Origin: Thermothelomyces thermophilus ATCC 42464
Lineage: Eukaryota > Ascomycota > Sordariomycetes > Sordariales > Chaetomiaceae
Direction: 5' to 3'
DNA length: 64,000 nt
Assembly: GCF_000226095.1 (NCBI RefSeq)
Contig: NC_016474.1
Location: 1,302,001-1,366,000 of the forward strand
Below the pieces are notes generated by a model that was not told the DNA's origin, made no database searches, and worked only from the letters and a program-made list of their open reading frames with translations. The translations under genes were made by a program, and so were the position numbers. Shown in pieces: positions 1 through 64,000 of the stretch (positions are counted from its first letter, which is position 1; each line of letters begins with the position of its first letter).

Positions 1-1815
1 CGTCATTGGCACCACTCAGGAACAAGGTCCCATTCGAACCGCAAAACGTCGCCTGAAGAGTTCGAGCCCCCCAACATCACCTCTCGCTAACTGGACACCA
101 ATTCTTCCTTCAATCCTAGAAGTAGACGAAACATGACGACAAACATGGAAGCGGCAACAGCGACAGCAGCACATCAACGTAACTAAACTCTCCAATCTCA
201 ACATGGACATCAACGCGAACACCGTCAACAACAACATGCTGTTCAGTTTGCCTGTGCCTGTTCGTCACAAACGCAAAATGCACAGTCATCATCCGCCAAC
301 GTACTCGCCCCTCTCACTCAGAGAGGGAGGCGCCAAGATGACGGCGGCGGCCATAATGCTTGTAGCTATGCTTGGAAATCGGTTCGAACAGTGAGCCATG
401 ACTAGGCACAACAGGTGGCAAGCTGTGCGGGTGAAGGAGAGCCGGATCGCGATGTTGTTGGTTAGGCCGGTTTGGCTCTTTGACTCAGGCTTGTCGTTTG
501 CCATCAGCGAAGTATATCTTGTCTTCTCGGCCATTGGGTAATACTTGTTTCTCATTATGTTTCTGGTTACGCAGTCTGGGTCTATTGGTTTACCGAGGTA
601 TATGGTTATGAATACAGGCAGGGCCTTACAAGCGCAGTCATGAACTACGGGTGCGTTCCCAGTGCTGTATGATCTTGCTTGGTCGTCGGTGATCCATCGA
701 TGGTATGCTGCGGCCTGCTGAGTCTCAAAGGCTGTCTTCCAGTCGTTTGATTTGCCAGTGCAGTTCACACACATCACGCGACACGCCAAGTGCAGTATGC
801 CACGGACCCACAAGTCAGGCCATCATTATTGTGGTTTGCTCATCATGGCCCAGTATCTCATTCTAGCAGTACATAACCCATCTACCTTCCTGCACAAAGG
901 GGTATCATCACAATGGTTCATGGTTCGTCCAGTCATGCCATTCCCTTTCCCAGTGAGCAATCCTACCCTGAAAACTGCCAACGCCGAAAAGAAGAAAGAC
1001 GCCCAGAGATAACCCAGGTTTTTTTTTTTTGACCGCTGAACCTTCCATCGCCGTCCCATGCTATGCCATGCCATTGGAGAATGCCATGATCCTATCTCAT
1101 GCCAGAATTCAGGTAGCCTGCCACAAAATGGCAGGCCGCTCGTCGGCAGAGAGATGCACAAAGGAGAGCTGAACCGCTGAAATCCCCTGTATTTTCTGCC
1201 CACCCAGAAACCGAGTCGAGCTGGTAGATAGTACATGGCGAGAAGAAAAGAAAAGTAAAACAAACCGCAGTTGCCTGAGACGAGGCCGTGTGGTGAACAT
1301 CAATGCTTCATTAAGCATAGCCCTGCAGTGAGCAAGGGCGAGTTTCTGTAGGCGATGTCATGATGTCCGAAGCGACATAGAGCCCCGTAACAAAGGCTGT
1401 GAAGCCGAAGTAGGCTTTCATGGAAATGGGAAAATGGGATAGGGAAAGCGGCAGTTATCCTCAGCCGAAACACCGACTTCAGCCTTCCCTGCCAAGAAAC
1501 AAGAGCCATCCATTAATCGCAACCGCAACGCCCAAAGATGCGCAACAACTATTGCCGTTCCGAGATATCAATTGTCGGAGCGTCAGGGGTACAGCTAGCT
1601 CGACGAGGTCGAAGCTGCGATGTGCTCAATCCGATCACGGAAGGCCAACAAGAGACGAGGACGTATTCAGATATTCAGTTGGAGTATGCCAAGTATGTGC
1701 CATTTGGTGGGGGGGGGGGGGGGGAGGGATGAGGGCGGCAGAGACCTGGGCATAGCCCTCTGCCGCAGATGATAGCCTCGAGCACATCACTCGCCACCAT
1801 CAGCAGCGGATCCGG
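1..1815. other. Intergenic stretch left of the Pus7 gene
   Basis: No recognisable gene. It holds a 12-T run (1019-1030) and a 16-G run (1709-1724). The only longer open frame is the weak one at 289-813, listed separately. The downstream end is the 3' flank of the minus-strand pseudouridine synthase. Confidence 0.5.
289..813 (-). CDS. Hypothetical small Cys-containing protein (doubtful)
   Basis: An uninterrupted frame of 174 codons on the minus strand. I do not recognise a family. The first half has several cysteines (CVNC, DCACK, PDC) and a mix of acidic and basic residues. The second half is hydrophobic (around ACHLLCLVMAHC and IATSIMAAAVILA), so it could carry a C-terminal membrane segment. 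There is no clear N-terminal signal peptide and no homologous motif. Codon choice is less GC-biased than in the proven genes nearby. It could be a species-limited protein or a chance frame. Confidence 0.22.
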   Translation of the reverse strand: MWVRGILHLACRVMCVNCTGKSNDWKTAFETQQAAAYHRWITDDQARSYSTGNAPVVHDCACKALPVFITIYLGKPIDPDCVTRNIMRNKYYPMAEKTRYTSLMANDKPESKSQTGLTNNIAIRLSFTRTACHLLCLVMAHCSNRFPSIATSIMAAAVILAPPSLSERGEYVGG

Positions 1816-4800
1816 TTAATGGGCGAGCTCCTCGACAGTCGTGCCCATGAGCTCTCGGAGCACGATCGTTGCGTAGTTGCTGGCCTTCAGCTGAAACTTC
1901 AGAATCACGGCGATCTTGTCCGCCTTGGGGTCAATACTGCCCTCGTCAATGCCAGCATCCACCGAAGAAAGAGGGTTGTCTGATGCATCGCGGAGCTTAG
2001 GCACAGGAACGCCGTTGATCACTTCAGCGTCGGATGTTGCGTCACCGGGCTCCCCAACCTTGACGAGAGCCATGTTGCCGCCGTTGGCCTGGCCATCTAT
2101 TGTGTTCGCTACGGTTGAAGTGGGAACCTTGGGCAGGTTGGTGCCGTACCAGCCCATCTTATCCTCCGCCTGGGCGTTGACTGTGGAGGTGGCGGCGGGA
2201 TCAGCCATGGAACTGCTGACCTGATTATCGGCCTTGTTGGTCGGATTGTGGACGTTGTTTGTTCCGGATGGAGCGCTCTTGTCCGCCGACTGCAGGACCG
2301 ACCCCGCGGACGTATCGCCGCCGACCGGTTGCATCTGGAACCCAGCCGGGAGCGGGCCGAAGTACGGGATTTTGCCGGTCTCGGCATAGTATGTGTCGGA
2401 GACACCACGAATTCCAGTGGTCGGTATGGCGCCTTTGGGGAGGGGGATCATGGGGAACGGGCCATCGGTGATGATATGAGATGGGGGGATCTTCTGTGCG
2501 TCGTCATGAAGAGGCGCGCCGTCACCGCCCGCGAGGGGGGTCCGGATCGCGTCTTCCTGCGGCTCGTCGGCATCCATCGTCGGACCAGTAGCGGGAACGT
2601 CGGCAGGAGGCACGTCGGCTTCCGTCTGGGTCTCGAGCTGCTGCTGATGACGCGCGACCTTAACGCGCTTGGCATTGCCGTCCACGGCAGTCTGAACCCA
2701 GGTCTCATTGGTGACAGGTAACCCGACCGAGGGGGGATCATCTTCAGCCTTCCGCCGGCGTGAAGCGGTATCCAGGGCATTATCGTACATAGCAGGATTC
2801 TTGGAGAAATGGGCCCAGCTCCTGACTGCCGGGTCAGCATGAGGTTGGGGAGCAGAGGCGGTTGACGTTTTGGCCGCATCCTTCGCAAGCCGCTCTGCGT
2901 TCTTCTTGTGCAGAGCATAGTCGAGATCGGTAGGGTACATCTGCTCCGTGTCCTCGCGATACGCTCGGACGGCGTATTGTGGATTGCCAATCAAACGGCC
3001 GATGAGGGGGCGGTAGTTGCCGCTCAGGCTGAACTCGCGTTGCTTGCGGCGCATATCGAAGGGGTTCAGCGAGCCGTTCTCCGGCCTGCCCATGAACTCA
3101 ACATAGTAGTCGCCAATATCATTGCGAGGATAGGAGACGTCGTAGCCCGGGGTGGGCAGGACGACGTCGAAGATGGTGTACTTGCCGCTGGCGACATCTG
3201 CGGCCGTGAGGGCATGGGCTTGAGCGTAGATGTTGTCGTCGTCGTTGTCGTCGTACGGGTTGAACTCGTCGTCGTCGGAGCGGTCACGACGACGGCTGCC
3301 GGTAACCAAGACCAGGTCGCCCTCAATGACCTTGGCACCGTACTTGGACCAGCGGCGAGTGGCGACAAAGTTCCAGACATACGACTGGTAAGCGTGGACG
3401 TACATCATGCGCATACCACGGGTAATGCTCAGAACGGCTCCAGTAAAGTCCTTCGGGTTCTTACCCAGATGGCGAATGATGGCGATTTCCGAGCTGAAGC
3501 GCTTGGGGAGGAACTCGAGAGCTTTGTCAGCCTTCTTGGTTGTCTTCCACGCGGTGATGCCGCGAGCACGATTGAGGTCATCCCGGGTGTTTTGTTGGTC
3601 CTTTCCGGTTCCGTACGTCTGAGGTTGGTTGCTCAAGACTTCCTTGAGGAGGTCCTCGTCAACATGCAGAATGTCTTCAATGAAGCCCTCGTAGTCCCCC
3701 TTGAGGATCTTCATGCCAAGCATGTGGGTGCCGATCGTGTAGGTCCCAAAGCGCTGCAGACCGTAGTAGTTGATGTAGCCATGGTGCTTGAGATAGGCGA
3801 GGCCACACTCGACAGCCTGTTGAATCATCTTCATTCGCTGGATGAGAGAGCAATTGTCACCCGCCAGGGGCTGGCAGTTCTTGAGCGTGATGACGAATTC
3901 ATTGCCGCCATGTTGGCCGAGCTGAAGTGGTTCCTTGGAGTAGGAGAAGTCACCGACCTTCACATTGGGAATGCGAGAGTTCAGCCAGATGAGGTTGGAC
4001 GCTTTTTGTCGATAGACGCTGATGCGTTGGACGGTGCCGGCACGGCGGTCCTTGGTGCCAGCAAAACCAAAGTTGGAAGCCTTGATCTTGAGGAGGCGAG
4101 CAATGGTGTTGACCGCATCCATGGTGTCCTTGTTCTCCTTGTAGAGGGTGAAATGAAGGTATTCACCACCGGCCTCGGCAAACTCACGTGCCTGGTCACG
4201 GTTGCGGTTGTTATTATCTCGACGGCCACCCCGATTTTGGCCGGTAGCCCGGCTGTTGAGCGCCCACTTGGAGGCAGTCGCGGTGATGACACCGTCCGTG
4301 TTAGCAACTGTCTCGAAGCGGGAATTGAAGATGCGACGAATCTCCTGTGAAGCGTTAGTAATGGGTGACATCTGAATGGGTACGAACTATCGATGGCGGA
4401 CCTGATGGATGGCGCCTCGCTTGGCTCTATCGGTAACGGGGTCAAATACTACGAAGCGCTCATTCGGAGCCAACGGCTCCTTGGCTTGGACACGCTCATC
4501 GAGCTCAATCAATTTTTGAGCGACAGCCTCGCCGAGTAATTCGACCACAGCCCTCCGATCGTCCTCGGAGATGGGCTGGACCTTTGGCTTGTTGTCGGTT
4601 TTGTTGTCAGCCTTGTTGGTATTGACACCGAGAGTAGCCGTGCGATCAACCGTAGCCTGTGAGACTGGTGTTAGGGAGACTGGATTAATTATCCTGGCCA
4701 TCAGGATGTACACACCTGAGGAGGAATCACTTCCTCTTCAAAGTCGCGGAGGTGAAGGACAGTGCCATCCTTGCGAATCTCATTGACCAGAAAGTCCGTG

Positions 4801-5097
4801 TATCTAAGCTGAGTTAGCCATAGGTTCAGCTGTCAATGAAACGGAGGCGACATTTTCACAATTGAGACCCCTGACGCCGCCAAAGCCAAAGGCTGTTGTC
4901 GGCGGCGTTTCAGAGTTGGATTGAGGATCGCGATGGCATCACCAAGGAACAGGGGAAGTAGGAAACTGATAAGCTTACCGCTTACGGATATCGCCAGTCC
5001 AGGCGAAATTGATTGCAGCAGAGCGCTGCGTGATACCAAGAGTCTTCTCGGTTTCAACACGCACGGCGGGCACATGGGTGCCCGGGCGTTGAGACAT
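1816..5097 (-). CDS. PUS7: tRNA/RNA pseudouridine synthase, TruD/Pus7 family
   Basis: Isomerises uridine to pseudouridine in tRNA, U2 snRNA and mRNA; acts mainly in the nucleus. Four exons: 4979-5097, 4716-4803, 4402-4656 and 1816-4344, giving 996 aa. The first exon junction restores KRYTDFLVNEI, typical of the family. The catalytic-loop motif GFAGTKDRR places the catalytic Asp at about residue 253. The family C-terminal block LKASNYATIVLREL sits just before the end. The protein is much longer than yeast Pus7 (676 aa): a low-complexity, Pro/Ala/Asp-rich stretch of roughly 300 residues (about 640-960) interrupts the domain just before that last block. The last intron is short (4345-4401) with a textbook TACTAAC branch site. 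The start at 5097 is the Met heading the exon that leads into the conserved GITQRSAAINF segment. Confidence 0.93.
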
Positions 5098-7071
5098 GTT
5101 ATCTTGGGCGGGAGAATCCTTCGCGGGTGCCCGTCAATTGCTGGTGGACGATGATATCGTCAAGGGTTATACCAAGTGTAATGGCGATTGCTTTGTCGGT
5201 AGGTAGTATCCTGAGAGCACACAAATGGCCGTCAGAGTCAGGAGTGGATGGAGGGAGGAAAATGTGGAAGAAGAATGGAGCCTCCCGTTGTGTTTTGGGG
5301 GGGGAAATAAGAGAGTGAAAGAGTGTGTGTGTTGAAATGGGTGGAAGAGCAGAGGGTAGGCAACTTCGTAGCTACCTACCTACAGGCAAGGGAAACTTAG
5401 AGGTCTTCGCGCTGTGACTTGGGAACAAAACAAGTAACTTGAAGGAGGGATGAAAGCAGACCGACCAGAACAGGCAAAGAAACTGTAACGAAACAGATGG
5501 TGGGAAGGGCAATCGATGGGCTCGTTGCCGAAGAAAAAGGACATAAACATATACCAAGCCTGCTTACCTTTTATATCGCAAGCTTGAGTGAAAGCGAACA
5601 AGGTTAAGATGCGGCCAACTGCGGCACTAACTTGAAAGCTCAGTAGTTTATGTGTAAGAGGATGCAGTAAAAAAGTCGTCGCGTTAACAAACGTGGTGGA
5701 TCCAAGGGCCAGCGAGCGGCAGAATCGCGGGGTTGGCAAAACTAGCGGGGTTGGTGACTTCACCGCCCACTATCCAAAATTGGAGGCGGTGGTCAATTTC
5801 ATTGGTTGAATGGTTCGGCAGATTGGCGCCCGCCCACAAACCGCCGGGCCGTCACCGGGAATCGGACACTACACCCCGGTCCGGTTCAGATCATGCGTCT
5901 GCCCGAGAGGCCAAACGCGATCTGAAGATTTCAGAATTGTTCTAGCGTACAACTAAATTTGGAGAGCCGCATGCTTTAACGTCGGTTCAAATCAACAAAC
6001 GTATAACAAGCGGACCCAAATGATCATAAAACTTGCCGCTGGCTGGTTATGCTACACTTATCTTTAACGATGGGCTTTCATATATACGGATCAAGCCTCA
6101 ACCTGCTTTATTTTAAGATATTTCGATTACCTAGCACGGGTCCGTTGTGATGAATAGTGCAGCATACTGAGATATGCCTGCTTTTTGCGCGTCACTCGCG
6201 TTGCGTGTTTTGTATTGAACAAGACTGCTATACTCGGTAGTTTCGCTCGAACCAGGATAACGCAGTCTAAAACGGATCAAAGCAACAACCAAGCTATCTA
6301 GAAGGCAAAAGAGAACCTAACTAAACGGTCATTTTTGTCAACGCCATTCCGGCGCAGTTGGACTATTTATTGGCAGATCGTGGTGTTCGAAGGTTCTCAG
6401 GATATGCCGCCGGGACAATGGCGCGATTTTGGACTCGATTTATCTGCTTTACACTTGCACTTGAACATACATGCACCGGGTGTCAGTAATTGACGAGACC
6501 AGTAGCGAAGGAAAATGTCACAAATGCGTTGCAGGGTGAAGAATGGGATGTCGGTTGATCTACAGGCTAGAGCTGCCTGAAACTCGTTGGATCTTTGGCG
6601 AGAGGAGAGAGGCGGTGATATAGTTAAAAGTCAGGCGATGCCCGAATTCGTGTCCGCAAATTGGCAATCTTCGGGCATTTCTCGAAACCCAATCATTGGG
6701 TCGTCTCCCAGCTCCATTTCAGGTCGGCCGTTGTCGAGTCCAGGCCAGAAGAAAAGGGTCGAGGGGGGACGGTCCAATCAAACTCAAACTTTCAGAGTGC
6801 AACCTACCAGGGGTGGGAAGTTATCGATATCGGCTTGCAGGGACCGGTGTGGCTATCGACACAGTGCTGGCGGGGCTGGGCCGGACCCGTGGAGCGTCCC
6901 GTCCCCCAGGATGCGCGCGAAGACAGAGAGGTTACCGAAAGGAACACACCAACTTACCGCACTCCGAGCCCGTGCAAAAGCAGATGGCGGCAGCAGCTCT
7001 GTCAACCTGCGTCCGGAGATAAAGTCCAAATTTGGATAGAAATTCCTGCCCTGTCGTCGCTCGCCAACACG
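5098..7071. other. Divergent intergenic region between Pus7 and alpha-actinin
   Basis: This is a shared upstream region for two divergent genes. A CTACCTACCTA motif lies at 5372-5382. From about 5945 to 6560 the sequence becomes clearly AT-richer than its surroundings and has no coding-like frame; it may be a decayed mobile-element remnant, but no terminal repeats or protein homology are visible. From 6580 to 7071 base composition returns to normal, and frames open there only because of GC bias. Confidence 0.5.
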
Positions 7072-9191
7072 ATGGCCTACTTCGAGCAGCAGCGCTGGGT
7101 TACGGTCCAGGAAAAGACATTCACAAAATGGCTGAACACCAAGCTGGTGGTCCGCAACCTCGAGGTCAAGGACCTGGTGCGCGATTTGTCCGATGGTGTA
7201 TGTCGTGTCCTTCCAACAAACAGTGACCGACCGAGGAAGAGAACCACCTTTTGGCTAATGCGTATGTTTGTGCGCCCTTGCCCTTGCTTTTAGGTGTTGC
7301 TCATCCACTTGCTCGAATGCCTCTCGAACGAGTCTCTCGGGCGGTATGCCGCCAAGCCTAAGCTTCGAGTCCAGCGATTCGAGAACGCGAACAAGGCCCT
7401 CGACTTCATCAAGTCCCGCGGGATCCAGATGACGAACATTGGTGCCGAGGACGTGGTAGACGGGAACCGCAAGATCATACTCGGCCTGATATGGACCCTC
7501 ATTCTACGCTTCACCATCAACGACATCAACGAGGAGGGCATGACGGCCAAGGAGGGGTTGCTCTTATGGTGTCAGCGCAAGACGGCGTGCTATGACGAGG
7601 TGGACGTGCGCGACTTCAGCGCGAGTTGGAACGACGGCCTTGCATTCTGCGCCTTGCTCGATATCCACCGGCCGGACCTGATCGACTACGACAAGCTCGA
7701 CAAGTCAGACCACAGGGGCAACATGCAGATGGCGTTCGACATCGCTCACAAGGAGATTGGCATTCCCAAGCTGCTCGACGTAGAGGACGTGTGCGACGTG
7801 GCCAAGCCCGACGAGCGCAGTCTGATGACCTACATCGCATACTGGTTCCACGCTTTCTCCCAGATGGAAAAGGTGGAGAACGCGGGACGCCGAGTCGAGA
7901 AGTTCGTGAACAATATGCGGGGTGCCTGGGATATGCAGAGCGCCTACGAGCGAAGGATGGCGGCGTTGCTCAAGGCGATCCGTGAACAGATGCTGAGCTG
8001 GCAGCAGGCCAAGTTTGAGGGGACCTACGCCGATGCCAAAGCGCAGGCTGCCGACTTCGCGGCGTACAAGAAGGGGCGGAAGCGAGAGTGGGTAGCAGAG
8101 AAGAGCGAGCTAGCAACATTGTTGGGTAACATCAAGACCAAGCTGGGCACGTACCGTTTGCGGCCGTATGAACCACCGGCAGAGCTGAGGTTAGAGGTCC
8201 TGGACCAGGAATGGGCGAACCTGACAAAGGCAGAGATGGCTCGGGGCCAGTTGATCAACGAGACCATCAGGGAGTGAGTTATACCCCTCCCCTCCCCTTC
8301 GGGGGGGGCCCAAGCCCAGTCCGGACTTCCCGCTTACAGAGTTGCAGCATCAAGAACGCTCTCCGCAAGTCGTTTGCCGACAAGGCCAACGACTTCGCGC
8401 TGGCCCTCAACACCATCCAGCTCGCCATATCCGGCCTAGAGGGCGACGTCGAAGACCAACTCCACCACGTACGGAAGCTCGCGGACAACCTCCCGCCACT
8501 AGACGCCTTCCTCAAGACCATCGCGGCGGTCGACGCCAAGTGCCAGGAAGCCAACATCGAAGAGAACGACTTCACCACCTACACCTACGACGAGCTCTGC
8601 TACGAGCTCTCGCTCGTCCAGTCCTCCGTCTCCAAGAAGCTCTCCTTCCTCGAGAACCAGATGGTCGCCCGCAACATGACCAACCTGACGCCGATCCAGC
8701 TGGAGGAGTTCGAGTCCGTGTTCCGGCACTTCGACCGCGACGACACAAACACGCTGTCGGAGCTCGAGTTCAGCGCGGCGCTCGCCTCGCTGGGGCTCAT
8801 CTTCTCCGAGGACGAGATGCACGACTACTTCGTCGAGACCTCGGGCGGGCGCGACCGCGTCACGTTCGAGCAGTTCATCCGCTTCATGGTCGACGTGACC
8901 GAGGACCAGAACACGGCCGAGCAGGTCTTCCAGAGCTTCCGCGAGGTCGCCGACGGGAAGCCCTACGTCACCGAGATGGACCTGCGCCACTCGCTCGTCC
9001 CGGACGACGTGATCGAGAAGCTGGTCGAGATCATGCCCGTCCACAACGGGCCCGATATGCAGGCGGACCGCGGCCAGCCCCAGTACGATTATATCGCCTT
9101 CATGGACAGGATGATCGGGGACCCCGAGGTAACCGGGTCCGGGACCGGGAGGGCGAGTCCATCCAAAGGGTTCGTAAACGGGGCGCATTAA
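7072..9191 (+). CDS. Alpha-actinin-like actin cross-linker
   Basis: Cross-links F-actin, in fungi at the contractile ring and septa. Three exons: 7072-7197, 7294-8273 and 8348-9191, giving 649 aa. The start Met heads AYFEQQRWVTVQEKTFTKW, the usual beginning of this family. Two calponin-homology domains occupy roughly residues 8-230 (KTFTKWLNTK, LLIHLLECLSNE, GLIWTLILRF, LLLWCQRKT, WNDGLAFCALL). A short spectrin-like rod follows (about 235-470), and then C-terminal EF hands. The first EF loop starts at Asp498 and retains Asp500, Thr502, Thr504 and Glu509, so calcium binding is possible. The rod is shorter than in animal alpha-actinin (four spectrin repeats), as is normal for fungi. The exon 2/3 junction rebuilds ETIRDIKNALRK. 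Confidence 0.95.
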
Positions 9192-9802
9192 GAGAGAGGC
9201 GTGGCGAGTGGGGCGGTGGTTTGGCAAACGTTGGTCGCTCTGCGAGCGGACGCGGACGCGTGTGTTCGCTTCAGATCTCTTTTCCTCATGTTCTTCTTTA
9301 ATAGGCCTGTCAGGTAGCATAGCGGACATGGTTTCGGGGGCGGGCAAAAACAAACTTTTATCGGTCTCGGATTTTTTTTTTTTTTTTTTTGGTCTTGGCC
9401 GACGAGTGACAATACCAAGTTTGATGGGAGGTTGATGGACAGAGGCTCGAAAGAGAAGAGCCTGGCTGGCCGGCCGCAAGGGAGCTCAAGTTTTCGATCA
9501 GATAGCTCAGGTCTCTGAGTCCCTCGCCGATGGAAGAAAGAAAGGGGGCTCGGGGGCCAACAAAACGGGCATCTTTTTTACCCCCATCCGTAATCATGAT
9601 ATGCTTGTCTATCCAACCCATCTCTATCAGATACACACCGCTGTTGCCAAAGAAAACCCCAAAGGAAACCAACCATCACATGCAACCGACCAACAACCCG
9701 TTGTGTTCTCAACGAAACGTGAACGTTTGATGGAGGCCCGGCACATTGACCACCGGAGGGAAGTCGAAACGAAAAGGTCTCATAATCAAAGAGAAGACCA
9801 GC
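9192..9802. other. Intergenic, convergent 3' ends
   Basis: Short gap between the convergent alpha-actinin and VPS9-domain genes. It contains a 19-T homopolymer at 9372-9390 and no credible gene. Probably the 3' UTRs of both genes. Confidence 0.5.
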
Positions 9803-12214
9803 CTACTCCTTGAAGGCGCCCATGTCCTTGAGCGCCCCGGCCAGCCGCTTGTAGTCCTTCAACAGTTCAAAGACCTCGCCCAGCTTCAGATCTGCCGCGT
9901 TTTGTAGCTCCAAGAAGCGCTTATTCGGCGGGCTGATCTTGGGTTGTTCCCTCGGCGGCAGGACAGCCGCAAGGTCCGGGAAGGCCTGCGTGCGCTCGTC
10001 AGTGTACCCGGTTTCCACAACAATGAAAACTTCTTCTGGGGCATTTGGACGTACCGTAGCCAGATCTCCCCCATCCCGCCCAACCCCATGCCCGTCCTTC
10101 GCAGGCGGTGTCGGCGCTCCCGCCGCAGCAGACGCGGCAACGGCGGTGTTGGCAGCGGCACTCGAACGCCCAAACCCCCTAAACCCCCCGATGCCCGCGG
10201 AGAGCCTCGCCATGGGGTTCAGCGAGTTTCCCAGGCTGCGCATCGAGTCGATGATGGGCGGGCTCGTAATGACGGGGCTCGATCCCGTGGCGGTGACCTG
10301 CGTCGTGGAGGACGCCGAGGGGTGATGGTCTGCTTCGCTGCTGCAGCCGCCCCTGCGTGATGACGACCCCGCGCTGCGAGCCGAGTCCGCACTATGGTCG
10401 CGCGACACTTTGCGCGCCGTACCTGAGATGAAACTCAACAGCGGCGGGCGCTCGGATTCCGGCTCCGGGCTCGGGCTCCTCAGCGAGAGCTGGGGGGTCC
10501 GTGTCGCGTCCTCCTCCGGGCCCGGAAGGGGAGGTGTGCCGATCAGCTTGCGGGCATCCTCAAGGGTTTTTGGCACAATGACTGCGCCGCCATCGTCTTT
10601 GAGCAAGGCGTCGGGAGCCCGTTCGCGAAGTTTTCCGAGGAGAAATTTGTAGCTCTCGCCGAGCGAGGCGCCTATTGTTTTGAGGCTTTGGTCGGCCGTG
10701 TTGAGCACCGCGTCGGAAGCCGCACCAAAGGTTTGTGCCGGGGTCGGGGTGTTGCGGACTAGATCGCTGAGGCGGCGTGCCCGAAGCTCGTTGACCGTCG
10801 CCCGAAAGCCGGCTGGGCTGGGGGACTGGGACTGTTTCAAGGCGGCATTGAAGCTGGAGGAGGCGCTTTGGGAAGAGGGGTTGGAGCTGATTGCTGCTGG
10901 GCCGGAGGATGTGGGTGAAAATGCTGGAGGGAAGGTGTCTTCCTTCTGTGCGGGAGAGGACCCGGGGTTCTTGAGCGGCCCGGTGGGCGTTTCATCGGCG
11001 CGGAGAGTGGAGAGGTCGACGGTCTCGAGGAAGGATATGGTAGCTTCAAGCGTGGTGATACAATATGCTGCCTCGCCTGTGAGCTTCAAGCCCCAGCGGA
11101 AGCGCTGGATAAAGTTGAGGTCGCTAATGACGCTGAGATGCTCCGGCGGCATCGTGATGAGCGTGTAGATGAGCATGGGCATCAGCTCGTCGGCGGACGA
11201 GGAGGGGTGGAAGTGAGAGAGCGTGTCGATGATATTCTTGTGGGCCGCCTTAAGGTGGTTCAGCTTTCCCAAGGGGTACTTTGACTGACTCATCAGGACC
11301 AGTTCCTTCCTCGCCTGCTCTAGCCATTCCTTGACTTCCTCTTGTTTCCTGGCGGTCGTTTCAGGGTCGTTGGGTGCGGTGCCGAGTTCGACGCCAAGAT
11401 CCACCGGGCCGATGCCTACGACGGCCAGAGCCGCGGTTTTAGACCGGAGCTTCGCGTCCTGCGCCTCGTCCTGTGTGCTGCGGTGGCGGTAGATCTTGCT
11501 GTAGATGCCCTCACATAACCTCCTTTCCACCGCCTCCTCCAGAAGCGACTTCTTCTGTTCCAATGCCCTCCTCGCCTTCTTCCGGCTTGCGTATTCTTCG
11601 GCCGTCAATAGCTGCTGGTCTGAGTCCGGTTTGGAGGGGCTAGCCTTGGGCTTCTCTTTGCTGCCGAGCGAGGCGGCCTTTGCGCGCAAGAGACTTGCGG
11701 CCGAGGCGCGACTTGACGGAGGCGGGGCGTCTTCACGCTTCTGGAGGGTGGCCAGGGTTTCGACATGGGTCTGGATATGCGACGAGGCTGTGGCGTAGAA
11801 CTCTTGGAACAGGCGGGAAAGGTTGTCGATATTGGGCGGAGTGGGATGCACCTTGGCTGAAAGCGAGTCGATGAAGCGGTCCGTCAGGCTGATGAGCTCA
11901 ATGGGGAGGTCCTCCAAGTCGACAGATGCTCTGGGAGGCTCAATCGCCTCCTCGCTAATTCGACTGACAAAGGTATCCGGCGGCTCGTGCCCATCGCCCT
12001 GCGGTACATGGCTGCCAGAGGCAGTTCGGACGGAGGAGCTAGCAGGCAGAGGTCCGGCCTCGAACGTGCTGGCTCGCTTCGGTCGAGTTGTCGGCTCGGG
12101 AGAGGGAGAACGTTCCACTCGGAAGGAGCGGACAGGTCTCAAGGGGTTAGGGCGTTGCGCCGGGTTGGAATTGGAAGCCATAGAGCTACCGCCAAACGTC
12201 AGACTGGACCGCAT
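9803..12214 (-). CDS. VPS9-domain protein, putative Rab5-type guanine nucleotide exchange factor
   Basis: Predicted to activate Rab5/Vps21 GTPases on endosomes. A single exon encodes 803 aa; an alternative start is Met12 (MASNSN). The VPS9 domain lies at about residues 220-400. Its hallmark C-terminal half is clear: KLNHLKAAHKNIIDTL, ADELMPMLIYTLI, then an NLNFI-like block (SDLNFIQRF) and GEAAYCITTLEATISFLE. The N-terminal 100 residues are Ser/Pro-rich and charged, likely disordered. The C-terminal half beyond 400 is also low-complexity Ser/Pro/Ala sequence, but ends in a short predicted helix (KLGEVFELLKDYKRLAGAL). The layout resembles fungal Muk1-type factors, which lack the CUE domain of Vps9; I see no CUE domain here. 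Assignment to Muk1 itself is inference. Confidence 0.85.
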   Translation of the reverse strand: MRSSLTFGGSSMASNSNPAQRPNPLRPVRSFRVERSPSPEPTTRPKRASTFEAGPLPASSSVRTASGSHVPQGDGHEPPDTFVSRISEEAIEPPRASVDLEDLPIELISLTDRFIDSLSAKVHPTPPNIDNLSRLFQEFYATASSHIQTHVETLATLQKREDAPPPSSRASAASLLRAKAASLGSKEKPKASPSKPDSDQQLLTAEEYASRKKARRALEQKKSLLEEAVERRLCEGIYSKIYRHRSTQDEAQDAKLRSKTAALAVVGIGPVDLGVELGTAPNDPETTARKQEEVKEWLEQARKELVLMSQSKYPLGKLNHLKAAHKNIIDTLSHFHPSSSADELMPMLIYTLITMPPEHLSVISDLNFIQRFRWGLKLTGEAAYCITTLEATISFLETVDLSTLRADETPTGPLKNPGSSPAQKEDTFPPAFSPTSSGPAAISSNPSSQSASSSFNAALKQSQSPSPAGFRATVNELRARRLSDLVRNTPTPAQTFGAASDAVLNTADQSLKTIGASLGESYKFLLGKLRERAPDALLKDDGGAVIVPKTLEDARKLIGTPPLPGPEEDATRTPQLSLRSPSPEPESERPPLLSFISGTARKVSRDHSADSARSAGSSSRRGGCSSEADHHPSASSTTQVTATGSSPVITSPPIIDSMRSLGNSLNPMARLSAGIGGFRGFGRSSAAANTAVAASAAAGAPTPPAKDGHGVGRDGGDLATVRPNAPEEVFIVVETGYTDERTQAFPDLAAVLPPREQPKISPPNKRFLELQNAADLKLGEVFELLKDYKRLAGALKDMGAFKE

Positions 12215-14202
12215 TGCGTCAGTGTTCGGTTTTCGCGAACCGTGATTGAGACGAGGCGAGAAAGAAGGGCGAAGATCCTTGTGGGCAACCCCCTCAATGA
12301 TAAGGAGCAGGGTGAAAGGGTGACGGGCTTGGCCTACCTAGTCGGACCTCGGGGCAGCGCATGAAGCAGTGGATCGCACAGAGACGGGATGTTGAAACAG
12401 CGGACCCGGGCGAATGGTCAGCGAGTCGGCCGACGTCGAGGCCGCAGGACGTTTAGCTTGCGCGCGCTGACTGAGAAGCCAACGGCACAGAAAGCCAGGC
12501 AGGTTGCGCCGCGGAGACGGATGTAGTGTAGGTGGTGGGACCTGTATATTCTGACCTGAACTTCCGATCGGTTATCGATTGCGGAATACACAAGTTAGTG
12601 TATGTACGGATTACTTGCAGTCCACTGTGGAACTCCCACGCGAGCGGGAATGATGTGGGCCAGACGCGAAGCTGCCCGCGGATCAGAGGGCCCGGGCGCG
12701 TTGCAGCGCAGATCTCGGCCCCGGCTAGCGGAAGCTGAGTGCAAAGAAGGACCTTGGGGTCTTGCAGACGACAGGACAAGTCAATTATGGTCAACATTGT
12801 CAACACTGACATTCAAGGCGAGAAAGAAAAGCTTGGATGTTCTTCTTGCGGAGAAAGGGCTGTACCTTGTGCAAACACAGTTGGTTCTAGATGCCCCAGT
12901 CGTCAGGGTGCATGCGCTGGGTCGGTTGCCAGAGGCGGCTGCTCAACGGCCCTGGTCGATTCGTGCAGGCCCAAGGGCCAGAATGTTTGAGCCATGGGGG
13001 GGAAGAGGGCGCACTCTGAGGAAGGGTGAGGTAAGGACGGCCTTCGCAAGCAGCCTGCTGGGATGAACTTACTAGTTGAACATGCGCCTCAGGCGCTGCC
13101 TGCTTCATTTGGAATGGAGTCCAACACAATGATGCGACCCTGAACTTGCCCTCATTTTCCTAGACCCAACATTGCGTATCATTCAGGGAAGCACCGTAAA
13201 AAAATATTATTTGCAGAGCGAGATCATTGGATTGGCCGAGGTGTTGCCATAGCTTCATGATAGCGGAGTATACCAGGATTGAGAGCGACCGCCTCCCCCG
13301 GCGACCTGCTGAAGGACAATTGGGCAAAGTCACTAGGCTCTGATGGCAACCATAATGAACAGTAGTGTACAAAGGTAAATTTGAGATTGGCGAGCAATCT
13401 CAAACTAATTTTATTAACCCTCCACAAAGACGGGTGCGTAGAGCTGACTCCGCCAGTCGTACATCAATGTAAAGAGACGCTCTCCTACCTTTGAGGCATG
13501 CGCCTCATGAGGACTTTGGGGGCAATAGGTCGAGAGACGCCGTAAAACGGTATGTTTCCGCCTATTGGCTGTGCATCTCCAAAAGGGCGATGAATGCTGT
13601 TCCATGTGTCCTTCAAGAACTCATTCATATCGACCTTCCCTGTGCTTCAGGGATGGCGTGCTAGGAAGAGAGGCTAGGTCGGGAGCTTCAATGTCTCGGA
13701 TGGTCGCCAGCGCGTTACATGTACAGTAGTTTTACGACTTTGAAGAGTTCTTTTTTGGTTTGTCTTACATCGTCAGCTAAACGCAAGACTTTTAAAACCA
13801 TACACAGTCGACGCCAAAAGCTTGTATCCTGACCGCTTCTAAAAGGTAACTACTGTACAAGTTCAGGGACGTGCATCATCATGTGGTTGTAATGACCCGC
13901 TTGAAACTGGGCCGCCTCTGCAAAGAGTCCCATGGCTCGGCTGCTACAGGATCCACATGACCGCCTTATCAGCGCCTGGTGCCTGGATAGCCGGCCTTGA
14001 TTGGGCAAGTGGCGTTCCGATCGGCCCCAACCAACCCGGGAGCCATGCCGTCGTCAATTCGGACGCCGTCAAGCCAGGCGCGCTGTTGCTCTTTCACCTC
14101 ACTCTCTGGGTCTGATAGACTAACCAGCGACAACGCAAGTCGAAACCAAACCCAGTTCGTCCGTTCTGCTGCATCGACACACACATCGGCCCAGCGCCCG
14201 GC
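12215..14202. other. Divergent intergenic region between the VPS9 gene and Atg15
   Basis: About 2 kb with no recognisable gene. The middle (about 13,100-13,900) is AT-richer, with broken short frames only. The right end (about 13,990-14,200) is the probable Atg15 promoter and 5' UTR. No tRNA, no repeat unit and no transposase-like frame were found. Confidence 0.45.
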
Positions 14203-16307
14203 ATGTTCCCGAAGAGGCGGGAGGCGGGAGCGGCGTGCACTTCGGCCGGCCTAGTCACCGCCCGACTACTGTTGTCCTTCCTCGCTCTCCCAACATTTCC
14301 GGTTGCGGCTGCAGGACATGCCCCATCGGACGCGCAGCTCCCTCTCGCCATCGAGGTTGGTCCGGTAGCGCCACTAATACCGGAACCCCCAGCACCCGCT
14401 GAGCACACCTTCGTGAGTTGCCCCATCACGTAACGTTAGCCCAACCTTGGTTGCTGAGAGGTTGCTGACTGTCGTCTCGCGCCGTGTACCAGACGCTCCG
14501 ACACATTTTTCACCACGGAACGTATAAACACCCGCATCTCCATCGCAAACAGGATGTCACGCAGCCAAAGGCGGACGTGTGGCTGCCGGCCGAGGACGGA
14601 TACGAGGCCCAACGAATCGGTCCCCTGCGAGCCCGAAGCAACCCGCTCCGGATCCAGCGACTGGTGGACCGGAGGCCCAGTGTGGTAGACCCTATTGTGG
14701 CCGAGTCGAGGAAGCAGGGGTTTGTCTCGGTACTCTCGCCATCCGCGTGGACGATCGACGATGTTCCCGGGCCCAACGTCACCGACAAGGACACCGTTCT
14801 GACGCTCGCCCTGATGGCGGCCGACGCTTACGTGGAGAAGCCGGGCGAAGCGGACTGGGAAGATGTCGGCGCGCCGTTCAACCGGAGTCTCGATTTCGGC
14901 TGGGAGGGCGATGGGTTGCGGGGCCACGTATTTGCCGACGAGACTAACTCGACCATCGTCATCGGGCTGAAGGGGACCTCGGTTGCCGTGTTTGACGGGG
15001 AGGGCACGACCACGAACGATAAGGTCAACGATAACCTGTTCTTCAGTTGCTGCTGCGCCCAGCAGGGACCCTGGACTTGGCAACAGGTGTGCGACTGCGC
15101 GACCGGCACCTACACGTGTAATAACACGTGCGTCACCCAAGCCCTCCGCGACGAGAACCGCTATTATTACGCGGCGCGCGAGCTGTACGCCAATGTCACC
15201 GAGATCTACCCCAATTCCAACGTCTGGATTACAGGTCATTCACTGGGTGGAGCTGTTAGCTCGTTTCTGGGCCTCACGTACGGTGTGCCGGTGGTGACCT
15301 TCCAAGCGGTGCCTGACGCGCTGCCGGCGAGGAGGCTTGGTTTGCCCGTCCCTCCGGGAGCCGACCCGGACGCGCCTCAGGAGAGGGAGTACACGGGCGC
15401 ATTCCACTTTGGACATACGGCTGACCCCGTCTACATCGGGACCTGCAACGGAGCGACGGCGTCGTGCTCGTTAGCAGGTTATGCGTTTGAAGCGGCCTGC
15501 CACACGGGCCGTGAATGCGTCTATGACACAGTGGGCGACTTGGGCTGGCGTGTTGGTATCGGAACGCACAGGATCAAGTCGGTGATTCGGGACGTCATCC
15601 TGAAGTATGACTCGGTTCCGGAGTGCAAGTTTACTCCCGAGTGCCGGGACTGCGGCAACTGGAAGATGTACGAGAGCAACGGGACAGAGTCGACCATGAC
15701 CTCGAGCGTTCCGACGACAACCTCCAAGACCCGGACTCGGACCGAAACCTGCAAGACGCCGTATGTTCCGTTGTCCGTCTGTGGCTGGGAGTGTCTCGCT
15801 GACGAGTATCTAGGGGTTGGTGGGGTTGCTTGGACGAGACCACGACAACTACTGGTACGGAGACGTCTGAGGTCACGACATCGACATCATCGACCACAAC
15901 ATGCCATACCCCGTAGGTGGTCCCAACATGTGGCACTCGCATGCATTCTACTGACTCCCGCCAGGGGCTGGTTTGGCTGCAAGGACAAGACCACGACTAG
16001 TGTAACCACCACCGAAACCATCACTTCGACGACGTCAACCACAACCAGCACTACGTGCAAGACGCCGGGCAGGTTCTGGGGCTGCTACGACCAGACGACA
16101 ACGACGTCGATGACGACCAGCAGCACTGCAACACAGGATCAGAGCACTATCACGTCTCCCCCAAGCATGCCCAACCCCACGTCAGCGCCAACAGCGACTC
16201 CCACGGAGGAGGATCCGCCTCAGAAGAGGCGTTGTGTCGACCGGGCCTGGTACGGCATGTGCAGGAAGTGGGAGGGTGACGGCCTTGAACGCATCGACGA
16301 CATGTAG
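14203..16307 (+). CDS. ATG15: Autophagy-related vacuolar phospholipase/lipase Atg15
   Basis: Lyses autophagic bodies and multivesicular-body vesicles in the vacuole lumen. Four exons: 14203-14412, 14493-15760, 15814-15912 and 15965-16307, giving 639 aa. An N-terminal signal anchor (about residues 18-38, [20 protein letters not shown]) matches the type II topology of the family. The first junction gives [11 protein letters not shown], characteristic of Atg15. The lipase block LKGTS...[17 protein letters not shown] is intact. The nucleophile is Ser320 in GHSLGG; Asp381 (HTADPVY) and His429 (GTHRI) fit the rest of the triad. The C-terminal tail is Thr/Ser-rich and built from three copies of a CxTPG-(aromatic)-GC-D-TTTT unit, two of which are bounded by introns at the same codon position. 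Several N-glycosylation sequons (NVT, NST) are present. Confidence 0.96.
15748..16125 (+). repeat. Threefold tandem repeat in the Atg15 C-terminal tail
   Basis: The spliced tail contains [33 protein letters not shown] and [18 protein letters not shown]. In the first two copies an intron interrupts the codon right after TP (phase 2 both times); the third copy has no intron there. This pattern fits duplication of an intron-bounded exon, with the intron absent from one copy. Confidence 0.7.
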
Positions 16308-17347
16308 CCGTATTTTGCGAAGAGAGCGTTTACTGGTATCTGTTCTTGGGTCTTGGGGCGCGTTTGGAGTTTCAATTTTTTTTGAGAGGGATCAGCGAGC
16401 TTCAAGGAAGGTTCGGGTTTGCATCAGGTACAGTACATATATATATACAAGTCAGGGTTCCAGGGAGTTTCATGGCTTGGAGGATCAAGAAGGACCATCG
16501 ACATACAAGGGTGTGGGCCGCAGCAACGGTTCGTGGGATGCATAGTACATATATCTTCAGAACCATATGACAGAGATTATACTCAGACCGCGAAAGACGC
16601 CATATCATGACTTGATTCAGGGTTTGTTGATGTAAGGCACTGCTGTGCTACACAATAAAAACCTATACGGTTGAATAGGTCAAGGTATCTTGCTGCAACA
16701 GGTGATAGGCCACAGGGCGATCCGGTTAACGACCCCACCCCACCCCGCTGCAACTCGACTCAGCCAAGGCATTACTGGCCCGTCCCTCAGCGTCCTCATT
16801 AGGTTAGGTATGGATGGATCTCACCTTTAGAATACCATCGTTCTCGTATTTCTGTGGCTGAGGCTCCAACTTGGACGTGCACATGCCGCCCGGCTGGGCT
16901 TGGAGCTTGCCTCGCACCTAGTCCTTCCCTTTCTGTTCTTATTTTGGCCTTCTCTTCTCTTTTCTTTTCAGTTCTGCTATCTGCAACGGCCCATTCCAGC
17001 AGGGCCCGGGCACAGGACACCCCGAGCTGCTTCCAGTTCCTTCCGTGCCTCTTTACTACCTAGCATGCCGACGGTATACCTTACCTACCTACCTAGATAG
17101 GAACCTTACCTTCCAGCTTTCAGTGCACATACCGCGTACATGAGGTACCTACATAACAAAGTTAGTACCTTACACGTGGCGCGGCACTCCACTTAAAGAC
17201 CCGGCGAACTCAACCCACAAAAAAGACCCCGCCTTGTTCGGCGTCGGGAACCAGGTCCCCCAGCTCCGAGTTTAGTATACCAAACCCCCGGGTCCGTAGG
17301 GTCCATTGTGCAAGTCACTAGACGACGGACACGACGCAACAACAAAC
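16308..17347. other. Intergenic region, Atg15 to RING gene
   Basis: Contains the Atg15 3' flank and the promoter of the RING gene. An extended TACCTACCTACCTAG motif sits at 17082-17096, with further GGTACCTAC-type words nearby. The region 16,950-17,350 is the likely promoter. No gene seen. Confidence 0.45.
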
Positions 17348-20300
17348 ATGACCGACTCCCCCCAACCGGCAACGCCGCCGGTGCTGGCGCCGAACCTCGA
17401 GGCGCAGCTTATGTGCTCCGTATGAGGCCCCTCCTTCCATCTTATTATTCCTTTCCTCCCGCTCCTTCCCCTCCCACGAAAAACAGACCGTCTCCCGCAA
17501 CTCCCCTCCCTCCTTCCCCCTCAATCCTCCACTCTTGTGCTGCTTCTCTTTCTCGCCTGGCCCCCTTCCTTTCTCCTCCCGGAATGCTAACCAACAAGTC
17601 GATCCCGACTTCGGAACCAACACAGATATGCACCGAACTGCTGTACCAGCCCCTGACCCTGCTGGACTGCCTGCACACCTTCTGCGGCGCCTGCCTCAAG
17701 GAGTGGTTCCGCTTCCAGGCGGACCGCGTGGAGTCGGCCCCGGGCCCGCCGCCGCCGCCCTCGGTGCCCGTCTTCACGTGCCCGAGCTGCCGCGCGGGCG
17801 TGCGCGACACCAAGCACGACGCCCGCGTCTTCAGCCTGCTCGACATGTTCCTGGCCCTCAACCCGGCCCGCGCCAGGTGCGAGGAGGACCGCCGCGACAT
17901 GGACGCCCGCTACTCACGCGGCGAGCCCGTCCTCCCCCGCGTCCGCAGGCTCGAGGACCGCACCGAGGAGGAGCGCCTCGCGGACGAGGAGGACCGCCGC
18001 GTCATCGACGAGGTGAGGGCCCTCAGCCTGAGAGAGGCGACCGAGAGGGCAGCCGCTGCCGCCGGTGCATCTGCATCTGCTTCTGCTTCTGCTGTCGGGG
18101 GGAGGAGTACCGGGAGGGGGAGAAGTACCGGGAGGGGGAGAAGGAGCAGGGAGGCGAGCCGCGTGAGGGGGTCCGGGGAGAGGGATGAGATGGGTGGGTC
18201 CGGGAGAAGGGCGCACAGCGTGGCGATGAGGTCCGACGGCGGGGGTGAGAGGGAGACCGAGGGGGCAATGAGAAGGAGGAGGAGGGGGGGGAGTAGCGAA
18301 ACGAGACAGAGGCCGCAGCAGGTGGAGCACCAGTCCTCGCTGAGGAACCTAATCAGTGCGGATACGATGGACGCGAGGGATATTGAGAGGGAGGTGGAGG
18401 AGTTTGCAAGGCAGATCCAGGAGGAGGGCCTGTTGGACGGGCTGGATCTGGACAACCTCGACCTCGAGAACAACGACGAGCTCAGCCGCAAGATCACCGA
18501 GGCGTACAGGAGGCGCCAGCGCGAGAGGAGGAGAGACGGCGGGAGGAGAAGCAACGCCAGCGCTCACTCGCACCGATCCGACGCCACTGCGCCGCGGCCC
18601 AGGTCCCGAGCGGACGACGACTCACGCCCAACGAGCCGGCACGCGGCGCATTCGAGGGCACCGAGCGCGGGCGGCGGTGAGGAGCGCGGCCGGTACCCCC
18701 CTTCCAGCTCGGCGCACCTTGACGTCCAAGAGCCGACCAGGAGGAGGCGAGGTTCCAGCAGCGGCCGGAGTGCGACCCTGCCTGTCGTGCCCACCCAGAC
18801 TGATGTCAGAGTGGGATCTCGGGCGCAGACGGACCTCTCCTCCAGGTCTAGGCCTGTGACCAGCGACGCTCACGTCAGGCGGCCGAGTGCGGGCATTGAG
18901 GCGAGAAGCGCGAGCTCGCCGACATCTGCCACGGTTTCGGGGTCTCGTGCAGACTCTCCCGCCAACCGAGGGCTTCCCTTCAGCGCTCGGGCAGCTGCAG
19001 GGTCGGGCGCCCAGCCAGAGGCTCGATCGACTTCGACCAGCAGCAGACTGAGGTCGTCGGACCAACCGGCAGCAGCGCCTGAGGTCGGGGTGGAATCACC
19101 GACGCCAGGGTCCGTCTCATCCCCCATCAGCCCAACCGTCGCCTCGCCTCCTGCATCCTCGCGACGACCGCAGCCGCCCCGGTACAAAGAGCCCTTGATC
19201 AACTGCATCACCTGCCATAAGGAACACATCGAATACGAAGTCCATTACAACTGCTCCATCTGCCACGACGGCGACTGGAACATTTGCCTCGACTGCTGGC
19301 GCCGGCGCAAGGGCTGTCTGCATTGGTTCGGCTTCGGGTCCGCTGCCCGGGCGCGCTGGGAGAAGCACAATCTCACCAACCTTCCAACGCCCCCTCCACA
19401 CGTGCTCCTTGCCCACCGCTATCTCCCTCCGAAGCAACCGCTGAGCCGCGCCGAGGGCCGCCGCGCCCTCACGACCGAGAACCCTCTGGACCGTCTACAG
19501 ACGGGCACATTCTGTAGCCGCTGCTCGGCCTGGACCAACGACTGCTACTGGCGCTGCGACGTGTGCAACGACGGCGAGTGGGGCTTCTGCACCGACTGCG
19601 TCGACCAGGGCAACGCATGCTCCCACCCTTTACTCCCGCTGGCTTATCAGCCTCCTCCGCCCCGACTCTCCTCATCCTCCGCCTCCTCGCCCTCCTCCTC
19701 CTCTCCCTCTCCTTCCGCTCCGCCGGCCTCATCCGCTCCTAGTAACAACAACAGTCATGACGCCGCCGTCGCCCCCGTTCCGGCATCAACACCAACCGGC
19801 TCCTTCCACCCGCTGTCCGCTCCCGCTTCCCCGTCCTGCTCGACATGTCGCACCCCCATTCCCCTGACTGACTCCCACTTTCACTGCTACGCCTGCCCCT
19901 CGGCCCCGGATCAGAGACAAGGGAGCTACAAGCTCTGCTTACCCTGCTACGGCGCCCTCGTCTCGTCCGGTTCCGTGGCGCCCGAGAACGGCCCGACTGG
20001 TTGGCGGCGGTGTCCGCGGGGCCACCGGATGGCCGTCGTCGGGTTCGTGCCCGACGAGAGGCAGCGCGGGCTGTGGAGGCGGGTGGTGCAGCGGGACCTG
20101 GTGGGCGGGAGGAGGGCCAAGTTCGAGGACCTCGGCTCCGCGGCGCCGCCGGGGCTGCGGGTCGCGACCTGGCGGGACGCCGCGGGCCGCAAGTTCGAGA
20201 GGCTCTTCTCGGCGGACGTGAGCGCCTCCACGACCGGGGCAGCGGCCGCGCTGGGCGACGGGAGGTTCGCCAAGGTGTTCCCTCCGGACGGCGGAACGGG

Positions 20301-20481
20301 CCATCGGGCAGTGGCCGGCTGGGGGTGGACGCCTGCGGCCGGGGTCGAGGACGAGCTGCTGTTTCCTCGCGGGGCGGAGATTCTCGAGGTTGAGGACGTG
20401 AATGGCGAGTGGTTCCACGGCTTCTACATGGGCGCACAGGGTCTGTTTCCCGCGCCGTACGTGCGGCTCGTCGGGAGGTGA
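17348..20481 (+). CDS. RING finger E3-ligase candidate with three ZZ-like zinc fingers and an SH3 domain
   Basis: Predicted ubiquitin ligase with a protein-docking module. Two exons, 17348-17419 and 17626-20481, give 975 aa. The intron lies inside the RING, between Cys23 and Cys26, so the frame that is open through the intron gives a wrong N-terminus. After splicing the C3HC4 RING is perfect: Cys23, Cys26, Cys39, His41, Cys44, Cys47, Cys76, Cys79. A long Ser/Arg-rich disordered region follows (about 130-540). Three Cys-rich segments resembling ZZ fingers come next: from about 550 (CITCHKEH..CSICHDGDWNICLDC), about 650 (CSRCSAW..CDVCNDGEWGFCTDC) and about 762 (CSTCRTP..CYAC..CLPCY). An SH3 domain closes the protein (about 917-975; GWGWTPAAG, EDELLFPRGAEI, NGEWFHGFYMGAQGLFPAPYV). 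Single domains are recognised with confidence; partners and substrate are unknown. Confidence 0.88.
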
Positions 20482-20630
20482 TGGGAAGAGGGAAAATTAA
20501 AAAAAAAAAAGCATGACCTTGCCAGGAGGTATACCCCGTCTCATGCTGTTAAAGATTTGTTGTCTTTCATTTTGGATAGCACTGAGGATATGTAAAGTTA
20601 TTGTATATGTTTGTACAATTCGAGTCAAAC

Positions 20631-21646
20631 CTATTGATGGCTCCACTCGGGCTTCTTCTTCTCCGCAAACGCCTTCATCCCGATCTTCTGGTCCTGACTG
20701 CCAAACAGGGCGTGGAAGACCCTCCTCTCATACTCGACACCGTCCCGCAGCGCCAGGTCCTGGCTCTTGTTGACCACTTCCTTGGCCGCCTGCACGGCCA
20801 CCTTGGAGTAGCCGGCGATGGTCTCGGCCGTCTTGAGCGCACCCTCCAGGAGGGCCTCGTAGGTAGGGAAGACGCGGGCGGCGACGCCCCAGCGCTCGGC
20901 CTCCTCGCCGGTGAAGGACTTGCCCGTCAGGATCAGCTCCATGGCCTTGCTCTTGCCGACGGCGCGGGTCAGCCGCTGGCTGCCGCCGGCGCCGGGGATG
21001 GTGCCGAGCTTGATCTCGGGCTGGCCGAAGTTGGCCGTTGCGGTGCAGTAGAGGATGTCGGCCATGAGGGCGAGCTCGCAGCCGCCGCCGAGGGCGTGGC
21101 CCGAGACGGCGGCGATGAGCGGCTTCTTGAGCGCCGTCGTCAGGTCGGACCACGACTCGATGAACGACTTGCTGTACGCCTCGCTGAAGGTCAGCGGGGC
21201 CATCTCCTTGATGTCGGCGCCGGCGGCGAAGGCCCGCTCCGACCCGGTGAGCACGACGGCGGCCACGGTCGGCGACGCCTGGAACTCGCGCAGGGCCGTG
21301 TTGAGCTCGCCGATGAGCGGGGAGCAGAGCGCGTTGAGCGCCTTGGGACGGTTGAGGGTCACTTTGGGGATCGATCATGGGACACGGGGCAGCGGTTAGT
21401 TGAAGTGTATCCTTGGTCGTGGCAGGGCAAAAAAAAAAAAACAATACGAAAAAGAGAGGAAAAGATAACGAGCTGCTTACCTTGCCCAACGCCGGGGCGC
21501 GGCTCAGAGACCTCGATATACTCGTAGCTGCGACGGGCCGACGCCGAGAAGGAGCGGGCAATCTGCGGGAGAGTGCTCGGCTGGAAGCGGGAAGCCACCG
21601 GCCGAAGGCCGCGGAGGGCACTGACGCGGGCTGCTGCTACGTTCAT
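20631..21646 (-). CDS. Enoyl-CoA hydratase, mitochondrial
   Basis: Hydrates 2-trans-enoyl-CoA in beta-oxidation or in branched amino-acid breakdown. Two exons, 21481-21646 and 20631-21361, give 298 aa. The N-terminus (NVAAARVSALRGLRPVASRF...IARSFSASARR) is a typical mitochondrial presequence. The crotonase signature is complete: NRPKALNAL, the CoA-binding AAGADIKEM loop, the oxyanion-hole segment GHALGGGCELALMADI, the first catalytic Glu in the GGGCE strand, and the second in the FGQPEIKLGTIPGAGG block. Length and layout match mammalian ECHS1. The junction rebuilds GQVTLNRPKALN. A frame reading on the opposite strand is only a GC-bias shadow. Confidence 0.95.
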
Positions 21647-22440
21647 CTTTGGTAATGATCAATTGTTGCTTGCGCGACCGCCACGAGGTTCCGTCCTCTT
21701 CCCAAAGAGAGCTGGAGGGTTGATTGTGGTGAAGTTGAGAGGTTGTCTTTGGCCGAGGGGTACGGTACTTGGTAAGTGGTCGTCCCGCACCCGTTCTTAG
21801 CTGCCCGCAGGTTATCCTCGGCTCAACCACATTGTCACTTACACAGTATGTAACTCCGTAGCTGTGCTGCCAGGAAAATTTGGAAAGAACGCCGACTAAC
21901 TCGAGCCAAAAGTCAATCCAAGCCCTAATATTACATTATGGCGAGTACCTTGCAGACCGCAAATTCTCCCAAAAGATACAATACTGTAGCCTCATTCGAA
22001 GGTTGCTGACAAAGTAGGTCTTTCACGGCAAATGGTACCTTGCTGCGTACTCTCGAAACGTTTCCGCGCTGGGGAGAAACGGAGACAACGACGTCAGGGA
22101 TTCCATGCCAAGACCTTCCAAGCAGGGTTTGGCAGCTTGCGCCACAGGCTACACTAAGGCAACGGGGGTCCAGGTTCCCTCTCTTTGAACGCCCCGATCG
22201 CGCCACGCCCAAAAATTTCCTCCCTAATAATCAACAAAGGTGGCTTGAACCGACCCGAGCCTGGCCAGAGTGTAGCAAAGGGACACGCGGAGGGACAATC
22301 CGCCGCATTTTGATTCCCAGCCTCAACCTCTTTTTGCTTCATCTTGCCCAACGCTCGCGAGAATCTCGACCGGACGGCCGACTCCCTCGCGAATTCATTC
22401 CGACGACCTCTGTTTGCCTAGCGCAACCGGTTCCTTCACA
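21647..22440. other. Divergent promoter region between enoyl-CoA hydratase and Rer1
   Basis: About 0.8 kb separating two divergent genes. No gene, no clear repeat; it includes the 5' UTRs of both. Confidence 0.5.
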
Positions 22441-23254
22441 ATGGATGTCCCTGACGAGCCGCAGACGCCCTTCGGCACGTTCACTGCGCAAACGAACAAG
22501 CTGCAGAGGGTGCGTTTGCGACAAAACGGATCCCCCCCCGGGTGCCGCGTGCATTTCTGTTGCTGACAGCCAGCACAGCAATACCAGGCACTTCTTGATC
22601 AGTCGACGCCCTACGTCCTCTACCGCTGGATCGGCACCGGCGCCGCCCTCTTCATCTTCTTCCTGCGCGTCTTCCTCGCACAAGGCTGGTACATTGGTTA
22701 GTTCTCTCATCCCATGCGGGTTGTGCCAGTTCGGCGATCCAGACCGTCTCGGCTGACCCTCTGTGACCCCTCCGGCCCCAACAGTCGCATACGCCCTCGG
22801 CATCTATCTGCTCAACCTCTTCCTCGCCTTCCTCCAGCCCAAGTTCGACCCGTCCAACGATGCGCTCGACAACGACATGGAGGATGGCGCGATCGGCACG
22901 CTCCCAACCAAGCAGGATGAGGAGTTCCGCCCCTTCATCCGTCGCCTGCCCGAGTTCAAGTTCTGGCACTCGGCCACCCGCGCCATCGCCATCTCCTTCC
23001 TCTGCACCTGGTTCGAGATCTTCAACGTGCCCGTCTTCTGGCCCGTTCTCGTCATGTACTGGTTCATGCTGTTCATTCTCACGAGTATGATGGGCCCCCT
23101 TTTCTTGATTGTTTTTTAAGTTTGCCTGTTCAATGGGAGATGCTGACCGGTTGCGTTCGCGGTTCTAGTGAGGAAGCAAATCCAGCACATGATAAAGTAC
23201 CGCTACGTGCCATTCACCGTTGGCAAGGCGCGCTACAACAAGAGCAGCTCGTGA
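22441..23254 (+). CDS. RER1: Rer1, Golgi-to-ER retrieval receptor
   Basis: Sorts ER membrane proteins such as Sec12 and Sec71 back from the Golgi in COPI vesicles. Four exons: 22441-22509, 22579-22696, 22785-23084 and 23169-23254, giving 190 aa, the normal family length. Diagnostic blocks are all present: [63 protein letters not shown] and [15 protein letters not shown]. Four membrane spans are visible, in the W-shaped family topology. A negatively charged luminal or cytosolic loop (DNDMEDG) precedes the FRPF motif. The last exon starts with two bases that complete an ATG codon. Confidence 0.97.
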
Positions 23255-24173
23255 AGGCCCCCCCCCACCCCCCCCGGCCTTCTCTCTCCCTCTTTCTCCA
23301 CCGACAGGGAGACAAGCAGAACCGGCTCAGTGTGACCCCTGTGTCGAAACGGGGGAAGGTTGGGCGCATGGAGAACGGCAATTTTCTTTGGCGATTGAAT
23401 GAAAGGGTGTCTTATGGATGTATAATGACGCATGCTCGGAGCTCACGACGGTCCTGGGCAACTCTCTGTACTCGTATGTTTTAATCAGCCCGCAGCCAGG
23501 CGCTGTCTTGAGTGGGTTTTGGGCGGGCAGTAATTATTTTTGCCTTGGATGGAGGCGGGTTTGCGGTAGGATTTCCAGCAACGAGAACGGGAACAAGGGG
23601 GATGATGACTCGGAAGGCTTTGGTACGGAGTAGGGGCGCGGGATATGTTTGTTCACGTATTCCGTGCCCTTGTATAGAGGGTTCAATCCGATATGGCCAG
23701 TTCCATTCCAGACGTCACATCACGCCTCCCCTCTGGGAATATCTCGAACCAGACCAACTAAGTACTCCGTATTTATTTGCGGGTGGATGGGCGATGGTTC
23801 TTGAAATCCCCATATTTCCTCCTGTCTCTCCTTTATACCGGAAAAAAGGTTTTTTTTTTTTTTCTAAGATTACCCGTTGGGATTTCCAACGATTCCTAGT
23901 TCATATTTTGCCACACTCGCGCTTCAATTGTGTGCAAAAGGACGAATAGGTACGGAGAGAGTTATGCTCATTTTCCGCATCAAGTGCCTCGCCACCAATC
24001 GCAGCTTTAACCCTAACCCGAAATACATAGGGGGTAATTACAGAGCAGTGGCCGGTTCGCATCCAGCGCCAAGCCGACTCGCGCCGCGACTCGAGACCCC
24101 AAATCGGCTTCATTTCTTGTATCCAGCAGCTCTCGCCGGACCACCACAACAGCGCCATCCGCCGCCAGTCAAC
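23255..24173. other. Intergenic region between Rer1 and Paf1
   Basis: 3' flank of Rer1 and promoter of Paf1. Two exact copies, in opposite orientations, of the TACGGAGTA word lie at 23624-23632 and 23763-23771. A telomere-like TAACCCTAACCC lies at 24008-24019, about 155 nt before the Paf1 start codon, where it may be a promoter telobox. A 15-T run lies near 23,850. No gene. Confidence 0.5.
24008..24019 (+). promoter_or_regulatory. Telobox-like element upstream of Paf1
   Basis: TAACCCTAACCC, nearly two units of the common TTAGGG telomere repeat on the opposite strand, placed about 155 nt upstream of the Paf1 ATG. Such boxes bind Myb-type telomere-repeat factors in promoters of housekeeping genes of many eukaryotes; function here is inference. 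Confidence 0.4.
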
Positions 24174-25831
24174 ATGTCGTCCTCACAGTCGAGAAGCGGC
24201 GGGGAGCGCATGATCCATCAGGATTACATTGCCAGGATACGATACTCCAATGCGCTCCCTCCGCCGCCGATCCCGCCAAAGCTGCTCGACATTCCAAACA
24301 CGGGTCTTGCGAGCGGCCAGTACACGGCCCCCGGCTTCGCTTCGCGCCTGGCGCGTGAGCAGCCACTGAACATTGAGGCCGATGCCGAACTCGGAATGCC
24401 CTTGGACCTGGTCGGCATGCCGGGAGTTTTTGATGGCGACGAGAGCTGTTAGTGTTTCCCACCCATCGCTGTCCCTCTCCATCGCCTCCCCCAAAACCGT
24501 AGCAGACACTAAAAACATGCCAAAAAGCCATCCAAGCTCCAGCCCAGCCGCCGCCCGTCCACCCCCATGATCGCCCGCTCCTCCGCCCTCTCTCAACGCT
24601 CGGAAAGCCCAAACTGGGCGACACAGCCGTCTCTTTCCTGCGCCGGACCGAGTACATCTCCTCGGTCACGACCAAGCCAAAACCGGCCGACCATGTCTTC
24701 CTCCGGGCCTCGTCTGGCAACACGCCGAAACGGCCCGAGAAGCGCAAGGCCTCTCCCGAGCCGGACAAGGGCACGCCTGCATGGATCAAGCGGCGCATCG
24801 AAAAGAGCTTCGAAGCGGCAGCCGCCAACCTCGCCGACCGCACGCGGGTCAAGCACCCGTCGAAGCGGAACCTCAAGGTCGTCGACGCCCTGCCCCTCCT
24901 CCCGGACCTCGAGGCCTTCCCGGACTCGGGCGCGTACGTGACGGTCAAGTTCAGCACCAACCCGGTCAACTCGAGCGACTCGTACGACACCCGCCTGCTG
25001 TCGGGCATCTTCAAGCCCATCGAGCGCACCGCCGCCGAGGAGCAGATCTACGAGGCCGCTCGCGCGGCGTGGGAGGCCGACCCGACGCTGCCGAAACCGT
25101 CCCAGATGATGAACTACGATCTCTTCCTGCCCGCCGACACCCTCACCGGCGAGAACTTCCGCAAAAAGTTCGACGTGGACAACCCGGACCGCGACAGCCA
25201 CGCGCTCTACACCAGCAGCGAGGCCGGCGGCAGCTTCCGCTTCCCGCGCGTGCGCGCCTACGAGACGGCGCAGGAGAAGGAGATGGACCACGACAACAAG
25301 TACGACGAGGAGGTCATCCTGGCCTTCCGCGACGACGAGGCCGCCTCCAAGGGCCGCGTCGACGACAGCGCCCAGAAGGCCGTCTACTACTACCCCGTCA
25401 TGCAGCGCACCACCATCCGCAACCAGCGCACCAAGAACATTGCCCGCACCATCGGCATCGCCGACGAGGAGGAGACCCACCTCGACGAGCTGCACGTGCG
25501 CATCGACGACCCCAGCGACGAGCTCAAGGCCGAGCTGGCCCGCTACAAGCACCAGCCCGTCGGGGACCTGTCCGATGAAGACGAGGGCGGCGAAGAAGAA
25601 GGCGGGGAAGAAGAGTACGCAGAGCGGACGGGCGAGCAGGAGCCAGATGAGGAGGCGGAGGGCGAGAGGGAGGACGGAGATGAGGAGGAGCGGGCTGGGA
25701 GGAGGGAAGAGGATAGTGATCGTGGCTCCCGGTCTGCCAGCCCTGCTGCTGCCAACGGGGGACCGAACCACGAGGAGCAGCAGTCTGATGTGGACCAGGA
25801 CGCTGATGCGGACGGGGACGAAGATGAGTAA
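24174..25831 (+). CDS. PAF1: RNA polymerase II-associated factor 1 (Paf1)
   Basis: Core subunit of the Paf1 complex, which travels with RNA polymerase II and supports H2B ubiquitylation, H3K4/K36 methylation and elongation. Two exons, 24174-24447 and 24528-25831, give 525 aa. Splicing restores GDESSIQAPAQPPPVHPHD; without it the frame breaks. Family blocks: QDYIARIRYSNALPPPPIPP, PKLLDIPN, LRPLSTLGKPK, VSFLRRTEYIS, and MNYDLFLPAD, DRDSHALYTS. The C-terminal quarter (about 425-525) is very acidic, Glu/Asp/Gly-rich, as in other Paf1 proteins. An opposite-strand frame of 457 codons over this gene is a composition shadow. Confidence 0.95.
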
Positions 25832-26395
25832 TAAGTAGAAGGGGACGATCTGAGAAAGACCAAAAAAAGAGAACCAAAAAAGAGGATTCACATACCGTTT
25901 AATGGTTAAGGTACATTCGGAAGCAGCGCGGAGTTCGACGGCAGGTTTCAAAGAAAAAAAAAACAATGCAAAGAGACAGAGCTTTGGAAATTGGAATCAA
26001 CTCCGGAGTGAGCTATCCCTATCACGGATCGTCCCAACGTTCTACAGGCATACCGTGACCAGAAAAGCATGTCACATTTTTGCACTGAACGATAATACTA
26101 GCACCTCTGTATCTATCTGTACACGAATTGTACAAAATCCACTTGATCCGAGCAAGCCGCTAAATAACCCCCCAAATCCAATACGCTCGACCCCAACCGC
26201 CGAGGGAGCCGACAAACGGAGAACGCCAGCCCATGCACTTCTTCACGAAGTCATTCAACCCCAATATATATATCCCTCGTCACTTTGGCGAAGGCCAATA
26301 AGTGCGAATTAAGGGACAAATATGAATCGCTCGGACGGGGTATATGGTAATGTATCCAACCACCTGCTGCCCATACAACTCCAACTTAGCTTTGC
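25832..26395. other. Convergent intergenic gap Paf1 / GT90
   Basis: About 560 nt of 3' flank shared by the convergent Paf1 and glycosyltransferase genes. A-rich runs near 25,860-25,970 are likely polyadenylation regions. No gene seen. Confidence 0.5.
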
Positions 26396-27303
26396 TTAGC
26401 CAGCATACCCAATATTTTCCCTGTCGTCATCGATGACGCGGCCATATCTTGTCGACTCGTTAGCACCACCAAATCTGCCAACCTCGGGAGATTGGGAACT
26501 CACTCTAGCAACAAGCGGAAGAACCAGACCTCCAAGTCCTCGTTCCTCAGCACCTTGCCCGCCCAGTCACGGCCCCTCTGCGCCATCCGCTCTGCCTCCT
26601 CGGCGCCCTCCTTCCTCTCCTTGGGGACCTCGGCGTCCTCGCTCCCCCCCTCGGAGGACGCGCGGCCGGAGGAGTTGAAGAAGCGGACCGTCTCGAGCCA
26701 CTCCTCCCCGTGCAGGCTGAGCGGGACGAAGTGCACCCAGGGGCGCAGCCACTCGTAGTGCCACTCGCGGAAGATGGCCCACTTGTACACGAGGCTGCGG
26801 CTTCGCAGCAGCGCGTAGAAGCGCCCCGAGAAGGCGTTGCCGTCCATGTCGAGCACGTGCTTGTACTCGAGCGCGTCCTCCTGCTTTGCGTAGTCCTTGA
26901 CTTCGAAAAAGGCCCGCTGGGCGTCGCAGTCGCCAGGGTCGCACTGGCCGACGTGCGAGAAGTAGACGTCGAGCAGCGACTTGTAGTTGCCGCGTGGAAC
27001 TTCGCGAACCGTCCATTGTTCAGGCTCATAGGACTGTTGTTGTTGCTGTTGTTGGTGTTGGGGCCGCTGTTGTTCCTCCTCTTCTTCTTCTCCTTGTTGC
27101 TGCTGTTGCTGCTGTTGCTGTTCATTGTGTTGTTGTTGTTGTTCGGGTGGTGGTGGTGCTGATTGTTGCTGCTGTTGCTGCTGTTGCTGTTCATCGTGTT
27201 GTTGTTGTTGTTGTTTTTGTTTTTGTTGCTGTTGTTGTTCGGGTGGTGGTGGTGCTGATTGTTGCTGTTGTTCTTGTTGTTGAGTTTCTCGCTCTTGTCG
27301 TTG

Positions 27304-27338
<35 letters not shown>

Positions 27339-28851
27339 TCTGTTGTTGTTCTTCTTGTTTTTGTTCTTGCTCTTGTTGAGGAGGCCGTGATTGTTGTTGT
27401 TGTTGTTGTTGCTGTTGCTGTTGCTCTTGTTGCTTTTTGGTAGTGGGCTTGGTGGGAGTAGAGGAAGATGATGGCGACGGCGGCGGTGGGAGAGATGAGG
27501 GGGGCGTTAAAATCTTGGCTTTATCTGGAGCGTTAATCTTCTGCACAAAACGCTGCCGGTGTTGACGGCGCCAACCACCGTCGCGAGAGTAGCCGCCTGT
27601 TGTGGAGCCGCGCCAGTAGAGGCGATCTTGTTTCTTGTCCCAAGCAGGATCCTTGGCGGCGGAGTAGGGGACCTTGTCGGCCCAATACCACGGAGAGGGG
27701 TAGAGGATGTCGGCATAGGAGGAAATCTTTGACTGAGAAAAGATGGGGAAGAGATCGTGTACCACGCCGTAGGCATTGGGGCGGTCGAAGAAGCCGTAGG
27801 TCGAGCTGAGCGAGGGGGACAGGCAAATGTCGGACATGGCGGTCCAGTTGGAGACGAAGCCCAGGTCGCCAATGGCGTACTTTGCGATATCGTCAAACTG
27901 ATCTTCCTCTTCGAGGATCCGGGCCGGAGACTCCGGGGGGCAAGACATGCGCGAGTGCGTCCAGACGGGCTGGTGGGCGAAGTAGTCGAAGCGGGTGCGC
28001 TTGACCTCGTCGAAGTGCCCGTTGCTGCTGAGGTCTGCCGGTCTCGAGGTGAAGCTGTTTCGGGGCCTCTTCACAGCGCCGGCAGCTGGGATGGCTTTGG
28101 TCTGCGCGGTGTGTATCAGCCGCGACATGTCGTCGTGCGGGACCACCACGCGCGGCTCGTCGTTCAAGTTGAACACCAGATCCATGTCTGGCAGGTAGCC
28201 GACAAAGTTCTTCATCATGGCAGGCAGGGTTTCCTGCATCCATTCGAACCCCCCGTAAACGTATGTTACATTGCCGCCGCGCACCTGCACGCCCATAACT
28301 TGGTTGTCGAACCCGAGCGCCTCGCGGGCTCGCGCGCGAATGGTCGACGGCTTCAGGCCCCAGAAGGGCGTCAGCAGTTCATGTATGGTGTCAAACTCGT
28401 CCACGAGCTGCACATTCCTGCTCTTGGCGAATGCCCACCATTTGTCAAAGTGCGGGGGCGGCGGCAGCCCATAGCGGCGACGGTACTCGGCGACGGCTTC
28501 GCGGAGGGTTTTCGACTGGCGAGCCTTGACCGCCCTGAACTCGCGCTCGGCATCGGAGATGAGGTGCCAGATCGGGTGTGGTCCTCCAGGCGCCGGCTTC
28601 GGCCTGGTGGCCGCGAACTTCTTGCTGAAAGCGACAATCTCGTTGCGCCCAGGCTCGGCGGGGGCTTGATCCGGGGTCCCTTTCCTGCCCGGTACTACTA
28701 AGCTGTGCGGTGAAGTCTTGGAGAATGTGTAGAGGAAGAAAATGACAAGGAAGAGGGCGCCGATAACGCCTATTTGGCGATTGCGCATCGTCAGCTTCGA
28801 GGAGAGGCTGGTGAGGGCACCCTTCCGGCGCAGACCCAGCGCGTCACCCAT
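26396..28851 (-). CDS. Glycosyltransferase family 90 (CAP10-like), with large Gln-rich insertion
   Basis: Predicted Golgi type II membrane xylosyl- or glucosyl-transferase of the CAP10/GT90 family. Two exons, 26504-28851 and 26396-26447, give 799 aa. The small last exon was found because its splice restores FRLLLEYGRVIDDDRENIGYAG, the usual GT90 ending; without it the protein would stop at LLLE. A single membrane anchor lies at about residues 28-44 (IGVIGALFLVIFFLYTF). Catalytic-domain blocks: FNLNDEPRVV, SCPPESPAR, FVSNWTAMSDICLSP, DKVPYSAAKDPAWDKKQDRLYWRGSTTGGY, KYKHVLDMDGNAFSGRFYALLRS-type and EWLRPWVHFVPLS. Between HRQRFVQKINAPDKAKIL and the EVPRGNYKSLLDVYFSH segment sits an insertion of about 140 residues (about 468-608), mostly Gln with His, Glu and Pro. 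CAA and CAG codons are mixed, so it is not a pure trinucleotide run. Confidence 0.9.
27028..27440 (-). repeat. Gln-rich low-complexity tract inside GT90
   Basis: Encodes many Q runs separated by short spacers. One unit, SAPPPPEQQQQ followed by a Q/H/E-rich spacer, occurs twice in near-identical form, which shows an internal duplication. Mixed CAA/CAG use suggests the tract is kept at the protein level or is old. Confidence 0.8.
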
Positions 28852-29925
28852 ATATGATGCTACGCTGGCGAAACAAACGTCTGGCGCTCTCGTTGTTCCC
28901 TGATCGGTGGTCTCGGCCGTCTCGTCAAGGGATGGGCGGCGGCGGCTTTCTCCCTGCTGCTAGTCGATCGCCGGTGCTCATCGGAATACTCGAGGAACCC
29001 GTTGAGCGGAAGTAGTAAGGGTGGGAATCCTGGGGGCGATAAAGCTCCTAGGGGCCTAGGGGGGTGGAGGGTTTAACACTATTATGGGGTTGTTTGGTTG
29101 GTTAAAGAACAAGGACGGACGTTCTCCGTAAATGGTTTCTTGGCTCGCATTAAAACTGGGACGCGGCCCGAGTATAGGCGAGGGGGTGCCGTCGCCAAGA
29201 ACGAAACAGGGACCTGAACAAGCAGTGTCCAGTGTGGCCAGACTCCCGTCTCTGCCGATCGCCACGCTGGGGTGATTGAATTGGTTGGTTTGCAGTCAGT
29301 GCACGAAAAGGAAAAAGAAAGAAGTTTCATCCAATCTCCTTTCCCAGTATAAAAATAGACGCCGTTCTCCCGACGGCTACCTGCCTTCAATTTGTTTCTT
29401 GTATCCCGAGCAAAGGGTGTTGCCGAAAGAAATGTCGACTTGAACTCGGGGGGGGGGGGGGGGGGGGGAAGGAGGGGGGAGGGGAATTTTCCAGGCTATT
29501 ATTTAGTGCACTCCGTGCTCCGTACACAGTAGGGAGGTACCTGAAGCAGTCATTAAACGGCAGGTTTCAAGGTTGCACAACGCCGTCGGCTAATGTACCT
29601 TGGTACACTACAGTAGCTCCCGCTGTTCTCGAACCTTACGTAGCACCGGGACCAAAACAAGGAACGGGATTAATTGCCGAGTCAAGCACTGCAGATCACA
29701 CGTCTCACGCAGAAATCCAATACTCTGTACGGAAATAGGTCCCACGGTTCTGATGGCGAACTTGGTCACATTTCAGTGGGAATTATCTGCGGCATCCTGT
29801 TGAACACGCAGGCCGTTTCTATTCACGGTAGGGTATCCCTCAAAAAGCAGTTGAACGCCGCACACACGCCGGAGACTTTACTTTTTCCATTCCCATTCAT
29901 CTCACATTTGTTTTTTAATAAGCGT
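28852..29925. other. Intergenic region, GT90 to uS8
   Basis: GT90 promoter side plus the 3' flank of uS8. A 21-G run at 29448-29468 is followed by further G blocks, giving a possible quadruplex-forming stretch. A CTCCGTGCTCCGTAC word near 29,512 resembles the TACGGAGTA family. No gene. Confidence 0.5.
29448..29484 (+). repeat. Poly-G tract
   Basis: 21 consecutive G (29448-29468), then AA, then more G blocks. The sequence could form G-quadruplexes; such a tract is also a place where assembly length is unreliable. Confidence 0.7.
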
Positions 29926-30640
29926 CTAGTAGAAGAAGCCAATGATCTTGCCAGCAACGTGCTTGCGACGAGCCTCCTCGTGATCCATGATGCCGGCCGA
30001 GGTGGTGAGCATCACAAAGCCGAACTGACGAGCAGGGAGCAGCTTGACAACCCACTTCTCGAGCTCGGCGAGGCGGACGTTGTAGCGGGGAGAGATGACA
30101 CCACACTTGTTGAGGCTGCAAACACCCATATCAGCGAGCAGGTCCCGGATTGCCAATCTGTGCCTTGTACTCACCGGCCGTTGAGCTGGACAACGATCTT
30201 GCCGCTGCGGTGGTTGTCAACCTCCTCGAACTCGCCAATGTAGCCTGGAAGAACGACAAGAGTTAGCTGTTGCGCGAGATTAAACATTGATCGTCATTGG
30301 AAGTCTCCGAGAACGTGTAAGACCCTCGCATTGGTGTTTGATTTCTCGGCAACTTAAAGGGCTTCGGTCGTGGGGCGGAAAAGACCGCTGCCTAGTTATC
30401 ATGCCGAATTCGAGAGCCCACTGCAGACGGGGAAGGCGATGCGTTTGTCTTCCACGTCCGTTCCGAGAATATGTGCCTGCGACAGAGAGTATGGCGAGAT
30501 GACGTACCGTGACGCTGCATGACGCGCAGGAACTTGACAATGACCTTGGACGAAGGCCGGATCAGGACCTGGCGCTTGCCGGCCTTCTCGGCGTTGTTGA
30601 TGCTGTTCAGAGCATCGTGCAGGACGGAAGTGCGGACCAT
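29926..30640 (-). CDS. RPS22: 40S ribosomal protein uS8 (RPS22/S15a)
   Basis: Small-subunit protein that contacts the central domain of 18S rRNA. Three exons, 30508-30640, 30175-30244 and 29926-30115, give 130 aa, the exact family length. It starts [19 protein letters not shown], continues [19 protein letters not shown], then [19 protein letters not shown], and ends AGKIIGFFY. Both introns were placed from these blocks. It is divergently arranged with eS12: 664 nt separate the two start codons, so a common promoter is likely. The gene is compact and GC-rich at third positions, as expected for high expression. Confidence 0.97.
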
Positions 30641-31304
30641 TTTGGCGGTTGTTGGCCGATCGGGGCGAGATTCTCAATTCGTAAAGAGGAAGAGAGGTAT
30701 CTACCAGCATGCCGAAGCGTGTGACGTTAGCCTTCCGAGGCTCGATGAGCGTGGAGAGTGCCCTCGTCGACAAGTCGAGAGGGTTCTGCCTGCTCAGTTG
30801 CCGACGAGGAGAAGCGTATCACCGGAGGGCGTCGGCCACTGCCTCAGCCATCCCGTGATTGCTCTCCCCGGCCTTCGCTGAAGGCATTTGACTGTTGACA
30901 AGTCATTTTTCAGAAAACCACATACCTCAGGTTTGCCTGCGTTGAGAAGCCGTGATGGTTGATCAGGTCCTGGATCGAGGAGGTTTGGTTGCGACCAGAA
31001 AATTCAGCAGGTGTTGAGCGAGCTGTGGTGGCCCGTGCCCCGGAAACTTGCCCTAAACGCTTGGGGTCCCAGATTTGTGCGCTTGCTCAAAGCAGACTAG
31101 CTCGGTGTGGAATCCTTTCGACCACACAAAATCCGCGAATTGAGGTCCTGGGTCGGGTCCGTGGGGCCCGACAGCCCGCACACTTTAAACTTGACTTTTG
31201 TGGCCCAGCCGAGATCCCTCCATCCAACACACGAAAAACGACTACACTATCACCTACTCTTCGAGGATCGTAGCCGACACTTACCAGCAAACAACAACGT
31301 CAAG
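30641..31304. promoter_or_regulatory. Shared bidirectional promoter of uS8 and eS12
   Basis: 664 nt between the start codons of two ribosomal-protein genes that point away from each other. No gene lies inside. Co-regulation of the pair through this region is inference from the layout. I could not identify a specific ribosomal-protein promoter box. Confidence 0.5.
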
Positions 31305-31984
31305 ATGGTGAGGACCCCTGTTGTTTTCTCCATTTTCCACCCGTTCAGTTGCCGTTTCCAGTGCTCGACCGATCCCCGTTTCCTCTCGATCAAACGACAC
31401 AAACGCGCCCTCTCCCCCCCCCCCTCCTTCCCAGGGCGATCAGCAGAACTTGCCGCTAACCATGGCTTCAGTCGGACGTAGAAGAGAACAACGCCCCGGT
31501 TCAGGAGGAGGTTGAGGTGTCGGCCGATGCTGCCAAGGGCCAGATGTCGGTTCTGGACGCCCTCAAGGGTGTCCTGAAGCTGTCTCTGATGCACGACGGC
31601 CTCGCCCGCGGTCTCCGTGAGGCTTCCAAGGCCCTCGACCGGAGGCAGGCGCACATGTGCGTGCTCAACGAGTCGTGCGAGGAGGAGGCCTACAAGAAGC
31701 TCGTCATCGCCCTCTGCTCCGAGCACAAGATCCCGCTCATCAAGGTGCCGGACGGCAAGCAGCTTGGCGAGTGGGCTGGTCTTTGTGAGTGCGCCCCGGA
31801 GATAGTCCCAATGAGGAGGAGTTGAAGAGGACGGGTCATACTGACTGAATTTGTTGTAGGCGTTCTCGACCGCGAGGGCAACGCCCGCAAGGTTGTCAAC
31901 TGCTCTTGCGTCGTCGTCAAGGACTGGGGTGAGGAGTCGCAGGAGCGCTCTATCCTCCTCAACTACTTCCAGTCTGAGGCTTAA
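31305..31984 (+). CDS. RPS12: 40S ribosomal protein eS12
   Basis: Small-subunit protein of the beak region. Three exons: 31305-31307, 31472-31784 and 31860-31984, giving 146 aa. The first coding exon is only the ATG; an intron follows at once and the next exon begins [21 protein letters not shown]. Core blocks [64 protein letters not shown] and [16 protein letters not shown] identify the family without doubt. It is convergent with the parvulin gene downstream. The ATG-plus-intron start is common in fungal ribosomal-protein genes. Confidence 0.96.
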
Positions 31985-32276
31985 GCGAACCAAGCACGGG
32001 GTGAGGTTGGCCGCATTCCGTAAGGAAGGAAGGTGAAAGAGGAAGTCACAGAGGGATATGGACTAAGGGTTGACCTCTTGGATTACGATCCGGTGACATT
32101 TTCCTCAAGGGTTTTACTCTTGCTCTCACAAGCTGGCAAGATTGGTGGCGGGAAATATGGGAGCCTCCTTTCACGCGGCTGCCCTTTGCATACGGCATGG
32201 GACGCTGAGCGAGAGTCAAAAAAAAGAATAAAAAGAAAGCCTCACAGCTGGCAGTTCCGGTTGACGCCCAACCATC

Positions 32277-32962
32277 CTACTTCCGTCCCTCAACCATGAT
32301 GATGTGATACCCAAACCCGGTCTTGACTCTCTCGTACGTAGGGCTGTCAACCGGGCTGGGAGGTAACCTAAAGGCCACCTCCTCGAACTGGGGATCGAGG
32401 CTCCCCTTGGTCTTCCAGCCGAGCGAGCCCCCTAAAAGCATGTGAGCGTGTCCCATTACCGCCTTATGTAGGACCGTCGACAATGCGGTCACTTACCTGC
32501 TTTTGCCTTGTCCTCGGACATTTCCCTTGCCACGACATCGAACTTCTCGCCATTTTTCAGCCTGTTGATGGCCTCTTCGCTCTTTGTGAATTTCTCACAC
32601 TATTGTTTGGAAAGACATTAAAGGGAAGCGGAGAGTGGAACGTCAGCATCACATCTCCTCCAGTTGCTTGTATTGCGTAGCTCCATGCCGTAATGAGAGG
32701 ATATAGAAAGAAAAAAAAGGAGCAAAAAAAAGTAAAACTCAGACAGCAGTGAACAGCAGCCCAGGAGGGAGAGGGGGATCAAGCGTACGAGAATATGCCT
32801 GACGTTGATGGTCGTGCCCTTGAGCTTGGTCGCCTTAGCATCGCCGCCTTCAGCCTTGGAGTTGCTGCCGCCGCCTTTTTTATTAGATTTGTCGGCCTTG
32901 TCGGCCTTCCCGCCGCTTCCGCCCTTTGCCCCTGCGGATTTGGATTCCTTAGATTTGCCCAT
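32277..32962 (-). CDS. Parvulin-type peptidyl-prolyl isomerase, Pin4/Par14 class
   Basis: Cis-trans prolyl isomerase; the animal homologue Par14 associates with pre-ribosomes. Three exons, 32789-32962, 32497-32599 and 32277-32431, give 143 aa. The N-terminal 50 residues are Lys/Gly/Ser-rich (a basic arm as in Par14, likely for nucleic-acid or pre-ribosome binding). The rotamase domain then reads [53 protein letters not shown] and ends [15 protein letters not shown]. There is no WW domain, so it is not Ess1/Pin1. It neighbours two ribosomal-protein genes, which fits a role in ribosome production, though that link is inference. Confidence 0.94.
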
Positions 32963-33462
32963 GGTTGTCTTCCTTCTCGTGGCTCTCTAGGGCTTTGTGT
33001 TCTTTTTGGGAAAGAAAGCGCTTATTATGGGTGGATATCAACGGTTATCCGAAAGAAGTGGCCGTTCTCTCTGCGTTTAGCTGGAGCGGTTGCTGGTGGG
33101 TTCCATCACTTGCACCCCCGCCCCTCGTCTTGGCTTTCGAGTTCTGAAAGCCGTGTATCCGTAGAGCAGATACGCGGGTTAGGGTTGAGCGTCGGCGGGC
33201 AATCCCCTGATCAATCATCGACTACAGAGAATATTTCTGAAACAGGCTCGTCAGTTTAAAGAGATGTTTGTCTATCAAGAGTATTCTCGGTATTTCTTAC
33301 TGCATCAGAGGCCTCCTATGCATCATACAGAAGTGTTTGAGTTCTGGCTATGGTCCAAACTCCCCCCCCCTCCCTTGTTCGCAACCGCTGCCATTGGGAC
33401 TTCAAGGTATCCATAACAATTCTCATTTTTCCCCTTTCTGCTCGTCGAAGCAAGTTCCATCG
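32963..33462. other. Intergenic region between Pin4 and the SRA/YDG-like gene
   Basis: Promoter side of Pin4 and 3' flank of the SRA/YDG-like gene. A telomere-like GGGTTAGGGTT lies at 33176-33186, about 215 nt upstream of the Pin4 start. No gene. Confidence 0.5.
33176..33186 (+). promoter_or_regulatory. Telobox-like element upstream of Pin4
   Basis: GGGTTAGGGTT, about 215 nt upstream of the Pin4 start codon. Same motif class as the one before Paf1, in the opposite orientation relative to the window. Regulatory role is inference. Confidence 0.4.
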
Positions 33463-35046
33463 TTATTTCTTGATGTCACGGGTAATTCCTGCCTTAAACC
33501 AAGGCCACTGCCTTGCGCGGCACCGTTGCCGTCTTCCCTTATTCAGGGACCGGGTGCGCCCAATGGAGACTTCTCTGATACGCCGAGATTCTGTAGAGGT
33601 AGTCTTCCTTATGTCGAGTCTCTTGTACAAATCCCAGTCGTCGAGCTGTGAAGGGCGAGGCACCTTCAGGAGATCTGCCATGGACGGCTTGCCAGGAACT
33701 TTCTCGAGATCTACTGTGAGCCGATAGCGTCCAGCACGGTGCCAATGTTTCTCACAATATCCGAGAACCTTCCACCTAGCAAGAAAGAAAGCTTAGCATG
33801 CCATTCCATATGGTGTTGTTGTGGGTTGACACACAATCCATCGTGTCGGATGCCCACGGCGGGAGCAAAGTGGCTACGGAGTTGCTCGCCTCTCAAGACG
33901 CACACATATTTACCCTTTCCAAGAGCAATGTTGACATGCACGCCATCAGCAAGCGCCCCCTCGCGGATGTACCGTACCCTGCCGTGGCCAGCGCTGATCT
34001 CCTTCCCAGCCAAGAGGGGCAGGGTAGGAGAGATGTTCTCGTCGCCCCGGGTTGTCGTCTCGCCATCAGCTCCGATAACGCCGTCCAAGCGGGCGCAGGC
34101 CAGGTTAATCCACTATCTACCAAACATTAGCTGACGGGTGACGGAACGCATGGGCACTGCCGTATCGAGGTAACGTACGACCCGGGTCCGAATGTTACCT
34201 CCCTACCGGGCTGGACGATAGGCCGCGCCACGGCTGCTGTCGTTGGCCACAGGTGTGGCGAGCTGCTCTCGTTGCGGGACGGTTCGGCCGGGGTTCGCCA
34301 CCGTGTTGCCAGCTCTCTAAGGCGTATCTCGTCGATCATGAGATAGTCCACTCTGAACCGTGCCCGCCATTTCCGCTCCAGCTTCCCGGCCGCCACCACA
34401 TCGTGAACAAACCGCGGGGCGAGGTTGAAGGGCCCCTCCCCGCACACCGTCAGGTCGGCGACCAACTTGTCCAGGCGGGAGATCCTGACGGTCTCAAAAT
34501 CGAGGCTCGGTGTCCCCTTTACTTCTTCTACCAGCGCAAGCTCCAGAAAGAAGGACAGCTGGTCCGCCTCCGGGCCAAAGTCGCCATGCTTGGCGAGTGA
34601 CTCCCTCGCCGAGTCCGAGAGCTCCAGCAGGGCCGGGGGCCCGAAATTCGCTTGCGGAGGGCTGGCTCTGTGGTGATGGGTCAGGTGGTTTGTGGCGCGG
34701 GATGCTAATTGTGCGTCGTCAGTGCGAACGGGGGCCTCGTGACATAGCGGTGGACGACTGGGATACCTCGTGAAGCGCCCGCCGGCCCGAGATCCGCTCT
34801 AACATTCTCGTCCCCTGGAGGAACGGACGGGAGCTGGATCTCGCTGACGCTGCCGACTCTGGTATCCTCGGGGTACATCCTCCTGCCCGGGTCCTCCAGC
34901 AAAACGAGAGAAGGCCATGAGGCGCTCTGCTCGCGACGATGGTGCACGCGTGCGGCTTCGCGAACGTCTTTCCGGAATCTACAAACGAACCATTTATTTC
35001 GGCGAATAACTGAAGTGCGATGCCGGTACCGGCATTTGAATGGCAT
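33463..35046 (-). CDS. SRA/YDG-domain-like protein
   Basis: Four exons (34767-35046, 34199-34704, 33835-34112, 33463-33775) give 458 aa; frames connect perfectly. The last junction restores RSHFAPAVGIRHDGLWKV, followed by an aromatic/basic strand (GYCEKHWHRAGRYRLTVDLEKVPG). This matches the second half of SRA/YDG domains (usual form: Y/F-AP-x-G-Y-R-Y-D-G-L-Y), which bind methylated cytosines in UHRF1-type proteins. Preceding YVCVLRGEQLRS fits the PVRVIRG strand. The first half of a standard SRA (AYS..SGGYEDD) is not recognisable, so either the domain is very divergent or part of it is mis-modelled. The N-terminal part (SLDFETVRISRLDKL..NLAPRFVHDVV..LERKWRARF) looks helical and coding-like but has no family I can name. 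The true start may lie upstream of 35046 or use another exon. Confidence 0.6.
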
Positions 35047-35468
35047 AATTAGCGGGTTGAATTTTTTTTTTTTACCGAAATAGGGATGCTGCTGCTCAGA
35101 GGACGTTGTACCGAGGGAAGAGAGAGTGTTGTGAAAAGGCGGACAATAATGATCTCAAGGTTCTGGAAGCAGAGACAAGAGTCCCGAGAGGTTGAAATTG
35201 GGTATTTAGAACCTATTACTTACTCACACATCACCTGAGGTATCAGTTTCGCTGGCACTGGCCCGAACCCGAGCACTTGCCTTCCTTCCAAGTAGGTCAG
35301 GTTCCTACCTAAGGTACTTAGGTAGATTCCGTACATTAGGTAAGGCACGTACTCAAGTTGACAGGTAGCAAGAACCTAACGCTCGCAGGTGCCCTATTAC
35401 CAATCAACCTTTCCTTAAAGTAAGGTACTAAGTAGATACGCCCTTTCCCTGCGCGCAACAGCTTAGAG
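35047..35468. other. Intergenic region between the SRA/YDG-like gene and neurochondrin
   Basis: Likely promoter of the SRA/YDG-like gene. It contains a perfect inverted repeat at 35305-35325 and several GGTACCTAA/AGGTAGG words. Otherwise nothing. Confidence 0.5.
35305..35325. repeat. Perfect inverted repeat (9-bp arms, 3-nt spacer)
   Basis: CTACCTAAG, GTA, CTTAGGTAG. It lies about 260 nt upstream of the SRA/YDG-like start. It could be an operator-type site for a dimeric factor; it also belongs to the dispersed CTACCTA word family of this window. Confidence 0.6.
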
Positions 35469-37632
35469 TCACCTCAGCGTAATCAAGGCCCCCACCACGT
35501 CGTCCAGTGCCTCCTCCAGCGCGCGGTCCCCCTTGACCTTCTCCTGCAGCTGATGGGCGATCCCCAGCACGGCGCTCGTCGAGTGGACGTACCTCTTCTG
35601 CACGCCGGGGTGGGTGTTGACGAGCAGGGTGGTGACGAGCTGCAGCACGGCGACCTGGCACTCCTCCGTGACGGGCGACTGCTTGGCCTCGGGCACGTCC
35701 CACGCCGCCACGTGCGTCACCAGGTCCATCCAGGCCTCCCTGGGGCCGGGCCGCTCCGTCTCGGCGAGCTGCATCAGCACCCGCACGATCTCGATCCCGC
35801 GCGCCGCCTCGTCCTCGTCGTCGGCCGCCGAGCTCGCCTGGAGGATGCCCTCCAGGTCCCCCACCAGCACCTCCCACCCGCCATTGCTCAGCACCGACTC
35901 GCGCCCCTTGCGGTCGGCCGCGACGCCCTCGAACGCGACCAGCACGGCCCGCCGGAAGTCCAGCCGTCTACCACGCTGTTGCTGCTGCTGCTGCTGCTGC
36001 CCATTCCCGCCGCCGCCGCCGCCGCCACCACCACCACCACCGCGGTTGCTGCCGCTCTCCCGGTACAGGTCGACGAGCATGTCGCAGAGCCCGCCGACCT
36101 CGCGGCGGAGCAGCTCGCCGTCGTCCTCGCGGGCCCAGAGGGCGAGCGCCCGCACGGCGGCCAGGACGAGCGGGTCGTCGGCGGCGACGTCGGTGCCGAT
36201 CGAGTCCCACGCGAGCGTGAAGTGGGTCGCCCCGGTCGCCGGGGCCACCGCCGCGCCCGTGCGCGCTTCCGGGTGCAGGCCCATGGCGCCCGCCACGGAG
36301 GCGTCCCACCGGTCGCGCAGGTACTCGGTCGTGAGCGAGAGGGTCTCGGTGAGCGACTTGCGGAGGGAGAGGAGGCGGTCCGGGGAGATGGCGAGAGAGA
36401 AGGGAGCGGAAGAGGAATCCGGTGCGTCGAGGGCGCGGAGGAGGTAGCCGATGAAGTGGGAGATTACGTTGAAGGCCGAGGTCAGGCGGTATGCGGTGGG
36501 CGGGTATTCCGGCGTGTTGAGTTGGGAGAGGAGCGTGGGCAGGCTGGCGCGCAGGTCGACGAGGATGAGGTTGATCAGGAGGTAGGAGAACGGGCTGGAG
36601 CTGGAGGAGGACTTGCCGGCGGTATCCTGGTCGGCGAAGAGGAGTTGAGGGGCGTGGAAGGGATAGAGCTCGAGGAGGGCCGCCGAGAGGTTGGTGAAGG
36701 CGGCGCGGCCGGCGGAGGTGGGACGGCTCGCGACAAGATTGCGAATGAAAGTTCCGAGGTCTGGGAGCCACTTGGGATTGGATGGCAAAGCCTAACACCC
36801 ATGATGAGTGAGCTGCCCGAGATGTCAAAGCTGACGTTCAAAGGGGTGACAAACCTCTGGGTTCAGTCTTGGCAGCAAATTTGCGAGGAAGCTGAGAAGG
36901 GTGACGGCATCGGTCCCCTTGAAGGATGCAACGAGGCTGCCGACGGTGCTGTCAATCTTGGATCTCAGGCTGCTCTTGTCTGTCGTCGCCGCCATGGCGG
37001 CATTGAGCCACGCAAACAAGAGGGTGTCCAGGGCAAGGGGCTGCTTAGCGGCGATCTCGGTCAGGGGAGCCAGGTCCTCCACCGCGGTGGTGAAGACACG
37101 GGCGCCATCTGGCCGGCTGACTAGGCTCACCAGGGCCTCGAGGGTCAGCCGTGTCGTCTCGTCAGAGCTGGCTCTTTGGTCAGTTCATCATGCCGCGGAA
37201 AACTAACACACAGGTACCCAAGTAATCAGCAGGAGGGAGCGCTCACCAGTGCACTAGACAGGCGACGAGCTGTGGTATCCTGTCGACCAGTTTAGGGTCC
37301 TGCTTTGCGCTCTCCGGGAGCAGGGCGGTAAAAGTATGAAGCACCGAGACGGCAAGGTCCAACATGTCATTGGACTCTTTCCGTGATTCATCTGACTGCT
37401 TCTGCTGCCCGATTCCGCTCTTGATCAGGCGTGCGAGGAACTTGGGCGGAATACTCGCCCAAAGATCGGTGATGACCTGCTCGTTCCTCAACTCCGGCGT
37501 GTTATCTAGCACTGACTTGAGCAAGGCGAGGCCGACAAAGCGCGATGTGTCGTCCTTTGCGCTTAGCAGCGTTTGGATTTTCTGCACCGACGCCGCCCGA
37601 TCCTCGGTGGGAGGAGGGTTACTCGTGCTCAT
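35469..37632 (-). CDS. Neurochondrin-family protein
   Basis: Three exons, 37247-37632, 36855-37167 and 35469-36791, give 673 aa. All-helical, armadillo-like architecture: AASVQKIQTLLSAKDDTSRFVGLALLKSVLDN and DLWASIPPKFLARLIKS are the standard opening of the family, followed by LAVSVLHTFTALLPES and ETTRLTLEALVSLVS. Animal neurochondrin acts in neurite growth and in dynein/cargo and SMN biology; the fungal role is not known to me. In the last exon a poly-Gly/poly-Gln stretch (about residues 512-535, within YRESGSNRGGGG... then QQQQQQQQ) interrupts the helical repeat region. The C-terminus (LGIAHQLQEKVKGDRALEEALDDVVGALITLR) is intact. A plus-strand frame of 523 codons across the gene is a shadow. 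Confidence 0.86.
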
Positions 37633-38500
37633 TTTTAGGCCTCTTGTTTCATAGGCATCAAAAGTATGTGGACTCGAGGGCTCTATTTTTTTTCTTTTCT
37701 TATTCGATTGAAGCTGGCCTCATTCATTGCAGGTTATTGCCACAACGGTTGAATGTAGAGTGCTTGAAGTCACCTCAGATATGTTAAGGTACCTTTCAGG
37801 GTTACCTTGATAGAATGCTTCTGCAGGTTTCGCTGTTCAGGGCAGGTACCTTACATCATGTGGGGCCACAGCGGCCACTGTGAGCGGGTCAGACACCCGA
37901 CGACTGACTGTTCCTCGAGTCTCCAGCTGCTGGATTAATGGATTATTTGTTTGGTAGCCTTCGCCCTCATCTGTTGTTTTGCCCAATTAACGCCGCCCGT
38001 CTAACCATCAACTACGGTACCCAACCTGTGTTGCCAGAAACTGTTCTGCCAAACGGAACACTCCTGTCTAGACGATCGAGGTAATTGAGGGCTTGGAATC
38101 CGTGAACTTCCCAAGAGTTCCCGGCCTCTGTAAGTGTTTGTGTGTGTGTGTGTGTGTGTGTTGTCGATGGCGGCCGATATGGCCGGAAAGACACGCCACT
38201 GCAGCTCCTGTATCAGGTTGATGGCTCTCACCCGGTCGCGACCTTCAACAACTCACAGCACCCCATCACTTCCAGCCTAGCCATCAGGGACACAGGAGCA
38301 TAAACGGATTAAGCACTTTATGGGTGCCAAAACGCCTTGTGTTGGCCATTGCGATGACAGCCAGCATGATGGAGACGGCGCCGAAGGCCGCCAGCGATGC
38401 GACGCAGCGGAAGTTAGTCGCAGAAGCACCGAGAGCATTTTTGTCGCTCGCAATCTCCTCGGCGTTTATGTACTCCACCCGTCCAACATCGGATGATGAT
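37633..38500. other. Intergenic region right of neurochondrin
   Basis: Neurochondrin promoter plus unassigned DNA. A (TG)11 microsatellite lies at 38139-38160. A short minus-strand frame at 38284-38478 has one hydrophobic span (VASLAAFGAVSIMLAVIAMA) but no family support and may be part of the decayed kinase locus. Confidence 0.45.
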
Positions 38501-38506
38501 GGCCTT

Positions 38507-38977
38507 TAGGTGTTGTGACAACCCAGGTCACCATGAATGACATTACGGGAATGGATATACCGGACGGCGTCGGCGGCTTGTTTGAGCCAAAACTGGGCAC
38601 CAGATCGGTCAGCCTTCGCAAGTGACACAAGTAAAGATCATGATAGAGGGTTTTTTTCCCACCCTACTCGTAGGCCGTTCGAGTCACCGGCGAATAGACT
38701 TGTCCAGGGTTCCATTCCTGTGGTGTTGAAGGAGCAAACCACGCTGTGTCCGCTCGATTGAATGAATTAAGACCTCGCCGTAGTACTGGAGAATGCGTGT
38801 GTGCTGGCCAAGGCGCTCGTAAACCTCCTTTTCTCGTTCATGATGCTGATGGGTATTATTTGATGCAATTTTTATGGCGTAGTCGGAATTCTTGATCAGG
38901 CCAATCTGGGCGAACGACCTTTTTCCAATGCCGTCGACATCGGCAATGTCGATATGACGAGGCACGGGCTCATCCAT
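38507..38977 (-). pseudogene. Broken protein kinase gene (N-lobe and catalytic loop only)
   Basis: The first frame (38684-38977) opens MDEPVPRHIDIADVDGIG, followed by SFAQIGLI, the ATP-lysine region YAIKIAS, a helix with HEREKEVYERLGQH, and ILQYYGEV and a hinge at GLLLQHHRNGTLDKSI. This is the N-lobe of a fungal-expanded Ser/Thr kinase group. A second segment (about 38507-38602) gives WLKQAADAVRYIHSRNVIHGDLGCHN, the HxD catalytic loop, then a stop. The two segments are not joined in frame by any GT-AG intron I could place, and the DFG segment and C-lobe are missing. I read it as a truncated, decaying host gene. Confidence 0.6.
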
Positions 38978-39390
38978 CGTCCCCCGTAGTGGATTGTGCT
39001 TCGAGTCTGGAATTGACGATGTACCTACCTACTCAGGGACTTACACGTAACAATATCGCATTGGAAGGTGAAGATCGTACTGCTTCCTTCAGGTATTTGG
39101 TGGCCTGACCAAACCCCTCCTACCTTGTAAGGTACATACATACGTTAGTAAGTGTACTGTAATCCGTACAGATTAACTACTGTAACTCCAGACTTGGACA
39201 CCTATGCACGGGCCATCTAACTCAGCCCCAGCGTGCGATAAGATAACGACGGCGGCAGCTCGCAACAACAACGACTTGAGCGTCGAGATCCAAAATCGGG
39301 GAGTCGTCAGCAGAGCCTCAAAGCGGCGCCATCGGGAGCTGGCACTTACAGAACGTCGATGATAATGGCAGATATACAACCTCACCCAGC
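38978..39390. other. Intergenic, promoter of the CLC gene
   Basis: Promoter of the chloride transporter and 5' flank of the broken kinase. TACCTACCTA lies at 39022-39031. No gene. Confidence 0.45.
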
Positions 39391-40379
39391 ATGGCCCCAA
39401 CGAACGCAATGAACAACTGGGCGTCGAGTGCGGGACCCTCGAACTCTCGACCAAGTCGAACGTCGGAGGATCGCGGCCATGGCAATGCCCACAGCAGGCC
39501 GTACGAGCACGGGGACGACGAGTCGGACGAGTTGGACCTCCTGGGCGACGATCCGGACCCTAGCAATGCCGCCGCTGCCGACGACGGCGACCCGACCGCC
39601 ATCCTGCGGGACGACCCCCTCCAGACCGACCTCTCCTCCCCGCTCACCTTCAAACGCAGGCAGAAACAATCCCACTTCCTCTCCCAACCCGGCCGTATCC
39701 TCAACAGGCTCGTCGGCCGTCACTATTTTTCTTCTTCTCCCCGAAACAGCCAGGACCTCCCCCGACCCCTCCCCCGGACAACAAGACCAGCGACACCGGG
39801 GACGACGACCGACCCGTCCGTCAACCTCAACCTGAACACCCTCCTCCCGTCGAACGACAATCCCGACCAGACGGCCGCCCCCCACTACAAAGACCTGGCC
39901 TCTGCCCACCCGCACCACCCACACGACTGGTACGCCGAGGGGCCCGGCCGGCGCGTCGGCTACGAGGACCTGACGGCCATCGACTGGATCTTCGAGTACA
40001 CGAAGGAGCGGCAGCGGCAGCGGGCCCTGCGCGCCCGCACCGCCGCGCTGCACGTCCCGCTGCTGGGCCACCTGCAGCGCCTGCTCGACGCCAGCCAGGT
40101 CTGGGTCGTGTTGCTGCTGTCCGGGGTCGCCGTCGGCGCGCTGGCCGCCGCCATCGACGTGGCCACCGACTGGCTGGGCGACGTCAAGTACGGCTTCTGC
40201 AGCGGCGACGTCGACGGCGGCCGCTTCTACCTCGGCCGCACCGCCTGCTGCCTCGGCTACGACGAGGGCAGCCAGTGCCGCGGCTGGAGGAGGTGGGGGC
40301 AGGTTTTGGGCGCCCGCGAGGGGGGCGCGACCTGGTTCGCCGAGGGGGCCGTCTACTTGTGTTTGGCGGTAGGCCCTTT

Positions 40380-40410
<31 letters not shown>

Positions 40411-42566
40411 GTATTTTGCAAAGTATGGTGGAGGTCGGAGAGGCTTACGTAAAGCACAGGTCACCTTTGCCCTCTCGTCGGCGGTCTTGGTCAAGGAGTA
40501 TGGCATCTACGCGAGACACAGCGGGATACCGGAGATCAAGACGGTGCTGGGGGGGTTCGTGATCAGGAGGTTCCTAGGGGTATGGACCTTGATCACCAAG
40601 TCGCTGGGTCTGGTAGGTTTTGCGGTTTTCTTCTTTTCCAAAATTGCTCTACCTGGGGCTGGATACTGACCTGACAAAAGGTTCTGGCTGTGGCATCTGG
40701 CATGTGGCTAGGAAAGGAGGGACCGTTGGTGCACGTCGCTTGTTGCTGTGCCAACATCTTTACCAAGCTGTTTCCCAGCATTAACAATAATGAAGGTCAG
40801 TTCGTTTCGCTCGCCCGTTGTGACGGATGGTGGGACAGACACGGTTGACTAACCCCGACACAGCGCGGAAGCGAGAGGTGCTGTCCGCGGCTGCGGCCTC
40901 TGGCATCTCCGTCGCCTTTGGCTCGCCCATCGGCGGCGTCTTGTTCTCTCTCGAGGTGAGATGGTGTTATTCAAACATCTCCGGTTACCGCACGTGCACG
41001 TGCTGATTCAAGCAGCAACTCTCCTACTACTTCCCCGACAAGACGATGTGGCAAAGCTTTGTGTGTGCCATGACGGCCGCCATGGTGCTGCAGGCATTTG
41101 ACCCCTTCCGGTCCGGGAAGCTTGTCTTGTACCAGGTGACGTACACTTCCAACTGGCACGGCTTCGAGCTCGTCCCATTCGTACTGCTGGGCGTCCTCGG
41201 AGGCGTCTACGGCGGGCTGTTCATAAAGGCCAACATGGCGGTTGCGAGGTGGAGGAAGTCCACCCCGTGGTTGCCTGGGCCTGTAGCACAGGTCGTCATC
41301 GTAGCCATCCTCACTGCCCTCATCAACTACCCCAACCGCTATATGCGGTCACAGAACTCCGAGCTGGTGTCGGATCTCTTCTCCCAATGTTCCGAGATGC
41401 TTGACGACCAATTCGGGCTATGCAAGACCGGCGCCGCTTCCGCCGCCAACATTCTCCTGCTGCTCCTCGCCGCGATCCTAAGCTTTGGCCTCGCGGCCGT
41501 CACATTCGGCCTGCAGATTCCCGCCGGCATCATCCTGCCGTCCATGGCCATCGGCGCTCTCACGGGGCGCGCCGTCGGCATCATCATGGAGATCTGGCAA
41601 ACCAACCACCCCAAATTCATCGCCTTCCACTCCTGCGAGCCCGACATCCCCTGCATCACCCCGGGCACCTACGCCATCATCGGTGCTGCTGCCGCGCTGG
41701 CCGGCGTCACTCGCTTGACCGTCTCCATCGTGGTCATCATGTTCGAGCTTACCGGCGCGCTCACGTACGTGCTCCCCATCATGATCGCCGTCATGATCTC
41801 CAAATGGGTCGGCGACGCCTTCTCGCGGCGAGGCATCTACGAGTCGTGGATCCACTTCGACGAGTACCCCTTCCTCGACCTGTCGGAGGAGACGACGCCG
41901 ATCCCGGACATGCCGGCGTCCCAGATCATGACCCGGGTCGAGGACCTCGTCGTGCTCACGGCCACGGGCCACACCATCGCCTCCCTGTCGTCCATCCTCG
42001 ACGCGCACCCCTACCGCGGGTTTCCCGTCGTCTCGGACCCGCGCGACGCCATCCTGCTCGGCTACATCTCCCGCGCCGAGCTGGCCTACACCCTGCACGC
42101 GGCCACCCGCCCGCCGCGCTCGCTGCCCCCGGAGACGGAGGCCTTCTTCGCGCATCAGCCGATGGCGGACCCCCGCACGACGCTGGACCTGCGGCCGTGG
42201 ATGGACCAGACCCCGCTGACGCTGCCGAGCGGGTGCCGGCTGCAGCTGGCCGTGAGCTACTTCCAGAAGCTCGGACTGCGCTACGTGCTGTTTGTGGACC
42301 GCGGCGTGCTGCAGGGGCTGCTCACCAAGAAGGACGTCTGGTACGTCCTCAACGGGGCCGAGGAGACCAGGCGGACGAGCGGGACGGCGGGCGCGGGGGA
42401 CGGCGGCGTGGGTGCGGGTCGCGGCGGAGCGCACCTGGGCCTGGCGAGGGAGCATGGGGAGACGGAAGAGGAGGGAGAGGAGAGCGCGGGCTTGCTGAGG
42501 GCCGTCGGGCTGGCGGAGGAGACGGGACTGGCCAGCCCTGGAGTGGATAGGGGAAGCATATTATAG
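39391..42566 (+). CDS. CLC-family chloride channel/antiporter
   Basis: Moves chloride (likely in exchange for protons) across endomembranes or plasma membrane. Five exons: 39391-40368, 40460-40612, 40681-40795, 40864-40955 and 41016-42566, giving 962 aa. A disordered, Asp/Ser/Pro-rich N-terminus covers about 220 residues; the channel domain follows. Signature motifs: GSGIPE-equivalent [16 protein letters not shown] with the gating Glu at about residue 390, [12 protein letters not shown] (about 435-446) and the GxxxP turn AGIILPS (about 616-622). Two C-terminal CBS domains follow (about 745-805 and 830-890; [14 protein letters not shown] and [24 protein letters not shown]). CBS domains point to nucleotide control. 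Intron 1 holds a 29-T homopolymer. The layout is like fungal Gef1-type proteins; subfamily is inference. Confidence 0.95.
40382..40410 (+). repeat. 29-T homopolymer inside CLC intron 1
   Basis: A run of T that fills a third of a 91-nt intron (40369-40459), starting just 13 nt from the donor site. Confidence 0.85.
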
Positions 42567-43905
42567 AGAGAGTGGCTGGCGTGATGCTTTTTGGCCGTTT
42601 CATCTTTGGCCCGCTTCACTTTGGACGAAGCAGATAGATCCATAAATAATACCCGAGGCGCAGCGCAATACCTCGCAAGCTTGGCCCAATGATCATCGCA
42701 CCCTTTTGCCTGCACATCCTCCGCAACCTTATCAGCGGCGGGCTCTTGGCTGTACTACAAAGCAGAGTCGCTCATGATTTTGGAATGTTTCCGAGAATCG
42801 GACTATGTAGGGCCCCGACGACGGCGAGCATGATCTTCAAAATGCCACTTCCCCCCCTCCCCCCGGCCCCCCGCGGAGGAGTTGCAGTTCCCGTAGATTT
42901 CGGTGCCGCCGTTTCGCCGGCTTCCAGCTGCCCGCCGTCCGCTTTTTTCGTTTGGATGGTCAATGAATCCTTTGGCGATGTGTTTCTTGCCCTGTTCGTT
43001 GCATAAGCGTGCATAGCCCGTCACCGGAGGCGTAGATCGTGGTGTACGTGAAGAATTGGTGAGAACCGTCCGCTCTCCAAGACACCGCCGCGCGGATATG
43101 GAGAGGTGGAATCTTCAGCGTGGGGTGCCTGGGGGATGACCTCCCCCTTTATGTTCTGCAGCGCAGCGCTCGAGCTGCTACTGTCCTCTTCCACGCCCAG
43201 GGCCACATCGCCTTTGAACTACTAACCGCACCTTCTTTGACACATTGTGCCCATAAGGCAGGCTCGAGGCCTCCAGGACTGGTCGCGGTATTGGCTATGT
43301 AGTAAGCCTAGCCGTGACGGGGCCTTCGTTGAGTGCAATGACTTATCTCACTTGCCGCACTCGCCGAGCGAGCAAAAAAAGGAAACTCCGCTTGTGTCTC
43401 TTGCTCGGCTGTTTGCATACTACCTGCTCTCTTGGAGGGATGACTCGAACCTTCTTTGCTGGGTAGGTGCCTTGGAAGTAACGCTCCATCCTCCATCAGA
43501 CTCACCAACATTCATCTCATTTCTCGCAACCACCTTCGCTTGACTGGCTGCCTGCTGTGCTCGTATCCTTTCGACTGGTGTGTATTACGATGGCATGAGA
43601 GATACGGTAGGCACCGATGCTGGGTCCGGTCCTCCTTCCGGTTTACTCCTGACCGAAGCCTTTGAGAGCGGGACTCATACGCTGGGTCTCCCTTTCTGCT
43701 TCCTCGGTGTGGTACGGTTGGATTGACACAATTCCCCCATCTTCATCATCCTCGACTTCGTATATACGCGGGCCAAAGAGAGCGAGCGAGGTCTTTCGTG
43801 TGTCTCCTCTGTTCCAAACTTTTGCTCAATCGCATCGCAAACAAACCTATGTATCGATAGCCATCTTCTTGAGGCAATTGCTGTAGTCTTCAGCAAGCAA
43901 TCACC
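42567..43905. other. Intergenic region right of the CLC gene
   Basis: About 1.3 kb without a credible gene. Short frames appear on both strands, none with a family motif. Base composition is close to average. Part of it is the CLC 3' flank, and the right end may be the promoter of the kinase-like locus. Confidence 0.45.
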
Positions 43906-44983
43906 ATGTCCGTTCGGCAGGCGGCGGTGGGCTCCTTGCTCGCCTTCCCCTACGAAGTAGGCAGGGTCCTTACTCTCCGGCGCAGCGCTGTATCCCTCGG
44001 AGAGGACGGCGACAGAAGCTCAGGTGATCCGGGTCCGAATAAAGCAGTTGCAACAGCCGTGGACGCTTTCCTGTGGCATGGTTGTTGAGATTCTAGACGG
44101 CGCCTCTGATCTCAGAAGTCGGACCGCCCAAACAGCGGTCAGCGCCGATGGCACACAAACCGCGTTCCTGAAGCTCTACGATTGGCGATACGCAACACAG
44201 CTCCGTGACGACAAAGAAATGGGTCCATGGGCGCAAGTGTGTGCCGCAGCGTATGCACAGCTCGTGATTGGATGGCCGTGAAGAGCTAGGGAAGTTTCTA
44301 CGCCGGCTCGAAGAGGACGAGAGCCATTTTCGAGTCGAGACGGAGGACGGCTGGGACGCCGGCCAAAACGAGGCTTTCTGGCCTACCAATCGCGGGCCAT
44401 GTATCGCTCCGAAACGAGCGTCTACGGACGGCTCGAGGAAAACTGCAGGGGAGAGCCTTTGGCGTCCCGTCTCGTCGCGGCCGTTGAGTTGGACATGGCA
44501 CCCCCGGAGCTCGAGGATCACTGCCGGGAACACTTCCAAGTCAAGGGGATCCTGCTGGAATACATCGCCAATGGCTTTGGCTTTACCCTGTCAGAGCTCA
44601 GCTTTCGCGCACCGCCAGAGAGCTGGCAGGTCGTCGTCGAACAAGCCGTGAAGATCGCGCGGGCGCTGGGAGACTACGGCGTGCTAAACAAGGACGTACG
44701 ACCCAACAACTTCATGGTAAGACCTCGGCGCGGGAGCCACGGTGGCGACGCGGATGGTGGGCCGTCAGGAGAGTACCGTGTCTTCGTGATCGATTTCGGC
44801 CAGAGCCGGCTCCACCGCGACGACGAGTCTGACCTTGACTGGGGGCGCGCAAAGTGGCGGCAAGACGAGGAAGGCGCGGTTGGGCTGGTCATGCAGAACC
44901 GGCTGCGGATGCTAGGCAAGGAAATCATGTACACCCCATCGCAACGCTATCGCGTGTTCGCCGAAAGGGAGAACGATGAATGA
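43906..44983 (+). pseudogene. Fungal kinase-like protein gene with disrupted frame
   Basis: Three coding-like segments follow one another. About 44024-44265 gives VEILDG, FLKLYDWRYA and KEMGPWAQVCAAAYAQL. About 44268-44385, in the next frame, gives EELGKFLRRLEEDESHFRV. 44399-44983, back in the first frame, gives MYRSETSVYGRLEEN, VKGILLEYIANGF, then the catalytic-loop equivalent NKDVRPNNFMV and the metal-binding DFG equivalent FVIDFGQSRL, ending FAERENDE. This is the layout of kinase-like (phosphotransferase-fold) proteins amplified in filamentous fungi. No GT-AG intron explains the two frame changes, which look like two compensating single-base indels near 44,265 and 44,390. Either a recently damaged gene or two assembly errors. 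The 5' part from 43906 is uncertain. Confidence 0.55.
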
Positions 44984-45321
44984 CGGAAATCAACGACCGG
45001 GCGCTTGCTACCTCGACTACATAGTATTCACCCAGAGCGAATAAGCCACGAGTTGGACGAGCAGTGATAGCAGCGATCGTATCGGTGACCCACAGTGTGA
45101 CTAGTGAACATACCGTCGTTAATGTAACCTGACCAGGTTAGGCCGTGTTTCAATTGACCCTTGTCGCCTTGTTGCCATCCACCGCCCATCAATTCACCTC
45201 GCTCGGCTTGCTCAAAAGCCGCAGAGGCAGTTACCACCGTCAAGCTTGGTCAGTTCAGAGGTGGTGCTTTTTAGGTCCGTTAGGTGCTAGCGACTTCAGA
45301 GAGCGATATCTTGCTTTTGAC
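44984..45321. other. Intergenic, promoter of the proline-rich gene
   Basis: Short gap with no gene or notable repeat. Confidence 0.45.
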
Positions 45322-46624
45322 ATGTCAAATTACAAGGAGATACTCAAAAAAGGGTGGCACCCCGAAAAAGATGGCACGACGCTCAAAGGGCAAGTGGTAC
45401 GGTACCTTAACTCTGATGGCTTGTTCAAGGTTCTTGCACTAATTTCGTGCTTAGAAGAGTCTCATTGGTCGTGGTGACGACGTAGGTTCCCAGCTGTTGT
45501 CATGAATCATCCCTGCCAGTTGCAAGTTTATTGACTGAGAAACACAACAGAACACTCGCCGCAGCTATCATGTCGCAACGCCCCTAAACTCACTGCGTGA
45601 CCCGGCAAGCTTCGGCCCGCCGCCCAAGAGGAACTCCAACGTCGTCATCGGAGCAACTAGCCCGGCAACCTCCTCATCATCATCACCCGCTTCTCAGACC
45701 GGCCCGGCGGTCGCCCCACGAACAGCGGCAGCGCCGGAGCCCGCATCAGAGGAACCGCCGCCGCAGCCCAACCCGTGGCGTCTCGACACGACCGGTCTCT
45801 CCACAGCACATCTCCCCCCGCCTCCGACGCGGAAAGACGGGACAGACGGGCGCTCACCACCAGCACCACCACCAGCACCAGGAGGCGGAGGGGCTAAAGC
45901 ACCCCCGAGTCTCCCTCCACGCCTGCCTCCAAGGTCAGGCACTGCATCCCCAGCAACTCCGTCTCCGCCACTACCGCCAAAGCCACAGGCCTCAGCAACA
46001 ACTACAACATCATCATCAACACCATCCCCAGCCCTTCCAGCCCGGCCACAAGCTTCATCCCCAACCACGGGCCCAGCCCAGGGTTACCTCAACCAGTCAG
46101 CCGTAAACCGCCTCGGGGCAGCAGGGATCTCCGTTCCCGGCCTCGGCATTACCCCTTCCTACCCAAACACCTCATCGTCAACAGCAGCAGCAGCGCCCAC
46201 CCAGGCACCCGCCACGGCCAGCCCCCCGAAACCGCCGCGGCCGCAACCGTCGCACATGAGCGAGCTGCAATCCCGCTTCGGCCAGCTCAGAACCACCGCC
46301 GACAACGCTGAGCGGCACGGGGAGCAGATCGCTGGGGCCTCGAGGGCGGTCGGGGCCCTGCAGCAGCAGCAGCAGCAGTTTGGGGGTGGAGCGGCGGCGG
46401 CTGCCGGAGGAGGTGGTCCTTCCGGCCTCGCGGCCGTAGCGGGGAAAAAGAAACCGCCGCCGCCGCCGCCGAAAAAGAAGGATATTCAGATACCGGGTTT
46501 TGGCGCCCCGGGACAGAAGCAGGAGCAGGGACGGGAACTGGACCATAATAAGCGGGGGATTGGGGGTGGTGGCCAAGACGACGAACCGCCGCCCATTCCT
46601 CTGGCGACCAAACCGCAATTTTGA
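45322..46624 (+). CDS. Proline-rich protein, adaptor-like (SH3-ligand candidate)
   Basis: Three exons, 45322-45396, 45455-45481 and 45551-46624, give 391 aa. The tiny 27-nt middle exon was found because it encodes KSLIGRGDD, which completes a conserved-looking N-terminus: SNYKEILKKGWHPEKDG, then TTLKGQVKSLIGRGDD, then PLNSLRDPASFGPPPKR. Most of the rest is Pro/Ser/Ala-rich with many PPxLPPR-type SH3 ligands (PPSLPPRLPPRS). Then come YLNQSAVNRLGAAGISVPGLGI, a helix SELQSRFGQLRTTADNAERHGEQIAG and a KKKPPPPPPKKK stretch. This resembles fungal cortical-patch or actin-linked adaptor proteins, but I cannot name the family with confidence. Without the first two exons a wrong start would be chosen. 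Confidence 0.72.
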
Positions 46625-46967
46625 GTTTCTGGGGGAGGGGAAGGATTCTACAGCGGATGGATATAGTGATTGGTGGTCAGGGCTACGACTATAATATGGC
46701 ATGTCGTTGGTCACATGCAGCACTGCCACATCAACTGGGAAGGGATAGAGAGAGAAAGAGCGGGCGGGGGAGAATTTCGTATTGTCTCTTCTCGTTGGGC
46801 CAAGGCCACCAAGCCTTCAATTGGCGCGGCACCTGTGCGGAAGACTCGTGATGGCTCCCGCTGCGATTCCACTGTGCAAACCGTAGTATTTCTGGCGTGG
46901 GCAAAGAGGCGGAGCACCGAGGTTTTTAGGGGGCGGATGGTAGGTAAACAAGGACTTTGCCAATCCC
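46625..46967. other. Convergent gap, proline-rich gene / TCTP
   Basis: 3' flanks of two convergent genes. No gene or repeat of note. Confidence 0.5.
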
Positions 46968-47805
46968 TTACACCTTCTCCTCCTTGAGGCCGTGCTTCCA
47001 GTAGGTGAAATACGGCGTGGTACCGTCCTCGCGGTAGTTGAGGAGAACGACCCTGCCGAGATTTAGTATCGCCAGCTATTCGGGTAAGGATGGAAGAAAG
47101 GTACTTACATGCCGTCGATGTTCATGGACTCTCCAGTGAAGAACTCGTAGTCCTTGAAGTTGGCAACGATCTTCTTGGCATAAGCGCTGGCCTTGGACTC
47201 GAAGTCCTTGACCTCCTCCTCCGACTTGCCGGCCTCTTGGAGCTTGGTCTTGACCGTCTTCATGTAGCCTACGGCGCGCGTCCCGGTTAGCAGTATTCTG
47301 GCAAACCCATCGAGGAATGCCATTTACCCTTCAGGTGGGTCAGGTATGACTTCTTGTCGAACGAGGTCGACTGGAGGAGGTGAGAGTGGACAACGTTGAT
47401 AACCCTCTCTTCGCCGTCCTCGACACCCTCGTCCTGCTCCTCGGCGCTAGGGTTGGCACCAATGTCTGACCAACACCAGCCGTATTAGCTACCTGTCGAC
47501 AGTTGTTTCGACCACCTCCCCACGCGGGTCGCAAGGCCGTGAGCCTAGGACCGGGTCGTACGCACCAACATCGGCGCCTTTCTTGACGGTGATAAAGGCG
47601 CCATCAACCTCATAGACGACGCCGTCAACTTCCTTGACGTCGAACGAGTCCGAGAAGAGCTCGTCGCCGGAAATGATGTCCTAGCCGCGAATCTCGCGTC
47701 AGTCGAGCTTGTTTTGAGATACACATGGTTTCCGGCGGCTTTGTTGCCGCTAGCTTGTCGCCCGCTTTTCGGGGGAATCTTCTGACTTACCTTGTAAATA
47801 ATCAT
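46968..47805 (-). CDS. TMA19: Translationally controlled tumour protein homologue (TCTP/Tma19)
   Basis: Ribosome-associated, stress-responsive conserved protein. Five exons (47791-47805, 47566-47680, 47328-47465, 47109-47268, 46968-47052) give 170 aa, a normal TCTP length. The first coding exon is only 15 nt (MIIYK). The signature [13 protein letters not shown] follows at once, then [41 protein letters not shown] and the C-terminal [14 protein letters not shown]. Four introns in 0.84 kb make it one of the most interrupted genes here, as is usual for highly expressed translation genes of this group. Every junction keeps frame. Confidence 0.97.
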
Positions 47806-49338
47806 CTTGAATATCTGGTCTGTCTGATCTGGTGATAGGGCAAAGATCGACTGGACGAGGCGGCCGCAAGAGCAGGTGGGCTGGAAAAAAAATTGAGCGG
47901 GGGGCCAAAGAGGGATGAGCAGGGAGGGGTAGGCGGGGCACTGATTCACACTGCAAAGCCATGGGGGGGGAAAGGTTACGGAGTAGGCAAACTGTGCGCC
48001 CCGCCCAGATTCACCAAACGGCTGCACGAAACTGGAATCGAGCCAGGGCAAAAGACCACACAAATCCGTGGCGCCCAGGCTATCTATCTGTCGTAGCAGC
48101 TCAAGTCAAGCGATCGTGGTGTAGCAATGTAATGTTCGTGACTTGTCTTCATGCCACTGCTATTTTTCCTCTTGTTCACCATTGTCTGAATTGGAGATGG
48201 CTGAACCTTTACGAAGTGGCAAGGGCACAGGGTGTCTGAAAGGGGTTGTGCTCCCTACAGGTGTGCGCCGTATACTACAGTCGCTCTAATAACGCGAATT
48301 TTGCATCCTTGAGTTAGTTATTAGCCACGGTACGGAGTACGTACAGATGCAGGAATTGAACTGTTCCAAGCCTGGTGCTGCTTGGCTTATCAGATCTAAC
48401 CCTAACCCGGCACGTTGATCCTTGGTGGGGCGGGTACGCCGAGGGCCGCAAACTTCCCGCAGCTGACGGGAGGATGCCGGTCGTTCCTGCCAAGACACCA
48501 CTGACCGAATTACCCTTCAGGAGAGAAGCCCAGAAGGGGTACGCTGCCTCATTGAAGCGAAGAAGCTTCAATTGAGTGAGCCTCTGAGGATGTACGTAGT
48601 ACATTGAAGAGTGAAGGAAGGCTAACCCTCCAGATTTATCTCACCGGCCATTGGATGCCACACTCGGTCTCCTGCGGCGCTCCTTCCCTCTATATTGCCT
48701 ACAATTCAGGGTGTACACGCAATAGAGGTGTGGCTGGGGCTAGTACTTAGAGTACTGCATTAGTAAGTCCCTCGCAGATGGTATAGGCCATACCCCGACA
48801 AGGTTGAGCCTATAGCCTATGAAACGAAGCTTTATGCCTACTCTGGGCCTTGAGAGGTGCGCGAAGCGTATACCATAGTCGGCATATTTGACTCGAATGA
48901 CCGTATATCTCTACCATCACCATCTGCCTAGTCCCCGTCGTGAAGTCAGCAGCTAATACAGGACTCAGAGTTGGACGATATTGTGGCAAGCTCTCCATTC
49001 GCTCGCGCGTTCCTGGTCCGCGGAAGCCGGATTCGCCGAAGGGTGGTCCGATGAGTGGCCCGACACTTTTGAGAAGAGCACCCAGGACGGGAAATTGAAT
49101 TTCTGGGCCGTGCAGCAGGATTCATCAGGGTCCTGCATCTTCCCCACTGCCGATCGTCTTTTTCTCTAGCCAGCACCTCCACGACGCTCTTTCACTGTTT
49201 GTACCCTGGCGATCATTCATTCCTGCACGATCGACCGACTCCCGACGCTGTCGCAAGGCAACAAGCCTCTTTGTCGTTTTTGCAGCCAGCAAATACCCGC
49301 CCTGGCTCGACCGCCGCCGACGCCGGTTTCCCAACCTC
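47806..49338. other. Divergent intergenic region between TCTP and sphinganine hydroxylase
   Basis: 1.5 kb with no credible protein gene. TACGGAGTA copies lie at 47977-47985 and 48331-48339. A telomere-like CTAACCCTAACCC lies at 48396-48408. The region right of 49,140 (CT-rich, then CCAGCACCTCC...) is the likely hydroxylase promoter and 5' UTR. Confidence 0.45.
48396..48408 (+). promoter_or_regulatory. Telomere-like CTAACCCTAACCC element
   Basis: Two units of the CCCTAA strand of the TTAGGG repeat, about 590 nt upstream of TCTP. Third and longest of the telobox-like motifs in this window. Confidence 0.4.
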
Positions 49339-50564
49339 ATGATGGCGAACGCAACGATCGCGTCCGATCTGCCGCCGCTTCCGGTCTACGAGGTTCGGCC
49401 AATGCCCGATCTCCTGCCCTTCATATCCGACTTTTGGTTGTCGACCATCATACCACACGTCGCCTACTGGATCGTGTCTCTGATCTTCCACGTTATCGAT
49501 ATCAACGACCTGTTTCCGCAATACCGGCTGCACACGCCCGAGGAGATTACCCAACGCAACTTGGCGTCGCGCTACGAAGTGGCCCGGGATGTCATTATCG
49601 AGCAGATTATCCAGATGACCTCGTCCGCGATTCTCTCGATGACAGAGCCGCGGCAAATGACGGGGATGGAGGATTACGAAGTCGCGGTCTGGGCCACACG
49701 TATCCGGCTGGCCCAGCGCGCACTGCCGACGATCCTGGCGGCACTCGGGCTCAACGCCGCTGCCATCTCTAAGAACATGGCTGCGTCCCACCCATTTATC
49801 GCGGGCGCTCTGGCGGGCGGGCACTACCCGTTCCTCACGACGACGCTCGACGACGTTACCGGGACCGCGGTTCCCGCGTTCGCCACGTGGGAGCTGTTGC
49901 TCGCCAAGGCCATTTACTGGGTAATCATTCCCGCGTTTCAGTTCTGGGTTGCCACTTGCGTCCTCGACACCTGGCAGTACTTCTGGCACCGCGCAATGCA
50001 TGTGAATAAGTGGATGTACAGTACGTTGACCCGCTTTCGCCTTTCTCTCTCTCAACATTAAGGATGGGATCAAACTGACCGCTCCCTGCTCCAGCCCACT
50101 GGCACGCCCGCCACCACCGCCTCTACGTTCCCTATGCCTACGGCGCGCTCTACAACCACCCGGTCGAGGGCTTCGTGCTCGACACGCTAGGCGCGGGCAT
50201 CGCGTACAAGGTTGCGAGGCTCACCCCACGCAGCGGGATGGTATTCTTCGTGTTCGGCGCCCTGAAGACGGTCGATGACCATTGCGGTTACGCCCTGCCG
50301 TGGGACCCCCTTCAGCGCATCACGAGCAACAACGCGGCATACCACGACATTCACCACCAGAGCTGGGGCATCAAGACCAACTTCTCGCAGCCGTTCTTTA
50401 CCATGTGGGACCGGTTGCTGGGAACCATGTGGAAGGGAGATACGACGCTCAAGTACGAGCGGGCTCGGGCCGCTGCTGCAGGTAAAGCCTTGAAGAAGCA
50501 GGCAGGAACGGGTGTCAGCAAGCGAGTAAACGGCAAGGCTGAAGCGAAGAGTGATGCCAAGTAA
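49339..50564 (+). CDS. SUR2: Sphinganine C4-hydroxylase (fatty-acid hydroxylase superfamily)
   Basis: Converts dihydrosphingosine to phytosphingosine at the ER. Two exons, 49339-50020 and 50095-50564, give 383 aa. The di-iron histidine boxes are complete: HRAMH (His217, His221), HWHARHH (His229 to His235, made by the splice junction) and HDIHH (His311 to His315). Hydrophobic spans lie near residues 30-55, around 140-170, 190-215 and 250-275. The conserved segments WQYFWHRAMH, RHHRLYVPYAYGALYNHPVEGF, DDHCGYALPWDP and TNFSQPFFTMWDRLLGT match Sur2-type enzymes. The extension between residues 70 and 150 is longer than in yeast Sur2. The Lys/Ala-rich C-terminus may be an ER-retention tail. Met2 is an equally good start. 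Confidence 0.94.
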
Positions 50565-51529
50565 TTTTGGATTCGTCTCTCTGTTCAAGATTCGGGGAGC
50601 CATTCGGTGCCACTTGGCTGGGCCGGATGTGAGACACGGAAGGGCTCCCATCCTGTATAGTGTTCTCTGTCTTGGGAAGACACGACAGACGAGAGCTGAT
50701 TTTGGATGCGCTACCGAGAACTGGTTTTGACAGAAACATCGGCGAAACGAGGTCAGGTATCGAGCAGGGGAGAAGGGGGCGGGGCGTTCTGCGTTGCGTT
50801 GGCTTTCTTCGGTTTGCAACATCACACAATTACTCCTCTCCTTCTTCGATCCCGTTTTACCCCCTTTCCCCTCGACGAGACTCGAGCGCAACTGGGGGCT
50901 GGAAAGCAGTTCTCCATCTCGGCATTGCGAAAGACGAAAGACATCAAGAACGCCACGTACATATGGGCACCTCAGTGTCAGGATGAAACCCGGGGAGATG
51001 ACGATGATGTACGGCTGCATCTCCTAACCTGTATATGAGGATGGGAGGAGAGTAATCAGGTCATGACCAAGTGAAAGGAGCGTCGCAGGGCGGGTGGGAG
51101 GTGACTAATGCTCGCTTACTTTTTGCACCCAAGTTGCACTAATGCTCAAACCATCAATACTTAATGATAATACTATTCTTATTCTTGCCTTGCCTCGTGT
51201 TCTTTCTCTCTGACCCTATCCTATTTTCTTTGAAAATTCATGGCCTGCCGCGTGTGATGGTCATGGCCCAGGACGGCTGAGGGTGGTGGTAATACTTAAT
51301 ATCATCGAATAAATGCTGTGCGGCAGGTGTAAACATGTTTCCATGCTACGATCGGTAGGACATTTCACCTCTGTTTCCGAACGGATTTTCCACTCTTCTC
51401 TCTTTTCTTTACCTTTATTTACCTTAACTGAGGGATGGAGTGAATAATTACTGGATTGGTGCTTGATATTCTTAGCGCACCTTCCTGCTTTGGAAATCAG
51501 CCCTAGAACTGCGGCGCATCCTCCGTCGA
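50565..51529. other. Intergenic region downstream of sphinganine hydroxylase
   Basis: 3' flank and unassigned, moderately AT-rich DNA (especially 51,100-51,480). No gene found. Confidence 0.45.
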
Positions 51530-52125
51530 ATACCCAATGAGTATTTCTTTCGGTGCGTCAAAGAGATCGAGGAAAATCGCCGTGTCATCTCTCGTCCCGG
51601 TGTTATGTTGCTTTGTTGTGGCTCAAAACGGCCTCCAGAGGGCCGCTTTTGAGGTTGAACTTTGAGGAGGGCCGCATGTACGGTTGCAATAATTATTACT
51701 ACGCGGCCGTACAGACGAATCCTTCGTGTCGCACGCTGACGGGGCCGAGACCTCGGCCCCGTGGTCTTAATAAGAACAGCAGGTATTCCTGGACCTTCTC
51801 TGCTTATTAAATCAATTCCGAGTCGGAAGTCGGCGTATTGGCCTTTCATCCTGCGACCGGACCGGTTCTGCTACAGCTCGGTGGCTGCAATCAGTACAGC
51901 TCAGAGAGGCTACAAAGGTACGACACCACAGCGGTATTCGCGCCGTGGGCGGCACTCCTAGACCAACTGTTACGGTCTGCAGAAGTAGGTGATAAAAGCG
52001 TTGATTGTTCTAAGTGCCAGAGGCACTTAGAGATGCTATCTAAATACATGTCAACACCCTGGCTCGTTATCCCTGTTGGTGGGTCAGTCGGATCTGACCC
52101 ACAGACAGCCAAATGCTGTAACAGG
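51530..52125. other. Chain of inverted repeats, possible structured RNA or palindromic element
   Basis: Consecutive foldable units are visible. 51622-51653: outer CTCAAAA/TTTTGAG plus CGGCC/GGCCG with one bulge. 51677-51713: TGTACGG/CCGTACA. 51739-51762: 11-bp arms ACGGGGCCGAG/CTCGGCCCCGT with a 2-nt loop. 51767-51810: TTAATAAG/CTTATTAA enclosing CAGG-TATT-CCTG. 51816-51828: TTCCGA-g-TCGGAA. 52009-52031: 10-bp arms TCTAAGTGCC/GGCACTTAGA. 52072-52125: a three-way junction, CCTGTT/AACAGG closing GTGGGTCAG/CTGACCCAC and ACAGC/GCTGT. A 161-codon plus-strand frame (51838-52323) runs through part of it but has no known motif. I do not recognise RNase P, RNase MRP, SRP, U3 or spliceosomal RNAs. Direction of transcription, if any, is unknown. 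Confidence 0.6.
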
Positions 52126-52495
52126 TTCGGTCGTCCTATCCGACGTCCGACTCTTCAAAGATTTGAACCACGGCTAGTTCTCGTCGAACCAACACATTCG
52201 GTGGTATGGCAGGCGGGTCGAGGCCATGGCGGCGCAATGTCATCTTTGATTCTGGCCTGGGATTTGAAAAATGGGGGGAGGGCCGCGACGAGGTTTCTGG
52301 CCGACGAAGCAAACCCTGCCTAATTAGTCCACTCGGGTTTTTGTTAATTAAGCTACAGCACATCATTCTAGACATGGCCTCCAACCTGGGCATGTACATT
52401 TACATATAATTATTGCTTGCTCGTACTTGGAGCCTCTATATTTCCCAGACCACATTCATGGTGTTCGAAATCGCAGCCCCAGACGCGATTACGCA
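52126..52495. other. Intergenic, promoter of the fusion gene
   Basis: Between the palindrome chain and the fusion gene. A short T5 run lies near 52,340. Likely 5' UTR or promoter; no gene. Confidence 0.4.
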
Positions 52496-54630
52496 ATGGT
52501 CCGACCTTACGACCCGACCTTGACGGAAACCGCAGTCCGAGTAGACCCTCGAGACTCGAGGGAATACGCCGGCAACCAAGAAGCGTCTCCCCTCTATGAC
52601 ATATGCCACCACCCGGAGAAGTACACTAACGTGCGGTATTTCGATCGGGAGATGGTTGTGCTCGACGATGCGAACGCAAAGGTATTACCTAACCTGCTCG
52701 CCTACACTTCTTTTCTTCTTCGCCTTCTCAAATCCGGCTTCACTGACACTCGAGGATCAACGCCGTTTGATGCAGTCACCCGACCACGTCATCCTCATGC
52801 CGCGAGACACGTCAATCAAAGAGATGGCCTGCTTGAAGACCAAACACCTTCCGCTGCTGTATCGATTCCGCGACCAAGCGCACAGGGAGATCGAGCGCAT
52901 GATGCGGGTCGATCCCGGGAGGATCCCGATGTTTCGGGTCGGCTTCCACACGATACCCAGCCTCTTCCCCCTCCACTGCCACGTGCACGACTGCTCCCTC
53001 AGCACCGACAAGATGTTCCATGCCCGGCACTGGAAGGTCAACTTCTCCAACATGTTCGTCGCCTTGGACAGGGTCATCGAGGAGATCGAACGGACCGGGC
53101 GGATCGAGGTGGATGCCGACGCCTACAGGCACGACTGGCGGACCAGGCCGATCCGCTGCCCGGTGTGTCCCGGCCGGCAACCCCAGTGGGAGGCCGACAT
53201 CACCGAGCTCGCCGCCCACTGGCGCCGACACGTCGACGAGTGGAAGTCCGGCCGGGCCCCGCTCCCGCCCAACGTCACGCCGGCAAGGCTTTGGGAGCCG
53301 TCGTACCCGGTCATCTTGACCACCCGGAGGCGCTCCGGCTTCCTGGGTCTCCTCGGCGATGAGCTGGACCACTTGAAGGCAGAGTTCCCGGGGCTCGAGA
53401 TCCACTCCTACTACACAGACGAGTGGCCACGGATCCCCAAGTACGTGCTCGACAAGACCACCGTCTACCTCTCGGCGGCTGAGCTGCCGCCGCCCGGGTA
53501 CAGCCTCCCGCGGCTCGAATGGGTCCACCTCGGCTCCTCGGGGCTCGACCTGCTCGCGGCGCACCCGTACAACACCCACCACCATCGCGGCCTCCGCGTG
53601 ACCTCGAGCACGGGCTCCGGCTCCGAGGCCGTCGCCGAGTGGGTGCTGATGAACACCATGTTCCTGACCCGCCGCATGGGCGCCGCGCTCCGGAACCAGG
53701 CCGGGCGCGAGTGGGCGCCTCGGGCGCTGACGGGCTTCCGGACCATCAGCCAGCTGTCGGTCGGCATCGTCGGCTTCGGCTCCATCGGCCGGCACGTCGC
53801 CGAGCGCTTCCTCGCCCTGGGCGCCAGGAAGGTCACCGCCGTCAACACGACCGGCCCGCCCCTGTCGTCGTCGTCATCATCCTCCCCCTGTGGCTACTCG
53901 CGGCTGGGCGAGGTGACGGTCCTTCCTCTCCTCCAACGAGGGGGAGATGGAAAGCCCGAAGCAAGAGGTGGTGGCGGCGACGACGACGACGAAAAGGACG
54001 GCCTGCGTGAGTTCCTCCGCGACCAGGACGTCCTCGTCCTGGCCGCCCCGCTCACGCCGGAGACGCGCGGGCTGATCGGCGGGGCCGAGCTGGCGGCGCT
54101 GCCCCTGGGCGCCGTCGTGCTCAACGTCGCGCGCGGGCCCCTGCTGGACGAGCGCGCCCTGGCCGAGCGCCTCCGGAGCGGGCACCTGGCCGGGGCGGCC
54201 ATCGACGTGGCCGACCAGGAGCCCCTGGATGCGGCGAGTCCCCTCTGGGACGTGCCGAATCTCGTCATCACCCCCCACGTATCCGCTTTCCACAGCAAGG
54301 TAATTAAGCGATGCTTTTCTTCTTTCTTTTGTTTGTTAAACAAGAAACAAGGGAGAAAACCCCAAAAGAATTGAATCAAGTAATATCCGTCAAGTAATAT
54401 CTCCGTCAGATGCTAACCCCACGCGAAACCAGTACAACCAAAACATGCTCGCCATCTTTGAACACAACTTGCGAGCTCACCTCTGCCACAGGCCGGTAAC
54501 GGAAATGAGGAATGTGGTTCAGCTGCCAGTGCCATCCGAGCCGTCGCCGCTAGGCTCGAAATCAAACGCGGCCCCGAAACGACCAACCAAGACCGCGTAT
54601 GCTGTCAAAGAGAGCAGCAGCAAAAACTAG
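52496..54630 (+). CDS. Aprataxin-like HIT/zinc-finger domain fused to D-2-hydroxyacid dehydrogenase
   Basis: Three exons, 52496-52681, 52776-54299 and 54433-54630, give 635 aa. Part one resembles aprataxin/Hnt3, which removes 5'-AMP from aborted DNA ligation ends: DHVILMPRDTSIKEM, FRVGFHTIPSLFPLHCHVHD with the HIT triad His129-x-His131-x-His133 (the last being the expected nucleophile region), HWKVNFSN, and a C2H2 finger Cys190, Cys193, His210, His214. Part two, from about residue 225, is a D-isomer-specific 2-hydroxyacid dehydrogenase. It has the NAD-binding GFGSIG (395-400), the catalytic set Arg515 (NVARG), Glu544 (DVADQEP) and His563 (TPHVSA), then a C-terminal cap (YNQNMLAIFEHNLRAHL). 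No stop, no intron and no Met separate the two parts: the long exon 2 runs straight through. The start could lie further upstream. Confidence 0.85.
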
Positions 54631-57589
54631 AGCAGCGGCGGCGGCAAGTTGATTGGTTAATTATGGCATCATAACGGGACATGTACCCTGAAAAGATTGG
54701 AATTTGGCGGAGTCAGTGGGAAGCGCTGACCCCAAAGACAGACACCAAAGGTGTTACAGCTCAGCCGCCATCTTTCTTTCCCTCTTCTCGATTTTGGGGG
54801 AAGGGCGTGGGCTTCTCGAACGAGTATTTGAACGCTACGTTGGGATGACAGAGCTCGATAAAGAGGAGCGAGACAATTCGCTATGAGGTTGTTCCGTACA
54901 CAGAAATTACAGAATAAGCAGCCATCATTTTTCTATCCCTAGATAGCAATTGCTTACAAGATAGGTAAATGCCTAGTTAGGGAGTGTAGCCCGCCTAGGT
55001 AGGTAATCAAGGTATATCACGGATGGAAACGAATGCTCGCCCAACAATTGCGGCCGCAGCCCGCAAGAAGCAAAAAGCTTTATCGGCCGTGCGCCGCTAA
55101 TATATCGGAAAGAGGGTGAAGATGGACAACCCGGGCGAAAAGTCCGGGATGAAATTGTGATCGTTCCTTGACTCGAGCTGAAAGCAGGCCGCATCCTCGC
55201 AGCCCAGCGCTCCATTGCGGCGACTTTGCATGAGCCAAAGACGAGGTCATTCCGGATGCGGCCATCAGCGAGTTTCTGAGTAAGCCCACCCATTAGTTGT
55301 ATCATTCTCAGCAAGCTGAAATTCCCAAAGCGGCAAGATGAAGCCGGCAAGACAGACACATTCGCAATCAGCTTCGCATGGGTGAGACCATTTCAGCGAA
55401 AAAAAAAGGGGGGGGAGGGGGCGGCCATACTACTACACTACACTAGCCTTACGGCAGGCGCTGATTGGGACAGAAAACGACAGCTGACATGACGAGAAGA
55501 AGGTGCAAGATTTAACACAAAAATGCAATCCGCATCTGGTGATCCGTACTGTGCGACTGTTTGAGCGCCTGCATGTTTTGGCTCGTCATAGCATAGTCGG
55601 ACAGCGTGGTCCAGGAACCCTAACCTGTCGCATTGCAAGAAACAAGGCAGGATTCCATGATTGTTCCAACCCCAAGTTTACACGCAGTACGCAGCACAAA
55701 GCCTTTGAGACCTCGAATCTTGCAATTGGCCAATCAGGATTGCCGGAGGTGAGCGGCTCGCAGAGTGGGTCCTTTGTTTCAGGAACCGGTCTCTCAGTCT
55801 CGCTCACTCATCGTCCCGCGATCATCTGGAATCTCGCCTTTGTGCCCCTGGAAGATGGAGCCGCCATCTCTCATTCTCGAAACCGCTCCACCATGTCATC
55901 ATGTCGAGAATGCGATCACCCCATCTCTGTTTCGGAGACAAGAAGCCCCCCTCAGCTATTTCTCAGCCCTGGACGGGCAATTGCGATAGGAAGAAGGAAG
56001 CAGCCATACACTTGCCGGTCGAGATTTGACAGCTGAACTTCGAACGAATATTCGGAAAACACGTGGATAATTAAACTACTATGTAACCAATCCCATACTC
56101 CGTACAGTACGAAGTGCATTGCTCACTAATTGGTGGTAGTTCCCTCGAGGTTCATCCAGCTGAGGTTACTGCTTGCAACCACTTCGAGACATTGATGCGC
56201 CAGCGCGCAATAGCCCTGTCTAGCTCTCCTTTCTGGAAAGCCATTCGCAAAGCCAATCGTCGTCCTGCACGCGAGCCCACACACATACACACACACACGC
56301 AAACAAACAAACACAGAAAAGGAACATGGTGGGTGGCCGTGCCTGCAGCGCCAGCCGCGTGCGGTCATGCCGATTCGCAGGATTGAACAGTACGGAGTAC
56401 ATGCTGCAGGTACGGATTCGTAGGTATGAACACTTTTGCTGCGCACTTGCGCGGCACAGCCGCTGGCAGGACGAGGTCCTGAGGCCTGAGGAGAATAGGA
56501 CCTCGGGTTGGATGCAGCCGCCCGATTGATCGACTGCACCATCTCCTCGATCGCCCGCGCCCGGCCCGCATGGTTGTAAGTGGTTGCAAGTGGTTGCCAG
56601 GGGCACCCCCGTCCCCGGGCCCTGGGTGAGATGAGCGAGGCATGACGGCGGCCCAGTCCCCAGCCACCGATCCTCCAGTCAGCCCGGTCGATATCCGTCA
56701 TGCCGCTCGATTGTGGCGACAGGGGGCCAACAATGCACGCCTTCGGGCCCTTGCAGCCCCGTACACTCAATAAGGATGACTATTACGGAAGTAATTAGTG
56801 CATGTATGTATTGTACGTATGTACCTCCGTACGGGGTACATACAATGCGGCACGTCATGGACGCTAGTGGTGCGCTAGTGTTTGTATCGCTTGGCGGCCC
56901 CCGAACCCTGCTGGGCGTGGAGAGCCCTGGTTCAACCGAGGGGGAAGGAAATAATGCTCGTCATGACAATCCGCGGGGGGGGGCCGCCATCAGTGCCCAC
57001 CACGCAACTCTGGCGATGGTTAGTGTAGGTTTCGAGATTTCTTTGAAAAGTTGCGCCAAACCCACCCCGTCCCACCACGTCTCTGGACAAGTCGACCCCC
57101 ATCAATCGCGGCACAGCACTGAGTTGGGTGAATTCCTTTCCTGCCTTCGTCGACGACGCCGCAACCAACCTATAGTGTACACTACCGCACCCTGGCTGGG
57201 TCTTGGGGGGGGGCCAGGGGGGGCGCCACCAATTCGAAACGCTCTACCTCTGCGACCTCTGCTGCCGGTCGCTTGCGTGGCTTAAGCGCTGACCACTCAA
57301 TTGGGCGAGCCGTCTCTGTGAGGGCGCTACACCACGGCGCTTCCGAGTGCCTTGTTGACATTCCCATTGGCCGAGACGCCGCAGTTTCAGCCGGAAAAAA
57401 AGGGCTGCCACGTTGGACGCTGCCCTTGTTCCTTCCCTCCATCAGATTCGCGTTCGGGTACTGCCGCCGTTTTGCAGTTCGCTCAAGGCAGCGACACGCC
57501 GGCCGTCCCACTTTATTATAAGACAAAGTTGCTGCGCCTTCCAGGAACTGGTCCGCTGAGGCGCGCCGAGCCCAGGTAAACCGTTCGGC
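54631..57589. other. Long intergenic region (about 3 kb)
   Basis: No credible gene. Contents: TAGGTAGGTA at 54996-55005; AACCCTAACC at 55616-55625; TACGGAGTA words at 56096-56104 and 56392-56400; a CA-rich stretch around 56,280-56,310; G-runs near 56,976 and 57,207. Several frames of 100-214 codons exist on both strands, all compositionally odd and without motifs. Right end is the promoter of the glycogen-binding protein gene. Confidence 0.45.
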
Positions 57590-59643
57590 ATGGATCCCAA
57601 CACGACTCTTTATACCTTCATGCTGTGAGTTCCTTTTAGAAAGCTTGATCTCGCTTCTTTCTCTATCTCCCTCCCTCTCCCTCTCTCTCTCTCATCCCTT
57701 CTCTTGGTTCCCCCGGCCGCACGTTCGTTGCTCAATCTGGGTTCTGCGTTCGTTGTCTCCAAATCTGTTTCTTGTTTTCTGGCTATTGTATTCGGTCACT
57801 CTTTCTCTCGCTCAAAAGCAAGCATACACCAGTCAACTGTCACTCTCTTGCTCGCGTGTAAAAATTAATTGTATGTTTTCCTCGCGGTCATATGCCGTTT
57901 CCCTGGAATCTTGAACATTTTGAGTCGGCTGCTCGAACTGTCGAGAGGTTGCTCTCATCGGAGCCCCTTTCGTATCTCGATGGCACTGTTATGTCTCATT
58001 GCTCCCTCGTTCCGAGACACTAACGCATTTCAGGCGAACACCCCCTTCGGTTAAAACTGTCAACTTGATTGGATCCTGGGACAACTTCACTAGAGGCTAT
58101 ACAATGGAACGCGACAGCCGACGAGACCGCGGCCAATGGAAAGGTTGCTATGCCTTCAAGGACATCACTTGCGAAGGTGACGCCGGCAGCGTCCCAAAGC
58201 GGAACGGAGGGCTCAAGATGGGCCACACATACTATTATTACGTGAGTCTCGCAGTCTCGCTCGTTCACTCCCACAACACAAACGAAACGAACCAAATTCA
58301 TCGCTGACTGAGACACACAGTATGAACTGGATGGAGCCTGCGAGACACATGACCCATCGCAGCCATCAACAAATACCTGCCCATATCTTCCTGGCCAGAC
58401 CGTCAACACGCTCTACATCCCCGTCGAACAATCAGGCCGGAAGCGGAGCGCGTCCATGACCTCGCTGAACGAGGCCGACTTCAAGACGATGGACCCGACG
58501 AGCAAGTTCGTAACCCCGCGGCCAGCGCCGACGCCTCCGGAGCCGGTCCGCCGGCTGGGGTCTGCGCCCCTCTGGATGCAGCAGCACCAAAAACGCCCGT
58601 CCAGGTCACCTTCACCAAGCTCGCGCTGGCACTTCTCGACAGCTCGGAAGCTCTTCAGCCGCAAGCCGAGCTCATGCTCGCTTAGGGATGTCATCACTCA
58701 GGCTCCGCAGGCCGAAGACGAGAGGAGCCTCAGGTCGGAGGGGAACCGGTCAAGGGACATGTCACCCGAGTCGCTGCGCAGATTTCTGGTGGACGACGCC
58801 GCTCCCGCGGAGGCCGAACACGAGGACAACAGCCGGCCGGCGATCGATATCCCGGAGGACATTGCCGAAGAGAACGAGGACGACGACAACTTTGCCACTT
58901 CGGCCGTCTCGGAAACCATGCCGTTCACCGGCCTATCACCTCCCCCGCCGCGGTCTCTCTCCCCTGCGGGGTCCACCATCTCAACCCTGAACAAGAAAAA
59001 GGAGGAGGCTGTGCCGCCCGGAGCCCAGAACTCGCACACGGCCGTTCCATCCGCGCCAACACGCCAGCCACCGCTCCTGCCGACCATCTCGACCGCCCGA
59101 GCCTACGTGCCCCACCCCGGCGAGTTCCCTCTCTCGGCCTTGGCCTGCCAGCCCTTCCCGGACTCCCCCGACTCCGGCTCCCCGCCCGGCTTCTGCCTCT
59201 CCGAAGCGGAGGAGGAGGAGGAGGAGGAGGAGGACCTCGACGTGGACATGGACATGGACATGGCCGAGAAAGGCCGCGACGGCGCCCTCGCCTCCTCCAC
59301 TGCTGGCGCTGTTGGTCATCCCAAGAGCCCCCTTGTCGCGCGAAACATCGCCGCCACCCTGTCGACGTACTCGCTCCCGCGCACTGCGGGCACGGATGCG
59401 GGCAAGCTGGTCGCGGCGGTCGGTGGTACCGGCAGCACCGGCACCGGCACCGGCACCGGCGATGCCACCACCACCACCACCAACATTCCACCCGTCTCCT
59501 CGAACGACGAACGGTTGGCATCGTCTACTGCTGCCGACGCGGTATCTGGCCCCTTGCTGCTTACGAGCCCAATCCCGGATGCCGGGCTGGAGGATCTAGT
59601 CACCGAGTTGGGCTGGATGGTGGAGACTATTGGGCGGTTTTGA
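57590..59643 (+). CDS. Glycogen-binding (AMPK-CBM-like E-set) domain protein
   Basis: Three exons, 57590-57624, 58034-58241 and 58321-59643, give 521 aa. An N-terminal carbohydrate-binding fold of the AMPK-beta type covers about residues 12-110: PPSVKTVNLIGSWDNFTRGYTM, GQWKGCYAF, HTYYYYYELDG and the closing VNTLYIPVE. Conserved Trp residues (GSW, QWKG) are those that stack on sugars in CBM48. The remainder is disordered: Ser/Pro-rich, with LFSRKPSSCSLRDV, acidic runs (EEEEEEEEDLDVDMDMDM), and a short conserved-looking C-terminal helix (LEDLVTELGWMVETIGRF). No kinase or phosphatase module is present, so it may be an adaptor that places something on glycogen; this is inference. Intron 1 (409 nt) is unusually long for this window and CT-rich. 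Confidence 0.8.
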
Positions 59644-61328
59644 CCAACCCTAGTTTCCAGTTCCATCCTTTTCATCTTTTTATTTTTTTTCTGGGTTTCT
59701 ATTCACCCTGGATCTGGCTTCTCTATGTTCTTGGAGTTCACGCAAGCGGGATACAGGACTGCTTAAAAAATTAGATTCCCACTGGCCTTGCTGGGTTAGG
59801 CGTTTTTGGGTTATTGCATACATTGAGCGAGGGGCCTAGGGCGCGGATTTGGATAGATACCTTGGCCCTTTTGATTGTATCATATGTTATACTCTGGTGG
59901 CTTATATTAGTGGGGAAGGAATGGGCCGGAGCTGACTTGCTTTGGGGACCATGTGGGAGGAGGGAGGATCATGTATTTTGGATTGGGAAAACTGGCTCGG
60001 CTCTGGCCAAGATGACCTGGTGGGAAAGGGGTGACAACGGTGGAGGATAACTAATGAGAATGAAGAGGGATGAGTGTCATGGGTGAATGTGATGGTTGCT
60101 TCGGTGATGATTGCCCCGCAATCGGGTGGTTGGAAAACAACAAGAGAGAAGAAAGGATGAGGGGATGTTCAATGCGCTGGATCTCCGGACACTCTGTGTC
60201 CGGTGATAGAGCCTGCTCGAATCGAACTCTTGACGCCCCGATGGCCGTCTTTGCCCGAATCGCCAGTATCTTTTTTTTTTTTTTTCCCCTTTCTTTCTGC
60301 TTCCTCCACCCTTCTTGTTCTCTATGTTGATGCACTGCCCTACCGCCATCGTTTTCTCGAGCAACAATGCGCGTACCCAAACCTCTTCCCGAGGACATTC
60401 ACAATGCCCCGTCTAGCTCGAACCTCCCGAGAAGGAGTCTCTCTAGGAATGTCATCATCATCGTCATCATCCGACCCCCAAAATCGCCTCGAAAGTTGCT
60501 GCCCATTTTAGAAGAAGAGAAAAATGCCCCTTGTCATGACTCGTCGCACCATCTCTTTTCCTTTTTCTCTTCTTCTTCTTCTTACCTTGTTTTCCTGCTA
60601 AACCCCACCGTCCCATCTTCTTCTTCTGACATCAGATGATCTATCCAGCCCCGAACCATGTTTACTACTACTACCTTATCTCTTGCCAAGAGTGGGAAAG
60701 AGAACTTCCCGAAACCCTTTTAGCGAAGTGTATGTCCGTACATTAGCATCAAAGTGGAGTCGGGGTGCAGATGGATCTGGACGAGGAGGCACGAACACAG
60801 CCACGGGAACTGCACTAACACTACAGACTATACTTGGACTAAACAGAAACCTGAAACGGCGCGATCGCGACTGTGCCGCACCCTCGCGTTCGTCTCGTCC
60901 GCCTCGTCCCAGGCTGTCTTTGTCTTTCGGACCTGGCGCCTCGACAGTCCGCGTGGGGGGCCTGGGAAAACGGAGTCCATGATGACGAGCGTTAAGTGGC
61001 ACTGAGCTAGCTGGGCTTGTTTTGTTTACTTATTAGCCCCCTTTCGTTCTTCACATATTCCATGAGTGAGACCGAGGCCGCTGCACCCTGGATAAAGGTA
61101 CGGAGTGCGGAATACAATTCACTCAAAGGCGATTTCTGTGGGAAAAGCGGCTCATCGCCCAATTCCCGTCCTCAATTTCGTCCATTCGCCTTGTTTTGTG
61201 TTTCATTGTAATGTGCACCAACATGTTATATAGGACCCTGCGATGTGAGTGTAATATACACAGAATCAAGATTCTTGGTGGATTATACAAGTACAGCCAA
61301 ATCTAGTAGTACATCACCGCTCACAAAG
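59644..61328. other. Convergent intergenic region
   Basis: 3' flanks of the glycogen-binding protein and PPR genes. T-run near 60,272-60,285; TTC-rich stretch at 60,560-60,630; a TACGGAGTG variant near 61,099. No gene recognised. Confidence 0.45.
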
Positions 61329-63893
61329 TTACACGTTCGCCTTTCGAAACCTCTCGACCAGCGGGCCGCCCATCAAGCCGTGCTCGTAAGCCAGGTGCCA
61401 GAACCGGTGGCGCCAGAACCTCTTGCCCTCGCTGCCGCCGTGGTGACCGGCGGCCTCCTCGGCCTTGCCGATCTTGCGCGCGGCCTCGACAACGCGCATC
61501 GCCGCCTCCATGTCGCCGGCCTCGACCAGCGGCCGCAGCAGGTCGTACAGGGTGCCGAAGGTAATGGTGCCCTCGCCGACGAAATGGCGGTCGAAGATGT
61601 CGAGGGCGCGGCGCACCTCGCCGGCCTGGCAGTACCCCTTGATGACGCGGTCCCAGAAGACGGGGTCGATGCCCTTGTTGTCGTGCAGCCGGCGGTTCTC
61701 GATGAGGGCCGTCACGGCGGCCGCGTCGGGCGGGTCGCGCGAGAAGTAGTGCTCGGCCAGCATGGTGTAGATGTGCGAGGTCAGCTCGAGGCCGCGGCGC
61801 CAGATGTGGGCGAGCACGGCCTTGACGGGCTCCTCGGCGCGGTCGCCCTCGCGGAGGAGGAGGTAGAGGATCTTGGCGTAGGTCTGCATGTTGATCTCGA
61901 CGCCGGAGGACTTCATGGCGGCCAGGATGCGCTCGACGAGGGAGATGACCTGCGCGGGCGGGAGGTCGGCGATGTTGCTGAGGGTGCTCTCGAGGAGGAC
62001 GGTGAATGTGGCGACGTCGGCGTGTACGTTGGCGTCGCGCATGGTGGCGAAGACCTCGTCGATGCCCTTCATGTCGCCGCGGCGGACGAGCGGGCGGAGC
62101 AGGATGTTGAAGGTGTAGATGTCCGGGTTGATACCCCGCTTGGAGGCCCAGGCGAGCACCCTGGTGGCATCGGCTTCGCGGTTGAGGCGCAGGAGGCCCG
62201 AGACGGCGGCGTTGACGGCCTCGACGGCGGGCTTGACGGCGACGGCGGCGTAGCGGGGATCGTCCCGCGCGTCCCAGTACTTGGCCATCTCGTCGAGGGC
62301 GCGGAGGCCGGCCTGGGGCTCGCGGCAGGCGAAGAGGCCGTGGATGCGAGCCGTCCAGATGGCCGCGTCCAGCCGCAGCCCCGAGGCCAGCAGCTTGTCC
62401 CAGACGGTCTTGATGCCGCGGGCGTTGTTGGCCTTGGCGCAGCCGTTGAGCATGGCTGTCCAGGTCTTGGTGGTGGCCTTGATGCCGATGCGCTCCATGC
62501 TGTTCCAGACCTCGATGGCCTGCTGGGGCCGCCGCATCATGGTGTAGGCCAGGATGAAGTAGTCGAACAGGTCGGGCCACTGCACCAGTTCGCTGATGCG
62601 GGCGGCATCGGGGACGGGAGCATCGCCCCAGAGCTCCAGCCAGGCCTTCTTGACCATCTCAAGGTCCCTGCTTTTGACGGCGTTTCCCAGCTGCCGATGG
62701 ATACTATTCTTCCGTTGGCTAAAGGTCTGTCCGGAAATGGGCCTGAGAAACGCCTTGACCTCGTCCTTTCCCCTTTTTTTGGGCCACACAAATCGGGGCA
62801 GATCTGGGAAGGTGTCGAATATGGGCTTGAAGTCCTCCAGGCGGGGCGGCCGCGTCCGGAATATCAATCTCTTCATCATCTGCAGAAAGGGAGCGGCGTC
62901 CCCGCTGGTGGCGCGGGCAGGATTGAACGTGTCTGTGAGCAGCTTGTACGTTGCAAACGCCGCGAAGGTCGGTCGCAGCAGCGACGGGACAAGGTACTGG
63001 GGAAACATGGATCCAAATGCCTTCTGAAGCGTGGTCCGTTGCTGGGGTTGTGTTCCCGCACGCTCCGACTTTGGCTTGCCCTCTTCCTCTTCGGAGGCAT
63101 TGTCCGGCGAACCTTCCTTCACGGCAACACTCTGCGCGCAGAACGCCCGCCAAGCCCCAAGCAGGTCACGTAGGAGAGCGTCTCGCCGCGCCATGGCAGT
63201 CTCGTAGTCCTTAAGAGAGGCGTACGCATCGGGGACCGTGTCTTGTCGGTATATGTGCTGAACCAGCCAGAGCACAAGAGTAGCCCAGGCGGAGGGCCTC
63301 AGGACGTCGAGCTCAATCATGATCTCGGTGATGCGGGTGACGCTCGGCAGCTCGTTTGACTCGAAGTCTCGTGGCTTCTCCAGGGCAAGCCTATTCAGGA
63401 GAACGGCGGCAATCTGGTTCTTGACAATCTGCGGGACGCCCGAGCCCTCCTTGGTTAACTGAGGATGCACGACCTCCTCAAAATATGCGTATGCTTGGGC
63501 GAGCGTGGCGCCCTCTCGCTCCATCATTGTCTGAATCCGGGCTACGTCCTTGACGAGCTCGATGCTCGCCGTTCCGCCAGCCGAGACTCCGGGCGTAGCA
63601 GGCATTTGAGTTTGGTTCTGGACGATGCTCTGAAACATGGCGACCGAGGAGGAGCGGCGGGAACCGATGGGATGCAGGGGGGCAGAAGGGACCGGGGAGA
63701 CCGGGGGAGTCCCGTCCTCCTTTTGCGGTTGCATGTCGGCATGGCCATCCTCGACGACGGCGGCGCTGCTGAGACTCGAGATGCCGCGGCGCATTCGGGC
63801 ACGGGACGTAACGAGCTGCCTGAGCTGGCATCGGAGGCAGACATTGCCTACGGCGCCCAGTTCGCGCACGGCCGTGGTCGTAGTCGTGGCCAT
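61329..63893 (-). CDS. Mitochondrial pentatricopeptide-repeat protein
   Basis: RNA-binding helical-repeat protein, predicted to act on a mitochondrial transcript (stability or translation). A single exon encodes 854 aa. The N-terminus (RELGAVGNVCLRCQLRQLVTSRARMRRGISSLSSAA) has the basic, Arg-rich character of a mitochondrial presequence. PPR-type helix pairs occupy about residues 440-830: ARISELVQWPDLFDYFILAYTMMRRPQQAIEVWNSM, TWTAMLNGCAKANNARGIKTVWDKL, WTARIHGLFACREPQAGLRAL, YTFNILLRPLVRRGDMKGIDEVFATM, TFTVLLESTLSN, WDRVIKGYCQAGEVRRALDIF and TFGTLYDLLRPLVEAGDMEAAMRV. The middle part (about 250-440) lacks clear repeats. It is similar in kind to Cya5-like translational activators of COX1 mRNA, but the target cannot be told from sequence. 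Met at 63893 lies within a hexamer-repeat region, so the start is slightly uncertain. Confidence 0.88.
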   Translation of the reverse strand: MATTTTTAVRELGAVGNVCLRCQLRQLVTSRARMRRGISSLSSAAVVEDGHADMQPQKEDGTPPVSPVPSAPLHPIGSRRSSSVAMFQSIVQNQTQMPATPGVSAGGTASIELVKDVARIQTMMEREGATLAQAYAYFEEVVHPQLTKEGSGVPQIVKNQIAAVLLNRLALEKPRDFESNELPSVTRITEIMIELDVLRPSAWATLVLWLVQHIYRQDTVPDAYASLKDYETAMARRDALLRDLLGAWRAFCAQSVAVKEGSPDNASEEEEGKPKSERAGTQPQQRTTLQKAFGSMFPQYLVPSLLRPTFAAFATYKLLTDTFNPARATSGDAAPFLQMMKRLIFRTRPPRLEDFKPIFDTFPDLPRFVWPKKRGKDEVKAFLRPISGQTFSQRKNSIHRQLGNAVKSRDLEMVKKAWLELWGDAPVPDAARISELVQWPDLFDYFILAYTMMRRPQQAIEVWNSMERIGIKATTKTWTAMLNGCAKANNARGIKTVWDKLLASGLRLDAAIWTARIHGLFACREPQAGLRALDEMAKYWDARDDPRYAAVAVKPAVEAVNAAVSGLLRLNREADATRVLAWASKRGINPDIYTFNILLRPLVRRGDMKGIDEVFATMRDANVHADVATFTVLLESTLSNIADLPPAQVISLVERILAAMKSSGVEINMQTYAKILYLLLREGDRAEEPVKAVLAHIWRRGLELTSHIYTMLAEHYFSRDPPDAAAVTALIENRRLHDNKGIDPVFWDRVIKGYCQAGEVRRALDIFDRHFVGEGTITFGTLYDLLRPLVEAGDMEAAMRVVEAARKIGKAEEAAGHHGGSEGKRFWRHRFWHLAYEHGLMGGPLVERFRKANV

Positions 63894-63954
63894 GGTCGCA
63901 GTCGTGGTCGCGATCGTGGTCGTGGTCGTGGTCGGGATCGTGGTCGCGGTCTCG
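63862..63954. repeat. GTGGTC/GATCGT hexamer minisatellite over the PPR start
   Basis: Imperfect repeats of GTCGTG, GATCGT and GTGGTC type. They overlap the start codon of the PPR gene and its 5' UTR. Minus-strand translation in another frame gives a DHDRDHDHD-type pattern, so an extended alternative N-terminus is possible but not supported. Confidence 0.7.
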
Positions 63955-64000
63955 TCGGAGCAAAGTCCCAGAAATCGGGTTATGGGGAATATTGCACTCC

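Follow-up and report, generated by a model that had tools for sequence, protein, structure and literature searches.

Does the gene at positions 52496-54630 (+) of the window, the 64,000-nucleotide stretch C3:1302001-1366000 analysed here, encode one protein in which an aprataxin-type HIT/zinc-finger module is fused to a D-2-hydroxyacid dehydrogenase, as an earlier note had proposed, and if so, what might the two halves do together? The genome comprises 38,744,216 bases in 7 contigs and belongs to the family Chaetomiaceae.

Two halves encoded across one open exon

The gene consists of three exons (52496-52681, 52776-54299 and 54433-54630), whose borders were placed using GT/AG signals and agreement with relatives. 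Its product is 635 residues long and is 97% identical to a relative from Thermothelomyces heterothallicus. Exon 1 carries the start codon, the conserved N-terminal 25-30 residues, a short alpha-1 segment and the first HIT strands, including D58 and K62. It is followed after K62 by intron 1 (52682-52775; 94 bases, GT..AG), and the same splice is implied by relatives P0001-P0009. The 508 codons of exon 2 encode the rest of the HIT domain with its catalytic motif (P127-L-H129-C-H131, 52968-52982; H129 in the nucleophile position), a C2H2 zinc finger (53157-53231; ligands C190, C193, H210 and H214 from alignment and predicted model), the end of the finger helix and a linker free of Met (53232-53303; residues 215-238), and most of the dehydrogenase (53304-54299; residues 239-570, with GxGxxG at 395-400, R515, E544 and H563). 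Intron 2 (54300-54432; 133 bases, GT..AG) precedes exon 3, which encodes the last dehydrogenase helix, a poorly conserved tail and the stop codon. The zinc ligands, the glycines G395, G397 and G400, the triad R515/E544/H563 and the coordinates were all numbered correctly in the earlier note.

The join between finger and dehydrogenase lies inside exon 2 and its 508 stop-free codons, so that the frame is continuous there, as had been claimed. When sequences with the composition of exon 2 were simulated with an order-1 model, 2 of 2000 were stop-free throughout. Around the join, three windows have a third-position G+C of 0.90-0.92; the range over the whole exon is 0.70-0.98. The proposed lack of a Met at the join also holds: the protein has none between M155 and M354 and the dehydrogenase domain starts near residue 239, so a separate dehydrogenase would have no ATG to start from at this point. 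The statement that the sequence has no intron is right for the join and wrong for the gene as a whole, which has the two introns given above.

The fusion among relatives

A search with the whole product, in which the best-sharing 7992 candidates were scored, found 60 proteins. Both Pfam domains are present in 15 of them: 9 come from Thermothelomyces, Corynascus, Chaetomidium, Chaetomium and Achaetomium, the last four of which we take to be Chaetomiaceae, and 6 are others. Four further proteins (P0015, P0016, P0018 and P0019) contain the first half in part; for the other 41, PF02826 is listed but no HIT domain. Besides P0001-P0009, the join is crossed by P0010-P0017, whose first residues fall within exon 2 or shortly ahead of it; those long enough to reach intron 2 end there, like a single-exon reading of fungal DNA. 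From this alignment pattern we infer that the open join is present in the sequence of other organisms. The fusion is thus conserved among relatives, and because the join also lies inside an open exon, we rejected a sequencing or annotation artefact; the joining of the two halves looks real and evolutionarily kept.

Had close relatives encoded the halves as two separate genes, the earlier note would have counted this against a fusion. No clear pair was seen in searches by shared 5-residue words over a capped number of candidates, one of which listed the best 120 of 813 matches. Among six proteins recovered with the HIT-zinc half none was a clean standalone relative, in a shared-word search that returned no ordinary aprataxins and can miss distant ones: P0061 continues into the dehydrogenase, P0062 and P0063 are either fragmentary or decayed, P0064 contains exon 1 and then runs out of frame, and P0019 and P0065 contain dehydrogenase sequence. 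The dehydrogenase-only proteins P0066, P0067 and P0068 (246, 200 and 206 aa, all among the best 120 of 813 matches; P0068 is from Humicola hyalothermophila) each cover the dehydrogenase incompletely in the family alignment and were therefore taken as probable fragments, though they may instead be decayed copies or real standalone proteins.

Pieces of the fusion occur in two Helotiales genera, Leptodontidium and Leptodophora (P0019 and P0065). These two share the same end point midway through the dehydrogenase; P0062 departs from the family sequence after the finger. All three look like decayed copies. Errors seem to be present in public gene models of the family: P0018 jumps over the HIT core and finishes with unrelated sequence, GxGxxG is missing from P0002, and the CPxC loop of P0004 is incomplete.

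An aprataxin-like N-terminal half

Above the Pfam cut-offs, the protein matched DcpS_C at residues 34-145 (3.7e-19), HIT (1.5e-4) and 2-Hacid_dh_C (1.8e-43). The scavenger decapping enzyme DcpS shares the HIT fold, and DcpS_C is the top-scoring HIT model for the fusion. The zf-C2HE model stayed below its cut-off (12.9 bits vs 30.1, E 0.15), so the finger assignment draws on conservation, the alignment with human aprataxin and the predicted model; at E<=1, zf-C2HE matches 6 of the 7 fusion members, query included (best 0.0017). When the predicted model of the HIT-zinc half was compared with solved structures, the top match was human aprataxin, with both HIT domain and finger covered. In this model the HIT domain and the C-terminal finger share the aprataxin fold. 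With 16 residues, the finger loop of the fusion is longer than that of S. pombe Hnt3, whose C2HE finger has 13, and unlike in aprataxin a dehydrogenase follows the HIT-zinc module. Human aprataxin carries an N-terminal FHA domain, for which Pfam gave no match in the fusion protein.

We then placed the catalytic residues by alignment with human aprataxin. The earlier note had read H129-x-H131-x-H133 as the HxHxH triad. Aligned with the human SHVHLHV, the fusion motif reads P127-L-H129-C-H131-V, with P127 at the first triad His, H129 as nucleophile and H131 at the third His, so the proposed triad is not the homologous one. H133 is found in 3 of the 18 rows with a letter at that position, the query and its two nearest relatives. 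P127 replaces the first His in 18/18 such rows, none of which therefore has the full HxHxH, and H129 and H131 are kept in 18/18. D58, K62, H66 and H120 match ribose-binding or active-site residues of aprataxin and are kept in all tabulated rows with a letter; P0062, a relative outside the residue table, has Gln for H120.

Does Pro at the first position mean that catalysis is lost? In our alignment Hnt3 has Asn there, and the Hnt3 report states that Ala at His147 or His149 abolishes activity (PMC4499129). On that account the motif of the fusion is compatible with catalysis, and since Hnt3 itself lacks the first His, P127 alone is no argument for inactivity, although the loop could be distorted by a Pro. 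In the 20 relatives scored for both parts, identity to the query is higher for HIT, which many of these rows cover only in part, than for the dehydrogenase (76 vs 58% in P0009, 78 vs 70 in P0006, 71 vs 68 in P0007). Finger identity exceeds dehydrogenase identity in 17 of 21 relatives, equals it in P0013 and is lower in three (P0006, 68 vs 70; P0007, 65 vs 68; P0008, 61 vs 68). The HIT half is therefore no decaying passenger.

The wedge and the resident aprataxin

In human aprataxin, His166 and Trp167 on helix alpha-1 split the DNA nick, according to PMC6043908. The corresponding positions in the fusion are Gln28 (11/11 rows) and Glu/Gln29 (12/12 rows), counted back from aligned blocks with a register uncertain by one or two residues. 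In the structural alignments the first paired model residue is 25 or 26, opposite human 163 to 165, and the model has pLDDT <50 for residues 1-26. In any of these registers the pair lands on residues 27-30, where rows with a confident N-terminus have neither His nor an aromatic residue. The aromatic, double-barbed DNA wedge thus seems to be gone from the fusion.

The same genome encodes a separate, ordinary aprataxin (C6:1945592-1945894 (-), locus L005) with HIT domain, C2HE-type finger and an HLHVH motif. Its frame has no intron at the site matching intron 1 of the fusion gene, and in place of the Phe of S. pombe near the start of alpha-1 it has Trp. As judged from the alignments, replacement of the wedge would argue against the standard nicked-DNA substrate without proving the point. 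Taken with the ordinary aprataxin on C6, it leaves the link to DNA-end repair considered in the earlier note unsupported.

The dehydrogenase half

The best sequence match among solved structures was the Haloferax D2-HDH (4.9e-33). Together with D-isomer specific 2-hydroxyacid dehydrogenases (PF02826; Haloferax D2-HDH 5mh5, Thermus 2cuk), the fusion has GxGxxG and the Arg/Glu/His triad; it differs from them in that its copy sits behind a HIT-zinc module and on a long branch of its own. Of 20 rows, 19 have GxGxxG (P0002 has a gap) and 19 have R515, E544 and H563 (P0019 has a gap). The catalytic-half model PF00389 gave no Pfam match, while Foldseek paired about the whole length of solved members at 12-14 Å rmsd. 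No NCBIfam model exceeded its cut-off, the best reaching 167 bits of 400. The full-length predicted model is of low confidence (pLDDT 57.5, pTM 0.47) and uninformative on the placement of the two halves. Foldseek searches with it gave a TM to target of 0.35-0.59 and an rmsd of about 12-14 Å, which means that the dehydrogenase half is poorly modelled and confirms the dehydrogenase family only.

A tree was built from 113 dehydrogenase sequences (7 fusion members, 99 of the best 120 of 813 matches and 7 paralogue frames from the same genome), omitting the partial frames L016, L017, L018 and L020 and the short P0066-P0068. The fusion clade has a long branch (1.2) to itself, next to one sequence at support 0.72, then 0.42, and is not close to any of the 7 paralogue frames. 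Among the best 120 of 813 matches, the named organisms outside the fusion are bacteria; the dehydrogenase may or may not have come by transfer from bacteria.

Within the dehydrogenase, a Ser-, Gly- and Asp-rich stretch (53856-53987; residues 423-466) is encoded by short repeats; it is long in the three rows from Thermothelomyces and shorter elsewhere in the alignment.

Possible functions of the fusion protein

The domain architecture is real, conserved and built from two known families. It is apparently undescribed: a literature search that covered a minority of subscription papers and no preprints found no paper that mentions both aprataxin and a 2-hydroxyacid dehydrogenase, and no such fusion. 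Both sets of catalytic residues look usable from their conservation, and we favour, as the probable reading, a single protein with two working modules, a nucleotidyl hydrolase acting on a substrate other than a nick and a D-2-hydroxyacid dehydrogenase. The N-terminal module would be a divergent aprataxin paralogue, a nucleotidyl hydrolase of the HIT type that carries a C2H2 finger. It would form a covalent His129-NMP intermediate in cleaving a nucleoside-monophosphoryl bond, with the ribose held by D58 and K62 and assistance from H66 and H131. Since the wedge seems to be missing and the genome has an ordinary aprataxin as well, this module probably acts on some nucleotidylated molecule that is smaller than, or different from, nicked adenylated DNA. 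A 2-oxoacid would be reduced with NAD(P)H by the C-terminal D-2-hydroxyacid dehydrogenase. Both activities are inferred from sequence, and any coupling between the halves is a guess; we found no link between their substrates. The most economical one would be sequential chemistry or clean-up, with removal of AMP from an adenylated 2-oxo- or 2-hydroxy-acid, followed by reduction or oxidation of the freed acid next door. Such a two-step enzyme, in which a former DNA-repair HIT hydrolase de-nucleotidylates a small adenylated acid and passes it to the fused dehydrogenase, making the protein an aprataxin offshoot in metabolism, is a doubtful proposal at present.

Alternatively, the HIT-zinc half may have lost catalysis and may bind a nucleotide or nucleic acid only, placing or regulating an otherwise ordinary D-2-hydroxyacid dehydrogenase. 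The Pro at the first triad position in 18/18 rows and the apparent loss of the wedge would fit this, but nucleophile, charge-relay and ribose-binding residues are conserved in the tabulated rows and the S. pombe enzyme likewise lacks the first His, and we consider it unlikely. Rather unlikely, too, is a second aprataxin whose HIT-zinc half frees DNA or RNA ends of AMP, with the dehydrogenase serving as a sensor of NAD(H) or a scaffold for oligomerisation and so coupling end repair to redox state. The aprataxin fold predicted across HIT and finger and the kept catalytic residues agree with it, and the structural relatives found for the dehydrogenase half include the NAD(H)-binding regulator CtBP, which first appears at rank 9. 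Against it stand the apparently replaced wedge residues, the ordinary aprataxin on C6 and the intact dehydrogenase triad, which a pure sensor would not need; a repair link is less likely than a 2-oxoacid reductase joined to a nucleotidyl hydrolase that has acquired a new substrate. Merged gene models are a frequent error in fungal annotation, P0018 of this family looks chimeric and the short dehydrogenase-only proteins P0066-P0068 exist, but two adjacent genes merged on paper through a gene-model or sequencing error are highly improbable here, with the join in an open exon, no ATG for the second half, P0010-P0017 and other relatives crossing it and none of the three short proteins covering the whole dehydrogenase.

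If both halves are active, as we favour, a DNA-repair fold would have changed its substrate and become wired to redox metabolism. A lost wedge beside a kept active site would also provide a clear and cheap test of what decides the substrate of aprataxin. In these fungi, the proteins behind several public entries named 'D-isomer specific 2-hydroxyacid dehydrogenase' have a further domain that may be catalytic.

Genomic surroundings

Ten neighbouring frames were scanned unspliced with Pfam. Four matched, to a voltage-gated chloride channel, a PPR protein, neurochondrin and, weakly and below cut-off, AIM3; the other 6 of the 10 gave no Pfam match. None of the ten points to a pathway, and a biosynthetic gene cluster is not supported. 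On the strand opposite exon 2, an open frame of 353 residues (52812-53873 (-)) is probably a shadow of the high-G+C coding strand.
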